A stretch of 58,567 nucleotides of DNA from Rickettsiales bacterium (lineage in GTDB: Bacteria; Pseudomonadota; Alphaproteobacteria; Rickettsiales; SXRF01). Location: positions 1 through 58,567 of the forward strand of contig JAJTHB010000013.1 of NCBI GenBank assembly GCA_021299465.1, given 5' to 3'. The position numbers and the translations under genes are program-made. Positions within the stretch are counted from its first letter, which is position 1. Each line of letters starts with the position of its first letter. Shown here piece after piece: positions 1-58,567 of this stretch. Under the pieces are notes generated by a model, which was not told where the DNA came from, made no database searches, and saw nothing but the letters and a program-made list of their open reading frames with translations.

Positions 1-507
1 TCCCTCGTAATCGATATCGAAGGAATAAGAGTCCTTCATCAAAAATTCACGGCCACGCATCACGCCGAAACGCGGGCGGATTTCATCACGGAATTTCCAC
101 TGGATTTGGTAGAGGTTTTTGCCCGCATCGCGGTAGCTACGAATGTTCTGACGAGCGATGTCGGTGATCACCTCCTCGCAGGTAGGGCTATAGAGCAGCT
201 CACGCTCGGCGCGGTCAGGGAAACGAAGCATCTCCTTGCCGAGGGCATCATAGCGGCCTGATTCCTTCCATAGCTCGGTTGGCTGCAAGGTGGGCATAAG
301 CAGCTCCTGCGCGCCGGATTTATCCATCTCTTCGCGCACGATTTGTTCGATGTTGCGAAGCACGCGAAGGCCAAGCGGCAACCAGTTATAAATACCGGCC
401 GCGAGTTGGCGGATCATACCGGCGCGCAGCATAAGCCGATGCGAGGCGATCTGGGCTTCAGATGGGTTTTCTTTGATAAGCGGAAGAAGGAGCTGAGAGA
501 GTTTCAT
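1..507 (-). CDS. proS: Prolyl-tRNA synthetase, N-terminal part (cut by window edge)
   Basis: Charges tRNA-Pro with proline in the cytoplasm. The 169 visible codons begin [10 protein letters not shown] and contain the class II synthetase N-terminal region: the stretch [20 protein letters not shown], then a segment ending [11 protein letters not shown], and a motif-2 like region [20 protein letters not shown]. The C-terminal catalytic and anticodon-binding parts lie outside the window. The ATG at 507 gives the usual start of this family. A DUF1467 gene sits 15 bases upstream on the same strand, a pairing common in Alphaproteobacteria. The family assignment is firm; only the missing end limits it. 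Confidence 0.96.
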
Positions 508-522
508 AGACTAACCTTTGGT

Positions 523-753
523 TTAACGAACCTGCACTATGCCACTTTCAATCACCAGCGCAAGGATGAGGGTAGCGATCGCGGCAATCAAACTATTCAG
601 CCAAATAATTTTTCGCCAATGGATGCGCTTCGGCGCGGCGTCATATTCCATTTGCTGCTCTTTAGGACCGGTTTCGATACACATCGGCACGGTGATGAAC
701 AAGGTAATCCACCACGCATTAAGGAACGTAAAAAACGCCATCAGCCAAGACAT
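523..753 (-). CDS. DUF1467 family small membrane protein
   Basis: A 76-residue protein with two hydrophobic helices (about residues 3-24 and 48-70) joined by a charged loop containing the ETGPKEQQ stretch. This matches the DUF1467 family of alphaproteobacterial inner-membrane proteins of unknown function, which is habitually encoded just upstream of proS, as here. The 15-base gap to proS suggests co-transcription. No catalytic residues are evident. I recognise the family from its length, the topology and the proS linkage; the function is unknown. Confidence 0.85.
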   Translation of the reverse strand: MSWLMAFFTFLNAWWITLFITVPMCIETGPKEQQMEYDAAPKRIHWRKIIWLNSLIAAIATLILALVIESGIVQVR

Positions 754-904
754 AACCCCTCGTTCATCGAATTGTCTTATTTGTTAAGGTATTGTTTTTG
801 AATATAAATAACAAAAGCTGTCATAAAAGTTTCACTTTTGATGACGGTAAAATAGAGTAAACTCAGGAAGTAGCAAAAGAATTATTGAAATCTGGCCGAG
901 CTCA

Positions 905-1906
905 ATGGATACCGAAAAGCACCTTGAATTAGAAAAGAAAATTCGTGAAGGCAAGAGCCCAAACGATGAGGGGCCTTATTACCATCATGCCTGGTGGGAA
1001 TCCTACAAGGGTAGCATCAAAGGCAAGTTGCTTGGTGCGGTGCTTGGAACTGCGGCTGGTGCTATCATCGGGGGCGTCGTTGTTGCCGTAGCAGCCATCT
1101 TCACACCCTTGGCAGGGATGGTGGCAACTGGCGCCGCGATCAGTACGATTGGTGCATTCGCTGGGGCTGGTTTGCTTTACGGCGTGAAGGAATTCAGTGA
1201 AATCGGTAAGAATGTTGGCAACACCGCATCGCAATTCCGCTTATTCGAATCACGCACACGCACGATGGTTGATGGAAAAGTTGCCGAAATCAAAGAAGAG
1301 ATTGGCGAGATCAAATCATTGCTTACAGGAAAAATAGACCCTAAAAAAGCTGAATATCAAGAAGCACAGCGAGTTGCGGATGATGATGAAACGAATTATC
1401 GAAAAACGCACTACGCGAAACTGAACACACCCAGAATCAACGGATTTGCTTTTTGGAAAGTAGCGCTGGTTGGGCTCGTAGCTGGCGCAGCAATAGGTGC
1501 GCTACTTGGGGCAACAGGCATTGTTGGCTATGCACTGCCAGCGGCCATCAAAATTGCTCCGGAAGTTATAACCATCGGCTCGGCATTGATTTTTGGCGCC
1601 ATGGGCGCGTCGTTCGGTATCAATCGTGATTTTGCAAGGAAAATTGCTGATCGTACCGATCTATTGTTCAAGGGAATTCTTGGTTCCAAGTCTCACGATT
1701 TGGTGAAAGAACAACAAATCACTGAAGGTAAAGTGATTGAGGATATGCTGAGTGGCAAGTCCGATGCTATCGCAACCTCTGTTGTACCCGAATATATGGC
1801 AGATAAGGATGCACCGACCTCGCAAACACAGTGGCGTGATAAGGTCCTGCCTGCGGCTCAGCGTGCACTACTGAGCTTTGATCACACCCGTGCCACCCCC
1901 CAATAG
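905..1906 (+). CDS. Hypothetical membrane protein with small-residue-rich helices (first gene of a four-gene operon)
   Basis: I do not recognise this 333-residue protein. A charged N-terminus of 40 residues is followed by a Gly/Ala-rich hydrophobic pair (about 41-67 and 69-93). A predicted helical, Lys/Glu-rich stretch (about 123-165) follows, then a second Gly/Ala-rich pair (about 182-212 and 220-240) and a polar tail. The two halves look like an internal repeat of the same hairpin design. GxxxG-like spacing suggests tight helix packing or oligomerisation, as in glycine-zipper proteins. The next gene begins 10 bases downstream, so this is probably the head of an operon. Membrane location is an inference from hydrophobicity; no function is claimed. 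Confidence 0.8.
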   Translation: MDTEKHLELEKKIREGKSPNDEGPYYHHAWWESYKGSIKGKLLGAVLGTAAGAIIGGVVVAVAAIFTPLAGMVATGAAISTIGAFAGAGLLYGVKEFSEIGKNVGNTASQFRLFESRTRTMVDGKVAEIKEEIGEIKSLLTGKIDPKKAEYQEAQRVADDDETNYRKTHYAKLNTPRINGFAFWKVALVGLVAGAAIGALLGATGIVGYALPAAIKIAPEVITIGSALIFGAMGASFGINRDFARKIADRTDLLFKGILGSKSHDLVKEQQITEGKVIEDMLSGKSDAIATSVVPEYMADKDAPTSQTQWRDKVLPAAQRALLSFDHTRATPQ

Positions 1907-1916
1907 ATGATGATCC

Positions 1917-2594
1917 ATGTCGTTACTTTCTAGATTGACCGGAAGTAGCAAGGCAGAGGAAGCCTTATCGAAGAAGGCCGATAATCGCTGGCATAACTTT
2001 CTGCGTCTTACTGGAGATCAGTCTGCCTATGACCCCGTCAAAGGCACGTTTGGCAGTTCTGGCATTGGGATCCCTGAAAGAATTGAATTAGAATATAATG
2101 CCATGCTGAAACGCGTTGGCAAAAAGCTATGGTCGGGCACGATCAAGGCAGCAGGAAGCGGCTTCGGCAAAGGTCTGCTCGCCACGGCGGCAATTTTGCT
2201 GGTCGGTTTCGCTATCGTCTCTGGATTAGGCGCAGTTGGGGCAGGCGCAACCTTTGCGAGTGGTATCGGCATGGGTTTATCCGTTGCCGGCAACTTCATG
2301 CTGAATAGCTGGTTTGGCGCTGGCGTATTGGCGCTTGGCGGCACACTTGGTGCGGTGTCTGATGTGCGCAAGCACACCAATAACCTGACGGCCGATATGG
2401 CGCGCGTGGAAGCGGAAGGCTACACGATTGCGCGTGACGCGAATCTGCTGAGAGAACTTCAGGGACTGCAAACCACTCAGGAAAAACCGTTTCAGGTGCC
2501 AAAGGATCAAGCACTTGAAAAAGAATGTAACTACTGTGCTCGCGAAATGGCACGGCGCGAGTCTGCTCAACAATCAAATTCCATCATGAGATAG
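1917..2594 (+). CDS. Hypothetical membrane protein with small-residue-rich helices (second gene of the operon)
   Basis: A 225-residue protein without a recognised family. A soluble N-terminal segment of about 70 residues precedes two long Gly/Ala-rich hydrophobic stretches (about 84-108 and 112-148). A charged C-terminal region ends in a short cluster CNYCAREMA, whose CxxC could bind metal, although a single pair is weak evidence. It shares its general design, not clear sequence identity, with its neighbours. Spacing is 10 bases to the gene before and 7 to the gene after, so the three membrane proteins are probably made together. Confidence 0.8.
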   Translation: MSLLSRLTGSSKAEEALSKKADNRWHNFLRLTGDQSAYDPVKGTFGSSGIGIPERIELEYNAMLKRVGKKLWSGTIKAAGSGFGKGLLATAAILLVGFAIVSGLGAVGAGATFASGIGMGLSVAGNFMLNSWFGAGVLALGGTLGAVSDVRKHTNNLTADMARVEAEGYTIARDANLLRELQGLQTTQEKPFQVPKDQALEKECNYCAREMARRESAQQSNSIMR

Positions 2595-2601
2595 GTTAAT
2601 T

Positions 2602-3009
2602 ATGGCTGAATTGAACACGGCGTGGGACGCCTATAAAAAACTTTTTAAAAACGCTATTTCTTCAGCCATCGTGGGCATTGCGATTGGCTCATTGATTGGT
2701 GCAGTGGTTGGTATTGCTATGCCCGTCACGGTTGGCCTCGCGACAGGACTTCTGGCTGGCGCAGCAGGTGGCTACATATTCGGTGGCGCTTATGGACAAA
2801 TTCGTAGCATGAAGGAAATTAAAATTGGTGGCGGCGCGTCTGAGCAAGATGTGGTGAATGTCGCCAACATGGCGTTTGCTCAGGGCTATACGGCAGGCAA
2901 AGAACAAGCAACCAATTCTCCTAAAAAAGCGGAAGAAATTTCTCGGCAATTTCAGGAGCAGCTGGAAGAGCAGCGGAGTAAAGTGGTAGCTTCCGCAATG
3001 AGTAGATAA
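2602..3009 (+). CDS. Hypothetical small glycine-zipper-like membrane protein (third gene of the operon)
   Basis: A 135-residue protein. Residues 19-40 and 42-66 are a hydrophobic hairpin packed with Gly and Ala (for example AIVGIAIGSLIGAVVGIAM), typical of glycine-zipper membrane proteins. A polar tail contains EEISRQFQEQLEEQRSK, a likely coiled-coil helix. The stop codon TAA is followed directly by the ATG of the next gene with no spacer, which indicates translational coupling to the hydrolase. I cannot name the family. A structural or pore-like role is only a guess from composition. Confidence 0.78.
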   Translation: MAELNTAWDAYKKLFKNAISSAIVGIAIGSLIGAVVGIAMPVTVGLATGLLAGAAGGYIFGGAYGQIRSMKEIKIGGGASEQDVVNVANMAFAQGYTAGKEQATNSPKKAEEISRQFQEQLEEQRSKVVASAMSR

Positions 3010-4002
3010 ATGGTCAGCCTGCTTTCACATCCACGGCCAGTCATAGGCATCAGCGGGTCCAATGCTGATTCCGCCTCGGTGCGCGCGATGATGACGCAGG
3101 TGGCGAGCAGCGGTGCCATCCCGCTGTTTCTTAGTAATCATGGCGCAAGGAATGCAAAGCGGGATATTGATAAAATTGATGCACTGATCGTTATGGGCAA
3201 TAACGCCGATATTGATCCCGCCCGATACGGCGAAACGCCGCATTCCAAAACAAGATCAGAAACTCAGACACCAGATGGAAGGGCACGCGCAAACTACGAA
3301 TATGAGCTGATGCAGCTCGCGCTAGGCCAGAAAATGCCCATGCTTGGCGTATGCGGCGGGATGCAGCGCCTCGCGGTAATGTGCGGCGGCAAGCTGCACC
3401 AACATGTGCCTGATTTAACCGGCAATGATGATCATGCGCAGCAGGAGCATAATATCGCGCCGTTCGTGCCGGTGCAGGCGGTGCATATTGATGAAAACAG
3501 CACCCTCGGCAATATCGGCAATAGCCTGCTTGCCAGTATCGGTCATAAAATTTTATCAATTTTCACCCCCACCCATAAAGATTACAGCTATCAAGAAAAC
3601 AGCATGCATCATCAGGCTGTTTCCGATCCCGGCAAAGGCCTGCGTGCAGTCGCATTTGCGGATGATAGACTGCCGGATGGCAGCAGGTTGATTGAAGCCA
3701 TCGAGGCTGATCCGAATGGTGCTTTCAAAGACCAATTCCTAGTTGGCGTGCAGTGGCATCCGGAATTCAGCGCCAGTGAGCTGGGCGCAAAAATCGCAAG
3801 GAGGCTGACCGAAGAAGCGCAGCATTATGCTCATAAACATAACCGTACCCATCCGAACGCCGAAGCGCAGGATGAGACCATGCTCAGCTCGCTCGATATG
3901 CTGAAAAAACCTGCCGAAGGAATTCGTATGAAAGAAAGCGGCGCAGTTGCCTATATCATGAAGCGCCGCGAAGAATTATTTTCCGGACAATCCCGCGCTT
4001 AG
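3010..4002 (+). CDS. Peptidase C26 / class-I glutamine amidotransferase-like hydrolase (PuuD-like) with C-terminal extension
   Basis: Resembles gamma-glutamyl-gamma-aminobutyrate hydrolases, which cleave gamma-glutamyl amide bonds with a Cys-His-Glu triad. The nucleophile elbow GVCGGMQ puts the catalytic Cys at about residue 115, and QWHPEF gives His250 and Glu252. The N-terminal PVIGISG and the DPARYGE segment also fit C26. The usual family length is near 240-260; this protein has about 70 extra C-terminal residues, helical and charged, with no recognised domain. It is coupled to three membrane-protein genes, so it may act on a substrate linked to them rather than in polyamine breakdown. The stop overlaps the stop of the convergent rnj gene by three bases. 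Confidence 0.82.
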   Translation: MVSLLSHPRPVIGISGSNADSASVRAMMTQVASSGAIPLFLSNHGARNAKRDIDKIDALIVMGNNADIDPARYGETPHSKTRSETQTPDGRARANYEYELMQLALGQKMPMLGVCGGMQRLAVMCGGKLHQHVPDLTGNDDHAQQEHNIAPFVPVQAVHIDENSTLGNIGNSLLASIGHKILSIFTPTHKDYSYQENSMHHQAVSDPGKGLRAVAFADDRLPDGSRLIEAIEADPNGAFKDQFLVGVQWHPEFSASELGAKIARRLTEEAQHYAHKHNRTHPNAEAQDETMLSSLDMLKKPAEGIRMKESGAVAYIMKRREELFSGQSRA

Positions 4003-5648
4003 GCGCGTATTACCTGCACTTCGATATGCGGCTTTTTTTCCAGCTCGCGCTTGATCAGCTGGCGCAGCGCCACGCGAACTTCCTCACGGAGTTTTTCATC
4101 GGAGGTGATTTTAGCGCGCGCCACCACATCCTCGGCAAAAGCGCGCCACTCCTCAATAAATTCAGCATCTTCCTTGCTATCCAGCACACCTGGAGCTGCC
4201 AGCTGCACCTCTGAGCGCTGCCCGAGCGCGATGGAAACAAACACCGCGCCTTCATCGCGCAGGCGGCGGCGCGTGCGGATGACATCGCCATCGGTGGGAA
4301 TCAGCGAGGTGCCGTCAATGGCCACATAGCCAGCGTGAACGGAGCCAATAATGCTGGCTTCACCCGGCTCCAGCCAGACAATCGCGCCGTTATGCGCCTC
4401 GACGGTTTCTTTCACACCGAGGCTTTTCGCCAGCTTCGCATGCTCGCGCAAATGCTGCGCTTCGCCATGCGTTGGGATAGCAATCTGCGGGCGCACCAGC
4501 TCATACATGCGTTTTAATTCTTCGCGTGCGGGGTGGCCGGAGACGTGAATAAAGAAGTTACGATCGGTAATGATTTCAACCTTCTTTTTCACCAGCTGGT
4601 TTTTCACCCAGTTGATGCGCGATTCATTGCCGGGAATTTTGCGCGAAGAAAAAATCACCGTATCGCCGGGCAGAACGCGGATGTTCGGGTGTTCGCCGCG
4701 GGCAATGCGCGTCAGTGCCGCGCGCGGCTCGCCCTGGCAACCGGTGGAGATCACCAGCAAATCTTGGCGTGGAATGCTCGCCGCCTCTTTCTCATCCACA
4801 AACTCGGTATCTTCATGCAGATAACCGCTTTCTTTGGCAGCGGCTACTACACGGTGCAGCGAGCGGCCGGCAAGCGCCACCACCCTGCCCGCTTCCTTAG
4901 CGGCCATCAAAATGGAAGCAACGCGCGCGAGGTTGGAGGCAAAGGTGGATACAATCACCGCCTGCGGGCAATCCTTGATGACATCGATTAAATGCTTGCG
5001 CACCTCGCCTTCCGAGCCGGATTCCCCCTCCACAAACACATTGGTAGAATCACAAACCATGGCGAGCACCTTGCCGTCGCCGTATTTCTTAAGCGTCTCA
5101 TAATCCGAAACGGGGCCGATCATCGGCGCAGCGTCGAATTTCCAGTCGCCGGTATGCATCACCACGCCCTTGGGTGTCGTAATCGCCACCGCCTGCATTT
5201 CGGGTATGGAATGAGTGAGATCCACCAGCTCCATGGAAAATGGGGCAAGCTCAAGTTTGCTGCCGGGTTTCAGCTCGGTGATTTTTGGTTTTTTGCCCGG
5301 GCCCATCTCCGCCAGCTTGTGCTTAAGAAACGCACTGGTAAAGGGCGTGGCGTAAATGGGACATTCAAACTCGCGCCATATATAAGGCACCGCGCCGAGA
5401 TGGTCTTCATGCGCGTGGGTGAGCACCAGACCAAGCAAATCATCTTTAATCTCAGAAACGAACGACACATCCGGCACCACAATCTCAACGCCGGGCAGAT
5501 AGTCGCTGGCGAAGCCGATGCCGCAATCGACCATCAGCCATTTGCCTTGATAATGGTAGAGGTTGAGATTCATTCCAATCTCGTTTGAACCGCCGAGCGG
5601 AACAAAGAGGAGATCATCATGATGTTTGGAAAAATCGAAGTTTGTCAT
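3999..5648 (-). CDS. rnj: Ribonuclease J
   Basis: A metallo-beta-lactamase/beta-CASP ribonuclease that combines 5'-3' exonuclease and endonuclease activity in RNA maturation and decay. The start of the protein has the signature LFVPLGGSNEIGMNL, and the metal-binding motif HAHEDH lies at residues 78-83. Further family blocks are HTGDWKFD, CDSTN, SGHPAREELKRM and the IPTHGEAQHL stretch. The length of 549 residues is normal. It is last in the nuo-birA-coaX-rnj run, a conserved alphaproteobacterial order. A GAGTNTR heptamer array separates it from coaX and could affect the transcript. Confidence 0.95.
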   Translation of the reverse strand: MTNFDFSKHHDDLLFVPLGGSNEIGMNLNLYHYQGKWLMVDCGIGFASDYLPGVEIVVPDVSFVSEIKDDLLGLVLTHAHEDHLGAVPYIWREFECPIYATPFTSAFLKHKLAEMGPGKKPKITELKPGSKLELAPFSMELVDLTHSIPEMQAVAITTPKGVVMHTGDWKFDAAPMIGPVSDYETLKKYGDGKVLAMVCDSTNVFVEGESGSEGEVRKHLIDVIKDCPQAVIVSTFASNLARVASILMAAKEAGRVVALAGRSLHRVVAAAKESGYLHEDTEFVDEKEAASIPRQDLLVISTGCQGEPRAALTRIARGEHPNIRVLPGDTVIFSSRKIPGNESRINWVKNQLVKKKVEIITDRNFFIHVSGHPAREELKRMYELVRPQIAIPTHGEAQHLREHAKLAKSLGVKETVEAHNGAIVWLEPGEASIIGSVHAGYVAIDGTSLIPTDGDVIRTRRRLRDEGAVFVSIALGQRSEVQLAAPGVLDSKEDAEFIEEWRAFAEDVVARAKITSDEKLREEVRVALRQLIKRELEKKPHIEVQVIRA

Positions 5649-5688
5649 GTTAGTGGCTGGAGTTTGGGGTTTGATAAGCCAGAGATAC

Positions 5689-5716
5689 TATACTCCAGAC
5701 TCCAAACTCCATACTC
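5689..5716 (-). repeat. Heptamer array, four units of GAGTNTR, between coaX and rnj
   Basis: On the minus strand four consecutive heptamers read GAGTATG, GAGTTTG, GAGTCTG and GAGTATA. A shorter inverse arm GGAGTTTGG at 5659-5667 can pair with CCAAACTCC at 5702-5710, giving a hairpin. The array overlaps the coaX stop codon. The same heptamer family flanks the four-helix-bundle gene at 21554-21985 and forms the first codons of nuoB near 24200. This copy contains no gene and may be an empty or minimal version of that element. Confidence 0.8.
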
Positions 5717-6491
5717 ATTTCTGATTCATTTCATAGATTTCTTTTAAACCAATAATTGTCAAATCGGGCTCTACCGATTCAATCACAGGGCAGGCTTTGG
5801 CATAAAGCGGCGCAAGACCGCCAGTAGCGATCACTTTCATGGCCGCACCGTATTCCTTGATGATTTTAGCAACCAACGATTCCACCATACCGGCATAGCC
5901 ATGATAAATACCGGATTGCATGGCATGGGTCGTGTTGGTGCCGATCACCTTATCCGGCGGCTGAATGGCGACATTGGGCAGTTTCGCGGCGGCGCGGTGC
6001 AGCGCATCAAGCGAGAGGTTCACGCCGGGCGCGATTACGCCGCCGAGATACGCACCTTTTGCGGTCACGACGTCAAACGTCGTCGCGGTACCAAAGTCGA
6101 TCACGATCAGGTCTTTTTTATATTTACGCCAAGCAGCAAAGCTGTTTACCAGACGGTCAGCGCCGACTTCGCGCGGATTATCGATCCTGACCGTAATACC
6201 AAGGTCGAGATTCAAGCGCGGATCGCCGATCACCATCAGTTCGGTGTTAAAGTAGCGTTTAGCCAACTGCCTCAGATCAAAAATCGCCTGCGGCACAACA
6301 GAAGAAAGCACGGCGGCCTTGATGTTTTTAGGATCAAGCTTTTCATACGCCATCACCTGCGTCAGCCACACGCCATACTCATCGGCCGTCCGCTTTGCAT
6401 CGGTGGAAATGCGCCATTGACCGAGAATACGATCACCGACGAATACGGCAAAAACAACATTGGTATTGCCAGCATCAATAACGAGCAGCAC
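5715..6491 (-). CDS. coaX: Type III pantothenate kinase
   Basis: Phosphorylates pantothenate, the first step of coenzyme A synthesis, in the cytoplasm. ASKHA-fold motifs are visible: phosphate-1 loop DAGNTN at residues 6-11, GADRL at 110-114, DFGTATTFD at 132-140, and GGVIAPG after that. The length of 258 residues is standard. The start is a GTG that begins immediately after the birA stop codon (TAG then GTG), so the two genes are translationally coupled. The nuoN-birA-coaX-rnj order is a familiar alphaproteobacterial arrangement. The stop lies in a heptamer array. Confidence 0.94.
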   Translation of the reverse strand: MLLVIDAGNTNVVFAVFVGDRILGQWRISTDAKRTADEYGVWLTQVMAYEKLDPKNIKAAVLSSVVPQAIFDLRQLAKRYFNTELMVIGDPRLNLDLGITVRIDNPREVGADRLVNSFAAWRKYKKDLIVIDFGTATTFDVVTAKGAYLGGVIAPGVNLSLDALHRAAAKLPNVAIQPPDKVIGTNTTHAMQSGIYHGYAGMVESLVAKIIKEYGAAMKVIATGGLAPLYAKACPVIESVEPDLTIIGLKEIYEMNQK

Positions 6492-7268
6492 CTAAACCTC
6501 CGCCGGGAAAATATCCGCCGCGCGAATATACTGCCTGCGGCCATCTTCAAGCTTAAGCACAAGGTTGCCATGCTCATCAATCGTCTCGGCGATGCCTTCA
6601 ATTTCGCGATCCGGCAAGCGTGCGATAACAGTCTTTTTCATATTCCACGCGACATTCAGCCAGTGCGTGCGAATGCGAGCAAAACCACCCGCATTCCATT
6701 CGTTGTAGTACTCAATAAAATGATGAATGAAACGGGATAAAATAATTTTAGCGCTTACAAGCTCTACGCCGACTTTGGTGAGGCATGTTGCAGGAAATTC
6801 AGCGTCTTCAGGAAAGCTATCAACATTCACGCCAACACCCACTACGACCCAGCTACCGCCTTCTTCGCCCGCCTGAAACGATTCGAGTAGAATGCCACCA
6901 AGCTTCTTACCAGATATGAGAATATCATTGGGCCATTTGCAAAAAAGCTCTGCGGGATCAGGCACAATCGCTTCCAGCGTCTCGTGCACCGCGCAGGCCG
7001 CCACAAATGAAAGCTCAGAAAAAAGTGCAAGCGGCTTTTCGGGCTTAAGCAAAACCGAAACAAACAAATTGCCTTCCTCAGAAACCCACTCGCGCCCCAT
7101 GCGGCCTTTGCCGGCGGTTTGTTTTTTCGCCCAGATTACAGCGCCGTGGCCGCTGCCACTGCGAGCCAGCCTTTTGGCCTCTTCGTTAGTGGAATCAAGT
7201 GAGTCGAATGACAGCAGGTGGTAGTCGTTAAGGAGATTGGCCTGTTCTTTGGTTTTACTGTTTGGCAT
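6492..7268 (-). CDS. birA: Biotin--[acetyl-CoA-carboxylase] ligase
   Basis: Attaches biotin to the carboxyl carrier protein of acetyl-CoA carboxylase through biotinyl-AMP. Motifs: substrate loop DSTNEEAKRLA, adenylate-binding QTAGKGRMGREW (about residues 50-61), KWPNDI and GKKLGGILLE. There is no N-terminal winged-helix domain, so this is the monofunctional class and not a repressor. The reading frame could extend to 7310, but the ATG at 7268, just after the nuoN stop, removes an unrelated N-terminal tail and is preferred. It is followed with no gap by coaX. Confidence 0.93.
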   Translation of the reverse strand: MPNSKTKEQANLLNDYHLLSFDSLDSTNEEAKRLARSGSGHGAVIWAKKQTAGKGRMGREWVSEEGNLFVSVLLKPEKPLALFSELSFVAACAVHETLEAIVPDPAELFCKWPNDILISGKKLGGILLESFQAGEEGGSWVVVGVGVNVDSFPEDAEFPATCLTKVGVELVSAKIILSRFIHHFIEYYNEWNAGGFARIRTHWLNVAWNMKKTVIARLPDREIEGIAETIDEHGNLVLKLEDGRRQYIRAADIFPAEV

Positions 7269-7269
7269 A

Positions 7270-8712
7270 TCAGGGCACCAGAATCTTCGCGGCGATGCTA
7301 GCCTGTGCAATTAAAGGCATCGGTAGCAAGAAAAATAGGAACGTTACCGCCGCACCAAGCGATACACTTGCTGGCAACCAGATAGTCTGGGATTTATCAA
7401 AGCCCCATGCTGGTTCATCAAAATACATGACCTTCACAACCTTGATGTAATAATAGCAGCCAATAACGCTGGTGAGCACCCCGATCACCGCGAGCCAGAC
7501 AAGACCGCTACTCACGGCGGCGATGATCACGAACATCTTACCGAAAAAGCCTGCAAGCGGCGGAATACCGGCCATGGAGAACATAAAAATGGAAATGGCA
7601 ATCGCCATCGCCGGATGGGTTTGCGACAAGCCGGAAAGGTCTTTGATTTCTTCCACCGCATGGCCACCACGGCGCATCAGCATCACACAGCCGAACATGC
7701 CCGCGCTCATAAAAATATAGACACCAAGATAAATCAGCATCGCCTGCACACCTGCTTGCGATCCGGTGGCGAGCGCCATAAGCATAAAGCCGACATGGCC
7801 GATCGAGCTATAGGCCAGCAGACGCTTGATATTGGTCTGAACAATGGCGGCGAGCGCCCCCACCAGCATGGAAAGCACCGAGGCGGCAATCACCACTTGC
7901 TGCCACTGGGCAAAAAGTGAGGCGAATGGATCAAGCAGTAAGCGCGTAAATAACACCATAGCCGCGATTTTCGGCGCGGTGGCGAAAAAGGCAGTCACCG
8001 GTGTCGGAGCGCCCTCATACACATCCGGCGTCCACATATGGAAGGGCACCGCCGATAGCTTAAAGCAGAAACCGACGATGATGAGGATCATGCCGACGAT
8101 GATGCCTTTGGAAACTTCGCCGCCTGCAAAGGCCACGCCGAGCGCGTCAAACGAGGTGGTGCCAGCAAAGCCATACACCAGCGACATACCAAACAGCATC
8201 ATGCCGGAAGCAAGCGCGCCGAGCATGAAATATTTAAGCCCTGCCTCACTGGATTTCGTTGTATCGCGCGAAAAGGAGGCCAGCACATAGAGCGCAAGGC
8301 TCGACATTTCGAGCGCCATGTAAAGCGCAAGCAAATCATTCGCCGAGACCATCAGCAGCATACCGAGCACGGCAAACAGTTTCAGGATCACAAACTCAAA
8401 GGGCCGCCCGCGCACATGCAGCCAGTCGGAAGCCATAATGAGCACCAGTGCCGCACTACCGAGAATGAGTAGCTTGGCAAACAGCGTAAAACCATCGACA
8501 TGGAACATGCCATTGAATATCGTCTGCGCGCCATGATGCTGGCAGATGACGAGATAACCGGCACCAAGGATCGCCGCAACACCAAGCCACATCATGTTAT
8601 AGGCGGCAGGTTTGCGATAAACACCATACACAAGCAGCGCCATCGCGACCAGGCAGAGATACAGCTCCGGCAGGATCACAGGCAGCGCGGCCATTGTTAT
8701 ATCACCGGTCAT
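7270..8712 (-). CDS. nuoN: NADH-quinone oxidoreductase subunit N
   Basis: One of three antiporter-like proton-pumping subunits of respiratory complex I in the inner membrane. 480 residues with about 14 hydrophobic helices and the proton-transporting core blocks EMSSLALYVLASF, KYFMLGALASGMMLFG, KLSAVPFHMWTPDVYEGAP and YSSIGHVGFMLMAL. The start codon overlaps the nuoM stop by four bases (ATGA), so translation is coupled. It is the last nuo gene; birA follows at once. Confidence 0.95.
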   Translation of the reverse strand: MTGDITMAALPVILPELYLCLVAMALLVYGVYRKPAAYNMMWLGVAAILGAGYLVICQHHGAQTIFNGMFHVDGFTLFAKLLILGSAALVLIMASDWLHVRGRPFEFVILKLFAVLGMLLMVSANDLLALYMALEMSSLALYVLASFSRDTTKSSEAGLKYFMLGALASGMMLFGMSLVYGFAGTTSFDALGVAFAGGEVSKGIIVGMILIIVGFCFKLSAVPFHMWTPDVYEGAPTPVTAFFATAPKIAAMVLFTRLLLDPFASLFAQWQQVVIAASVLSMLVGALAAIVQTNIKRLLAYSSIGHVGFMLMALATGSQAGVQAMLIYLGVYIFMSAGMFGCVMLMRRGGHAVEEIKDLSGLSQTHPAMAIAISIFMFSMAGIPPLAGFFGKMFVIIAAVSSGLVWLAVIGVLTSVIGCYYYIKVVKVMYFDEPAWGFDKSQTIWLPASVSLGAAVTFLFFLLPMPLIAQASIAAKILVP

Positions 8713-10190
8713 GGCTTCATCTCGACTTGCTTAATGAGGTTATTCAAGGACGGTTCCATCGCCTTCAGATAGGGCTGTGGATAGATACCGATCCAGATAA
8801 CAAGCGCCACGATGGGGATGAAAATCACTTTCTCGCGCACGCTCATATCAAGCATCGCGCGCACATGCTCGCTTCCGATCTCACCGAACACGACGCGGCG
8901 ATAAAGCCACAGCATATAGGCCGCGCCGAGCACCACGCCAGTTGCGGCAAAGAACGCCACCCATGTATTCGCCTTGAACGCGCCGAGCAGAACCAGAAAC
9001 TCGCCGACGAAGCCGGACGTGCCGGGCAGGCCGACGGACGCCATAGTAAAGAATATGAAATAAAGCGCGTATTTGGGCATGACTTCCGCGACGCCGCCAT
9101 AAGCCGAAATCTCGCGCGTGTGCAGCCGGTCATACACCACACCAACACAGAGAAACAGCGCGCCGGAGACAAGGCCGTGGCTAATCATCTGGATCATCGC
9201 GCCCTGAAGCCCCTGCAGGTTCATGGTGAAAATCCCGATCGTCACAAAGCCCATATGCGCCACCGACGAATAGGCAATCAGCTTTTTCATATCCGTCTGC
9301 ACCAGCGCGACCAGCGAGGTGTAAATCACCGCGATGATGGAAAACGTGTAAATCAGCCATGTATAGTGATGTGAAGCCTCCGGCAGCATCGGCAGCGAGA
9401 AACGCAGGAAACCATAGCCGCCCATCTTCAGCAGGATACCTGCGAGGATCACCGAGCCGGCGGTCGGCGCCTGCACGTGCGCATCCGGCAGCCAGGTATG
9501 CACCGGCCACATCGGCACCTTCACCGCAAAGGAAGCGAGCATCGCCAGCCACAGCCACTGCTGCACATTCAGGCCAAGCGTCGGCGCTTTGGTCATCAGC
9601 TCGGGAATGCTCGTGGTGCCGAACTGCAGGTACATATAAAGAATCGCAACAAGGAAGAGCACCGAGCCAGCGAGCGTGTAAAGGAAGAATTTATACGATG
9701 CATAAATACGGTTTTTGCCGCCCCAGATGCCGATGATAAGAAACATCGGAATCAGCATGCCCTCGAAGAATAAATAGAACATAAGCGCATCCAGCGAGAC
9801 AAACACGCCGATCACCATCGCCTCTAGAATCAGGAAATTCACCATGAAGGCGCGCGCGCGCGACTGCACCGTTTCCCAGCTGCATAAAATACAGATCGGC
9901 ATCAGGAAGGTGGTGAGCAGCACCATGAACAGCGAAATACCATCTATGCCCAGATGGTAGCTGATACCCAGCCCGGCAAACCATTCATGCTTTTCTACAA
10001 ATTGGAACTCGGCGGTGGTGGTATCAAACATTGCCCAGAGCAGCAGCGACACAAGGAACGTGACGACAGTCGTAAATAGCGCGATATAATGCGCTTCCCT
10101 CCGCCCCTGCTCAGCATGCTCCGCGCGCGTGAAGGCGAGTATCGCCAGCGCGCCGAAAAGAGGAAGAAGAATGAGTGACGTCAGCAGCAT
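8709..10190 (-). CDS. nuoM: NADH-quinone oxidoreductase subunit M
   Basis: Antiporter-like proton-pumping subunit of complex I. 493 residues, with about 14 transmembrane helices. Diagnostic blocks are FFEGMLIPMFLIIGIWGG, KVPMWPVHTWLPDAHVQAPT, GGYGFLRFSLPMLPEAS and AYSSVAHMGFVTIGIF. The lysine and glutamate of the proton path sit in KVPMWPVHTWLPDAH and YLFFEGMLIPM. It starts right after nuoL with no gap and overlaps nuoN by four bases. Confidence 0.95.
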   Translation of the reverse strand: MLLTSLILLPLFGALAILAFTRAEHAEQGRREAHYIALFTTVVTFLVSLLLWAMFDTTTAEFQFVEKHEWFAGLGISYHLGIDGISLFMVLLTTFLMPICILCSWETVQSRARAFMVNFLILEAMVIGVFVSLDALMFYLFFEGMLIPMFLIIGIWGGKNRIYASYKFFLYTLAGSVLFLVAILYMYLQFGTTSIPELMTKAPTLGLNVQQWLWLAMLASFAVKVPMWPVHTWLPDAHVQAPTAGSVILAGILLKMGGYGFLRFSLPMLPEASHHYTWLIYTFSIIAVIYTSLVALVQTDMKKLIAYSSVAHMGFVTIGIFTMNLQGLQGAMIQMISHGLVSGALFLCVGVVYDRLHTREISAYGGVAEVMPKYALYFIFFTMASVGLPGTSGFVGEFLVLLGAFKANTWVAFFAATGVVLGAAYMLWLYRRVVFGEIGSEHVRAMLDMSVREKVIFIPIVALVIWIGIYPQPYLKAMEPSLNNLIKQVEMKP

Positions 10191-12146
10191 CTATCCCCCA
10201 AACACCACCCAGCTGATGATGGCCATAAAACCAATCAGCATGGCAAACGCATAGTGATAGACATAGCCGGTCTGGAGGCGGCTGGTGCGGCCGGCGAAGA
10301 TTTGCGCCGCCAGCGCTGCGCCGTTGGGCATGCCGTCCACCAGCTTTTCATCCCAGAATTTCCAAAGGCTCGCGCCGAGGCGCTTGGCAGGGCGAACGAA
10401 CACCGCATCATACAGCTCATCGACATACCATTTATTCAGCAGGAACTGATACAAACCCGGCATGCGCGACACCAGCGTGGCAGGAATGGCAGGATTTTTA
10501 ATGTAAAACACCCATGCGAGCGCAATGCCCGATAGCGCGACAACCAATGGAAGCAGCGGAACCCAGCCCGGCACATGGTGCGTCGCTTCAAAAATCTCAA
10601 GGGTTGCAATGCTCGCCTGCCAGAAATTGCTATCATGCGAAACAAGGTTCAGCGCGTGATAACCGATAATACCGGAAAATAGCGTGCCGAATACGAGGAG
10701 TAGCAGCGGCTTTAGCATAATCGGTGGGGATTCATGCACATGGCTCATCACTTCTTTGCTTGCACGCGGCGCTCCGTGGAAGGTCATGAAGATCAGGCGC
10801 CATGAATAAAACGCGGTCATGAACGCAGCGGCGATACCCATCCAGAATGCCCAGCGGCCAACGCCGTCCGCTGCATAGGCCGCTTCTAAAATCATATCCT
10901 TGGAATAGTAACCGGCAAAAACGGGAATGCCCGCGAGCGCCAGCGAGCCGAGCCACATATAGCCGTAAGTGACCGGCATCAGTTTCCAGATGCCGCCCAT
11001 CCTGCGCATATCCTGCTCGCCGGACATGCCGTGTATCACGCTGCCTGCGCCGAGGAAAAGCAATGCTTTGAAAAACGCATGGGTCATCAAATGGAACATC
11101 GCCGCGCCATACGCGCCGACGCCGCAGGCAAAAAACATATAGCCGAGCTGCGAGCAGGTAGAATACGCAATCACGCGCTTGATGTCGTTCTGCACAAGGC
11201 CGACGGTCGCGGCGAAAAAGGCAGTGAGCGCGCCGACGATGGTGACCACCATCAGCGCCGTATGTGATTCTTCAAACAGCGGCGACATGCGCACCACGAG
11301 GAATACACCGGCGGTCACCATGGTTGCCGCGTGGATGAGCGCGGAGACGGGCGTCGGGCCTTCCATCGCGTCCGGTAGCCAGGTATGCAGGCCAAACTGG
11401 GCGGATTTGCCCATCGCGCCTATAAACAGAAGAATGCACGCAAGTGTGAGCGCATGAAATTGCATGCCAAGGAAATTAAATGTCGAAGTTTTGTGTGCTT
11501 CAATGCCGGCAAAAATCGTATCAAACTGCACGCTGCCGAAAATCACAAACACCGCGAAAATACCCAGCGCAAAACCGAAATCGCCAACGCGGTTCACAAG
11601 GAATGCTTTGATCGCGGCGGCGTTTGCTTCTTTCTTTTTGAACCAGAAACCGATCAGCAGATAAGAACACAGCCCCACCCCTTCCCAGCCAAGGAAGAGC
11701 TGCACGAGGTTATCGCTGGTCACCAGCATGAGCATGAAAAATGTAAAGAGCGAGAGATAGGCCATGAAGCGCGGCTGGTGCTCATCGTGGCTCATATAAC
11801 CAACCGAGTAGAGATGCACCACCGCTGACACCCATGTCACTACCACCAGCATCACCGCGGTCAGCGCATCAACACGTAGCGTCCAGCGCACATCAAAATC
11901 CCCCACCACCATCCAGCTGGCGAGGTTTACCTTATGCACCAACCCCTGCGGCCCCAACATCTCGCGCCAGTCGCCATGCGCTGCGCCATATTTGGCAAAT
12001 TCCATGAACACGATGCCGGAGAACAGCGCCGCTAAGCACATGCCGCCGCAGGTGATGATGTGGGCAGCGCGCGGCGAAATCGTGCGCACGGTGAGGCCAA
12101 CGCCAAGCGCGGCAAGTAGCGGCAGGAAAACGATGAGCGAGATCAT
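10191..12146 (-). CDS. nuoL: NADH-quinone oxidoreductase subunit L
   Basis: Largest antiporter-like subunit of complex I, carrying the long lateral helix that spans the membrane arm. 651 residues. Visible signatures are LFLGWEGVGLCSYLLIGFW, GKSAQFGLHTWLPDAMEGPT, SALIHAATMVTAGVFLV and AYSTCSQLGYMFFACG, followed by the YYSKDMILEAAY region and a C-terminal helix. NuoL-specific length separates it from NuoM and NuoN. Three bases separate it from nuoK; nuoM follows immediately. Confidence 0.95.
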   Translation of the reverse strand: MISLIVFLPLLAALGVGLTVRTISPRAAHIITCGGMCLAALFSGIVFMEFAKYGAAHGDWREMLGPQGLVHKVNLASWMVVGDFDVRWTLRVDALTAVMLVVVTWVSAVVHLYSVGYMSHDEHQPRFMAYLSLFTFFMLMLVTSDNLVQLFLGWEGVGLCSYLLIGFWFKKKEANAAAIKAFLVNRVGDFGFALGIFAVFVIFGSVQFDTIFAGIEAHKTSTFNFLGMQFHALTLACILLFIGAMGKSAQFGLHTWLPDAMEGPTPVSALIHAATMVTAGVFLVVRMSPLFEESHTALMVVTIVGALTAFFAATVGLVQNDIKRVIAYSTCSQLGYMFFACGVGAYGAAMFHLMTHAFFKALLFLGAGSVIHGMSGEQDMRRMGGIWKLMPVTYGYMWLGSLALAGIPVFAGYYSKDMILEAAYAADGVGRWAFWMGIAAAFMTAFYSWRLIFMTFHGAPRASKEVMSHVHESPPIMLKPLLLLVFGTLFSGIIGYHALNLVSHDSNFWQASIATLEIFEATHHVPGWVPLLPLVVALSGIALAWVFYIKNPAIPATLVSRMPGLYQFLLNKWYVDELYDAVFVRPAKRLGASLWKFWDEKLVDGMPNGAALAAQIFAGRTSRLQTGYVYHYAFAMLIGFMAIISWVVFGG

Positions 12147-12149
12147 AGC

Positions 12150-12476
12150 CTATCCTCTCATCATATTGACATCTTCCACCGCAATCGTGCCGCGGTTTCG
12201 GAAGTAGATCACTAAAATAGCAAGGCCGATAGCGGCTTCAGCAGCGGCGACGGTTAAAATAAACATCGCAAAAATCTGGCCGGATAAATCCCCGAGCATC
12301 ACCGAGAACGCCACGAAATTGATATTCACCGACAGCAGAATCAGCTCCACCGACATCAGGATGGTGATGATGTTTTTACGGTTGAGGAAAATGCCGCAAA
12401 TGCCGATGGTAAAAAGTAGGCTGGAAACCACGAGGTAATGCATGATGCCAATGGAGCCGAAAAACAGGTGATCCAT
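12150..12476 (-). CDS. nuoK: NADH-quinone oxidoreductase subunit K
   Basis: Small three-helix membrane subunit of complex I that links the quinone site to the antiporter subunits. The conserved block [20 protein letters not shown] contains the membrane glutamate, and NINFVAFS and [13 protein letters not shown] follow. With the ATG at 12476 the protein has 108 residues; a second ATG at 12443 would give 97. The first is preferred because a G-rich ribosome-binding sequence in the nuoJ tail lies just upstream. It begins one base after the nuoJ stop. Confidence 0.94.
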
Positions 12477-12477
12477 G

Positions 12478-13098
12478 CTACGCCCCCTGCCCCGGCTTAA
12501 CTTTCACAATCTCCATCGCATCCTCGCGCCTGCGGTTCATCTGAACCGATACGCTTTGCTTGCGCACGCCTTCGCGCGTACGCAGCGTCAGCACAATCGC
12601 GCCGATCATCGCAATAAGCAGGATAATGCCCGCCATCTGGAATGGGTAGAGATACCAAGTGTACATCACCTGCCCGATCGCTTCGGTATTGGTGATCTCG
12701 GCAGGATCAGGAATAGCATGGGTGGTAGCGGCTTTGTTGCTCTCCATATTCAGCGAAATGGAATAAACAAAAATCAGCTGGAACAGCACAATCGCCGCGA
12801 CACTAAGGCCAAGCGGCAGATATTTCTGAAAGCCTTCACGTAGCTCGGCAAAATTGATATCAAGCATCATCACCACAAAGAGGAAAAGCACCGCCACCGC
12901 GCCGACATACACAATCACCAGGGTCATCGCGATATATTCCGCGCCGATCAGGATGAAAAGCCCCGCCGAATTGAAAAAGGCAAGGATCAGGAAAAATACC
13001 GAATGCACTGGGTTCTTTGATGAAATCACCATCAGCGCCGAAAACACCGTCACAGCTGCGAAAAGGTAAAAAACAATCGTGGGAAGGAGTTCTTGCAC
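12478..13098 (-). CDS. nuoJ: NADH-quinone oxidoreductase subunit J
   Basis: Membrane subunit of complex I with five helices, including the mobile helix with the pi-bulge. Blocks [20 protein letters not shown] and [18 protein letters not shown] are characteristic. 206 residues. The start is GTG at 13098. It lies five bases downstream of the G-run of a palindromic repeat (13104-13121), which is the only Shine-Dalgarno-like sequence available, so the repeat may serve as the ribosome-binding site. The 110-base gap to nuoI is otherwise occupied by that repeat. Confidence 0.93.
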
Positions 13099-13103
13099 TT
13101 AAA

Positions 13104-13203
13104 CCCCCGCGAAAGCGGGGGTCCTGCCCGCTGTTATTTGATTCAAACCATCATTCAACATATACATCTTTTTACTCTACTGGATCCCCGCTTTCGCGGG
13201 GAT
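13104..13203. repeat. Paired CCCCGC-GAAA-GCGGGG palindromes between nuoI and nuoJ
   Basis: Two short hairpins, at 13104-13121 and 13184-13203, are reverse complements of each other and enclose about 60 bases of A/T-richer sequence. Each has arms of CCCCGC/GCGGGG around a GAAA-type loop followed by a TCC(T/A)G tail. Together they form a roughly 100-base composite inverted repeat inside the nuo operon transcript. Single copies of the same hairpin lie at 25162-25188 and 56101-56129. They may stabilise, cleave or attenuate the message; only the structure is seen. Confidence 0.85.
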
Positions 13204-13208
13204 GAGGT

Positions 13209-13694
13209 TCATCGATACGCCGCATCTGCACTCAAATTAGCAGCGATGGCAGATTCCCAGCGCTCACCATTTTCGAGCAGTTTATCTTTGTTATAGAAAA
13301 GTTCTTCGCGCGTGTAGGTGGCGAATTCAAAATTGGGGCCTTCGACAATCGCATCCACCGGGCAGGCTTCCTGACAAAAGCCGCAGTAAATGCATTTGGT
13401 CATGTCGATATCGTAGCGGGTGGTGCGGCGGCTACCGTCGGCGCGCGCCTCGGCTTCGATGGTGATGGCCTGCGCCGGACAGATCGCTTCGCAGAGTTTG
13501 CAGGCGATGCAGCGTTCTTCACCGTTTGGGTAGCGACGCAGCGCATGTTCACCGCGAAAGCGCGGGCTGAGCGGGCCTTTTTCAAAAGGGTAATTAATCG
13601 TCACCGGCTTTTTGAACATGTATTTGAGCGTCATCCAGAAGCCAGATAGCAGCTCGGTGAGCAGGAAGGCGCGGGCGGTGCGGTCAAGAGCCAT
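13209..13694 (-). CDS. nuoI: NADH-quinone oxidoreductase subunit I (two 4Fe-4S ferredoxin)
   Basis: Peripheral-arm subunit that carries clusters N6a and N6b towards the quinone site. Two 4Fe-4S motifs are clear: [12 protein letters not shown] and [12 protein letters not shown]. 161 residues from the ATG at 13694. The open frame extends further upstream to 13742, but that would overlap nuoH and add a Cys-rich tail unlike the family, while [15 protein letters not shown] is a normal start. It begins two bases after the nuoH stop. Confidence 0.95.
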
Positions 13695-13696
13695 AA

Positions 13697-14713
13697 CTAA
13701 CCTTGTACAAAAACAACATATGCGGACACCAGCACTACCCAAACCAGCGACAAAGGCAAGAACACTTTCCAGCCAAGGCGCATCAGCTGGTCATAACGAT
13801 AGCGCGGCAGGGTGGCACGTGCCCAGATGAATACAAAGAGGCAGAAAAACACCTTCCCTACAAACCACAATACGCCAGGGATAAAGTCCAGCGCAGCAAC
13901 TGGTGCATACCAGCCACCTAAGAACAGAATGGTGATCATCCCGCTCATCAAAATCATGTTCATGTATTCGCCGAGGAAAAACAGCGCGAAGCTCATCGAC
14001 GAATATTCAACGTTGTAGCCGGAAACAAGTTCGGCTTCCGCTTCTGGCAAATCAAACGGATGGCGGTTGGTTTCCGCAAGCGCGGAGATAAAAAACACGA
14101 TAAACATCGGGAAAAGAATCCCAACCGCATGCCAGTTTGCGATACCGCCCGCCTGTGAAGCGACCACATCGCCAAGATTGAGCGAGCCGACAAGAAGCAG
14201 CACGGTCACAATCACAAAACCGATCGACACTTCATACGAGACCATCTGCGCGCTGGAACGAATCGCGCCAAGAAAAGCATATTTGGAATTGCTCGCCCAG
14301 CCAGCCATAATGATGCCATACACACCGAGCGACGAGATAGCAAAGAGATAGAGAATCCCGACATTAATATCAGCGATCACGAAATTTTCAGAAAGCGGAA
14401 TCACCGCCCAGCCAAGCAGCGCCAGCGCAAAGGTGACCATCGGCGCGGCGATAAAGACGATCTTGCTCGCCTGCGTCGGCCAGATGGTTTCTTTGAAAAT
14501 TAGCTTCAGCCCGTCAGCAAACGGTTGCAGCAGGCCAAAAAAGCCCACCACGTTCGGGCCTTTCCGAAGCTGCATGGCGGCGATCACCTTACGCTCGTAG
14601 TAGGTCGTCATCGCCATCGCGATCATCAGCGGCACCGCCACCAGCAAAATCTTGCCGATGATTTCTAGGAGTGGCCAAACAGTCTCCAGGCACTCGGTCA
14701 GCCAGGCCATCAT
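13697..14713 (-). CDS. nuoH: NADH-quinone oxidoreductase subunit H
   Basis: Eight-helix membrane subunit that forms the quinone-binding chamber of complex I. Hallmarks: [60 protein letters not shown] and [13 protein letters not shown]. 338 residues. The start overlaps the nuoG stop by four bases (ATGA), and nuoI follows after two bases. Confidence 0.96.
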
Positions 14714-16767
14714 GCCGCCCTCTTCTGCTCATTCATTTCCCGCACGCACTCACCCATCGTGCGCGAGGCGCGTGAGATAGGGTCGGTCATGTAGAAATTG
14801 GTGATGAAGGGTTCAAATACGGCGCCGCTGATTGAACCGAGATTTTTCGGCGCCCCTTGCCATACGCCAGACGTGATCTGGTTAATCGCGGCAAAGCTTG
14901 GCGCCAGCTTCGCCATACGCGCGCGCAGCTGCTCGATCGTATTATAGGGTAGCGACTTGCCCAGCGCATCGGATAGCGCGCGGATAATCGCCCAGTCGTC
15001 TTTTGCCTGCCCGGGTGGGAAGACACAGCGTTTGGCGCGCTGGGCACGGCCTTCCAGATTCACGTAGGTCGCATCTTTTTCGGTGTAGGCAGCGCCGGGC
15101 AGAATCACATCTGCGCGCTGCGCGCCATCATCGCCATGATGCCCCTGATAAATCACGAAGGTGCGGCCAAGCAGGTTCATATCAAATTCATCAGCGCCGA
15201 GAAGGTAGACGAGCTTTAAGGTTTCTTTTTTGCAGCCGTCGAAAATGCCGGCCATATCCTTGCCGTCTTTCATCGGCACAAAGCCAGCATCCAGCGCGCC
15301 GACGCGGCCTGCCGCGTGATGCAGCACATTAAACCCGTTCCAACCGTCCTTGATCATGCCATATTTCTCAGCAACCGCTTTTGCTGTTTGGATGATGGCA
15401 TGACCATCATTGCGTGCAAGTGCGGCGGTGCCCAAAATCAGCATCGGGTTTTTGGCGCCAGCTAGAATCTCTGCCAGCGGATGTTTGCCGGATGCAATAT
15501 CGGCGAGCGTGCGCGGATCATTACCCAGTGTTTCGTAACCATAAGTCAGCTCGGTTTCCGGACCGATAGAGACAATGCGAAGCTTGCCGGAAAGCCATGC
15601 TTTGCGGATACGCGCGTTGACTAGCGGCGCTTCTAAGCGCGGGTTCGCACCCACCAGAAGCAACACATCCGCCTGCTCGATGCCAGCAATAGTTGTATTA
15701 AAAAGATAATTGCTGCGGCTTGTCGGATCAAGCTGCGCGCCTTCCTGACGGCAATCGCGGCTCATCACGCCGATGCTGTCGAGGAGATCACGCAGCGCTA
15801 CGGCGCTCTCTGAGCACACCAGATTACCGGCAATCGCCGCCATCTGCTCCGGCTTTAAATGCTTCATCTTCGCCGCGATGACATCAAACACTTCCTGCCA
15901 GCTGGCTTCTCTCAGCTTACCATCCTCGCCACGCACATAAGAGCGGTCAAGGCGCTGGACTTTCAGGCCGTCACAGGCGTGGCGCGTTTTGTCTGAAATC
16001 CATTCCTCGTTAATTGCTTCATTGACACGCGGCAGAACCCGCAGCACCGCCTGACCGCGGCTATCAACGCGGATGTTCGAGCCCACCGCATCCATCACGT
16101 CAATCGTTTCGGTATGTTTCAGTTCCCACGGACGGGCAGCAAAAGCATAGGGCTTGCTGGTGAGCGCGCCCACCGGACACAGATCCACCATATTACCGGA
16201 AAGCTCCGAGGTGAGCGCTTTTTCGACATAGGTGCCGATTTCCATATGCTCGCCGCGGCCGAACGCGCCAAGCTCCGGCACACCGGCGACCTGCGTGGCA
16301 AAGCGCACGCAGCGTGTGCAGTGGATGCAGCGCGTCATCTGCGTTTTAATCAGCGGGCCCATGTATTTATCTTCGACAGCGCGCTTCATTTCCTTATAGC
16401 GGCTGATACCGGTGCCGTAGGCCATCGCCTGATCCTGCAAATCGCACTCGCCGCCCTGATCGCAGATCGGGCAATCGAGTGGATGGTTGATAAGCAGAAA
16501 TTCCATCACTCCTTCGCGGGCTTTTTTCACCATCGGCGAATTGGTTTTCACTACCATGCCGTCGGCGCAGGGCAGCGCGCACGATGCCTGCGGCTTAGGC
16601 GGCCCGGGCGATACTTCAACGAGACACATGCGGCAATTGCCGGCAATGGCGAGCCGCTCATGGTAGCAGAAGCGCGGAATCTCGATGCCAAGCTGCTCGC
16701 ACGCCTGAATCAGCACTGTGCCCGCTGCGACTTCTATTTCTTTTCCGTCAATTGTAAGTTTAGGCAT
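14710..16767 (-). CDS. nuoG: NADH-quinone oxidoreductase subunit G
   Basis: Iron-sulfur subunit of the NADH-oxidising arm. An N-terminal 2Fe-2S ferredoxin domain contains [15 protein letters not shown], followed by a His/Cys cluster region ([18 protein letters not shown]) and a 4Fe-4S site in [18 protein letters not shown] long degenerate molybdopterin-oxidoreductase domain follows. At 685 residues it is in the alphaproteobacterial/mitochondrial size class. An unrelated PH-like gene lies between it and nuoF, four bases upstream of its start. Confidence 0.95.
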
Positions 16768-16771
16768 AATT

Positions 16772-17113
16772 TCACGTATGTTTCTGTGCTAATTGGTTGA
16801 TTAGCTCAAATACTTTTTCTTTGAGCATCTCAAATTGTTTAGCATTGGTTTTCTTAAATTTCACAATGCTATTAGCGGCATTTTTCTTTTCATCGGCGCT
16901 GCGGCCGGAGCGAACGAATTCAATCGAGCCCATGCCGAGCAACACGGGTGGCTTGAACATCACTTCCGAAATCGCCGCCAGCGGAATTTCGCGCTTCGAG
17001 TTGAGGCCATATTTGAACATATTAAAAACACCGGAGCGCAGAATCACGACGCGATCATTCATGAGCTCAACTTCACCATCAAACCCTTTTACCTTCATTA
17101 GTAACTTAGCCAT
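16772..17113 (-). CDS. Small bacterial PH-like (DUF4429-type) protein inserted between nuoF and nuoG
   Basis: 113 residues, no signal or membrane segment. The pattern GFDGEVELMNDRVVILRSG, REIPLAAISEVMFKPP, a GSIEFVRSG strand and a C-terminal amphipathic helix match the bacterial PH-like fold of DUF4429-type domains, which read as beta-strands closed by a helix. The role is unknown; such domains often occur in membrane-associated or stress proteins. It lies 18 bases after nuoF and 4 bases before nuoG, so it must be co-transcribed with complex I. It is not a standard nuo gene. Family assignment is by pattern only. Confidence 0.7.
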   Translation of the reverse strand: MAKLLMKVKGFDGEVELMNDRVVILRSGVFNMFKYGLNSKREIPLAAISEVMFKPPVLLGMGSIEFVRSGRSADEKKNAANSIVKFKKTNAKQFEMLKEKVFELINQLAQKHT

Positions 17114-17131
17114 CTGTTTTCCTTTTCGGGT

Positions 17132-18412
17132 TTATGCGGCTTTCTTGCCGCTATAGTCGTGAATTCGGCGTTCGATCTCGCCGCGGAAATGACGTACCAA
17201 CCCCTGCACCGGCCATGCGGCAGCATCGCCAAGCGCACAGATCGTGTGGCCTTCGATACGGCCTGCAACGTCCAGCATCTGATCAATCTCTTCAATCTTC
17301 GCCTGGCCTTTTGCCATGCGCTCCATCATGCGCCATAGCCAGCCTGTGCCCTCGCGGCAGGGCGTGCACTGACCGCAGGATTCATGCGTATAGAATTTAG
17401 ATAGTCGCGCAATGGCTTTCACGATATCCGTTGATTTGTCCATGACGATGACACCCGCAGTGCCAAGGCCGGTTTTAACAGCCTTCAGCGAATCAAAATC
17501 CATCAGCACCGTCTCGCAAATATCTTTAGGAATAAGGGGGGTTGATGAACCGCCAGGAATAATCGCGAGCAAATTATCCCAGCCACCGCGCACACCGCCT
17601 GCATGTTTTTCAATCAACTCTTTCAGTGGAATCGACATCGCTTCTTCCACGTTGCAGGGCTTATTCACATGGCCGGAGATGCAGAATACTTTTGTGCCAG
17701 TATTATTGGGCTTGCCAATACTTGCAAACCACGATGCGCCGCGCCTAAGGATAGTCGGCACCACGGCGATGGTTTCAACATTATTCACCGTCGTCGGGCA
17801 GCCCCACACACCGCATGCAGCAGGGAACGGTGGCTTCAGGCGCGGCTGGCCTTTTTTACCTTCCAGCGATTCGATGAGCGCCGTTTCTTCACCGCAAATA
17901 TAAGCACCCGCGCCTTCATGAATAAAAATATCGCAATCAAAGCCGGAACCGCATGCATTTTTACCAATCAGGCCGGCGTCATAGGCTTCATCAATCGCAT
18001 GCTGGATGCGTTTGATTTCTTCAACATATTCGCCGCGAATATAAATGTAGGCGGCGACCGCGCGCATCGCGAAACAGGCAATCAGGCAGCCCTCAATAAG
18101 CTTGTGCGGCTCGTGACGCATCATATCGCGATCTTTGCAGGTTCCTGGCTCACCCTCATCGGCGTTCACCACAAGATAGCTTGGCCTGCCGTCGGACTGC
18201 TTGGGCATGAACGACCATTTCATCCCTGTCGCAAACCCTGCGCCGCCACGGCCACGCAGGCCGGATGCTTTCACCGCCTCGACAATCGCTTCGGGCGTTT
18301 GGCTCAAAATGGCCTTGGTGTTATCCCAATCGCCCCGCGCCCGCGCGCCGCTAAGGCGCCAGTCGTCAAAGCCGTAGAGATTAGAAAAAATTCGATCTTG
18401 AAGAGATAGCAT
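17132..18412 (-). CDS. nuoF: NADH-quinone oxidoreductase subunit F (NADH- and FMN-binding)
   Basis: Oxidises NADH and passes electrons to FMN and cluster N3. Motifs: NADH-binding [19 protein letters not shown]-binding [35 protein letters not shown], and the 4Fe-4S motif [12 protein letters not shown]. 426 residues, the normal length. It begins immediately after the nuoE stop (TAG then ATG), so translation is coupled. The following gene is the PH-like insert instead of nuoG. Confidence 0.96.
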
Positions 18413-18997
18413 CTACTGATCCCCCATCGGTTCACTAGAGCGGCGACCACTCTGCGGCCCTGGCTTTGGATCATGGCCAAGCGCAAATTCATCAACGAGT
18501 TTACTCATCATATCTGGCGTAAGGTCTTCATAATAATGCTCGCCAACCTGACACATCGGCGCATTCACACATGCGCCCAAACATTCTGCTTCTTTGAGTG
18601 TGAATTTTCCATCCGGCGTCGTCTCGCCTACTTTGATACCGAGCTTCTTCTCGCAGGCCGCAACAATCGCGTCAGAACCACGGAGCCAGCAAGGCGTGGT
18701 GGTACAGATTTCGATCATGTACTCGCCAACAGGCTCCAAGTTATACATGGTGTAGAATGAGGCAACTTCATAAACACGCACTGGTGCCATGCCAAGGATG
18801 GAGGCAACATAATCCATTGCAGATTTGCTTAAATAATTTCGATTTTGCTTTTGCGCCAGCGTGAGCAGCGGCATCACCGCGCTTTGCTGTTTACCTGCGG
18901 GGTAACGTGCAATGATTGCTTTAGCATGCTCGACATTTTCTTTAGAGAAAGAAAACTCTGGCTCATGTTTTTTTTGGTTAGCAATTTTGGTCATCAT
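18413..18997 (-). CDS. nuoE: NADH-quinone oxidoreductase subunit E
   Basis: 24-kDa-type subunit with the N1a 2Fe-2S cluster in a thioredoxin-like fold. The four cysteines lie in CTTPCWLRG and CLGACVNAPMC. 194 residues. Two ATGs in tandem start the gene; the first overlaps the stop of the upstream secreted-protein gene (ATGA). The C-terminal tail DPKPGPQSGRRSSEP is ordinary for the family. nuoF follows without a gap. Confidence 0.95.
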   Translation of the reverse strand: MMTKIANQKKHEPEFSFSKENVEHAKAIIARYPAGKQQSAVMPLLTLAQKQNRNYLSKSAMDYVASILGMAPVRVYEVASFYTMYNLEPVGEYMIEICTTTPCWLRGSDAIVAACEKKLGIKVGETTPDGKFTLKEAECLGACVNAPMCQVGEHYYEDLTPDMMSKLVDEFALGHDPKPGPQSGRRSSEPMGDQ

Positions 18998-19806
18998 GGC
19001 TTGCGGGCTCCTGCATGGGGCGGCCGTCCCCGCGGGCGATTAAAGTTATGGTATACACGCAGCAAACGCGTCGTCACCTCTTGGCCTTCCTGAGGCGCAG
19101 GCGGCATCAGCAGCATGCGGCCTTTTTTGAATTCACCAAAATCATTCGCAACAATAAAACATGCCTGCGTATCAACAATCTTGCCTTCGTTGTAAAAATA
19201 AACAAACCCCTCATAAACCGTATATTGCGTGAGTGAATCGCCTTCTTTGCGTTTAAATTTGTCATAAAACGCTCTGCGGTTGTTGGTTTTGGTCGCCAGC
19301 TTCAAGGGACGATAGGTCGAATCTGCAGAGAAATGAATATACTGCATGGGCGTTGCCTGGAAATCAGCACTCTCTTTGCCCGCCGGTTGTTCATAGAGTT
19401 TTTCCAAGCGATAAAATCCCCAAAGATCACCAGGCTTACATGGTGTTGATGGTGGCAGGGTTGGAAACACATTACTAAGCGGCGACGCTTGCGGTGCCGG
19501 ACGATTGGCAGGAGCAGGCGGCACAACCGCGGCGGGGTTGGCAGGCGCAGGCACGGCGGCGGCTGGGGCAGCAATTGCTGCTGGCGCTGGCGCCGGCACC
19601 ACAGCCTGCTGCGCCCATGCAATCGCAGGCAATAATGATAAAAATAATATCACAAAACTAGATGCATATCTCGCTGCGGTGAGCAAAGCGCGAAGCGATG
19701 GAGTCCGAAAAAACGAGTGTACATTACAGTACACGACGTTTTTGAGGGAGGCTCCATTGCAAGCAGATTTGCCGCCGCAGGTAGAGATAGGTAGCAAGTT
19801 TTTCAT
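18994..19806 (-). CDS. Hypothetical secreted protein between nuoD and nuoE, with a repeat inserted in its signal peptide
   Basis: 270 residues, no recognised family. A hydrophobic segment [15 protein letters not shown] with an AWA-Q cleavage site is a typical signal-peptide core. It is preceded by about 45 residues that include the translation of a 116-base dispersed repeat (19671-19786). Removing that stretch would leave MKNLLPIS directly before the hydrophobic core, a normal signal peptide, so the repeat appears to have inserted in frame. After the signal comes an Ala/Pro-rich linker (about 66-120) and a globular C-terminal domain. The start overlaps the nuoD stop and the stop overlaps the nuoE start, so it is fully coupled within the operon. 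Export may be impaired by the long N-terminus. Confidence 0.78.
19671..19786. repeat. 116-bp dispersed palindromic element, copy A (protein-coding)
   Basis: Nearly identical along its length to 24233-24348. Both run from TCGCTGCGG through a GTGTAC/GTAC(A/T)C centre to CTGCGGCGG-type ends, which form an imperfect inverted repeat. This copy lies inside the N-terminal coding region of the secreted-protein gene, read in frame on the minus strand without a stop. It resembles in behaviour the palindromic elements of Rickettsiales that insert in frame into genes. Confidence 0.85.
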
Positions 19807-20987
19807 CGATCAATCTCCCCGAACACAATGTCCATCGTTCCGATGATCGCAGTGACATCGGCGAGCATATGGCCTTTGCTCATGAATTCCATCGCCTGCA
19901 AATGGGCGAATCCCGGCGCGCGGATCTTGCAGCGATAAGGTTTATTGGAGCCATCAGCAACCACATACACGCCGAACTCGCCCTAGGGTGCTTCGTCGGC
20001 AGTGTAGGTCTCGCCTGCAGGCACATGGTAGCCCTCGGTATAGAGTTTGAAGTGATGGATGAGGCCCTCCATCGATTGTTTCATCAGGCCACGCTTGGGT
20101 GGTGCGATTTTGGGGTCATCCGTAACAACAGGCCCGCCTGGCATTTTATCAAGGCATTGCTCAATCAGCTTCAGCGACTGGCGCATCTCTTCCATTCGGC
20201 ATAAATAGCGATCCCAGCAATCGCCGTTTTTACCGATGGGTACATCAAACTCCAGCTGTTCATAAATTTCGTAGGGCTGGGATTTACGAAGATCCCACGC
20301 TACGCCGGAGCCGCGCAGCATTGGGCCGGAAAAGCCCCAGTCCATCGCCTCTTTCGCCAAGACCACGCCGATATCGACCATGCGCTGCTTGAAGATGCGG
20401 TTTTCGGTGAGCAGGTCATCAACATCATCGATAATCTTGTAAAAGCCCTTCACAAATTTGGCGATATCCGCATCAAGTCCCGCCGGAATATCCTGATGTA
20501 CGCCGCCCGGACGAATATACGCCGAATGAAAGCGCGCGCCCGATGCACGCTCATAAAACTCGAGCATTTTTTCGCGCTCTTCGAACATCCATAAGAGCGG
20601 GGTCATCGCCCCAACATCAAGCGCTTGCGTGGTGACGTTCAGAATATGGTTTAAGATGCGCGTCAGCTCGCAGAACATGACGCGGATATATTTCGCGCGC
20701 TCAGGGATTTCACACCCCAGCAGCTTTTCCACCGCCAGCGAGAAGCAGTGCTCCTGGCACATCGGCGAGACATAATCCAGCCGATCAAAATAGGGCAGCG
20801 CCTGCAAATAAGTTTTATGCTCGATCAGTTTTTCGGTACCACGATGTAGCAGGCCAATATGCGGATCGGCGCGCTCCACCACCTCGCCGTCCATCTCCAG
20901 CACAAGACGCAGTACACCGTGCGCCGCCGGATGCTGCGGGCCAAAATTCAGCGTGAGGTTTTTTAAATCAACGATGGGCTGGGTCAT
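19803..20987 (-). pseudogene. nuoD: NADH-quinone oxidoreductase subunit D, frame interrupted by an in-frame TAG
   Basis: 49-kDa-type subunit that forms part of the quinone site and N2 environment. Signatures: [43 protein letters not shown], and [12 protein letters not shown]. The frame is intact for 334 codons from the ATG at 20987, then reads [13 protein letters not shown] (19983-19985), [25 protein letters not shown] and on to a proper end EIDR-TGA. Homologues have Lys at the TAG position, so a single AAG-to-TAG change explains it. The last 59 residues contain conserved sequence needed for function. Possible explanations: sequencing or assembly error, real nonsense mutation, or readthrough. 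The native stop still overlaps the next gene's ATG. Confidence 0.92.
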
Positions 20988-21054
20988 GAGCAAGGTTTTA
21001 GCGACTTTAATCTAGTTTTTCTAGTGCCGATTTATGAAGAAAGTATGAAGCGTG

Positions 21055-21594
21055 CTATGTCAGGAACCGATGCATCACATAAACATCGACATAACCCCTC
21101 TTGGCATGGCGGAAACCCTCAGGCAGCGTACCGACAATCTTCATGCCTAGCGATTGCCACAGCTCTACCGCCACCTGGTTGGTGCTCACGACAAAATTAA
21201 ACTGCATCGCCCTATAGCCGAGCCTCTTTGCGGTCTTGAGCGCATGCTTGCCGAGTGCGGTGGCGATACCCATACGCCGGTAATCAGGGTGGACGATGAA
21301 GGAAGCATTGGCGACATGCTCAGCGCGGCCGGTACGGTTGCGGCGGATGGTGGCGATACCCGCCACCTTGCCTTTTACATCCGCCACATAGCAGTGGGTA
21401 TCCGGCGCAGTCATCCAGTAGGCGAGCGAGCGCTCCGGCATCATCTCTTCACGGGTATAGGAATAGGTCATGCCTTCATCGAGTATCTGGCAGAAGATAT
21501 CGTAAATCTCTTCGAAATCCTCGAGGCGGGCGGGGCGCAGCGCGAAACGCTGCGAGTGTTGAGTGTGGAGTGTAGAGTGTGGCTTCTTAGGCAT
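21055..21594 (-). CDS. GNAT family N-acetyltransferase (phosphinothricin-acetyltransferase-like) inside the nuo operon
   Basis: 179 residues with the GNAT fold: RPARLEDFEEIYDIF at the start, the acetyl-CoA loop HPDYRRMGIATALGKHAL and the NQVAVELWQSLGMKIVGTLPEGFRH segment that is typical of the phosphinothricin-type subgroup. The substrate is unknown. Residues 5-14 (PHSTLHTQHS) are the translation of the GAGTNTR heptamer array, so the present start codon lies beyond an inserted repeat; the native start may have been lost. It overlaps the upstream four-helix-bundle gene by eight bases and lies 67 bases before nuoD. It is not part of complex I. Confidence 0.85.
   Translation of the reverse strand: MPKKPHSTLHTQHSQRFALRPARLEDFEEIYDIFCQILDEGMTYSYTREEMMPERSLAYWMTAPDTHCYVADVKGKVAGIATIRRNRTGRAEHVANASFIVHPDYRRMGIATALGKHALKTAKRLGYRAMQFNFVVSTNQVAVELWQSLGMKIVGTLPEGFRHAKRGYVDVYVMHRFLT
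21554..21581 (+). repeat. Left heptamer arm (four units) flanking the four-helix-bundle gene
   Basis: Units on the plus strand are GAGTGTT, GAGTGTG, GAGTGTA and GAGTGTG. The arm is the inverted counterpart of 21958-21985 and lies within the first codons of the acetyltransferase gene. Together the two arms bracket the IVP-like gene like terminal inverted repeats. Confidence 0.88.
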
Positions 21595-21967
21595 TTTTGC
21601 GCTCTAACGCGTTGTAAAGCCCGTGGAGCTTTTTACCAAGCACTACCATTAGTGAGTTTAGCTCCTGAATATCAGGAACACCGATATAACCAAGCTCTAA
21701 AGCTATTGTCCTTTGCGTCCTAAGTTCCGCAAGCGAACCAATGGCAATCGAGATAAATCTCATGAAATCTTTGGTTGATTTGCGAGCGCCCCCTTCTGCA
21801 ATATTGGAAGGGATCGAAACTGCCGCTCTACACATCTGATCGACAAGCCTATATTTTTCTTTATCGGGAAATTTTTCTGTCAGCACATAAATCATTTTTA
21901 CCAATTTAATACCCAGCTGCCACACTTCAAGGCTTTCGTGGCTTTCGAATTCTTGCTTACACTCCAC
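21587..21967 (-). CDS. Four-helix-bundle protein (IVP / S23-like), flanked by inverted heptamer arrays
   Basis: 126 residues of the four-helix-bundle family first known from proteins encoded in 23S rRNA intervening sequences. Diagnostic pieces: SHESLEVWQLGIKLVKMIY, KYRLVDQMCRAAVSIPSNIAEG, KSTKDFMRFISIAIGSLAELRTQ, and a last helix with LNSLMVVLGKKLHGL. The molecular function is unknown; relatives associate with RNA or with diversity-generating retroelements. The GTG start (21965-21967) lies inside the right heptamer array, where coding begins GTG GAG TGT AAG. The gene sits between nuoC and an acetyltransferase gene, far from rRNA. The arrangement suggests an inserted, possibly mobile unit. Confidence 0.88.
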   Translation of the reverse strand: MECKQEFESHESLEVWQLGIKLVKMIYVLTEKFPDKEKYRLVDQMCRAAVSIPSNIAEGGARKSTKDFMRFISIAIGSLAELRTQRTIALELGYIGVPDIQELNSLMVVLGKKLHGLYNALERKNA

Positions 21968-21985
21968 ACTCTATACTCCACACTC
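21958..21985 (-). repeat. Right heptamer arm (four units) flanking the four-helix-bundle gene
   Basis: Read on the minus strand the units are GAGTGTG, GAGTATA, GAGTGTG and GAGTGTA. The array begins five bases after the nuoC stop codon and supplies the GTG start of the four-helix-bundle gene. It is an inverted copy of the arm at 21554-21581. Confidence 0.88.
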
Positions 21986-21989
21986 AGCA

Positions 21990-22580
21990 CTACTTTGCCG
22001 CTTTCTCATCCCCAGGCAGCACGTAATCACCGCCCTCCCATGGGCTAGAAAAATCAAAGCTACGATAAGCTTGATTCAGTTTGACGGGCTCATAAACAAC
22101 ACGTTTCTGCTCATCGTCATAGCGAAGTTCAACATAGCCGGTGAGCGGGAAATCCTTGCGCTGAGGGTGGCCATCAAAACCATAATCAGTGAGGATACGG
22201 CGCAGGTCAGGATTGCCGTCAAACAGGATGCCATACATATCCCACGCCTCGCGCTCATACCAGCCGGCGCTCGAAAAAACCGACACCACCGACGGTACCG
22301 GCGTCATTTCATCGGTTGTCAGCTTCACACGAATACGAAAGTTGTGCTTAAGGCTGAGGAGCTGATACACCACTTCAAAACGCTGCTCGCGCTCAGGATA
22401 GTCAACACCGGCAATATCGACCAGCTGTTTGCACAGCGTGTGCGGATTATCGCGCAGGAACTCCAGCAGCGCCGCGACATGCGCGCGGTTGGTGGTCAGC
22501 ACCATTTCGCCGCCCACCACCTCCGCCTTGTCGATGTGCGAGGGATAGGTTTGCTGGAGGTAGTTTACTAACTCGTTCAT
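21990..22580 (-). CDS. nuoC: NADH-quinone oxidoreductase subunit C
   Basis: 30-kDa-type peripheral subunit of complex I. Recognisable blocks are [75 protein letters not shown], the family signature. 196 residues, no fusion to NuoD. Upstream, instead of nuoB at a short distance, there is a remnant toxin gene ending seven bases before the ATG. Downstream is a heptamer array. Confidence 0.95.
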
Positions 22581-22586
22581 GGCGGC

Positions 22587-22688
22587 TCACTTTAATAAGG
22601 CATCATACTCGGCGTGCGAACCGATCCAATGCCAGATAGACACCCCGTCATTATTAACGGCGAGCGCCCGATGATTCAAACCAATTCT
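22587..22688 (-). pseudogene. C-terminal remnant of a RelE/ParE-family toxin gene
   Basis: The minus strand reads RIGLNHRALAV, a short linker, then SIWHWIGSHAEYDALLK and a TGA stop. This is the typical last third of a RelE/ParE-like toxin (usual form: YSVRIGLGYRALGV ... WFWIGSHAEYDKL). There is no start codon: a TAA lies in frame right before the arginine (22689-22691), and the expected N-terminal two thirds are replaced by a G/C-palindromic repeat. An antitoxin-like remnant lies upstream. The toxin should be inactive. Confidence 0.75.
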
Positions 22689-22732
22689 TTAAGGTCCCAG
22701 CCTATGGCACTTAACGAAATATTAGGCACGGA

Positions 22733-22850
22733 CATCCCTCCCCCTGTAGGGGGGAGGTTAGGAGGGGGGCGCCTTTGGAAGATAGATGAGTATCAGCGTT
22801 TACCAAGCCCGCCCCCTCCCCGACCCTCCCCCTATGGGGGAGGGAGTTGG
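22733..22850. repeat. G/C-rich palindromic element in the remnant toxin gene
   Basis: Two purine/pyrimidine-tract hairpins, around 22735-22771 (CCCTCCCCCTGTAGGGGGGAGG) and 22808-22845 (the same motif with a TATGGGGGAGGG arm), face each other and bracket about 36 bases. The design, CTCCCCC-loop-GGGGGAG in opposite orientations, is that of a composite palindromic repeat. It separates the antitoxin remnant from the toxin C-terminal remnant, so it probably broke or accompanied the breaking of the toxin gene. Confidence 0.75.
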
Positions 22851-22890
22851 CAGCGCCGATTTTTTTTCGCTAAAAGGGTTACCGATTTTC

Positions 22891-23100
22891 TTAGAGTGCA
22901 GTGACGTATGGGCGGGATAAAGTTATCGCTTCAGCATAGAATGCATCAAGCTTACCGGATGCACTATCGGCTTCAATCTGCTTATCCCATGCATCCTGAT
23001 CAATATGCGCGGCAACATAATCGCCGAGCCAGCGAGTGAGCTTGGCCAGTTACGGCTTGGGCAGGGCGGTAATGGCAGATTCTATTTGAGATAAGTTCAT
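22891..23100 (-). pseudogene. Antitoxin-like gene of a type II TA pair with an in-frame TAA
   Basis: From the ATG at 23100 the frame reads MNLSQIESAITALPKP, then TAA (23050-23052), then LAKLTRWLGDYVAAHIDQDAWDKQIEADSASGKLDAFYAEA and a final stop at 22891. This is the pattern of small antitoxins (LPPEELAKL..W...WDKQIEADxxxGKLDAL) that precede RelE/ParE toxins. One base change, such as GAA to TAA, explains the break. The toxin remnant follows on the same strand, in the usual antitoxin-toxin order. Confidence 0.75.
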
Positions 23101-23170
23101 GACTTGATGATATCAAAAAACTATAAAAATCAACTTGAGAGAGCGATTAACTGATGGAGGACATCATACA

Positions 23171-23686
23171 TCAACGCCTCCTCGATGGGGGCTTTGACGG
23201 GCTGGCATAGCTCAGTGCATCACGTAGACCATGCAAATGCTCGTTCGTTAAATCGTCTTGAGTAATGCCCACCTTCATTAACTCTGTTGTAACTTGCTGC
23301 GCTGCCTTAAAAACAGCATCTTTGTAGTGAGCATATTCCGCATCTCGCAACAGCTCGCTTCGTGCTTTTTTCGCCATGCCTTCTTCTGTACTTTTAATCC
23401 CTTCCACGAGCAAATTAAGTGAAAGCAATATTGACGGCATATCACCACCCATCGAATGTTCTACTTCTGTCAATGGCTTTTGTACATCTCGCGGATAAGC
23501 GTCATGAAGCACCAACAGTGCTCGTGCGAATGTGTTAGACGTTCTCCAGTATGCATCTTTATATTTTTCACAGGCACTAGCCTTATTCAAAAAGAATGCC
23601 TGTAAAACACCGAGATCTTTGGCGAGCGGAACTAAAATCGATTTAAATTTATCATCCTGAGGATCAAGTTCGCTTAGATGTGTCAC
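23171..23686 (-). CDS. Hypothetical soluble protein overlapping the end of nuoB
   Basis: 171 residues, mostly helical by composition, with no signal peptide, membrane helix or motif I can name. Its start is a GTG that overlaps the nuoB stop (GTGA), so it is translationally coupled to nuoB. The C-terminus is short and basic (SKPPSRRR). It is not a known complex I subunit or assembly factor. The TA remnants lie between it and nuoC. Confidence 0.68.
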
Positions 23687-24216
23687 CTAATAATCGTCCC
23701 CTTACGGCGGATTTTCTTTTGCAGCTGAAGGATGCCATACATCAGTGCCTCGGCGGTCGGCGGGCAGCCCGGAACATAGACATCCACCGGCACAATGCGG
23801 TCGCAGCCGCGCACCACGGAATAAGAATAATGGTAATACCCGCCGCCATTGGCGCAAGAGCCCATGGAAATCACATAGCGCGGCTCGGCCATCTGGTCAT
23901 AGACTTTACGCAGCGCCGGCGCCATCTTGTTGCACAGCGTGCCGGCGACAATCATGACATCCGCCTGCCGCGGGCTGGGGCGAAACACAACGCCAAAACG
24001 ATCCATATCATAGCGCGAAGCGGCTGCCTGCATCATCTCCACCGCGCAGCAGGCGAGCCCAAAGGTCATCGGCCACAAGCTGCCGGAGCGCGCCCAGTTC
24101 ACCAGATAATCAAGCTTGGCAACGACAAAACCTTTGTCGTTAAATTCATTTACAACTTGTGCAGGTAGTGCTCCCTGAGCGGTGATTGGGGTTTGGAGTT
24201 TGGAGTTTGGCTGCAT
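23683..24216 (-). CDS. nuoB: NADH-quinone oxidoreductase subunit B
   Basis: Carries cluster N2, the last iron-sulfur centre before quinone. Cluster ligands are visible in [10 protein letters not shown], in [23 protein letters not shown] and in [14 protein letters not shown]. 177 residues. The first ten codons ([10 protein letters not shown]) are the translation of three GAGTTTG-type heptamers, so the N-terminus is repeat-derived; family homology begins near [26 protein letters not shown]. The 145-base gap to nuoA contains copy B of the 116-bp element. Confidence 0.95.
24189..24209. repeat. Heptamer array (three units of G(A/G)GTTTG) at the nuoB start
   Basis: Plus-strand units GGGTTTG, GAGTTTG and GAGTTTG. 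The array lies within the first codons of nuoB, five bases from the ATG. Same family as the arrays at 5689-5716 and 21554-21985. Confidence 0.75.
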
Positions 24217-24232
24217 AAATATCCTTAGAAAC

Positions 24233-24348
24233 TCGCTGCGGCGAGTAAAGCGCGCAGTGATGGATACCGAGAAAGCGGAGTGTACACATTAGTACATGAC
24301 GCTATCGAGGAGGCTCCATCACAAGCAGATTTACCGTCGCAGATAGAG
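24233..24348. repeat. 116-bp dispersed palindromic element, copy B (intergenic)
   Basis: Same orientation and length as 19671-19786. Shared blocks include TCGCTGCGG, AGCGCG, GATGGA, GAGTGTACA, GAGGCTCCAT and AAGCAGATTT. The ends pair as an imperfect inverted repeat. It fills most of the space between nuoA and nuoB, so it is transcribed with the operon but not translated. Confidence 0.85.
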
Positions 24349-24361
24349 TTTATATGGATAT

Positions 24362-24727
24362 TTACTCCCATTCCAGCGCACCTTTCTTCCACTCATAAAT
24401 AAAGCCGACGGTCAGCACGAATAAAAAACCCATCATCGACCAGAAGCCAAACACACCAATCTCATCCAGCGAGATCGCCCAAGGGAATAGGAATGCAACT
24501 TCAAGATCAAAAATAATGAACAGGATCGCAACCAGATAAAAGCGTACATCAAACTTGCCGCGTGCATCGCCGAACGCTTCAAAGCCACACTCATAGGCGG
24601 AGAGTTTCTCCGTGTCCGGCTTCTGGCGGCCGATCAGCATAGGCAGGAAAATCATCACCAAAGCAAGGCCTATGGCAATGCCAAAGAAGACCAGAATCGG
24701 GAAGTAAGAAGCAACAACATCAGACAT
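24362..24727 (-). CDS. nuoA: NADH-quinone oxidoreductase subunit A
   Basis: Three-helix membrane subunit near the quinone chamber. The loop with ligand-accessible residues reads [45 protein letters not shown], the family signature. 121 residues from the ATG at 24727; an ATG at 24736 would add three residues. Neither has a strong ribosome-binding site. It is the first nuo gene; the region upstream to the tRNA-Val gene must hold its promoter, which I could not place. Confidence 0.94.
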
Positions 24728-24821
24728 GCTTATCATTATTAAGTGTAGTACAATGATTTGCCAAGCGAAATCATGGCTAAATCTTGTATCAAGCCGGCAT
24801 ATTTTTTTAGCATTTAGGTGC

Positions 24822-24850
24822 TTGCAATAAAAAACAAAACGCGCTAGAAG
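24822..24850 (+). promoter_or_regulatory. Probable sigma-70 type promoter of tRNA-Val
   Basis: TTGCAA (24822-24827) and TAGAAG (24845-24850) are spaced by 17 bases, and the -10 element lies about 20 bases before the mature tRNA end. Spacing and position fit; the hexamers are imperfect matches. Confidence 0.5.
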
Positions 24851-24870
24851 CTCCCTCTCGCGACAAGCGA

Positions 24871-24947
24871 GGGCGCTTAGCTCAGTTGGTTAGAGCATCT
24901 CGTTTACACCGAGAGGGTCCGCGGTTCGAGTCCGTGAGCGCCCACCA
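24871..24947 (+). tRNA. tRNA-Val (anticodon TAC)
   Basis: 77 bases with encoded CCA. Acceptor GGGCGCT pairs with AGCGCCC; the anticodon loop TTTACAC gives TAC; the T arm contains GGTTCGAGTCC. A structured repeat follows directly after the CCA. Confidence 0.96.
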
Positions 24948-25052
24948 GCCTACGCTCTGCGAGCTGCGGCTCGGCAAGCCTTCTTGCCGAACGTAAGCGA
25001 GCAGCTAAGCGGAGGCTGCCACGCTGTAGCCCTTCAGGGCGAAAGCGGGCGA
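24948..25052 (+). repeat. tRNA-adjacent palindromic element after tRNA-Val
   Basis: Starts with GCCTACGCTC directly after the encoded CCA and contains several hairpins (GAGCTGCGGCTC; CGGCAAG-CTTGCCG). It ends with GCTGTAGC, a loop, then GCGAAAGCGGGC. The start matches the elements at 34964-34999 and 57281-57306; the tail matches 57114-57212. Confidence 0.7.
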
Positions 25053-25074
25053 GTACAATATAACACTTCTTTGC

Positions 25075-25151
25075 GGGGGTGTAGCTCAGTTGGTTAGAGC
25101 GTCGCCCTGTCACGGCGAAGGCCGCGGGTTCGAGTCCCGTCACTCCCGCCA
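25075..25151 (+). tRNA. tRNA-Asp (anticodon GTC)
   Basis: 77 bases with discriminator G and encoded CCA. Acceptor GGGGGTG pairs with CACTCCC (one G-T pair). The anticodon loop CTGTCAC gives GTC. The T arm contains GGGTTCGAGTCCC. Confidence 0.96.
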
Positions 25152-25161
25152 CTTTATAGCA

Positions 25162-25188
25162 ATCCCCACTGAAAGCGGGGATCCTGAC
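25162..25188. repeat. CCCC-(ACTGAAA)-GCGGGGATCCTGAC hairpin
   Basis: Single short palindrome downstream of tRNA-Asp, of the same type as 56101-56129 and the nuoI-nuoJ pair. It ends about ten bases before the ATG of the acetyltransferase gene. Confidence 0.65.
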
Positions 25189-25198
25189 TGATCCGCTT

Positions 25199-25669
25199 AT
25201 GCTCTCTCTCCGCCCCGCCCTTCCAACCGACGCCCCGCTGATCGTCAGCTATATTCGTGAACTAGCCGAATATGAAAAATTACTGCATGAATGCCATGCG
25301 ACGCCTGAGCTGATTGAGCAATGGCTGTTTGTCGAGAATAAAGCGGGCTGCCTGCTGGCTGAATGGGACAGCAAACCGGCAGGCTTTGCGCTTTACTTCT
25401 ACAACTTCTCAACATTCCTTGCCAAGCCGGGCATTTACATTGAAGATTTATTTATACGTCCCGATTTCAGGCGGAGGGGCATTGCGAAGGCGATGTTCAA
25501 ATACCTTGCCAAGAAAGCAATCGCTGAAGGTTGCGGCAGGCTGGAATGGTGGGTGCTGGACTGGAACGAAGATGCGATTCGTTTCTATGAATCGCTCGGC
25601 GCTGCGCCGATGAGCGAATGGACGGTGCAGCGCATCAGTGGTAACGCACTGAAAACCCTCGCCGCCTGA
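25199..25669 (+). CDS. GNAT family N-acetyltransferase (diamine/polyamine acetyltransferase-like)
   Basis: 156 residues. LRPALPTDAPLIVSYIRELAEYEKL at the start, YNFSTFLAKPGIYIEDLFIRPDFRRRGIAKAMFKYLAKKA as acetyl-CoA binding core, and RLEWWVLDWNEDAIRFYESLGA at the C-terminus match the spermidine/spermine (SAT1-like) acetyltransferase subgroup of bacteria. It probably transfers an acetyl group to a small amine or amino acid; the exact substrate is not shown. It stands alone between tRNA-Asp and the antiporter gene. Confidence 0.88.
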   Translation: MLSLRPALPTDAPLIVSYIRELAEYEKLLHECHATPELIEQWLFVENKAGCLLAEWDSKPAGFALYFYNFSTFLAKPGIYIEDLFIRPDFRRRGIAKAMFKYLAKKAIAEGCGRLEWWVLDWNEDAIRFYESLGAAPMSEWTVQRISGNALKTLAA

Positions 25670-25712
25670 CGAGAAGGTTTTTATTTACGCTTGATGTGTG
25701 TATGCTAGCCGC

Positions 25713-26894
25713 ATGGAATACACGCTGATCTACACCCTGATTGCCAGTATCGTGACTGCCTTTGCCTTTGGCATGATCGCGGTCAGGCTGAAGCTGCCTG
25801 CCATTCTCGGCTATCTGCTGGCAGGGATAGCGATTGGCCCGAACACGCCGGGCTTTGTCGCTGATGTGTCGCTGGCCAAGCAGCTGGCGGAGATTGGCAT
25901 CATCCTGCTCATGTTCGGCGTAGGGCTGCATTTTTCGGTGAGCGACCTGCTGAAGGCGCGGCGCGTGGCGCTGCCTGGCGCACTCGGGCAGATGCTCGCA
26001 GCCACGATTATTGGTGCGTTGCTGGCTATTTATATAGGCTTCGGCTTGCTTGAGGGATTGATTTTTGGCTTTTCGCTCTCGGTTGCGAGCACCATCGTGA
26101 TGATCCGCAGCCTTGAACAAAGACGCGAGCTGAACTCAGAGGCAGGAAAAATAGCAATCAGCTGGTTGATTATTGAGGATATCGCCATGGTGTTGGCGCT
26201 GGTGATGCTGCCGGTAGCGGCCGAAGTGATCGAGCGCGGCGAGGCAGTCACCCCTACCCTACTTTTTGCTACATTCTCTGAGGTGGTGTTTAAGATCGGC
26301 GGGTTTTTCCTCTTCATGTTTGTGGTCGGACGGCGCTTTCTGCCATGGCTGCTGGTAAATATCGCCAAGCTGCGCTCCAGCGAGCTAAGCACGCTTGGCA
26401 CGCTGGCGATTGCGCTCGGCTTTGCGTCCATTGCGCTGGTGGTATTTGATGCCTCGTTGGCGCTGGGGGCTTTCCTTGCGGGTATGATGCTTAGCGAGAG
26501 CGAGATCGGCCAGAAATCGGCGGAAAGCTCGCTGCCGATGCGCGATGCGTTTTCGGTACTGTTTTTTGTATCGGTGGGCATGCTGTTTGATCCGATGACG
26601 CTCATTGAACAGCCGCTGGCAGTGGTGGCGACGTTCTTTATCATCATCGTGATCAAAAGCGTTGTGGCGTATGGCATCATCCGGCTGTTTCGCCAGAGCC
26701 GCGCCGTTGGCTACACGGTAGCCGTCAGCCTTGCGCAGATTGGTGAGTTTTCGTTCATCCTCGGCGGCCTCGCACTCACTAAAGGCTTGCTGTCCGAAGA
26801 GCTCTACAACCTGATTCTTGCCGGAGCAATGCTCTCTATCGTCGCCAATGCCTTTCTATTCAGGCTTCTTGATAGCGCAAAAAAACAGGCATAA
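25713..26894 (+). CDS. YbaL/Kef-type monovalent cation:proton antiporter lacking the RCK domain
   Basis: CPA2-family inner-membrane antiporter. About 12 hydrophobic helices; key blocks are GYLLAGIAIGPNTPGFVAD, LAEIGIILLMFGVGLHFS, SWLIIEDIAMVLALVMLP (membrane acidic pair) and FLAGMMLSESEIGQKSAE. It is closest in pattern to YbaL. YbaL and Kef proteins usually continue with a TrkA-N/RCK regulatory domain of about 150 residues; here the protein stops after the membrane domain at about 393 residues. A GTG at 25698 is an alternative start. A good terminator follows, so the end is natural and not the result of a visible frameshift. Confidence 0.88.
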   Translation: MEYTLIYTLIASIVTAFAFGMIAVRLKLPAILGYLLAGIAIGPNTPGFVADVSLAKQLAEIGIILLMFGVGLHFSVSDLLKARRVALPGALGQMLAATIIGALLAIYIGFGLLEGLIFGFSLSVASTIVMIRSLEQRRELNSEAGKIAISWLIIEDIAMVLALVMLPVAAEVIERGEAVTPTLLFATFSEVVFKIGGFFLFMFVVGRRFLPWLLVNIAKLRSSELSTLGTLAIALGFASIALVVFDASLALGAFLAGMMLSESEIGQKSAESSLPMRDAFSVLFFVSVGMLFDPMTLIEQPLAVVATFFIIIVIKSVVAYGIIRLFRQSRAVGYTVAVSLAQIGEFSFILGGLALTKGLLSEELYNLILAGAMLSIVANAFLFRLLDSAKKQA

Positions 26895-26928
26895 AAAAAC
26901 GCCCGACCAAAGCCGGGCGCTTTATTTT
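26893..26928. terminator. Bidirectional terminator between the antiporter and HU genes
   Basis: Arms CGCCCG (26900-26905) and CGGGCG (26914-26919) flanked by an A-run on the left and a T-rich run on the right. It can serve both convergent genes. Confidence 0.85.
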
Positions 26929-26955
26929 CAAATGTTCGTTTGAAAACTGCGTAAG

Positions 26956-27252
26956 TTACGCGGCTTTCTTTTTAGAACCTTTGTTCACCATTTCAGCAAG
27001 TGCTTTGCCTGGCTTGAATTTTGGTTTGTTAGCAGCAGCGATTTTGATTACAGCGCCGGTGCGTGGGTTGCGGCCTTCAGTTGCTTTGCGGTATACGGTG
27101 CAGAAGGTACCGAAACCAACGAGGCGAACTTCGTCACCTTTTGCCATTGCTTTAGAAACGATCGAGCAGAAAGCATCGACGCACTCAGCAGCTTGTGCTT
27201 TGGTCATTTCGCATTTATCGGCCATTTCGGCGATCAGTTCGTTCTTATTCAT
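26956..27252 (-). CDS. hup: HU-family DNA-binding protein
   Basis: Histone-like nucleoid protein that bends DNA as a dimer. MNKNELIAEMADKCEMTKAQAAECVDAF, RLVGFGTFCTVYRKATEGRNPRTG and the PKFKPGKAL ending are the HU fold with its DNA-binding arm. 98 residues from the ATG at 27252, which has a GGAG site seven bases upstream; the open frame to 27309 is not used. The tail is lysine-rich (KGSKKKAA). Its place beside clpX matches the alphaproteobacterial tig-clpP-clpX-lon-hup neighbourhood. Confidence 0.95.
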   Translation of the reverse strand: MNKNELIAEMADKCEMTKAQAAECVDAFCSIVSKAMAKGDEVRLVGFGTFCTVYRKATEGRNPRTGAVIKIAAANKPKFKPGKALAEMVNKGSKKKAA

Positions 27253-27508
27253 AGTAAACTCCCTAGTTGCTTTGGTTAAAGTTTCTACTTGTACGATGTC
27301 CGGAAACACTCCCTTACACCGTTTCAGCTACAAGTAACGATCTCGTTCAAGCACTAAAAAAACGGCTTGTAAACAAGAAAATCTAGGGGTTTGCCAAAAA
27401 AAATCGCTTGGAAGGGCGCAGCCATGCTTGATTTTTTGCTCAATCATTCCGGATAAGCAACGGAATTATAACAGCAATAAATCAAGGAAAACAGGCGTTT
27501 TCCCAAGA

Positions 27509-28774
27509 TCAGCTTGATTTCTTGCTGGTTTGTTTGGCGTCGCTGTGAACGATCACTGGGGCAGCATTATTGTCCACCACATCAGCATTGATGATCACCT
27601 CTTCGACATTTTCCTGACTTGGAATGTCATACATCAGATCAAGCAGAATGCCTTCCAAGATCGCACGAAGACCACGCGCACCCGTTTTGCGTTTGATTGC
27701 TTTTGCGGCAACCGCCTTCAGGGCATCATCCGAAAATTTCAGACGCACACCTTCCATTTCAAACAGCTTTGCATACTGTTTGACGAGCGCGTTTTTCGGT
27801 TCGGTGAGAATTGAAATCAGCGCTTTCTCATCGAGATCGGTGAGGGTTGCGATCACGGGTAGACGACCCACAAACTCAGGGATCAAGCCAAATTTGAGTA
27901 GATCTTCCGGTTCTGCTTTTGAGAAAAGATCACCGATGCGTTGATTTTCCTGGCTGCGAACATCCGCGCCAAAACCAATCGCCGTTCCCTTACCACGCGC
28001 TGCAATAATTTTCTCAAGACCTGAGAATGCGCCGCCGCAGATAAAGAGAATATTAGCCGTATCAACCTGAAGGAATTCCTGCTGCGGATGTTTGCGGCCA
28101 CCTTGCGGCGGAACACTTGCAACCGTGCCTTCCATCAGCTTAAGCAGTGCCTGCTGCACACCCTCACCCGAAACATCACGCGTGATTGATGGATTATCAG
28201 ACTTGCGGGAGATTTTATCAACTTCGTCGATATAGACGATACCGCGCTGTGCACGCTCGACGTTATAGTCAGCCGCTTGCAGCAGGCGCAGGATAATATT
28301 TTCGACATCCTCACCAACATAACCCGCTTCGGTGAGCGTGGTGGCATCGGCCATGGTGAAAGGTACATCAAGAATGCGCGCGAGTGTCTGCGCGAGCAGC
28401 GTTTTGCCCGAGCCGGTGGGGCCAATCAGCAGAATATTGGATTTGGCCAGTTCAACATCGGCATTTTTTTCAAGCAGCGAAATGCGCTTGTAATGGTTAT
28501 GTACGGCAACCGATAGAATTTTTTTCGCCTTCTCCTGACCAATGACATAATCATCAAGCACCTTCGCAATATCGGCGGGCTTGGCGATATCATCGCCTTC
28601 TTTGGCAAGCACGCCTTTATCTGCCGCGCGGATGATGTCCATGCACAACACAACACATTCATCACAAATAAACACGGTTGGGCCAGCAATGAGCTTGCGC
28701 ACTTCGTGTTCGCTTTTGCCACAAAAGGAGCAATAACGAGTGTTTTTGGATTCTCTGCTGCCAGTCTTGGTCAC
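27509..28774 (-). CDS. clpX: ATP-dependent Clp protease ATP-binding subunit ClpX
   Basis: AAA+ unfoldase that feeds substrates to ClpP. An N-terminal C4 zinc-binding domain (CSFCGKSE ... [10 protein letters not shown]) is followed by Walker A GPTGSGKT, Walker [11 protein letters not shown], the pore-loop region [10 protein letters not shown], and sensor-2 [10 protein letters not shown]. 421 residues, normal. Start is GTG at 28774 with GAGG five bases upstream. It lies 66 bases after clpP on the same strand and probably forms an operon with it. In Alphaproteobacteria ClpXP degrades CtrA, which fits the DivL gene found in this window. Confidence 0.97.
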
Positions 28775-28840
28775 GGTTTCCTCGGTTTCTTTCTTTTATT
28801 GTATCGTCTAGGTATGACTAATCTATTAACACGTTATTCA

Positions 28841-29485
28841 CTAAGATTTAGGTTTCTTATCAGCATCTTCACCAGATGTGCGTTTTTCAATAATCTGGTC
28901 AATCAGGCCGAATTCCTTAGCGGCGTCAGCGGTCATGAAGTTATCGCGTTCCATGTTTTTCTCAATATGCGAGAGCTTCTGGCCGGTATGTTTGACATAA
29001 ATCTGGTTCAGGCGCGCTTTCAGGCTCAGGATTTCCTTGGCATGAATCTCAATATCGGTCGCTTGCCCCTGGAACCCGCCGGAAGGCTGGTGGATCATGA
29101 TCCGTGAATTGGGCAATGAGTAGCGCATGCCAGGTTCACCAGCAGCAAGCAAGAGCGAGCCCATTGAGGCTGCCTGACCGAAACAAAGCGTCGCTACTTT
29201 CGGACGGATATATTGCATGGTGTCATAGATCGAAAGACCCGACGTCACCACACCACCCGGAGAATTAATGTACATGTAGATTTCTTTATCGGGATTTTCA
29301 GATTCCAGGAAGAGGAGCTGTGCACAGATCAGCGATGCCATGTTGTCATTCACCGGTCCGATCATGAAAATGATGCGCTCTTTTAAGAGGCGCGAGTAAA
29401 TATCGAACGAACGTTCGCCGCGCGCGGTCTGCTCAATCACGATAGGGACAAGCATGCTGTCAACGGTGTCTAAAATATCTGCCAT
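28841..29485 (-). CDS. clpP: ATP-dependent Clp protease proteolytic subunit
   Basis: Serine peptidase that forms the 14-mer chamber for ClpX/ClpA. The catalytic serine lies in [11 protein letters not shown] and the catalytic histidine in [10 protein letters not shown]; the aspartate is in the [18 protein letters not shown] region. 214 residues. It is upstream of clpX in the usual order. Trigger factor, often directly upstream, is here separated by the 29663-32323 genes on the other strand. Confidence 0.97.
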
Positions 29486-29662
29486 AAATTCCTCTTATTG
29501 TTATCTTATATAGGTGACCCTATGAGTTTTGTGTAGTGGCGAAAGGTTAATTATTTATTAGCCCGCTCGCTCGTATTTTTTAGCGTGTTAACGCTTCATT
29601 TGCATCTGCCAAGTTACATTCATAGCCATTGATCTGACCATATCATGCGAAAGGACACTATC

Positions 29663-30295
29663 ATGGGATTCATCAAGCGCTCATGGAAAGGCGAAGAAAA
29701 ACTCTGGAAAGTGTTCTGGATTTACGGGTTGGTATTCGGGATCATTCTGGGAATCTTGATGAGTGTGGCTAGCGCATCCATGGGAAGCGCTGGAATTGCG
29801 CTGCTGGTCGTGTGGCTGGTTTATTACATATGGCTGGCTGTTGCGCAATGGCGCTGCGCCTTCAATGCAGACTGGAAGATCTGGGGTTATGTTGTACGCA
29901 TCTTGCTCATCCTCAGCCTCGTGATGTTTGTACTTGGCATCGCTACTGGCGGTTTGCTGGTAGGGAATGAACGCCTTAAGGCAGCAGAATGCCGCAAAGA
30001 AATGAAGGAATATATCGCGCAAGGGGGCAAAGACCCGGAACAATTCCTGAACGACTGCCAGATGCGACAAATGCAGGAGCAGGAACAAAGCCAGCAAAGC
30101 TCCGGCGGACTAATTGAACAGGTCAAGAACGCAGCGGAAAGCGCGGTTAAATACACCCAGCAATGCGAGCAAACCCTGATTGACCATGCAATCAAGAATA
30201 ATACTGATCCCAAATCCTATGTGGAGCAGAACCAGCAATACATACGGGACTGCGTAAAATACCACATGGATCAGGACGCAGCCGCAAAGCCTTAG
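29663..30295 (+). CDS. Hypothetical membrane protein upstream of DUF898 and M48 genes
   Basis: 210 residues from the ATG at 29663, chosen because AAAGGA stands eight bases before it; an upstream ATG at 29645 is possible. Three hydrophobic helices (about 20-80 as a pair, and 85-105) are followed by a soluble C-terminal half with Gln-rich helices and three cysteines. No domain is recognised. The next gene begins three bases after the stop, so it is probably the first gene of an operon with DUF898 and M48. Confidence 0.75.
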   Translation: MGFIKRSWKGEEKLWKVFWIYGLVFGIILGILMSVASASMGSAGIALLVVWLVYYIWLAVAQWRCAFNADWKIWGYVVRILLILSLVMFVLGIATGGLLVGNERLKAAECRKEMKEYIAQGGKDPEQFLNDCQMRQMQEQEQSQQSSGGLIEQVKNAAESAVKYTQQCEQTLIDHAIKNNTDPKSYVEQNQQYIRDCVKYHMDQDAAAKP

Positions 30296-30298
30296 CCC

Positions 30299-31234
30299 AT
30301 GGATTCTACAGCTTTCCAAAACCACCGCCTGACTTACGACGCCCGTGATGGTCAGGTCATCAAAATCTGGTCACTCAACCTGCTGCTGAAGATTGTGACG
30401 CTCGGCGTCTATACCTTCTGGGGTAAAACGCGCCTCAGGCGCTATGTGACCGGCAGTTTCTCTTTGCTTGGCGATCGCTTTGAATATACCGGCACCGGCG
30501 GCGAGCTATTTCGAGGTTTCTTGAAAGCACTGCCGATCATTATCGTGCTTTATTTTCCACTGATTTACTGGAATCCCGAAGAAACGCCGATTGTCAAAAT
30601 CATGTTTATTCCGATTCTCTATCTCATTTTTGTGGGAGCTTACACAGGGCAGCGTTATCGTTTATCGCGAACGAATTGGCGTGGTATCCGTGGCTATCTG
30701 GCGGGTTCAGCGTTACAATACGGAAAATTGAGGCTTGGTTATGCGCTACTTGCTTTCATAACGCTTGGCCTTTCTATTCCTTATGGCGATGTTGAGGCGC
30801 AGCGCTACCGCATCAGCCACATGCAGCTTGGTTCAGCAAAGGCCAGTTTCAATGGCAATTACCGCAAGATTTTTGGCGTTCACTTGATCACATGGTTGCT
30901 GGCCATCCCTACCCTTGGCATTTCGCGCTTCTGGTACAAAGCGGCTCTGGCGCGCCATATCTACGAGTCGACCACTATTGGTAACATCACCTTCAAAGGC
31001 AGCCATACAGGCAGCAATATGCTCGGCCTCTTTGCCGGTAATCTACTGCTACTCATACTGACCTTCGGGTTTGCGGTGCCGCTTGTAATCCAGCGCAACA
31101 TGAATTTCCTTGTGAATAACCTGACCATTATCGGGGATCTGGAAACCTCAGATATACTTCAGGTTGGCGCTATGGATAAATCAGGCGAAGGGATTGATAC
31201 CATTATGTCTGAAAATGACATTGGCTTCCTGTAA
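30299..31234 (+). CDS. DUF898 (YjgN-like) membrane protein
   Basis: 311 residues with repeated hydrophobic helices and the family hallmark KIWSLNLLLKIVTLGVYTFWGKTRLRRYV, repeated later as YRKIFGVHLITWLLAIPTLGISRFWYKAALARHIY. DUF898 proteins resemble E. coli YjgN; their function is unknown. They are commonly encoded next to an M48 peptidase, as here (the next gene starts three bases after the stop). Location is the inner membrane by prediction. Confidence 0.9.
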   Translation: MDSTAFQNHRLTYDARDGQVIKIWSLNLLLKIVTLGVYTFWGKTRLRRYVTGSFSLLGDRFEYTGTGGELFRGFLKALPIIIVLYFPLIYWNPEETPIVKIMFIPILYLIFVGAYTGQRYRLSRTNWRGIRGYLAGSALQYGKLRLGYALLAFITLGLSIPYGDVEAQRYRISHMQLGSAKASFNGNYRKIFGVHLITWLLAIPTLGISRFWYKAALARHIYESTTIGNITFKGSHTGSNMLGLFAGNLLLLILTFGFAVPLVIQRNMNFLVNNLTIIGDLETSDILQVGAMDKSGEGIDTIMSENDIGFL

Positions 31235-31237
31235 CCG

Positions 31238-32323
31238 ATGATTATCAAGGGCAAATTTTTTGATGGAAAGAAAGCCGCTGCTCATCAGGCGGTTATTTAT
31301 TTGGAACTGGCGCATCTGCGCATTGAGTCAACCACGTTAGATCACCATATCCGCTGGCCCTATCAAGATGTTCGCATCAGCCATAAGCCAGAGGCTGGCC
31401 AGCCGCTTATTGTCCAGCATGCCAAGCACGAGGATGCCCGCATCATGATTGAGGATGGGCGGTTTTATGAAGAGCTGACGAAGCGGCTTCCCAAAACCAA
31501 CAAACCACGCGTGACTATTTCCAGCTCCGGTAAATCGCTCGCGATGTGGCTTTTGCCCTGCGCCGCAATTCTTTATGTCATTTACTGGAGCGCGCCGCAT
31601 TTTGCTTCGATACTTGCCAAGCATTTTCCGGATAGCTGGGAAGAAAGCCTTGGTCAATATGCGATCAAAAGCATCACACATGGCAAACCAACCTGCACAG
31701 AGCAGGCAGGTCAGGCAGCGCTCAGCCAGATCACCAGCAAACTCCTGCAAACCTTGCCTGAGAAGCCCGTCCTTCGTGTCAAGGTCGTCAAAGAAAAAAC
31801 GGCTAATGCCTTCGCGGCACCGGGCGGCCATATTGTCATTTTCAGCGGGCTGATTGATAAAGCCGAGAGCCCTGAGGAAGTCGCGGGCGTGATTGCCCAT
31901 GAAATGGGGCATGTCATCAAAGATCACGCCACGCAGACACTGGTGCGCGTGCTTGGCTTGCAGCTCATACTCACGGCAACCTTTGGCGGCACCGGCGATG
32001 CTTCGACCGGCGTGATGATTGCCAATGAGTTACTACAGCTTCAACATAGCCGCGAGTTTGAGCGCGAAGCGGATATGGTCGCCGCACAGATATTGCTTCA
32101 AGCAGGCATTGATAACGCCGGCATGATCCGCTTTTTTGATCGCATGAATAATGCTGAAAGTAGCGTGATTGATCTGGTCAGTTCTTACATCTCGACTCAT
32201 CCGTCGAATGACGAGCGCATCAAAAACCTTCGGCTCGCGCAAAAGACAGCCAGCCCAAAACCGGCCATTACTCAGCAGGAGTGGCTAGCGCTTAAGGCTA
32301 TTTGCAAAAACGCCGCGCCTTAA
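31238..32323 (+). CDS. M48 family zinc metallopeptidase, membrane anchored
   Basis: 361 residues. An N-terminal soluble part (about 1-100) precedes a hydrophobic segment MWLLPCAAILYVIYWSA (about 104-120). The peptidase domain follows, with the zinc motif HEMGH and the downstream glutamate ligand in EREAD. FAAPGGHIVIFSGLI is the usual M48 strand before the active site. By analogy with BepA/Oma1-type enzymes it may act in membrane or envelope protein quality control. It is coupled to the DUF898 gene. It converges on tig with four bases between the stop codons. Confidence 0.91.
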   Translation: MIIKGKFFDGKKAAAHQAVIYLELAHLRIESTTLDHHIRWPYQDVRISHKPEAGQPLIVQHAKHEDARIMIEDGRFYEELTKRLPKTNKPRVTISSSGKSLAMWLLPCAAILYVIYWSAPHFASILAKHFPDSWEESLGQYAIKSITHGKPTCTEQAGQAALSQITSKLLQTLPEKPVLRVKVVKEKTANAFAAPGGHIVIFSGLIDKAESPEEVAGVIAHEMGHVIKDHATQTLVRVLGLQLILTATFGGTGDASTGVMIANELLQLQHSREFEREADMVAAQILLQAGIDNAGMIRFFDRMNNAESSVIDLVSSYISTHPSNDERIKNLRLAQKTASPKPAITQQEWLALKAICKNAAP

Positions 32324-32327
32324 TCAG

Positions 32328-33704
32328 CTAGGATTTTTTCTTCTTCGCAGGCGCTTTGGCTTTGGCGGGTTTCTTTTTCACCACGCCTTCCTCTTCGCTT
32401 TCTTTCATCAGCTCATCGATGGTGACTTTTTTATCGTTGAACTTGACTTTGGAAAGGATGAGATCGACCGATTTTTCTTCCAGAATCGGACCACGAAGAT
32501 CTTCAATACGATCAGGATTTTTCTGGTAGAATTCAACCACCTGTTTTTCCTGGCCGGGGAACTGGCTGGCCTGCTGCATCACCGCGCGGGAAAGCTCCTC
32601 ACGGCTGATCTGAACATTATTTTTCTGACCAATATCCGCAAGCATGATGCCAAGCTTCACACGGCGCTCAGCAATCGCGCGATATTCTTCCTTCAGCTCA
32701 TCTTCGCTTTTACCCTCAAACGATTCGTCACCGCTTTGTTTGGCTTGCTGCAAACGCTCCCAGATGGAATTAAATTCCATATCAACCATGGTTTGCGGCA
32801 GCTCAAAATCATAGGCTTCTTCGAGCTGGTCGAAGAGTGCTTTCTTAAGCTGGCTACGCACTACTGAATCATATTCCTTGATCAGCTGGCCTCTGATCGC
32901 CTCGCAGAAAGCACGCTTGTCAGCAAAGCCGCGCGCTTTGGCGAACTCATCGTTCACTTCTGGCACTTCCTTGTTGTAGATCGCATGCACCTTCACGGCG
33001 AAGCTGGCTTCTTTTCCAGCAAGTTTTTCTGCCGGATAATTTTCTGGGAAGGTCACGGTGATAATTTTGTCATCGCCAACTTTAGTGCCGACCAGCTGGT
33101 CTTCGAACCCGTCAATGAACTGTTTGCTGCCGAGCTCAAGTTTGAAATCACTCGCTGTGCCGCCATCAAACGCCACACCATCAATCATGCCTTTGAAGTC
33201 GATAGAAAGAATATTACCCAAAGCCGCTTTTGCGCCTTCTTTTGCCTCTTTCATTTCTGGCGAGCGCTCAGCAACACGCTTTGCTGCTTCATCAATTTCT
33301 GCTTCAGAAATCTCAAAGGTTGGGCGATCGAGCGTGATGTTATCAAAGGTAATAGCTGGCAAATCAGGGAAGCTTTCGACTTCCATCGTAAAGGTCAGGT
33401 CGCCGCCGTCCTGATAGTCTTCGATCATGATCTGCGGCGTGAGTGCCGGGCGGATCTTTTTTTCGCGCAGCGCTTCGCCGGTGGTTTGGTTAATGACGCT
33501 TTTGAGCACGTCGCCCTGCACAGCCTTACCGTAGCGCTGCTGCAGCACTTTCATGGGAATATAGCCCGGACGGAAGCCAGGGATTTTCACCTGCTCACCA
33601 GCGGCTTTCAGCTCGGCTTCGGTTTGCTGGTTGATGACGCTTGCATCCACGACCAGTTTGAATTTCTTTTTCAGGCCTTGGGATTCGAGTTCGGTAATCT
33701 GCAT
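32328..33704 (-). CDS. tig: Trigger factor (ribosome-associated chaperone, PPIase)
   Basis: Binds near the ribosome exit tunnel and shields nascent chains. The ribosome-binding signature is GFRPGYIPMKVLQQRYG (about residues 43-59), followed by an FKBP-type domain (ILSIDFKGMIDGVAFDGGTASD ... LGSKQFIDGFEDQLVG) and a long helical C-terminal domain. 458 residues with a lysine-rich tail (AKAPAKKKK). It is read alone; a palindromic repeat lies upstream. Confidence 0.95.
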   Translation of the reverse strand: MQITELESQGLKKKFKLVVDASVINQQTEAELKAAGEQVKIPGFRPGYIPMKVLQQRYGKAVQGDVLKSVINQTTGEALREKKIRPALTPQIMIEDYQDGGDLTFTMEVESFPDLPAITFDNITLDRPTFEISEAEIDEAAKRVAERSPEMKEAKEGAKAALGNILSIDFKGMIDGVAFDGGTASDFKLELGSKQFIDGFEDQLVGTKVGDDKIITVTFPENYPAEKLAGKEASFAVKVHAIYNKEVPEVNDEFAKARGFADKRAFCEAIRGQLIKEYDSVVRSQLKKALFDQLEEAYDFELPQTMVDMEFNSIWERLQQAKQSGDESFEGKSEDELKEEYRAIAERRVKLGIMLADIGQKNNVQISREELSRAVMQQASQFPGQEKQVVEFYQKNPDRIEDLRGPILEEKSVDLILSKVKFNDKKVTIDELMKESEEEGVVKKKPAKAKAPAKKKKS

Positions 33705-33766
33705 GGGTTATCTCATTTTCAAAAATGTCACAACACGCTGCTCAAGCGACGCTGCAATCCTTTTTT

Positions 33767-33838
33767 GTCATTCCGACCCCGCACTTGCTTTGCGGGGGAG
33801 GAATCTTAAGATCCCTCCGCTTTCGCGTTCGGGATGAC
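33767..33838. repeat. GTCAT...ATGAC palindromic element upstream of tig
   Basis: 72 bases beginning GTCATTCCGA and ending GGGATGAC, with internal arms (CCCCGCACTTG / TTTGCGGGG) and the block AATCTTAAGATCC at its centre. Members of the same family lie at 49014-49083, 49686-49753, 52083-52142 and 53296-53375. Confidence 0.8.
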
Positions 33839-33845
33839 AAAAACA

Positions 33846-33877
33846 TTGGATTGCTTCGCTCACGCTCGCAATGACAA
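33846..33877. repeat. Second palindrome, TTGGATTGCTTCG...CGCAATGAC
   Basis: A 32-base sequence of the widespread form GATTGCTTCGCTCACGCTCGCAATGACAA, directly after the previous element. It is likely a half-copy of a related palindrome. Confidence 0.6.
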
Positions 33878-33927
33878 GGTTTAAGCGACAAGGGAAAAGC
33901 ACAAACCATGCCAAAATGCAAGGGGGA

Positions 33928-34737
33928 TTAAAGGGCCGGTGAAGTTGGTTGTGCGGGTGGCGTGGCTGGTGTCGCTGGTCTGCCATTCGGTAAAACACCG
34001 CTTGGGCCACTACCATCAATGCCGCCGATACCGGCTCGCTTGGCCGGATCTAACGCACCACTGGCATCAGCAAGCGTTTGTTCGCTTGGCTTAGGAGGCT
34101 GCATCATGGGGCGCTCGGTGCGCTTGAAGTTAGGGTCTCTAACAGCGGATATCCCAGCCCCTACCATTGCGCCCTCATCCACGCCAAGATTCGCCGCGGC
34201 GCCTTTAAGGGATCTTTCAAGCTTGATATTTTCCTGAGCCTGCGACCAACTAAGTGACTCGCCATTCATTTTGGCACGCGCAAATTTTAGTGCGCCAGCA
34301 ATAAAATCTCCAACAAAAGGTATTGAAAGAACAAATTGCTTGATTGCTCCCATAAAGTCTCCCTGCATCAGAGAGTCAAGCATGCCATTCTGTCTGCGCT
34401 CTGCATCCGGGTCGGCTCCGCCTTTTTGAATTCCAGAAACAAATCCTTTTTCAAGCTTACTTATGCGAAGATCATAGAGCTTTTTGGAATCCTCAAACGA
34501 CGTTCCTTTTTTTAGGTTATCATCAAACTCTTTTTTATATGAAGTAACTAGTCCTTGTAGCGGATTGCTCTGATATTCTGATAGAGCTCTGGAGTAGGCG
34601 TCTGCGTCGCCTTTGTAATCACTAAGTTGAGGTTCAGGCTTTTCTGCGCGCGCAACTAGGTCAAAAAAGCGCTCTCGCAATTTTCCTTCTTGCTCAGAAG
34701 TTAGTATGGAAGGGGTTTTTTGTGCTTCATTACCCAT
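33928..34737 (-). CDS. Hypothetical protein with Pro/Gly-rich C-terminus
   Basis: 269 residues, no recognised family. The N-terminal half is charged and helical. A short hydrophobic stretch near AIKQFVLSIPFVGDFIAGALKFA (about residues 131-153) might insert into a membrane. The C-terminal 70 residues are rich in Pro, Gly and Ala (PPKPSEQ, NGRPATPATPPAQP), probably unstructured. No signal peptide is seen. It is a lone gene between tig and the parS/tRNA-Leu region. Confidence 0.68.
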   Translation of the reverse strand: MGNEAQKTPSILTSEQEGKLRERFFDLVARAEKPEPQLSDYKGDADAYSRALSEYQSNPLQGLVTSYKKEFDDNLKKGTSFEDSKKLYDLRISKLEKGFVSGIQKGGADPDAERRQNGMLDSLMQGDFMGAIKQFVLSIPFVGDFIAGALKFARAKMNGESLSWSQAQENIKLERSLKGAAANLGVDEGAMVGAGISAVRDPNFKRTERPMMQPPKPSEQTLADASGALDPAKRAGIGGIDGSGPSGVLPNGRPATPATPPAQPTSPAL

Positions 34738-34942
34738 GATTCGTATAAACTTTCATTAACATAGCTATATGTCATATTACTTTAGCATAGCCTTATTGGA
34801 AACCATGTTAAATTTTGATGACAGCGCAATTGGAGGCGTAAACTGGGCTGTCATCATTCAGACATAAACCGGCCTGAAGCACAAAAACCGCCACCCAGGA
34901 AGGGGCAAAAATTAGTTAATATTCTGAAATATAAGATAAAAA

Positions 34943-34958
34943 TGTTTCACGTGAAACA
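34943..34958. other. parS centromere site 1
   Basis: Perfect 16-base palindrome TGTTTCACGTGAAACA, the consensus ParB-binding site of bacterial chromosomes. A second identical site lies 270 bases away, and tRNA-Leu sits between them. Confidence 0.93.
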
Positions 34959-34963
34959 TTTTC

Positions 34964-34999
34964 TGGCCTGCCAGCCGAAGCTCGCTTGCGAGCGTAGGG
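34964..34999 (-). repeat. tRNA-adjacent palindromic element after tRNA-Leu
   Basis: On the minus strand, directly after the CCA of tRNA-Leu, the sequence begins CCCTACGCTC, then GCAAGCGAGCTTCGGC. The first ten bases are identical to those at 57281-57290 and nine of them to the start of the tRNA-Val element. It ends five bases from parS site 1. Confidence 0.65.
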
Positions 35000-35084
35000 T
35001 GGTGCGGATAGAGGGACTTGAACCCCCACGCCTTGCGGCGCCAGAACCTAAATCTGGTGCGTCTGCCAATTTCGCCATATCCGC
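35000..35084 (-). tRNA. tRNA-Leu (anticodon TAG)
   Basis: 85 bases with encoded CCA, class II length with a long variable arm. Acceptor GCGGATA pairs with TATCCGC; the anticodon loop TTTAGGT gives TAG; the T arm contains GGGTTCAAGTCCC. A TATAAT hexamer lies about 28 bases upstream of the 5' end and is a plausible -10 element. Confidence 0.95.
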
Positions 35085-35212
35085 CCATAGAAATTCAAAA
35101 AAAAATATTATAAATCAACGGCCAAGACATTTCCGAAGTTTATATTTTATTTTCTGAAACCTACACTGGTAAACGCTTCCTAGTTCCCCTATATTAAAAT
35201 GGCAAGTTTAAT

Positions 35213-35228
35213 TGTTTCACGTGAAACA
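35213..35228. other. parS centromere site 2 (upstream of lon)
   Basis: Second perfect TGTTTCACGTGAAACA. It lies 22 bases before the lon ATG, so ParB bound here could affect lon transcription. A spurious TTG-initiated extension of the lon frame runs through it. Confidence 0.93.
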
Positions 35229-35250
35229 TTTCTCAACTATTTCGGGCCAT

Positions 35251-37659
35251 ATGAATTTAGAAACTAAAACCGATATCTTCCCGCTCCTGCCACTACGCGA
35301 TATTGTGGTGTTTCCATCCATGGTGGTGCCGCTGTTTGTCGGTCGCGAGAAGTCGGTTCGCGCATTGGAAGAAGTTGTTCGGCGCGAAGGCAAAATTCTA
35401 CTGGTCACGCAAAAAAGCGGCGGCGTGGATGATCCCAAAGAAACCGATCTCTACCATGTCGGTACGGTTGGCAACATTCTTCAGCTGCTTCGCCTGCCCG
35501 ACGGTACAGTGAAAGTGCTCGTTGAGGGCATTGCTCGCGCTAACATCAAAGAATTTGTGAGTGGCGGTGATTATTTCCAGGTCCTCGCCGAGATCGCGGA
35601 TGAACAGCATGGAAGCAGCGAGGAAGCAGAAGGTATTTTCCGCGCGGTGCTGAGCCAGTTTGAGCAGTATGTCAAACTCAACAAAAAGATTCAGCCGGAG
35701 ACCCTTGGTACCGTTGGCAAGATTACGAATCCGGCGCTGCTTGCTGATACGATTGCAGCGCACATGTCAGTGGACATTAAAGAGAAGCAAAAAATTCTGG
35801 AAATGTTCACGGTTACTGAGCGATTGGAGCATTTGTTCTCGCTGATGGAAAATGAAATTTCCGTGCTCAACACCGAGCGCCGCATTCGCTCGCGGGTGAA
35901 ACGCCAGATGGAAAAAACCCAGCGCGAATATTATTTGAATGAGCAGATGAAAGCGATCCAGAAAGAGCTGGGAGAAGGTGAAGACGGCAAGGATGAAATC
36001 GGCCAGCTGGAAGAGACCATCAAAAAAACCCGCCTTTCCAAAGAAGCTCGTGAAAAAGCGATGGGCGAGCTGAAAAAACTACGCACCATGAGCAGCATGT
36101 CGGCGGAAGCATCCGTCATCCGTAATTATCTCGACTGGATGACCACCATCCCCTGGAAAAAAACTTCACGTATTATCAGTGATCTGAAATTCGCACAGAA
36201 AGTGCTCGATGAAGATCATTACGGGTTGGATAAAGTTAAAGATCGTGTGCTGGAATATCTCGCCGTACAGCAACGCACCAAGCAGGTCAGAAGCCAGATT
36301 CTGTGCATCGTTGGCCCGCCAGGCGTGGGTAAAACCTCGCTTGCTAAATCGGTCGCCCGCGCGACAGGGCGCAACTTTGTCCGTATCTCGCTGGGCGGCG
36401 TGCGTGATGAAGCTGAAATTCGCGGCCATCGCCGTACCTATATTGGTTCGATGCCGGGTAAAATCATTCAATCGATGAAAAAAGCCAAAACGTCCAACCC
36501 GCTTTTCCTGCTCGATGAAATTGACAAGATGGGTTCGGACTATCGCGGTGATCCTGCGGCGGCGCTGCTTGAAGTGCTTGATCCTGAACAGAACAAGACC
36601 TTTGCTGATCATTATCTCGAGGTGGATTACGACCTCTCAGATGTGATGTTCATCGCCACCGCCAATTCAACCAACATGCCGCGCCCCCTGCTCGACCGCA
36701 TGGAGATGATTCGCATCCCGGGCTATACCGAAGATGAAAAAGTACATATCGCCAAGCGCCACCTGATTCCTAAACAGATGAAAATGCATGGCCTGAAGAA
36801 AGAAGAATGGTCGCTTTCGGAAGATGCACTGCGCGATACCATTCGTTATTACACGCGTGAAGCGGGCGTTCGCAATCTTGAACGCGAGATCGCCAACATG
36901 GCGCGCAAATCCGTGAAAGATATTCTGATGAAGGGCAAGAATGCCATCAAGGTTTCCACCAATAATCTTGCAAAATTCGCAGGCGTGCGCAAATTCACGT
37001 ATGGCGAAGTTGAAAAAGAAGATCTTGTCGGAATGGTGACCGGCCTTGCCTGGACTGAGGTAGGCGGCGACCTGCTGGTGATCGAAGCCGTCACGATGCC
37101 AGGCAAAGGCAACACCGCCATCACCGGCAAACTTGGTGACGTGATGCAGGAATCGGTGAAAGCAGCGATTGCTTATGTACGCTCGCGTTCGCTGGCGTTT
37201 GGCATTATTCCACCGGTATTCCAGCAAAAAGATATTCACGTGCATGTGCCAGAAGGTGCAACCCCTAAAGATGGCCCATCAGCCGGTATCGCGATGACCA
37301 CCGCGATTGTGTCGGTGCTGACAGGTATTCCGGTCAAGAAAAGTGTTGCCATGACCGGCGAAGTCACCCTTCGTGGCCGCGTGCTGGCGATTGGCGGCTT
37401 GAAAGAAAAATTACTCGCGGCTCTGCGTGGCGGCATTACGACGGTGCTGATCCCGCAGGAGAATGTCAAAGACCTTCAGGAAATTCCGGATAACGTGAAA
37501 CGTGATCTTACGGTCATTCCGGTATCAACGGTGGATGAAGTGCTAAAGCACGCTCTTACCAAAATGCCTGAAGCAGTTGAATGGTCGCCTGCGAAAGACA
37601 AAGATGGCCTGCCCATCATGCCAAAAACAGATGGCGGCGATCCGATCGTCACGCACTAA
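35251..37659 (+). CDS. lon: ATP-dependent protease Lon
   Basis: Homo-oligomeric AAA+ serine protease for damaged and regulatory proteins. An N-terminal substrate domain (FPLLPLRDIVVFPSMVVPLFVGREKS) leads to a coiled-coil region, then Walker A GPPGVGKTS, Walker B FLLDEIDKMG, and the protease domain with catalytic serine in DGPSAGI and the lysine some 40 residues on. 802 residues from the ATG at 35251, preferred over an upstream TTG that would read through parS site 2. It converges with purU, stops four bases apart. Confidence 0.97.
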   Translation: MNLETKTDIFPLLPLRDIVVFPSMVVPLFVGREKSVRALEEVVRREGKILLVTQKSGGVDDPKETDLYHVGTVGNILQLLRLPDGTVKVLVEGIARANIKEFVSGGDYFQVLAEIADEQHGSSEEAEGIFRAVLSQFEQYVKLNKKIQPETLGTVGKITNPALLADTIAAHMSVDIKEKQKILEMFTVTERLEHLFSLMENEISVLNTERRIRSRVKRQMEKTQREYYLNEQMKAIQKELGEGEDGKDEIGQLEETIKKTRLSKEAREKAMGELKKLRTMSSMSAEASVIRNYLDWMTTIPWKKTSRIISDLKFAQKVLDEDHYGLDKVKDRVLEYLAVQQRTKQVRSQILCIVGPPGVGKTSLAKSVARATGRNFVRISLGGVRDEAEIRGHRRTYIGSMPGKIIQSMKKAKTSNPLFLLDEIDKMGSDYRGDPAAALLEVLDPEQNKTFADHYLEVDYDLSDVMFIATANSTNMPRPLLDRMEMIRIPGYTEDEKVHIAKRHLIPKQMKMHGLKKEEWSLSEDALRDTIRYYTREAGVRNLEREIANMARKSVKDILMKGKNAIKVSTNNLAKFAGVRKFTYGEVEKEDLVGMVTGLAWTEVGGDLLVIEAVTMPGKGNTAITGKLGDVMQESVKAAIAYVRSRSLAFGIIPPVFQQKDIHVHVPEGATPKDGPSAGIAMTTAIVSVLTGIPVKKSVAMTGEVTLRGRVLAIGGLKEKLLAALRGGITTVLIPQENVKDLQEIPDNVKRDLTVIPVSTVDEVLKHALTKMPEAVEWSPAKDKDGLPIMPKTDGGDPIVTH

Positions 37660-37662
37660 TTC

Positions 37663-38526
37663 TCAACGAAAAACTACCGTTTTTTGACCGTTGAGAAACA
37701 CGCGATGCTCAGAGTGATATTTCGCTGCGCGGGCAAGCACGCTGCATTCAATATCGCGACCGATTGCCGAGAGCTCATCCGGCGTATGCGTGTGATCCAC
37801 GCGGGCAACCTCCTGCTCGATGATTGGGCCTTCATCGAGATCGGTGGTGACATAATGAGCCGTCGCCCCGATGAGCTTAACACCACGCGTGTAGGCTTGC
37901 TGATAGGGCTTGGCGCCTTTGAAGCTGGGTAGAAACGAATGATGAATGTTGATCGCCCTGCCCGCCACCGCCTCACACATCGCAGGCGATAGAATCTGCA
38001 TATATCGGGCAAGTATCAAGAGATCAATGGCTTCTTTTTCCATCAGCCCAAGCACAGATTTTTCCTGCGCTGCTTTCGATTTTTCATCCACCGGCCAGTA
38101 ATGAAACGGGATCTGATAATGCGCTGCGATGGACTCCATAACGGAGTGATTAGAGACAATCGCGGCAACTTCGATAGGTAGCTGCTTAGTGCTATGGCGA
38201 TAGAGCAGGTCATGGAGGCAATGCCCATACTGAGAGACCATGATGAGTACACGTGATTTTTGCTCCTTAGGCACCAAGTGCCATTGCATATTAAATGGCC
38301 CCGCGATCTGCGATTGAAACGCCTGCTTAAACATTTTTAGATCGGATAAAGCTTCATCAAGTGCAAAATCAACGCGCATGAAAAATCGTTCGGTTGATTC
38401 ATCACCAAACTGTGCTGATTCTAGGATGAAGCCATTATGGCTCGCCAAGAAACCAGTGACCTGATGCACGATACCGCGCACATCAGGGCAGGAAAGCGTG
38501 AGAATGAAGCGGTGCTGGTGTTGCAT
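37663..38526 (-). CDS. purU: Formyltetrahydrofolate deformylase
   Basis: Hydrolyses 10-formyl-THF to formate and THF, balancing one-carbon pools. An N-terminal ACT domain (LTLSCPDVRGIVHQVTGFLASHNGFILES) precedes the formyl-transferase fold with catalytic NIHHSFLPSFKGAKPYQQAY and GATAHYVTTDLDEGPIIEQ. 287 residues. The start codon overlaps the divL stop by one base (TGATG), so the two genes are probably co-translated, although they share no obvious pathway. Confidence 0.94.
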   Translation of the reverse strand: MQHQHRFILTLSCPDVRGIVHQVTGFLASHNGFILESAQFGDESTERFFMRVDFALDEALSDLKMFKQAFQSQIAGPFNMQWHLVPKEQKSRVLIMVSQYGHCLHDLLYRHSTKQLPIEVAAIVSNHSVMESIAAHYQIPFHYWPVDEKSKAAQEKSVLGLMEKEAIDLLILARYMQILSPAMCEAVAGRAINIHHSFLPSFKGAKPYQQAYTRGVKLIGATAHYVTTDLDEGPIIEQEVARVDHTHTPDELSAIGRDIECSVLARAAKYHSEHRVFLNGQKTVVFR

Positions 38527-40583
38527 CAGGCCGCCACTTTCTTTCTTGTTTTTGGTTTCACTTCGAGTTCCGGGTTACTCCGCATGATACGGCACTCAAC
38601 ACGAGTGCCCTTGCCAGATTCCGACAAAAGCACAACCTCCCCACCATGAAGCTCGATGAAGCTTTTCACAATCGAAAGGCCAAGGCCAGTGCCAGAAGGT
38701 TGGCCGGATTTACCACGCGCTGCTTCCTGACTTTTTCCCTTGTAGAACTTGCTGAACACCGCTTCCTGTTCTTCCGGCGGAATACCCTGACCTTCGTCCT
38801 GCACCCAGAATAGCAAACGTTCGCCATCTTCTTCCTTAACCCCTAGCGTCACCTTCTGGCCTGATTCGGAGAAATTGACTGCGTTGGAAAGCAAATTATA
38901 AAGCACCTGCTTAAGGCGCGTTTCATCACCAGTCATCTTACCCATTTTAGCCGGGCATTCGAGCTTGATGCCGATCTCGTGTTCGCGGGCGCGCTCAGCG
39001 AGCAGCAGCAGCACCGAATTCATCATCGCCTGAATATCAAATTTACTAACATCAAGGCGCATGTAACCAGCCTCAACACTGGCGAGATCAAGGATATCAT
39101 TGATCAGATGCATGAGGTGTTGCGAGGATTGGTGAATGCCCTGCACATATTCTTTTTGCTTCTCGGAGAGTGTTCCGAAATATTCCTGCGCGAGCATTTC
39201 TGAGAAGCCGGAGATCGATGTCAGTGGTGAACGAAGCTCATAGGAAACATTTGCGAGAAACTCGGTTTTGAGTTTATCGGCTTCCTGCAGCGCCTCGTTA
39301 CGCTCGCGCAGGCTGCGCTCAACAAGCGTTGAGTCCGTGATATCGAGATAAGAAATCAGCGTCGCGCCGTCAGGCAGCGGCACTTTGCGCCAGTCAATCA
39401 CCTTACCATCAGCGCGCTCCAGATGCTGCGCTAAATAGTTGCGCGACTGAATGCGCTCAATATGCGCTTTTTTAAACGCATCCCAATCCTCCACCGCAAA
39501 AAGCAGCCTGCATTTTTCGACAATCTCGCTGATGTGTGGCTCGGTCTGCGTCGTCTCCGGCGGCAGGTTCCACATGCGAATATAGCCAGGATTACACAGC
39601 TTTAAGCGACCATCCTCACCAAATACCGCAATCCCTTCGTGCAGATTATCCAGTGTTTCACGCTGCACAGCGATCAATGTGTTGTAGGAGCGCTCGAGCG
39701 CCAGACGATCCGTCACATCCTCATAGGCAAATAAAATACCGCCAAGCGCATGGGGAATTGCAATCACGCGCAGCGCCTTGCCATCCGGCAGGTAGAAAAA
39801 CTCTTCGCGCGGATCGATCAGATCGGTGAATAACTTAAGCTGCTGCTGCTTGAACAGCTGGAAGTTGGCTTGCTCGGGCAACTTTCTTTTTTCGCGCAGC
39901 AACTCCAGAATCTCGCCGTATGTTGGTTGGGTATCAAGCCACAATTCATCGAGTTTCCACAGCGACACAAAGGCATAGTTAAAGGATTTCAGGCGCATAT
40001 CAGCACCGTAAATCGCCATGGCGCTGGCCGAGCTTTCCAGCAAATCATCCTGCGCGGACATATGGCGCGAAAGCTCTTCTTTAAGCCGGTCAATTTCAGT
40101 CATATCGACAGCAAACCCCACAAGTTTCTCTTCCTGCGGGAGCGGATACTCGGAAATGTGAAACAGCTTGCGCTGGCCACTTTGAATAATGTGCTGGTAC
40201 TCAGATATCGGCTTACCAGACTCAAAGGCGAGCCGCGCAAGCCCGCGCACTTTCTTGTCTATTTCTGGCGTTTCATCCGCCTTATCATGGAGCTCTTCCA
40301 CCGCTTCGCCGTAAGCAATATTATAGTAGCGAATATCGAGCTTGCCGTCGCGCTGCCAGATTGGAAACGGCGCCATATTGAGAATGGTCGAGAGATTTTT
40401 TAGTTCGTTTTTAAGTTTTTCGTTTTCGGTCTGTGCCCTGACTAATTCATCAGCGGCCTGTTGATTTTTTTGCGCATAAGGCAAAACACGCTTGAGCCTG
40501 CGATCAGCAGCCAGCCAGCCTATAATTGCCAAGGCGGCAACAATAAAACCGATCAGTATGAATAGGCCAGATGAAGTTATCAT
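38526..40583 (-). CDS. divL: DivL-type PAS sensor kinase with tyrosine at the phospho-acceptor position
   Basis: 685 residues. One N-terminal membrane helix (about 7-24) is followed by a coiled coil and several PAS-like domains (blocks near 60-165, 180-295 and 305-425). The dimerisation helix reads EFLANVSYELRSPLTSISGFSEML: tyrosine (TAT, 39240-39242; about residue 448) replaces the usual histidine of SHELRTPL. The ATPase domain is intact: NLLSNAVNFS, VQDEGQGIPPEEQ, FSKFYKG and SGTGLGLSIVKSFIELHGG. Tyrosine here is the mark of Caulobacter DivL, which controls CckA and CtrA. Location beside ahcY is also typical of alphaproteobacterial divL. The ATG at 40583 is preferred; 40607 would add eight residues. 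Confidence 0.88.
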   Translation of the reverse strand: MITSSGLFILIGFIVAALAIIGWLAADRRLKRVLPYAQKNQQAADELVRAQTENEKLKNELKNLSTILNMAPFPIWQRDGKLDIRYYNIAYGEAVEELHDKADETPEIDKKVRGLARLAFESGKPISEYQHIIQSGQRKLFHISEYPLPQEEKLVGFAVDMTEIDRLKEELSRHMSAQDDLLESSASAMAIYGADMRLKSFNYAFVSLWKLDELWLDTQPTYGEILELLREKRKLPEQANFQLFKQQQLKLFTDLIDPREEFFYLPDGKALRVIAIPHALGGILFAYEDVTDRLALERSYNTLIAVQRETLDNLHEGIAVFGEDGRLKLCNPGYIRMWNLPPETTQTEPHISEIVEKCRLLFAVEDWDAFKKAHIERIQSRNYLAQHLERADGKVIDWRKVPLPDGATLISYLDITDSTLVERSLRERNEALQEADKLKTEFLANVSYELRSPLTSISGFSEMLAQEYFGTLSEKQKEYVQGIHQSSQHLMHLINDILDLASVEAGYMRLDVSKFDIQAMMNSVLLLLAERAREHEIGIKLECPAKMGKMTGDETRLKQVLYNLLSNAVNFSESGQKVTLGVKEEDGERLLFWVQDEGQGIPPEEQEAVFSKFYKGKSQEAARGKSGQPSGTGLGLSIVKSFIELHGGEVVLLSESGKGTRVECRIMRSNPELEVKPKTRKKVAA

Positions 40584-40627
40584 GCTGGGAATTGGTTTTA
40601 ACACCAATTCCCCAGCTGCGACAACTG

Positions 40628-41944
40628 CTAATAACGATAACCTTGCGGTTTAAATGGGCCTGCTTCAGAAACATTCAGATACTCGGCCTGCTCTTTGGTG
40701 AGCTTGGTGAGTTTTACACCGAGTTTTTCAAGGTGTAGCGCCGCTACTTTTTCATCGAGATGCTTCGGCAGCACATAGACTTTATTTTCATATTTGCTGT
40801 GATTTTTCCATAGCTCGATTTGTGCGAGCACCTGGTTTGAGAAGCTGGTCGACATGACGAAGCTTGGATGGCCGGTGGCGCAGCCAAGATTCACCAGACG
40901 ACCTTTAGCAAGCACGATAATGCGCTTGCCGTCCGGAAACTCAACCTCATCCACCTGCGGCTTCACTTCCGTCCATTTCATATTGCGTAGCGCCGCGATT
41001 TGAATTTCGGAATCAAAGTGGCCGATGTTACAGACAATCGAGCGATCTTTCATTTTACGCATATGATCGAGCGTGATGACATCGACGTTGCCGGTGGCAG
41101 TGACAAAAATGTCGCCCATCGCCGCCGCTTCGTCCATCGTCGTCACCTGATAGCCTTCCATCGCCGCCTGCAGCGCGCAGATCGGATCGATTTCGGTCAC
41201 AATCACGCGCGCGCCCTGATTCTTCAGGCTTGCAGCCGAACCTTTGCCGACATCACCAAAGCCAGCAACCACGGCTACTTTGCCCGCAAACATGACATCA
41301 GTGGCGCGCTTCAGGCCATCCGGCAATGATTCACGGCAACCATAGAGGTTATCGAATTTGGATTTGGTGACGGAGTTGTTCACATCAATCGCCGGAACTT
41401 TCAGCTTGCTGGCCTTCACCATCTCATGCAGGCGGTGTACACCGGTGGTGGTTTCCTCTGAGATGCCTTTGATATCAGCGAGTAGTTCAGTATATTTTTC
41501 ATGCACCATTTTGGTGAGGTCGCCGCCATCATCGAGGATCATGTTAGGCTTCCAGCCATTAGGCCCGTGGATGGTCTGCTCAACGCACCAATCATATTCC
41601 TCTTCGGTTTCGCCCTTCCACGCAAACACCGGAATGCCTGCCGCAGCAATCGCCGCCGCCGCCTGATCCTGCGTTGAGAAAATGTTGCAGCTTGACCAGC
41701 GAACGGATGCACCAAGCGCGGTGAGCGTTTCGATCAGCACCGCCGTTTGAATTGTCATGTGCAGACAGCCTGCGATGCGCGCGCCTTTCAGCGGCTGCTC
41801 CCCCGCATATTCCTTGCGGATCGCCATCAGGCCAGGCATTTCGCTCTCAGCAATGGAGATTTCCTTGCGGCCCCAATCAGCGAGCGACATATCCGCAACT
41901 TTGAAATCGTTGGGCAAGGCGTGGGATTTAGCGGTGGCAGACAT
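40628..41944 (-). CDS. ahcY: Adenosylhomocysteinase
   Basis: Hydrolyses S-adenosylhomocysteine to adenosine and homocysteine, with bound NAD, closing the methyl cycle. Signatures: [40 protein letters not shown], the lysine/aspartate pair around [19 protein letters not shown]-binding [14 protein letters not shown] and the C-terminal KPQGYRY. 438 residues. The ATG at 41944 removes an unlikely extension. I saw no convincing SAH riboswitch upstream. Next on the strand is divL, 44 bases on. Confidence 0.97.
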
Positions 41945-42013
41945 GATGAATTCCTTCTGATGGTTTAAAACGGGCGGAAAGTAGTGGCAGGTGCGCAAAA
42001 ACGCAAGGAAAAA

Positions 42014-42514
42014 CTAGGCCTCGCGGATGGTGATGTGGGTCTTTTCGCCTATCTCAGCCAGCAGCTCAAGCAGGTCGTTTTTGGCGAGCGCAACACAGCC
42101 CTCCGTAGGCTTATAATCATCGGTGGCGCAGTGCAGGAAAATCGCACTGCCTTTGCCGGGAATCACCGGATCATCGTTGTAACCAATCTCGACAAACACA
42201 TCATACAGCCGATCAGCACGCCAGAGCTTTTCATGCGAACCGCTGTAAGGAAGGCGCACCAGTTTGTTGTAATCCGGTTTTTTTGGATCATCCGACCAGC
42301 CATAATCGCTACGGATTATCGATAGCGGCAGGTGCGTCACCACACAGTCCACCTTATCATGCCGATACCAGCATTTTCGAAGCGCAAAGGTGCCTAGCGG
42401 CGTTGCGCCATCGCCTTCTTTTTTATTTTTTGAAAAACCACCCTTGCCGACCGCGCAGCGGTAGGTTTTCCCTTGAAATGTAAGAGTTAGGCCTGAAACA
42501 ACAATGTCAGGCAT
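42014..42514 (-). CDS. L,D-transpeptidase (YkuD-type) domain protein
   Basis: 166 residues of the YkuD/ErfK-type fold. The catalytic region reads [21 protein letters not shown], with His128 and the nucleophile Cys140 in T-E-G-C-V. Earlier blocks [13 protein letters not shown] and [12 protein letters not shown] fit the small one-domain class. Such enzymes form 3-3 peptidoglycan cross-links or attach proteins to the wall. No signal peptide is present, so export would need another route. Its start overlaps the dxs stop by eight bases. Confidence 0.9.
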
Positions 42515-44429
42515 GTTTTTTCACCAGCATGGGTTTATTCGCCATGCGCGCACGAACCGCCTCGATGATCTGCTCGGCGTTAAGCCCTGCTTCATCATAT
42601 TGCGCTTTGGGGTTGCCATGCTCAATGAAAACATCGGGCAGGCAGAGCGGCAGAATCTGACATTCAGAAAGCCAGCCCTCATGCGCGGCAAGGTGCATCA
42701 CATGCGCGCCGAAGCCGCCGATGGCGCCCTCTTCTACTGTCACCAGCAGGCTGTGGCGTGACATCAGGTCACGGATCAGTTCACGATCGAGCGGTTTGGC
42801 AAAGCGGGCGTCGGCGACGGTTGCGTTTAATTCTGCGCCTGCTTTCATGCATTCGCTAAGCCGCGTTCCGAGAGAAAGAATTGCTACGTCCTTTCCTTCT
42901 CTAACAAGTTTACCTTTACCTATTTCCAAAACTTCGCCACGCTCCGGCATCTCACAGCCGATGCCCTCGCCGCGCGGATAACGAAGTGCGATCGGCCCTG
43001 TGTCATACGCCGCAGCGGTTGCCACCATATGTTTCAGCTCCGCTTCATCGCTCGGGGCCATCACCACAAAATTCGGCAGCGTCGCAAGGTAGGTGATGTC
43101 AAACGAGCCGGCATGGGTCGGCCCATCCGCGCCCACTAAACCAGCGCGATCCAGCGCGAAGCGAACCGGCAGGTTCTGCACCGCCACATCATGCACCACC
43201 TGATCATACGCCCGCTGTAGGAAGGTGGAATAAATCGCGCAGAAGGGTTTATAGCCCTGCGTCGCTAAACCAGCAGCAAAGGTAACCGCATGCTGTTCGG
43301 CAATGCCGACATCGAAGCAGCGATCCGGAAACTCTCTGGCAAATAAATCAAGCCCTGTGCCGGATGGCATGGCGGCAGTGATGGCGATAATTTTCTCATC
43401 ACGTTTCGCTTCACCCATCAGGCTTTCGGCAAAAACCTTGGTATAGCTTGGCGCGCTGGCGGCCGCTTTTTTCTGTGCGCCGGTTGCGACATCGAATTTC
43501 ACCACACCGTGATATTTATCGTCGGAGGCTTCAGCGGGCGCGTAACCATAGCCTTTTTTAGTGACGACATGGATGAGCACCGGCCCAGTGTCTTTTTCAT
43601 TTTTGACATTGCGCAGCACCGGCAGCAGATGGCTTAGATTATGACCATCCACCGGCCCGACATAATAAAACCCAAGCTGGTCAAACAGCGTGCCGCCGAC
43701 TGCCATATTTCGCGCCATGTGCTCAGCACGCTTGGCGAGGCGCGCGAGTGGCCCCGGAAATTTATCGGTGACGGCTTTGCCGATATCGCGCAGCTTGTGA
43801 TAGGAATGCGAGGAAATCAGCTTGGCGAGATAAGCGCTCATCGCGCCAACCGGCGGTGCGATCGACATATCATTGTCATTGAGGATCACAATCAGCCGAG
43901 TATCAAGGCTGCCTGCATTGTTCATCGCTTCAAATGCCATGCCTGCGCTCATCGCGCCGTCGCCGATCACGGCGATGACTTCATGACTTTTTTTATCAAA
44001 ATCGCGTGCGACCGCCATACCAAGTGCCGCGGAGATGGAGGTGGAACTGTGCCCCGCACCGAACACGTCATAGGGACTTTCGTCGCGCTTACAGAAACCG
44101 GCAAGGCCGCCGGGCTGCCTGATCGTGTTCATACGTTCGCGGCGACCGGTCAGTATTTTATGGGGATAGGATTGATGGCCGACATCCCAGATAAGCAAAT
44201 CATCCGGCGTATTGAAGACGTGGTGCAGCGCAATGTTCAGCTCGACGACACCAAGCCCCGCGCCCAGATGCCCACCCGTTTGTGATACGGCATCAATCAG
44301 GTCGCTGCGAACTTCGCTGGCAAGCTGAATCAACTCAGCATCGCTCAAGGAACGAAGATCAGCGGGGCTAGTAATGTTATCTAGAATTGGGGCGTTACTC
44401 ACAACCGGCTCATAAACAATCGAAGGCAC
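42507..44429 (-). CDS. dxs: 1-deoxy-D-xylulose-5-phosphate synthase
   Basis: Thiamine-diphosphate enzyme that condenses pyruvate and glyceraldehyde-3-phosphate, the first step of the MEP isoprenoid pathway. ThDP-binding [18 protein letters not shown], then the transketolase-type pyrimidine domain with [17 protein letters not shown] and [15 protein letters not shown], and a C-terminal domain. 640 residues. Start is GTG at 44429; no ATG start near there fits the family. Confidence 0.97.
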
Positions 44430-44465
44430 GTTCTACAAGGAAATGAGGGGATTGTCAGGTGGTTT

Positions 44466-45059
44466 TTAAGGTGCCGCGTAGGCCATGATATCGGCGCGCT
44501 CGCCTCCCTCAACGACCATCAGGAAACGCCCACCATCGATCAGATATTTACCATCAGGCAAGCGCATGGATTTGCCATCAGCGGTTTTGGTGAATACTTT
44601 AGCGCCAAAATACTCCACTGCGACACCATCAGCTAAACGCTTGATATCGCTGCCGCTACGCTCACTACGCGGGGCAGAAGGGTCAAACACAGGCACCGCA
44701 TTGTCTGGCTGAGGCGGCGGCGGGTAATAGCCTTGTGGCTGAGCTGGCTGAGCTGGCATAACCGGCGCAACTGGAGAAGCTGGAGCAGGTTCAACAGGCA
44801 CAGCGCCCTGAGGGAATCTTGATTCAGGGGGCAGAGAGCTGCTTGGAATACGTGTCGGCCCCGTCGTAGGAGCCATTCCAGGCCGCATACCAAATGGCGA
44901 CCTTTGTTGTTCGAGATGTTTCTCGATTTCGTAACCCAAAATGCCTTTTTCTTCGATTTCCTTGCGTCGCTGCTCGCGCGCCTCCTGAACCGGATTGCGT
45001 CCAAATGCAACGAGCAGCACGATGAAGATCGTACCGATGATGACCCACTTCATGTTCAT
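44466..45059 (-). CDS. Hypothetical membrane-anchored protein with Pro-rich linker
   Basis: 197 residues. An N-terminal helix VIIGTIFIVLLVAFG (about residues 6-20) anchors it; a charged coiled coil (REQRRKEIEEK) follows, then a long Pro/Ala/Gln linker (about 60-125). A compact C-terminal region (DGVAVEYFGAKVFTK ... LPDGKYLIDGGRFLMVVEGG) resembles a small beta-rich domain. No family is recognised. The linker suggests it reaches across the periplasm. It lies between dxs and argF with short gaps. Confidence 0.7.
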   Translation of the reverse strand: MNMKWVIIGTIFIVLLVAFGRNPVQEAREQRRKEIEEKGILGYEIEKHLEQQRSPFGMRPGMAPTTGPTRIPSSSLPPESRFPQGAVPVEPAPASPVAPVMPAQPAQPQGYYPPPPQPDNAVPVFDPSAPRSERSGSDIKRLADGVAVEYFGAKVFTKTADGKSMRLPDGKYLIDGGRFLMVVEGGERADIMAYAAP

Positions 45060-45083
45060 GGAAACACCCTAACACAAAACCTG

Positions 45084-45998
45084 TTAAAAATCACGCCCTA
45101 AACACCAGAGAATAATAGCTTTTTGCACATGCAGCCGGTTCTCGGCCTCGTCAAATACCCGCGACTGAGGGCCGTCAATGACCGCTTCCGTGACCTCCTC
45201 ACCGCGATGCGCTGGCAGGCAATGCAGAAAAATTGCACTCGGGGCTGCTTTGGCCATCACGCTTTCATTGACCTGATAGCCACGCAGCAACTTCATTTGT
45301 TTTTCGGCGTCCGGATCGCCCATCGATACCCATGTATCGGTAGTAACCACATCCGCATCTCGAACCGCTTCGTCCAGCGAGGCGGTAAGCGTAATATCGG
45401 CGTTATGCTTACTTGCCCAAGCCATCACTTCCGGCAGCGGCGAAAGTTTGGCAGGGCAGGCCAGCCGAAGGCGAAAACCAAGCTTGGTGGCAGCATGAAT
45501 CCAGCTTTGCGCGACATTATTGCCGTCACCAACCCATGCAACTGTTTTGCCTTTTATATCGCCAAGTGACTCCTCGGCTGTCATTACGTCCGCCATGATC
45601 TGGCAGGGGTGGCTAAATTCTGTAAGGCCGTTGATCACCGGCACACTGGCGCTTGCGGCAAGCTCATTCATCTTATCGTGGCTATGGCTGCGCAGCAGGA
45701 TGATATCGACATAGCGCGATAGCACCTTTGCCGTATCGCTGATCGTCTCGCCGCGGCCTAGCTGGAGTTCATTACCGGAAAGAAAGATCGCATGGCCGCC
45801 CAGCTCCACCATCGCCACCTCGAACGACACGCGGGTGCGAGTCGAGTTTTTCTCAAAAATCATCGCCAGCTTCTTGCCAGCAAGCAGCGGCTTTTGCTCG
45901 CCCTTTACACGCTCACGTTTTAGCTCCTTCGCATGCTCAAGGATGCGGCGAATATCGGATGATTCGAGGGCAGAGAGATCGATGAAATGGCGCATCAT
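45084..45998 (-). CDS. argF: Ornithine carbamoyltransferase
   Basis: Makes citrulline from ornithine and carbamoyl phosphate. Carbamoyl-phosphate site STRTRVSFE, HPCQ within EFSHPCQIMADVMT, ornithine-binding region and the catalytic HCLPAHRG. About 304 residues, the anabolic size. The ATG at 45998 overlaps the argD stop (ATGA) and is preferred over a GTG at 46013 or the next ATG at 45995. Coupled to argD in arginine biosynthesis. Confidence 0.96.
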   Translation of the reverse strand: MMRHFIDLSALESSDIRRILEHAKELKRERVKGEQKPLLAGKKLAMIFEKNSTRTRVSFEVAMVELGGHAIFLSGNELQLGRGETISDTAKVLSRYVDIILLRSHSHDKMNELAASASVPVINGLTEFSHPCQIMADVMTAEESLGDIKGKTVAWVGDGNNVAQSWIHAATKLGFRLRLACPAKLSPLPEVMAWASKHNADITLTASLDEAVRDADVVTTDTWVSMGDPDAEKQMKLLRGYQVNESVMAKAAPSAIFLHCLPAHRGEEVTEAVIDGPQSRVFDEAENRLHVQKAIILWCLGRDF

Positions 45999-47164
45999 AT
46001 CCATGCCTCGCACACACCCATAATTTTTTCTGCCGCTTCCTGGGCATGGCTTTCATCGATGATAAGCGGCGGAACAATACGAATCACGCCACCATAAGCC
46101 GGCGCGGTGAAAAGCCCCGCCTCGCGCAGTTTCTGGGCAAAATCCTGATGGTCGATTTTCATCTGCATACCCAGCATCAGCCCCTGCCCCCGCACCTCGC
46201 CGATCAGGGCTGGAAAACGCTGCGACAGCTCATGCAGCTTGGTTTTGAGCAGCGCACCGATATGCTCCACATGGTCTAAAAATCCATCCGCGAGCATCAC
46301 ATCGAGCACAGCGTTACCCACCGCCATCGCCAGCGGATTGGCGCCATAGGTCGAACCATGCGCGCCCGGCGACATACAGCTGGCGACATCTCTTGTCATC
46401 AGGCAGGCGGCCAGCGGAAAGCCGTTGCCGATGCCCTTGGCAGCGGTCATGATATCCGGCGTGATACCAGCAACTTCATGCGCAAAGAGCCGACCGCTCC
46501 TGCCCATACCACACTGCACTTCATCAAAGATGAGCAGCAATCCCTGCTCGTCACACAGCTTGCGTAGCTCATGCAAAAATTCGCGGCTCGCGACATTTAC
46601 GCCGCCCTCGCCCTGAATCGGCTCGAGCATGATCGCTGCCGTCTCAGGGGTAATTTTTTGTTTCACATCCGAAATATTATTGAACTCGGCGGCGTCAAAA
46701 CCATCAAGCAGCGGCGCATAGCCTTCACGCGCAATGGCATTGCCGCCTGCGGAAATACAGGCCATGGTGCGGCCATGGAACCCGCCGGTCATGGTGATGA
46801 TGCGGTAGCGTTTACTATCGTGCTTGTAATGAAACCGCCGCGCCAGCTTGATCGCGCATTCCACCGCCTCGCTGCCGGAATTGCAGAAGAAAACCTGATC
46901 GGCGAAACATGCGCTAGTGAGCCGCTCGGCAAAGCGCTCGAGGCCAGCAGTGCGATACATATTCGAGCAGTGCCATAGCTGATCTGCCTGATCTTTCAGG
47001 GCTTTCGTGACATGCGGGTGGCAATGGCCAAGGCTATTGACCGCAATGCCGGTCGCAAAATCGAGGTAGCGATTGCCGTCAGCCGAAAAAAGATATGCCC
47101 CATCACCCCTTACAATGGTGATATTGCTGCGGCGATAAGCAGGAAGGATGGCGGTATGGTTCAC
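45995..47164 (-). CDS. argD: Acetylornithine / succinyldiaminopimelate aminotransferase
   Basis: PLP-dependent class III aminotransferase of arginine (and possibly lysine) synthesis. Blocks: FATGIAVNSLGHCHPHVTKAL, FCNSGSEAVECAIKLAR, GFHGRTMA, LLIFDEVQCGMGRSGRLFAHE, and the Schiff-base lysine in TAAKGIGNGFP. 389 residues. It overlaps both neighbours by four bases. Confidence 0.95.
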   Translation of the reverse strand: MNHTAILPAYRRSNITIVRGDGAYLFSADGNRYLDFATGIAVNSLGHCHPHVTKALKDQADQLWHCSNMYRTAGLERFAERLTSACFADQVFFCNSGSEAVECAIKLARRFHYKHDSKRYRIITMTGGFHGRTMACISAGGNAIAREGYAPLLDGFDAAEFNNISDVKQKITPETAAIMLEPIQGEGGVNVASREFLHELRKLCDEQGLLLIFDEVQCGMGRSGRLFAHEVAGITPDIMTAAKGIGNGFPLAACLMTRDVASCMSPGAHGSTYGANPLAMAVGNAVLDVMLADGFLDHVEHIGALLKTKLHELSQRFPALIGEVRGQGLMLGMQMKIDHQDFAQKLREAGLFTAPAYGGVIRIVPPLIIDESHAQEAAEKIMGVCEAWI

Positions 47165-47928
47165 GATTTTAGCCTGTAGCCCTTGTTAAACAGCCACGCT
47201 GTGATGACCCACAATGTGATATTCACTGCTGTGAGCACGATCATGCCGGTTCCGATGGTGCCGTCGGTATAGCCGGTCAGCGCATAGCGGAAGCCGTCGA
47301 TCATGTAAAAAAACGGATTGAAATGACATAGCCAGTACCAGAATTCGGGCAGCTGTTTGATCGAGTAAAACGTGCCGGAAAGAAACGCAAGCGGCGTGAT
47401 AATGTAGTTGGTGATTGCAGAGAGGTGGTCAAAAGTCTGCGACCAGATGCCCGTGAGCACGCCAAACAACGCCAGCATGACACTCGCCGACACCACATAA
47501 AACACCCCAACCCAAACATCGTGAATGGCAAACGGTACAAAGATATAAACCGCTGCCATCACACTGATGCCAACTGCGATTCCGCGCACCAGCCCGCCAA
47601 TCACCAGACAAAACACCAGCTCGCTACCTTTCAGCGGCGGCAGCAGGATATCAATAATCACACCCTGTATTTTAGATAACATCAGCGATGAGGAGGTATT
47701 GGCAAAGGCATTCTGCACGATCGCCATCATGATCAGGCCGGGCGCGATGAACTGGTCATAAGGCACACCGTCAATCAGCCGCTCCTGACCGCCGAGCGCG
47801 AGCGTGAGCACTGCGAGAAAGAGCAGCGTAGTGATAATCGGCGCGATGATCGTCTGGTTCCAGACCTTGGCAAAGCGCCAGATCTCACGCTTGCAAAGAG
47901 TGTAAATGCCGATGGTGTTGATATTCAT
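47161..47928 (-). CDS. ABC-2 type transporter permease
   Basis: 255 residues with six hydrophobic helices and the ABC-2 membrane pattern (EIWRFAKVWNQTIIAPIITTLLFLAVLTLALG; LAFLSGTFYSIKQLPEFWYWLCHFNPFFYMIDGFRYALTG). Relatives export polysaccharide, lipids or drugs with a separate ATPase. No ATPase gene lies beside it here, so its partner is elsewhere. The ATG at 47928 is chosen; the open frame to 47976 would pass the terminator region. It overlaps argD by four bases. Confidence 0.9.
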   Translation of the reverse strand: MNINTIGIYTLCKREIWRFAKVWNQTIIAPIITTLLFLAVLTLALGGQERLIDGVPYDQFIAPGLIMMAIVQNAFANTSSSLMLSKIQGVIIDILLPPLKGSELVFCLVIGGLVRGIAVGISVMAAVYIFVPFAIHDVWVGVFYVVSASVMLALFGVLTGIWSQTFDHLSAITNYIITPLAFLSGTFYSIKQLPEFWYWLCHFNPFFYMIDGFRYALTGYTDGTIGTGMIVLTAVNITLWVITAWLFNKGYRLKS

Positions 47929-47980
47929 GAAACTGCCCTGCATTAAAACACTATGCTTATGGGGCAGATTGCACAAAAAG

Positions 47981-48006
47981 AAAAGGGGGCATTTCTGCCC
48001 CCCTTT
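47981..48006 (-). terminator. Terminator after the BI-1 gene
   Basis: Arms GGGGGC (47985-47990) and GCCCCC (47997-48002) with a four-T and then a five-T run on the minus strand, just downstream of the BI-1 stop codon. Confidence 0.82.
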
Positions 48007-48030
48007 CGTCTTTTTACATTCAGCTACAGG

Positions 48031-48789
48031 CTAGCGTCTTTCGCCAACAAAGCGCAGGATGTAGATGAAGATATTGATGAAGTCCATATACAGGCTAAGA
48101 GCGCCCATGATCGAGGCTTTCGCCATCGCTTCTGTGCTACCCGCCACCTGATAATACATGGCTTTGATACGCTGCGTATCATAGGCGGTGAGGCCAACGA
48201 AGATCAGCACGCCGATCACCGAGGTGGCAAACATCAGCGCCGAGCTTTGCAGAAAGATGTTCACGATCGACGCGATGATCAGGCCGATGAGCCCCATCAT
48301 CAGGAATGAACCCCAGCCGGAAAGGTCTTTCTTCGTGGTATAGCCGTAGAGGCTCATACCGCCGAACATACCCGCCGAGATGAAGAAGGCGCGCGCGATC
48401 GACTCACCAGTATACATTAAAAAGATCGAGGTGAGCGAAAGGCCCATCAGCACGGCAAAGCTCCAGAAGGAAACTTGCAGCGTGGCGGTGCTCATGCGGT
48501 TGATGCCGAGCGACATCCACAGCACCATACCCAGCGGCGCAAACGCCACCAGCCAGCCGAGGCCGGTCATGCCTGCCATCTGGCCGGTTTCGGTCATTTT
48601 ATAAAGCGCCGACAGCACCGCCGGTGAATTAGCGGCAAAAAGAGCCGTGATACCGGTTAGCGCCAATGCGCTTGCCATATAGTTGTAAATTTTGAGCATG
48701 TAGCTACGCAGCCCCATGTCATAGGTCGCTGCCTGTGACTGGCCATAGCTTGCTGTACTTACTTTTGCGAACGGATCGCGCATATTCAT
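48031..48789 (-). CDS. Bax inhibitor-1 / YccA family membrane protein
   Basis: 252 residues with seven hydrophobic helices. The start MRSYMLKIYNYMASALALTGITAL, the central LTSIFLMYTGESIARAFFISAGMFGGMSLYGYTTKKDLSG and the end DTQRIKAMYYQ match the BI-1/YccA family. Bacterial members act as calcium-leak or pH-sensing channels or interact with FtsH; the role here is inferred only by family. A strong AGGAGG site lies six bases before the ATG at 48789. A terminator follows it. Confidence 0.93.
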   Translation of the reverse strand: MNMRDPFAKVSTASYGQSQAATYDMGLRSYMLKIYNYMASALALTGITALFAANSPAVLSALYKMTETGQMAGMTGLGWLVAFAPLGMVLWMSLGINRMSTATLQVSFWSFAVLMGLSLTSIFLMYTGESIARAFFISAGMFGGMSLYGYTTKKDLSGWGSFLMMGLIGLIIASIVNIFLQSSALMFATSVIGVLIFVGLTAYDTQRIKAMYYQVAGSTEAMAKASIMGALSLYMDFINIFIYILRFVGERR

Positions 48790-49013
48790 GATATTCCTCC
48801 TAGGGTTACAACGTCATGCCGACTATCGCCAGCACTCAGCTTTATTCAAGCCACACTATTATATGGTACCGCTAAGTCCCATTTCAACTAAAACCGGACA
48901 GATACCCAAGTTTTTTTGTACACTATTCGTTTTTGCTTGATTTTAGGCACGAATGGCTCTAGCTACTTCCCTCCCAAAGTGATCGGGCGAGGCATTGCCT
49001 TGATTGCTTTACC

Positions 49014-49083
49014 ATGACACCACTCCGGCGCAAGCCGGTATCAAGGTGTAATCAAACTAGATTCCGGCTTTCGCCGGAATGAC
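49014..49083. repeat. GTCAT-family palindromic element upstream of rpmI
   Basis: Two facing hairpins CTCCGGCGCAAGCCGGTA and TTCCGGCTTTCGCCGGAA, each a CCGGC/GCCGG palindrome, in a 70-base unit bounded by ATGAC-type ends. It lies in the 310-base gap between the BI-1 and rpmI genes; the remaining gap shows no further gene. Confidence 0.75.
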
Positions 49084-49099
49084 AAGAAAGGATAAGAAA

Positions 49100-49303
49100 A
49101 TGCCCAAACTGAAAACCAAATCTGGTTGCAAAAAACGTTTTAAGTTTACCGCAACCGGCAAAGTCGTCGCTCCACAAGCTGGCAAACGCCACGGCATGAG
49201 CAAGCGCACCAACCGCTTCATTCGCAACGCGCGCGGCACCACCATTATGGATGATGCCGATCAACACCGCATTGTTCAATACATGCCCTACGGCTCGAGA
49301 TAA
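49100..49303 (+). CDS. rpmI: 50S ribosomal protein L35
   Basis: 67 residues. [22 protein letters not shown] and the basic [19 protein letters not shown] are the L35 signature. ATG at 49100 with AAGGA eight bases before it; the open frame to 49079 runs into the palindrome and is not used. infC, often just upstream in other bacteria, is not within this window. rplT follows after 12 bases. Confidence 0.97.
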
Positions 49304-49315
49304 GGAGACACGCAC

Positions 49316-49678
49316 ATGGCACACGCAAAATCAGGCGCGAATCGCGCCCGCCGCAAAAAAATCCTGAAAATGGCCAAAGGTTATTATGGCCGTTCCAAAA
49401 ACTGCATCACGATTGCACGCGAGAAGGTCGAAAAAGGCCTGCGCTATGCTTACCGCGATCGCCGCACGAAGAAACGCAATTTCCGCAGCCTGTGGATTCA
49501 GCGTATCAACGCCGGTGTGCGCGAGCATGATATGGTCTATTCACAATTTATGAATGGCCTGATCAAAGCTGGCATCGAGGTGGATCGCAAGGTTCTGTCT
49601 GATCTCGCCACCCGCGAACCAGCAGCCTTCAAAGCACTGGTCGATCAGTCCAAAGCAGCGCTGAAAAAAGCGGCTTAA
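49316..49678 (+). CDS. rplT: 50S ribosomal protein L20
   Basis: 120 residues, normal. [56 protein letters not shown] is the family core. Early-assembly protein of the large subunit; in other bacteria it also represses its own operon. Preceded by rpmI and followed, after a palindrome, by pheS, which is the common rpmI-rplT-pheST order. Confidence 0.97.
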
Positions 49679-49685
49679 TTCATTT

Positions 49686-49753
49686 GTCGCCCCGCACTCG
49701 CTGCGGGGCCTCATGCCACTTGCAAGGAGATCCCGCAATGAATGCGGGATGAC
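49686..49753. repeat. GTCAT-family palindromic element between rplT and pheS
   Basis: Hairpin CCCCGCACTCGCTGCGGGG at its left end, GATCCCGCAATGAATGCGGGATGAC at its right, 68 bases in all. It begins just after the rplT stop and ends 11 bases before the pheS ATG. Confidence 0.78.
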
Positions 49754-49764
49754 AGAGTCTGAAT

Positions 49765-50787
49765 ATGGATCTATCCACCCTTCGCACCAACTCATTTTCT
49801 GCCATTGCTGGCTGCATATCATCTGCCGCACTCGAAGAAGCGCGCGTAGCGCTGCTCGGCAAGAAAGGTTCGATCACTGAGGCTCTCAAAACGCTCGGTC
49901 AGGCGACGCCAGAAGAACGCAAAACGCTCGGCGCTGAACTAAATAAACTCAAAACCGAGATCGCAGATGCGATTGATGCCAAAAAATCCGAACTTGCCAA
50001 GGCAGAGCTGAACGCTCGGCTTGCCAGCGAAACCATCGATGTCACCCTGCCTGCCCAGCCTATACCCCAGGGGCGCATCCATCCGGTATCGTATGCCACT
50101 GGGGAAATCAGCGCCATTTTTGCGCAGATGGGCTTTTCGGTTGCGCAGGGGCCGGATATTGAAGATGACTACCATAACTTTGATGCGCTCAACATCCCCG
50201 CCAGCCACCCTGCGCGGCAGATGCACGACACATTTTATTTAAACGGTGGCCAGCTACTTCGCACCCACACCTCGCCGGTGCAAATTCGCACGATGAAGGC
50301 TGGTAAGCCTCCGTTTCGTTTCATCGCACCCGGCAGCACTTATCGCTGCGATTCTGACCTCACGCACACCCCGATGTTTCATCAGATCGAGGGTTTCGTG
50401 ATTGATAAAAACATTCACATGGGGCACCTGAAGGGCTGCCTTACACAATTTCTGAAAGCATTTTTTGAGCTGGATCAGGTGCCGGTGCGCTTTCGCCCGA
50501 GTTTCTTTCCATTCACCGAACCATCGGCGGAAGTCGATATCGGCTGCAAGCGTACGCGTGACGAGCTGAAAATCGGTGAAGGATCAGACTGGCTGGAAGT
50601 GATGGGCTGCGGCATGGTGCATCCGAATGTACTTAAAAATTGCGGCATTGATCCAAATGAATGGCAGGGTTTTGCCTTTGGCATGGGCGTTGAACGCCTC
50701 GCCATGCTGAAATACGGCATCCCCGATTTGCGCACCTTCTTTGAAAGCGATGTGCGCTGGCTTAAGCATTACGGGTTCACGTCATGA
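49765..50787 (+). CDS. pheS: Phenylalanyl-tRNA synthetase alpha subunit
   Basis: Catalytic subunit of the alpha2-beta2 enzyme. An N-terminal coiled coil is followed by the class II core: motif 2 [41 protein letters not shown], and motif 3 in [19 protein letters not shown]. 340 residues. Its TGA overlaps the pheT ATG (ATGA). The start is taken at the ATG 11 bases after the palindrome. Confidence 0.97.
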
Positions 50788-53294
50788 AATTCACACTAAG
50801 CTGGCTCAAAGACCATTTGGATACATCAGCCTCGCTGGATGAGATCAGCAAAACACTCACCGCTATCGGCCTTGAGGTGGAATCAATCACTGATCGCAGC
50901 GAGGCGCTGGGAGCCTTCACCGTTGCCAAAATTCTTCATGCTGAAAAACATCCCGAAGCCGATAAGCTTCGCGTGTGCAAGGTGCTGTCGGACGCGGGTG
51001 AACTACAGATCGTTTGTGGCGCGCCGAATGCACGTGCGGGCATTTTTGTGGCGCTTGCCAAAGAAGGCGCGCTTATTCCACGCGATGGGTTTGTGATTAA
51101 GAAAACCAAAATTCGCGGCGTGGAATCAAACGGCATGCTGTGCTCGGCGGATGAATTGCGGCTCGGCGGTGATTCCGAGGGCATCATCGAGCTGCCGGAA
51201 GCAGCAATCGGCGCACCTATTGCCGAAGTGCTCGGCCTTACCGATCCGGTGATCGACATTGCCGTCACCCCCAACCGCGCCGATTGCCTTGGCGTTCGCG
51301 GCATCGCCCGCGACCTCGCGGCGGCAGGGCTTGGTACATTGAAAGATCCAGGATCAAGCGCCCGGAGTTCAGGCGAAAATTTCGAATCCCCGATCAAAGT
51401 CTCCATCCAGACACCACATTGCCAGCAATTCATTGGTATATACCTCAAGGGGGTATCAAATCAGCAAAGCCCCGCTTGGCTGAAACAGCGCTTAGAAGCT
51501 ATCGACCAGAAGCCGATTTCAGCGCTGGTGGATATCACCAACTATATCACCATCGATCTTGGCCGGCCGCTGCATGTGTATGACGCCGATAAACTGAAAG
51601 GTAGTCTCACCGTGCGCGGCGCGAAAGCCGGCGAACCGCTACATGCTTTAAACGATAAGCATTATGAGCTTTCGGAAGGGATGTGCGTGATTGCCGATGA
51701 ATCTGGCGCGGTAGCCCTGGGGGGTATCATCGGTGGCACGACCACTGGCTGTGATGCGAATACCAAAAATGTATTTCTGGAAGTTGCGCTTTTTGATGCG
51801 GCGCATGTTGCGGTGAGTGGCCGCACACTGCAAATTAATTCCGATGCACGCTACCGTTTTGAGCGCGGGCTGGATGTCGCTTTCGCAGAACAAGGTGCAG
51901 CGCATGCTGCTGCGATGATTGGGTCGCTCTGCGGCGGTGAAGCAAGCAAGCCAGTGATCGCAGGAAACACACCTGACTGGAAGCGCCAGATTACCTTTAA
52001 TCACGAGCGCGTGAAGACACTCGGCGGCGTGGATGTGGATTCAAAGAAATGCCAAGAGATTCTCACTAGTCTTGGTTTTAATGTCATCCCGAACGCGCAA
52101 GCGGAGGGATCTAAAGATTCCTCGCCTATGGCTCGGAATGACAATTTTTCTGTGACCCCGCCTAGCTGGCGCGCAGACATCGAGGGTGAGGCTGATTTAG
52201 TCGAAGAGATTCTGCGCATTCACGGCTATAACCATATTCCTGAAACGCCGCTTGCCAAGCCATCCACCGTCTCTCATGCTGGCGAAACCACTTTAGAAAA
52301 ACGCGCTAAACTTGCACGCAACGTTTTACCCTCCAGAGGGTATTTGGAAACGTGCAGCTATTCCTTTATTTCACGCGCTGAGGCCGAGCTTTTCGGCGGC
52401 AATAATCCAGCCCTTACACTACAAAACCCGATCTCGGCTGATCTCGAAGTCATGAGGCCAAGCCTGATTCCCTCGCTGCTGATTGCCGCGCAGAAAAATA
52501 GCCGCCGCGGGCTAAAAGATTTGCAGCTGTTTGAAATTGGGCTTCAGTATCATGGTGTAAAGCCTGATGAGCAGCGTTTGGTTGCTGCAGCAATAACAAC
52601 TCAAGAGGCTATTAATCCTAAATTCTTTGCTACCAAAGTAAAAATATCAGGAAAAGCACACGAAGCCAGTGCTGATTATATCGCTGTTAAGCCTCAAACT
52701 ACGGCTTTCTTTTCTGTTGAAGTTTTACCTATTCCAGCACTGAAAGCGAAGAGCGAGGCCATACACCTGCTCGGCCATCTTGGCCTAGCCAAATGCGATG
52801 TGACGACAGGTACCCCCGCATGGTATCACCCCGGGCGCAGCGGCGCGCTGACGCTGGGCGGCAAGATCATACTCGGCTATTTCGGCGAATTGCACCCTGC
52901 CCTGCTTGCTGCCATGGATATCGATATGCCACTCGTTGCCTTTGAAATTTTTCTGGGTAACATTCCCGAGCCGCGCGCAAAAGGCAAAGCCAAACCACCG
53001 CTGAAGCTTTCAGATTTTCCAGCAGTGGAGCGCGACTTTGCCTTTATCGTGGATCAAAAAGTTCCAGCCAGTGATATTGAAAAGGCGCTGCGCGCAGCCG
53101 AGAAAAATCTCATCACTGATGTGCAGCTTTTTGATGTCTATGCAGGCAAAGGCGTTGAGGCGGGCCAGAAATCCGTAGCGGTGCGCGTGACGTTGCAATC
53201 ATTCGAGCGCACGCTCTCGGAAGATGATATCGCCGGCGTCTCCCGCCAAATCCTGCAGGCAGCCGGTAAGTTCGGCGGTGTGCTGAGGCAGTAA
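50784..53294 (+). CDS. pheT: Phenylalanyl-tRNA synthetase beta subunit, with a repeat-derived 20-residue insert
   Basis: 836 residues. Order of domains: N-terminal part, tRNA-binding EMAP-like domain ([23 protein letters not shown]), the B3/B4 editing domain ([26 protein letters not shown]), the B5 domain, the core ([23 protein letters not shown]) and a C-terminal FDX-ACB anticodon domain. The normal transition into [30 protein letters not shown] of B5 is interrupted by residues 434-453, which are exactly the translation of a 60-base palindromic element (52083-52142). The frame is kept. The insert sits before a loop and may be tolerated. Confidence 0.96.
52083..52142. repeat. GTCAT-family palindromic element inside pheT (in-frame, 60 bp)
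   Basis: Begins GTCATCCCGAACGCG, ends GCTCGGAATGAC, and starts on the first base of codon 434. Exactly 20 codons are added without a stop. Compare 33767-33838 and 53296-53375, which share the ends and the ATCTTTAAGATCC-like centre. Confidence 0.9.
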
Positions 53295-53295
53295 T

Positions 53296-53375
53296 GTCAT
53301 GCCGAGCGTAGCCGAGGCATCTTTAAGATCCTTCGACTCCCCTCGCAACAAGTTGCGAGGCACGCTCAGGATGAC
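53296..53375. repeat. GTCAT-family palindromic element between pheT and the glycosylase gene
   Basis: 80 bases, GTCATGCCGAGCG to CTCAGGATGAC, with inner arms CCTCGCAAC / GTTGCGAGG and a centre ATCTTTAAGATCC. It ends six bases before the glycosylase ATG. Confidence 0.8.
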
Positions 53376-53381
53376 AACTCT

Positions 53382-53999
53382 ATGAAACCCGACTATTGGC
53401 CCCGCGCCAAGCAGCATCTGTCAAAAAACGACCCGACGCTAAAATCCATCATCGCCGCTTATCACGGCGAAGCACTGACACTTCGCGGCGATGCGTTTTA
53501 CACGCTCGCACGCTCGATCGCAGGCCAGCAGATTTCGGTGAAGGCGGCCGATAGCATCTGGGCGCGGTTTGAAAAATCCGCTAAAAAGATAACGCCCGCC
53601 TCGATTCAAAAACTCGATATCCAAACGATGCGCGCATGCGGTTTTTCAGCAAGCAAGGCTAGTTACATGCATGCGCTTGCCGAACATTTTGTAGAAAATA
53701 AAAAGCTGATTGCAGCCTGGCCAGAGATGGACGACGAAGCAATTATTCAGGAACTTGTTGCCATCAAAGGCATCGGCCGCTGGAGCGCGGAAATGTTCCT
53801 GATTTTTGGGCTTGGTAGGCCGGATGTGTTTCCGGTGCTTGATATTGGCCTGCAAAAAGCGGTGGCGCGCTATTATCATGAGGGCGCACGCCTGAAACCC
53901 AAAGAACTCATGGCCTACGGCGAGCGCTGGCGGCCTTATCGCAGCGTTGCTACGTGGTATCTATGGCGAGCGCTTGACCCGGTGCCGGTTGCGTATTAA
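53382..53999 (+). CDS. DNA-3-methyladenine glycosylase II (AlkA-type, HhH-GPD)
   Basis: Removes alkylated bases from DNA. 205 residues. SIAGQQISVKAADSIWARF is the AlkA helical signature; the helix-hairpin-helix is IKGIGRWSAEMFLIFGLGRPDVFPVLDIGLQKAV, with the catalytic aspartate in VLDIG. The protein ends in SVATWYLWRALD. Compact form without the N-terminal extension of E. coli AlkA. The start follows a palindrome by six bases, so regulation could be influenced by it. Confidence 0.92.
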   Translation: MKPDYWPRAKQHLSKNDPTLKSIIAAYHGEALTLRGDAFYTLARSIAGQQISVKAADSIWARFEKSAKKITPASIQKLDIQTMRACGFSASKASYMHALAEHFVENKKLIAAWPEMDDEAIIQELVAIKGIGRWSAEMFLIFGLGRPDVFPVLDIGLQKAVARYYHEGARLKPKELMAYGERWRPYRSVATWYLWRALDPVPVAY

Positions 54000-54071
54000 T
54001 GCTTGGTTAAGACTGGGTTAACCCATCTCTGCTATGTGTCTGAGCGGATTATTTTTTATACGGAGTAAATG

Positions 54072-54788
54072 ATGAAACTGGCACGTAATTTTTTATTTGT
54101 ACTCGTGTGTTTCTTAGCAGGAGCCATTAGTAGCGCGAGTTATGCCGACTATCAGAATCGCGCTTGCTGCACCGGTAAAGAAAATCCAAAGTGGTACGCT
54201 GGCATTTCAGGAAATGTTGTTTTTCTGAGCGATGTTGATCTGGGGCAAACTTTTATCAATCTTGCTACCAGCAACCAATTTACAGATATTTCTTTTGATC
54301 CTGGTTTTGGTGTGGGCGGTGTTGTGGGATATCGTTTTTATCCTAATATCGCTGCAGAGCTGGAATTAATGTATCGCCAAAATGATCTGGATAAGATCGG
54401 TGTCGATCCATATAGCGCACCATCAGGATTTTACACCGCTCAGAAAAGCTATGCAATCATGGGAAATCTGATGTATAGCTATCGCCAACTAGAGCCAGTC
54501 CATCCTTATTTTGGTTTTGGCGCGGGGATGGTTAATGTCAGGACGCCCCTTGTCCTGACGGAAAATACCAGCGGTCAGGTTTTAAAATTCAAAGACTGGC
54601 TTTTTGGCTACCAGTTTATGGCGGGCTTCGGCTATCCTATACACAACACCCCTCTGGAACTAAACTTTGGTTATCGCTTCATGAAAACCGAAGAGGGTGA
54701 AAAAGCGTTTGCCGTAGCGCCCGCAACAAAGTTTACGTTTGATAACACAACCCACAATTTTGATCTTGGCTTTAAAATTAACTTCTAG
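54072..54788 (+). CDS. Outer-membrane beta-barrel protein
   Basis: 238 residues. A signal peptide (MKLARNFLFVLVCFLAGAISSASYA) is followed by alternating aromatic/aliphatic strands such as KWYAGISGNVVFLSDVDLG, PGFGVGGVVGYRFYPNIAAELELMYRQND and YFGFGAGMVNVRTPL, ending in LGFKINF with the terminal phenylalanine typical of BAM substrates. It matches OmpA-like/OMP_b-brl small barrels, as also found in Rickettsiales surface antigens. The second ATG (54072) is preferred because GGAG stands six bases upstream; 54069 is the alternative. Confidence 0.85.
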   Translation: MKLARNFLFVLVCFLAGAISSASYADYQNRACCTGKENPKWYAGISGNVVFLSDVDLGQTFINLATSNQFTDISFDPGFGVGGVVGYRFYPNIAAELELMYRQNDLDKIGVDPYSAPSGFYTAQKSYAIMGNLMYSYRQLEPVHPYFGFGAGMVNVRTPLVLTENTSGQVLKFKDWLFGYQFMAGFGYPIHNTPLELNFGYRFMKTEEGEKAFAVAPATKFTFDNTTHNFDLGFKINF

Positions 54789-54808
54789 CAGCTGATAGTT
54801 TATTCAAC

Positions 54809-56100
<1,292 letters not shown>

Positions 56101-56101
<1 letters not shown>

Positions 56102-56129
56102 TCATCCCCGCGAAAGCGGGGATCCTGAC
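56101..56129. repeat. CCCCGC-GAAA-GCGGGGATCCTGAC hairpin after purB
   Basis: 29 bases with arms CCCCGC/GCGGGG around GAAA and a TCCTGAC tail. The G of the purB stop codon is its first base. It could also act as a transcript 3' end, although no T-run follows. Confidence 0.75.
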
Positions 56130-56143
56130 CTAGCAATGTAACA

Positions 56144-56563
56144 ATGTCCTTCACGCTTCACTTGCAATTGGAAAAAGACACCCTGCCCATCGGCGAGCTC
56201 TCAATATGCCGATTACTACTGATGAACAACAAGCAGTTTCCTTGGCTGATTCTGGTGCCAAAACGTGTTGGCTTACGGGAAGTTTTCGATCTATCGCCTG
56301 AAGATTATTCCTTGGTGATGCAGGAAGTAAGAAGCATCGCCGAACCTTTCGCACACCATACCAAAGCCGATAAAATCAATATAGCGATGCTTGGGAATAT
56401 GGTGCCACAACTACACATCCATATCATCGCGCGCTTTACCAGCGATGCGGCATGGCCAAATCCTGTATGGAATTCAGGAGCAGAAACACATCTCTACTCA
56501 TTCGCTGAAGCAGAAGAAAAGCTGAACCATTTCAGGACGGCATTCAACATTACAAAAATGTAA
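56144..56563 (+). CDS. HIT-family hydrolase-like protein
   Basis: 139 residues of the histidine-triad superfamily. The motif region reads MVPQLHIHIIARFTSDAAWPNPVW; the first two histidines of the triad are present (H-I-H) and the third is isoleucine, while the alphaproteobacterial subgroup often has QLHIHHIARF. An N-terminal FPWLILVPKRVGLREVFDLSPEDY is normal. It may hydrolyse nucleotide phosphoramidates or dinucleoside polyphosphates; the missing His leaves activity uncertain. It stands alone. Confidence 0.88.
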   Translation: MSFTLHLQLEKDTLPIGELSICRLLLMNNKQFPWLILVPKRVGLREVFDLSPEDYSLVMQEVRSIAEPFAHHTKADKINIAMLGNMVPQLHIHIIARFTSDAAWPNPVWNSGAETHLYSFAEAEEKLNHFRTAFNITKM

Positions 56564-56662
56564 TATTGTTTCCATAGAAGTTTCATGGGCCGAATGTTAC
56601 ATACGCATTGTCTTTAACAACAAAGACGTTTTTTCAACTCACTCTTTCCAAAGGATTATCCC

Positions 56663-56911
56663 ATGAACAAGACTCTCGCTCTCGTTGCCGCTCTCGGCCT
56701 CGTTTCTTCTGCTGCTTTCGCTGCTCCAGAAGCTGCTAAACCAGCTGCTGAAGCTGTTAAAACCGTTAAAGAAGCTGCTGCTCCTGCTGCTCCTTCTGCT
56801 GCTAAAGAAGAAGGCAAAAAAGAAGAAGCTAAAAAAGAAGAAGCTGCTAAAGAAGCTGCTAAAGCCGCTCCTGCTGCTGGCGAAGCGAAAAAAGAAGAAG
56901 CGAAACACTAA
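56663..56911 (+). CDS. Small secreted Ala/Lys/Glu-rich protein with strong codon bias
   Basis: 82 residues. The signal peptide MNKTLALVAALGLVSSAAFA is followed by a low-complexity mature part of Ala, Lys, Glu and Pro (KPAAEAVKTVKEAAAP; KKEEAKKEEAAK). Almost every alanine codon is GCT, whereas neighbouring genes use GCG, GCC and GCA freely; together with a strong terminator this suggests very high expression. The mature chain is likely an extended charged helix in the periplasm or at the surface. It has no recognised family. Confidence 0.8.
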   Translation: MNKTLALVAALGLVSSAAFAAPEAAKPAAEAVKTVKEAAAPAAPSAAKEEGKKEEAKKEEAAKEAAKAAPAAGEAKKEEAKH

Positions 56912-56936
56912 TCGTTTCCCTGAATCTTTTGGATTC

Positions 56937-56972
56937 AAAAACCCGTGGGGCTATGGTTCCACGGGTTTTTTA
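56937..56972 (+). terminator. Strong intrinsic terminator of the Ala/Lys/Glu-rich gene
   Basis: Arms AAAACCCGTGG and CCACGGGTTTT around an 11-base loop, followed by a run of six T's. Confidence 0.93.
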
Positions 56973-57038
56973 TTATCTTCGGCACTTTTTTCTTGCTTTT
57001 TACCCCCCTAGTGCCTATCCCCTAATTCCTGACTTTTT

Positions 57039-57113
57039 GGCTCGGTAGCTCAGTGGTAGAGCAGGGGAATCATAATCCCTTGGTCGGGGGTTCAAATCCC
57101 TCTCGAGCCACCA
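57039..57113 (+). tRNA. tRNA with anticodon CAT (elongator Met likely; Ile2 possible)
   Basis: 75 bases with encoded CCA and discriminator A. Acceptor GGCTCGG pairs with CTCGAGCC with one wobble. The anticodon loop ATCATAA gives CAT, and the T arm contains GGGTTCAAATCCC. GAATCATAATC is typical of alphaproteobacterial elongator methionine tRNA, but the lysidine-modified isoleucine tRNA cannot be excluded from sequence. Confidence 0.9.
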
Positions 57114-57212
57114 TCCGCCTTCGCTTACGCTACGGCGCGACGAGTCGCGCAGGAGCGTTAGAGAAGCGGATGCCGCGCTGTAGCTTGCTTTTCACGCAAG
57201 CGAAAGCGGGCT
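57114..57212 (+). repeat. tRNA-adjacent palindromic element after the CAT tRNA
   Basis: Starts TCCGCCTTCGC directly after CCA and contains a hairpin CGCGACGAGTCGCG. It ends GCGCTGTAGC ... GCGAAAGCGGGC, which matches the tail of the element after tRNA-Val. Confidence 0.7.
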
Positions 57213-57280
57213 GTCGATAGGTTCTGAATCTTCAATCTGCATTCAGGTTGGGTTCTGAATGTATCAACCAGCCCCCACCA

Positions 57281-57306
57281 CCCTACGCTCCTTGAGCTTC
57301 GGGTGG
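57281..57306 (+). repeat. Orphan copy of the tRNA-adjacent element
   Basis: CCCTACGCTCCTTGAGCTTC follows the hexamer CCACCA (57275-57280). The first ten bases are identical to the element after tRNA-Leu, yet no tRNA body is recognisable in front; the CCACCA could be the last trace of a lost tRNA gene. Confidence 0.5.
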
Positions 57307-57367
57307 CATCCCCCACTTAACCTTTACCAGATTTTGCGCTGATGCTGTAAATGTGCTACAGTGCCGC

Positions 57368-57553
57368 ATGCGTTTTTTATTGCTTGCACTCTGCCTTGCC
57401 AGCTGTACCAGCCCCTACAAGGACTGGGAGAGCTACAGCACGACCAGCGTCGCCGCCCCGCCCTCCTCTTGCTCCACACGCCTGACGCTTGGCGGTGGGC
57501 TTTCCACGCGCTGCCCCTCCTCCCCCGACAACTCTGCCACACCGACAAAATAA
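57368..57553 (+). CDS. Small predicted lipoprotein
   Basis: 61 residues. MRFLLLALCLASC is a lipoprotein signal with the lipobox LASC, so the mature chain would start at the cysteine followed by TSPYKDWE. The rest is Ser/Thr/Pro-rich with two further cysteines and has no recognised domain. The in-frame extension to 57353 would weaken the signal peptide. It precedes aguB by 58 bases. Confidence 0.6.
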   Translation: MRFLLLALCLASCTSPYKDWESYSTTSVAAPPSSCSTRLTLGGGLSTRCPSSPDNSATPTK

Positions 57554-57611
57554 TTGGCATTTATAGCCCAATATTGTACACCGCTCGCGAGCTCATTTTC
57601 AGGATAAAGCT

Positions 57612-58496
57612 ATGACCACGACGCTACGCCTTGCTGCCATTCAAATGAAATATGCCGGTTCGCCGAAAGCGAGCCTTACGCATGCGCTCGATATGCTGGG
57701 TGATGCTGCCAGCAAGGGTGCCAATGTTGCCTGCCTGCCGGAATTATTTCTTACCGATTATTTCTGCCAGGGGCTCGATAGCAGCCGCTTTGACCTTGCC
57801 GAGCCGGTAGATGGCCCCACCACGCAAGCGCTTTCAAACCTTGCCAAAAAAACCGGCATGGTGATCATCAATTCCATTTTCGAAAAAGCGGCCGAAGGGC
57901 TTTATTACAACACGGCGGTGGTGATTGAAAAAGACGGCAGTATTGCCGGCATCTATCGCAAAATGCACATCCCGCATGATCCGCTGTTTGAAGAAAAATA
58001 TTATTTCACGCCAGGCGATCTGGGCTTCAAAGCGCATGCTACCAGTGCAGGCAAACTCGGCACGCTTATCTGCTGGGATCAGTGGTATCCCGAAGGCGCA
58101 CGCCTAACCGCCATGCAGGGCGCACACACCCTCTTCTACCCCACCGCCATCGGCTGGCATCCATCCGAGAAAGCCGAGTGGGGCGATTCACAGGTGGATA
58201 GCTGGGTCACGATCCAGCGCGCCCATGCCATCGCTAACGGCGTGTTTGTCTGCGCGGTGAACCGCATCGGCCACGAAACCCCGCCGCAAGGTGGAGACGG
58301 GCTGACTTTCTTTGGCAACTCGTTCATCTGTGATCCTTATGGCCGCATGCTCGCCCATGCATCCCATGACAAAGAGGAGGTGCTGATTGCTGAGGCCGAC
58401 CTCTCGCTTGTCGAGCACAAGCGCCGCAACTGGCCATTCTTTAGAGATCGGCGGGTAGATGCATACGGCGATTTAACCAAGCGCTTTGGAGCTTAA
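57612..58496 (+). CDS. aguB: N-carbamoylputrescine amidase
   Basis: Nitrilase-superfamily enzyme that converts N-carbamoylputrescine to putrescine, CO2 and ammonia. The catalytic triad is visible: Glu in CLPELFLTDYFCQ, Lys in YRKMHIPHDP and Cys in LICWDQWYPEGARL. 294 residues, normal. The stop codon is followed at once by the ATG of the agmatine deiminase gene, so the two steps of the agmatine pathway are encoded together. Confidence 0.95.
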   Translation: MTTTLRLAAIQMKYAGSPKASLTHALDMLGDAASKGANVACLPELFLTDYFCQGLDSSRFDLAEPVDGPTTQALSNLAKKTGMVIINSIFEKAAEGLYYNTAVVIEKDGSIAGIYRKMHIPHDPLFEEKYYFTPGDLGFKAHATSAGKLGTLICWDQWYPEGARLTAMQGAHTLFYPTAIGWHPSEKAEWGDSQVDSWVTIQRAHAIANGVFVCAVNRIGHETPPQGGDGLTFFGNSFICDPYGRMLAHASHDKEEVLIAEADLSLVEHKRRNWPFFRDRRVDAYGDLTKRFGA

Positions 58497-58567
58497 ATGA
58501 AACGCGAATTTTTAATGCCTGCCGAGTGGGAGAAGCAAGCCGCCATCTGGCTGGCATGGCCACATAA
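58497..58567 (+). CDS. aguA: Agmatine deiminase, N-terminal start (cut by window edge)
   Basis: 23 codons are visible: MKREFLMPAEWEKQAAIWLAWPH. The MPAEWE ... WLAWPH block is the conserved beginning of agmatine deiminases (peptidylarginine-deiminase superfamily), which make N-carbamoylputrescine from agmatine. Position directly after aguB supports the call. The catalytic core lies outside the window. Confidence 0.9.
   Translation, partial: MKREFLMPAEWEKQAAIWLAWPH

Follow-up and report, generated by a model that had tools for sequence, protein, structure and literature searches.

A palindromic element inserted in frame in pheT of a Rickettsiales bacterium and its probable link to a GIY-YIG nuclease

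The pheT gene of a Rickettsiales bacterium, which encodes the phenylalanine--tRNA ligase beta subunit, carries a short palindromic DNA element that is translated as part of the protein. This insert is probably a gene-less, non-autonomous copy of a small palindromic element whose full version carries a GIY-YIG nuclease gene. The element consists of two hairpins, a nuclease gene is nested within the same palindrome elsewhere in the genome, and nuclease clade and palindrome type co-segregate. In-gene, REP/RPE-like palindromes such as this one are of a kind already known; the proposed link to a nuclease is reported in none of the literature matches listed. By "the window" we mean the whole stretch of 58,567 nucleotides that was analysed (contig JAJTHB010000013.1); its genome is designated G000, and the genomes compared with it are numbered likewise.

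Results

The palindrome lies inside the B5 domain of PheT

The window genome has a single PheT match (E ≤ 1e-20), a protein of 836 residues with the insert. The original prediction described a 60-bp palindrome, inserted in frame and starting exactly at a codon boundary. The palindrome and the open frame are both there, but the repeat unit extends one base further at either end, to 62 bp, and it is the coding phase that begins at 52083, the repeat itself beginning at 52082 (Table 1). Residues 434-453 of PheT are encoded by 20 whole codons inside the element. These had been counted as 20 added residues, a figure that stands for the codons but not for the net gain over relatives, which is 12-19: the loop at the insert site has 24 residues in the window genome versus 5-12 in 29 of 29 relatives aligned (48 other genomes had a PheT match, and 29 loci were fetched and aligned), and an earlier alignment of 14 of the 29 gave the same difference. 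Presence of the residues in distant PheT proteins had been named as the sign of a native segment; the insert is absent from all 29. Because the Pfam B5 domain spans residues 403-482, the element does not lie just before this domain, as had been thought, and instead interrupts it in a loop of variable length. The palindrome folds at -29.8 kcal/mol, whereas shuffled sequences average -15.6 (z -4.83) and none of 200 reaches its value. At the insert site the native pheT DNA of G001, a genome of the same genus, also begins GTCATCC.

Table 1. Coordinates of the pheT element, its host gene and related palindromes in the window
Feature	Position	Strand	Basis or detail
pheT, phenylalanine--tRNA ligase beta subunit	50784..53294	+	TIGR00472 722.6 bits; Pfam domains; ORF intact
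PheT B5 domain, residues 403-482	51990..52229	+	Pfam PF03484; alignment of relatives
62-bp palindromic element, R type (TGTCAT...ATGACA)	52082..52143	+	sequence; covariance model match 74 bits
First half-hairpin	52086..52110	+	stem ATCCC (52086-52090) with GGGAT (52106-52110); 1 of 5 pairs changed on both sides
Second half-hairpin	52117..52139	+	stem ATTCC (52117-52121) with GGAAT (52135-52139); 3 of 5 pairs changed on both sides
Same-family copy, between the pheT stop codon and the next gene	53295..53376 (82 bp)		covariance model 57 bits
Same-family copy, intergenic	33766..33839		covariance model 64 bits
S type (perfect-hairpin) palindrome, by eye	49685..49754		sequence; weak family-model match, 24 bits
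S type palindrome, by eye, degenerate left end	49015..49084		inverted-repeat search

Each half of the palindrome is a hairpin

Across 12 aligned copies, all of which start with TGTC or CGTC and end with TGACA, the stems of the two half-hairpins form standard pairs in 120 of 120 cells. Ten cells, spread over 4 stem pairs, have changes in both partners; 0 of 500 shuffles reach that number of cells and 3 of 500 that number of pairs, and shifting the stem partners by 1-3 columns destroys the pairing. A whole-length palindrome or cloverleaf was also considered as the conserved structure and was rejected, as no pair was changed on both sides. Since covariation is seen for the half-hairpins and not over the whole length, the fold kept in evolution is the pair of hairpins, not one long arm or a cloverleaf; each palindrome half forms its own hairpin. 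Two types of palindrome recur in this work: the R type (TGTCAT-YCYGAGC...) and the S type, a perfect hairpin such as GTCATCCCGTGGCTTGTCCACGGGAT.

The element is repeated in the genome and within conserved genes

Four related copies had been predicted in the window. Those at 33766-33839 and 53295-53376 are indeed of the same family, the former with 90% identity to the pheT copy over about 50 bp; those at 49685-49754 and near 49015 are of the other, perfect-hairpin type by eye, and no match of the family covariance model is listed for the palindrome at 49015..49084. In G001, a perfect-hairpin palindrome occupies the counterpart of 33766..33839, and the 82-bp copy is missing behind pheT, which overlaps the next gene there (ATGA, by eye).

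A BLAST search of the element against its own genome gave 16 matches, some of them both strands of one place, with the best six places at E 4.3e-34 to 1.3e-7. With a covariance model built from 12 copies, at least 30 places were found at E below 1e-9, a lower bound in that 150 of 913 first-look candidates were scored. Because identical copies sit at contig ends in two cases (C11/C28 and C18/C34), we count at least 28 distinct R-type copies rather than 30; the 36 places tabulated comprise these 30 and six weaker ones. Copies are found in frame within six conserved genes, namely pheT, ileS, mtaB, rnr and genes for a yejF-like ABC ATPase and a hisN-like phosphatase (names from NCBIfam; the yejF and hisN models fall below their own curated cut-offs), and several others, among the annotated part of the 30, lie in frame just upstream of a gene start. 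The five in-gene segments outside pheT are unaligned, gapped or poorly aligned against solved homologues. The nearest relative of the pheT copy is that in ileS (94% identity over 66 bp), which is read in the same frame to give nearly the same peptide; this near-identity suggests a recent spread of the element into two tRNA synthetase genes.

From the absence of the insert and the empty sites in relatives, genome comparison shows that the element inserted after these lineages diverged. No target-site duplication is visible by eye in the 12-bp flanks of copies, the empty sites being strongly diverged, and many of the assemblies compared are in tens to hundreds of contigs. At three sites (in pheT, behind pheT and between trpG and trpD) the native sequence of G001 near the junction holds GTCA or TGAC; by eye, neither motif is present at the element-free ileS site of G003. 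The three G001 counterparts hint, short of proof, that insertion may use a short GTCA-type target.

A GIY-YIG gene is nested in the same palindrome between trpG and trpD

Elsewhere in the window genome, a 353-bp unit between trpG and trpD (G000:C27:4936-5288) has a GIY-YIG gene nested between the left and right halves of the same palindrome. The start codon of the gene directly follows the left half, its last residues are encoded by the right half, and the trpG stop codon is supplied by the element. No such unit is found directly behind trpG in any of 12 family relatives (127 nt viewed; no GIY-YIG motif by simple pattern); by eye, among the eleven relatives other than G006, the next gene begins at the trpG stop or a few bases from it in ten, and the remaining one has another repeat there. 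In G004 an R-type GIY unit occurs one gene further, between trpD and a trpC-like frame. The trp operon has thus taken up such units at two different junctions, in two genera.

The window genome has five PF01541 (GIY-YIG) matches in all. A second gene (C17:54208) has an S-like hairpin pair on its flanks. Two belong to another subfamily, one without an inverted repeat found and the other with short ones only (14-15 nt). The fifth lies within a 621-aa frame, which from its size we take to be UvrC.

The nuclease retains the catalytic residues of GIY-YIG enzymes

GIY-YIG enzymes are hydrolytic nucleases with a motif set of a conserved Tyr, Tyr-x-Gly, Arg, His, Glu and Asn. In 110 proteins, Y7, Y18, G20, R28, H32, E65 and N84 are each kept at 99% or more, which argues that the nuclease of the palindrome clade is a GIY-YIG enzyme under selection, with DNA cleavage as its predicted activity. 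A sequence-based structure search with the nuclease returned nothing at E below 0.05, and for this reason a named relative (L102) was folded and compared. Its AlphaFold model (23 sequences; mean pLDDT 95) was placed by Foldseek nearest to UPF0213 protein BH0048 (E 1.2e-4) and then to the branched-DNA nuclease Slx1 (E about 0.02, probability 1.00); the clade thus shares with the single-domain UPF0213/Slx1 nucleases both the predicted fold and the conserved catalytic set. Such a fold would fit the recognition of hairpins or cruciforms. We know of no strand-joining activity for GIY-YIG enzymes.

Palindromes flank the nuclease gene in many genomes and follow its clade

At named loci, an inverted repeat with a score of at least 14 spans the GIY gene in 40 of 79 cases, compared to 5 of 2044 placements of the same geometry. 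These loci are the best 80 of 570 confirmed relatives from 84,980 species genomes (79 with enough flank), and as the tail of the query is encoded by the half-element, the set could be biased. With this tail removed and only core residues used, the gene was found in 58 of 131 genomes of the order set; at 30 order loci, the best match from each of 30 of the 58, inverted palindromes (score of at least 14) span the gene in 22, versus 0 of 494 control placements. The cut-offs of 12 and 14 were set before the order test, with no preregistration, and scores are below 14 at the other 8 of 30 order loci and 39 of 79 named loci. For a control GIY-YIG subfamily from the same genomes, an inverted repeat was found at 1 of 30 loci, a cross-hit given an overlapping core-type match at G116:C36. 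A GTCA[TC] hairpin lies within 250 bp at 30 of 30 order loci and 69 of 80 named loci but at 0 of 30 control-subfamily loci; this clade, unlike the other GIY-YIG subfamily, is tied to palindromes.

On a tree of 71 core nuclease sequences, the R/S palindrome label needs one change (SH-aLRT 91), compared to a mean of 19.7 changes after shuffling (0 of 500 shuffles as low as one). Palindrome type follows nuclease clade. Its rows comprise every second one of the 80 named loci (40 in all), L099 and the 30 order loci; 66 were counted and 5 unlabelled ones omitted. Four labels were assigned manually: S for L211 and L099, R for L125 and L145. All S-type rows come from the window's order and genome, named S-type loci being absent from the tree, and the named R-type rows were retrieved through similarity to an R-type protein, with labels taken from the flanks. 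Apart from the S-type nucleases group those of the R type, from Bacillota, Chloroflexota, Actinomycetota, Spirochaetota, Fibrobacterota, Saccharimonadota, Verrucomicrobiota, Thermodesulfobacteriota and Pseudomonadota, the window's order included.

Gene and palindrome also tend to occur together. R1 palindromes were detected in 44 of 131 genomes and the GIY gene in 58, with both in 35 (Fisher p 8e-9, kinship ignored), and R1 counts tend to rise with the best nuclease score across the other 57 gene-bearing genomes (Spearman 0.33, p 0.011). Genomes that hold the four top nuclease matches have at least 38-41 R1 model matches, both strands counted and with no more than 41 candidates scored. Nine of the 44 R1-palindrome genomes have no detected core GIY-YIG gene, and 23 of the 58 gene-bearing genomes have no R1 palindrome, some of these loci carrying the S type. 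G019 has 35 R1 matches but a weak nuclease match, and G104, fifth best for the nuclease, has no R1 match.

Among 12 named replicons, sampled from 32 records with an S-type relative, an inverted repeat of at least 14 is present in nine and a hairpin by rule in eight, one of which (Spirosoma) is doubtful. Clear CGTC-type pairs accompany GIY genes in Azospirillum, Aeromonas, Rhizobium CIAT894, Shinella, Sphingobium and Neisseria. The placement control for this sample was not clean (18 of 132 at 14 or more), because the loci are short and the placements overlap the palindromes themselves, and its flank windows were slightly wider than those of the order test; for controls we rely on the named-locus, order-locus and DUF559 tests. 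A search of phage records for the GIY-YIG nuclease gave none at E 1e-5.

A second nuclease, DUF559, has the same layout

The ileS site that holds an R copy in the window genome was compared with 12 relatives, nine of which gave a match. An S-type palindrome occupies it in G006 and G009 and a CCCTC type in G001 and G005; no palindrome is present in G003, G008, G013 or G015. In G004 the site is filled by a whole DUF559 nuclease of about 140 residues, read in frame and with CCCTCTCCC palindromes on both sides. A different ileS site carries an R copy in G005.

PF04480 (DUF559) is found in 38 of 131 genomes, and inverted repeats of at least 14 span it at 25 of 30 loci, compared to 1 of 468 placements. 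Nineteen of the 30 lie in frames of at least 600 residues, and eight of the 30 frames have an ileS signature. Ten further long frames correspond to dnaE (2), valS (2), priA, mfd, carB, a PRK06567-type protein, gltB and one without a match; as the nuclease precedes gltB's own start, it is not inside that gene, and flanking gene sequence was checked on both sides for only some of the frames. DUF559 is thus a second nuclease with the layout of the GIY-YIG units, with another palindrome. Among the matches listed in the open-access literature, by titles and the starts of abstracts, none reports DUF559 with palindromic repeats.

Discussion

The mechanism that we propose starts from an element whose ends would be hairpin-forming half-palindromes and whose full version would have a one-domain GIY-YIG gene between them. 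The nuclease may recognise its own hairpins, or a cruciform, and cut donor or target DNA, whereupon repair would copy the element at the new location. Solo palindromes would arise when the central gene is lost and could still be moved in trans, and copies within genes would survive only where the frame stays open and some 20 added residues fall in a tolerant loop, here that of PheT B5. We infer both the transposition and the biochemistry of the nuclease from genome comparison.

Four other accounts of the data were weighed. The palindromes could be moved by a RAYT-type transposase or by replication slippage, the GIY-YIG gene being a homing passenger that lands in them. The position of the gene, exactly at the palindrome centre, would suit such a passenger, as would the 23 of 58 gene-bearing genomes without R1 palindromes, and REPs have been reported as insertion sequence targets in the portion of PMC1525189 covered here. 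However, in 12 of 12 relatives both halves are missing behind trpG along with the gene; palindrome type switches once, in step with nuclease clade, so that mimicry would need a strictly specific passenger; and an unrelated nuclease, DUF559, shows the same layout. We consider this account unlikely. A functional role, in which the repeats are RNA or DNA hairpins (terminators or mRNA stabilisers) kept by selection rather than selfish DNA, would accommodate the covariation of the half-hairpins and those copies that lie directly behind genes, such as 53295-53376 and the one that forms the trpG stop codon. It sits badly with copies inside six coding regions, with a presence that is patchy even within a genus and with sister genomes that have different palindrome types at the same place, and it seems to us very improbable.

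Less probable again is membership in the classical RPE1 family of Rickettsia. RPE1 has the same habit, being palindromic and in frame within genes, and family f12 of the same order is rich in it, but the window genome has no RPE1 match at E ≤ 0.01 and none appears among the listed NCBIfam matches of the host proteins. The reading to which we give the least credence, hardly any, is that the B5 loop is natively longer here by these 20 residues and palindromic by mere coincidence: although loop length does vary among relatives (5-12 residues) and the native G001 DNA starts with the same GTCATCC, 0 of 29 relatives carry the residues, and the genome has at least 28 stretches of such DNA, the one in ileS being nearly identical. 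A gene-less copy of a nuclease-bearing palindromic element remains our preferred explanation.

With somewhat less assurance, we also lean towards a wider view, in which the GIY-YIG clade and, independently, DUF559 would supply the mobilising enzymes so far lacking for bacterial palindromic repeats at large, CGTC-type REPs, RPE-4 and RPE-6 among them. Together they would make up a transposase-free class with the layout hairpin-nuclease-hairpin, which would spread through DNA cutting followed by repair, give off copies without the gene and enter essential genes in frame. A nuclease between repeat halves, with palindrome type following its clade, is a concrete candidate for the enzyme that mobilises CGTC-type REPs, and a full-length version with a nuclease may account for the spread of such repeats. 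Should experiments bear it out, the link would define this transposase-free class of mobile element, point to a possible source of the Rickettsia-type in-gene palindromes and show how essential proteins can acquire stretches of 20 to about 140 residues. For annotation, short ORFs and odd inserts in proteins would become recognisable as such elements.

Comparison with known repeat families

According to the parts of the survey covered here (PMC3733652, Di Nocera et al. 2013), CGTC REPs include RPE-4 and RPE-6 of Rickettsia conorii, can lie within genes and apparently have no transposase of their own, a lack that sets them apart. As described there, they resemble the window element in their TGTC/CGTC ends, inverted hairpin pairs, alphaproteobacterial or Rickettsia hosts and in-gene copies that add 20-30 residues; the palindromes studied here, by contrast, flank nuclease genes. 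The S-type ends at GIY-YIG genes fit the description in those parts of the survey (CGTC, an AT-led stem of 8-9 bp, a loop of 4-5 nt and a CCA tail), best in Azospirillum, Aeromonas, Rhizobium CIAT894 and Shinella. The window element has TGTC at both ends and two half-hairpins in inverted order, but its outer stem, ATCCC/GGGAT, is AT-led and 5 bp long, its loop is an imperfect 15 nt and there is no CCA tail; because of the differences in stem, loop and tail we do not class it as a CGTC REP. RPE-4 and RPE-6 are its relatives by description only.

REPtrons (a RAYT with GTAG REPs) likewise have an enzyme gene flanked by inverted hairpin repeats that match dispersed solo repeats (PMC3733652, in the same parts), but the flanked gene here encodes a GIY-YIG (PF01541) or DUF559 nuclease instead of a RAYT tyrosine transposase. 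MITEs, a review of which also treats RPE (PMC10969869), are likewise short, gene-less, inverted-repeat copies of a larger coding element; here, no transposase parent was seen and no target-site duplication found by eye. The term GIY does not occur in the text of PMC3733652, nor GIY-YIG in the covered text of PMC10969869 or PMC12306157, and among the matches listed in the open-access literature (titles and abstract starts) there is no report of a GIY-YIG-palindrome link.

The insert had been likened to the RPE of Rickettsia, in what was taken for another alphaproteobacterial genome. The likeness holds in that a palindromic repeat is inserted in frame in a tRNA synthetase gene, and as a multicopy palindrome in frame within six conserved genes it resembles an RPE in the broad sense. 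Its identification as RPE1 (TIGR01045) was rejected on the negative genome search above, and the NCBIfam matches listed for the six host proteins (for the ATPase, the best 25 of 195) include no RPE1. Like RPE1, which is palindromic and in genes by description, the repeat is read in frame in longer open frames; the RPE1 model, by contrast, has 48 residues. Nor is the host probably from a distant group: as judged from RPE1-rich f12, it probably belongs to the same order as Rickettsia, the window genome being in family f1 and the RPE1-rich genera g18 and g60 in f12. Single f12 genomes have up to at least 48 RPE1 matches, and in G001 a single weak match (E 0.0035) falls short of the curated cut-off.

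Nuclease units in operons and long reading frames

GIY-YIG units, each a one-domain nuclease gene between two palindrome halves, are found within trp operons of two genera. In the genome of the window (G000), the stop codon of trpG is furnished by the palindrome of the unit, and the trp operon of G004, which belongs to another genus, also carries an R-type GIY-YIG unit, at a different junction (R being the palindrome family of the in-frame pheT insert). In G007 (L258) the trpG junction is occupied by a GTGGAACGTGGAAGGTGG-like repeat, which belongs to a different repeat family.

Units of the second nuclease, DUF559, which share this layout with another palindrome, occur in long open frames (loci L281-L310): eight times in ileS, and also in dnaE, valS, priA, mfd and carB. 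By eye, no intein-like splicing part was seen in the ileS insertion of G004. The GIY-YIG core match of G020 is perhaps an in-frame insertion resembling those of DUF559.

Locations of nuclease units and palindromes
Feature	Position	Context
Complete GIY-YIG unit	G000:C27:4936-5288 (L096 1937-2289)	trpG/trpD junction
R-type GIY-YIG unit	G004:C7:2657-3040 (L249)	trpD/trpC-like frame junction
GIY-YIG gene	G001:C98:800-1600 (L318)	further palindrome type on flanks (TTGTCATTGCGAGCG...GCAATCCAG)
GIY-YIG core match	G020:C8:10391-10660 (L191)	within 1609-aa open frame
Whole DUF559 nuclease with CCCTCTCCC palindromes	G004:C197:5474-5904 (L275/L284)	in frame in ileS
TTGCGAG-type palindrome, fragment (ATTGGATTGCTTCGCTCACGCTCGCAATGACA)	window 33841-33877	adjoins R copy

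Further palindromes

The ileS of G005 (L271) contains an R-type palindrome in frame at a second site, in addition to a CCCTC-type palindrome at the site shared with G000. The TTGCGAG-type fragment in the window matches several sites of the same-genus genome G001, with identities reaching 97%.
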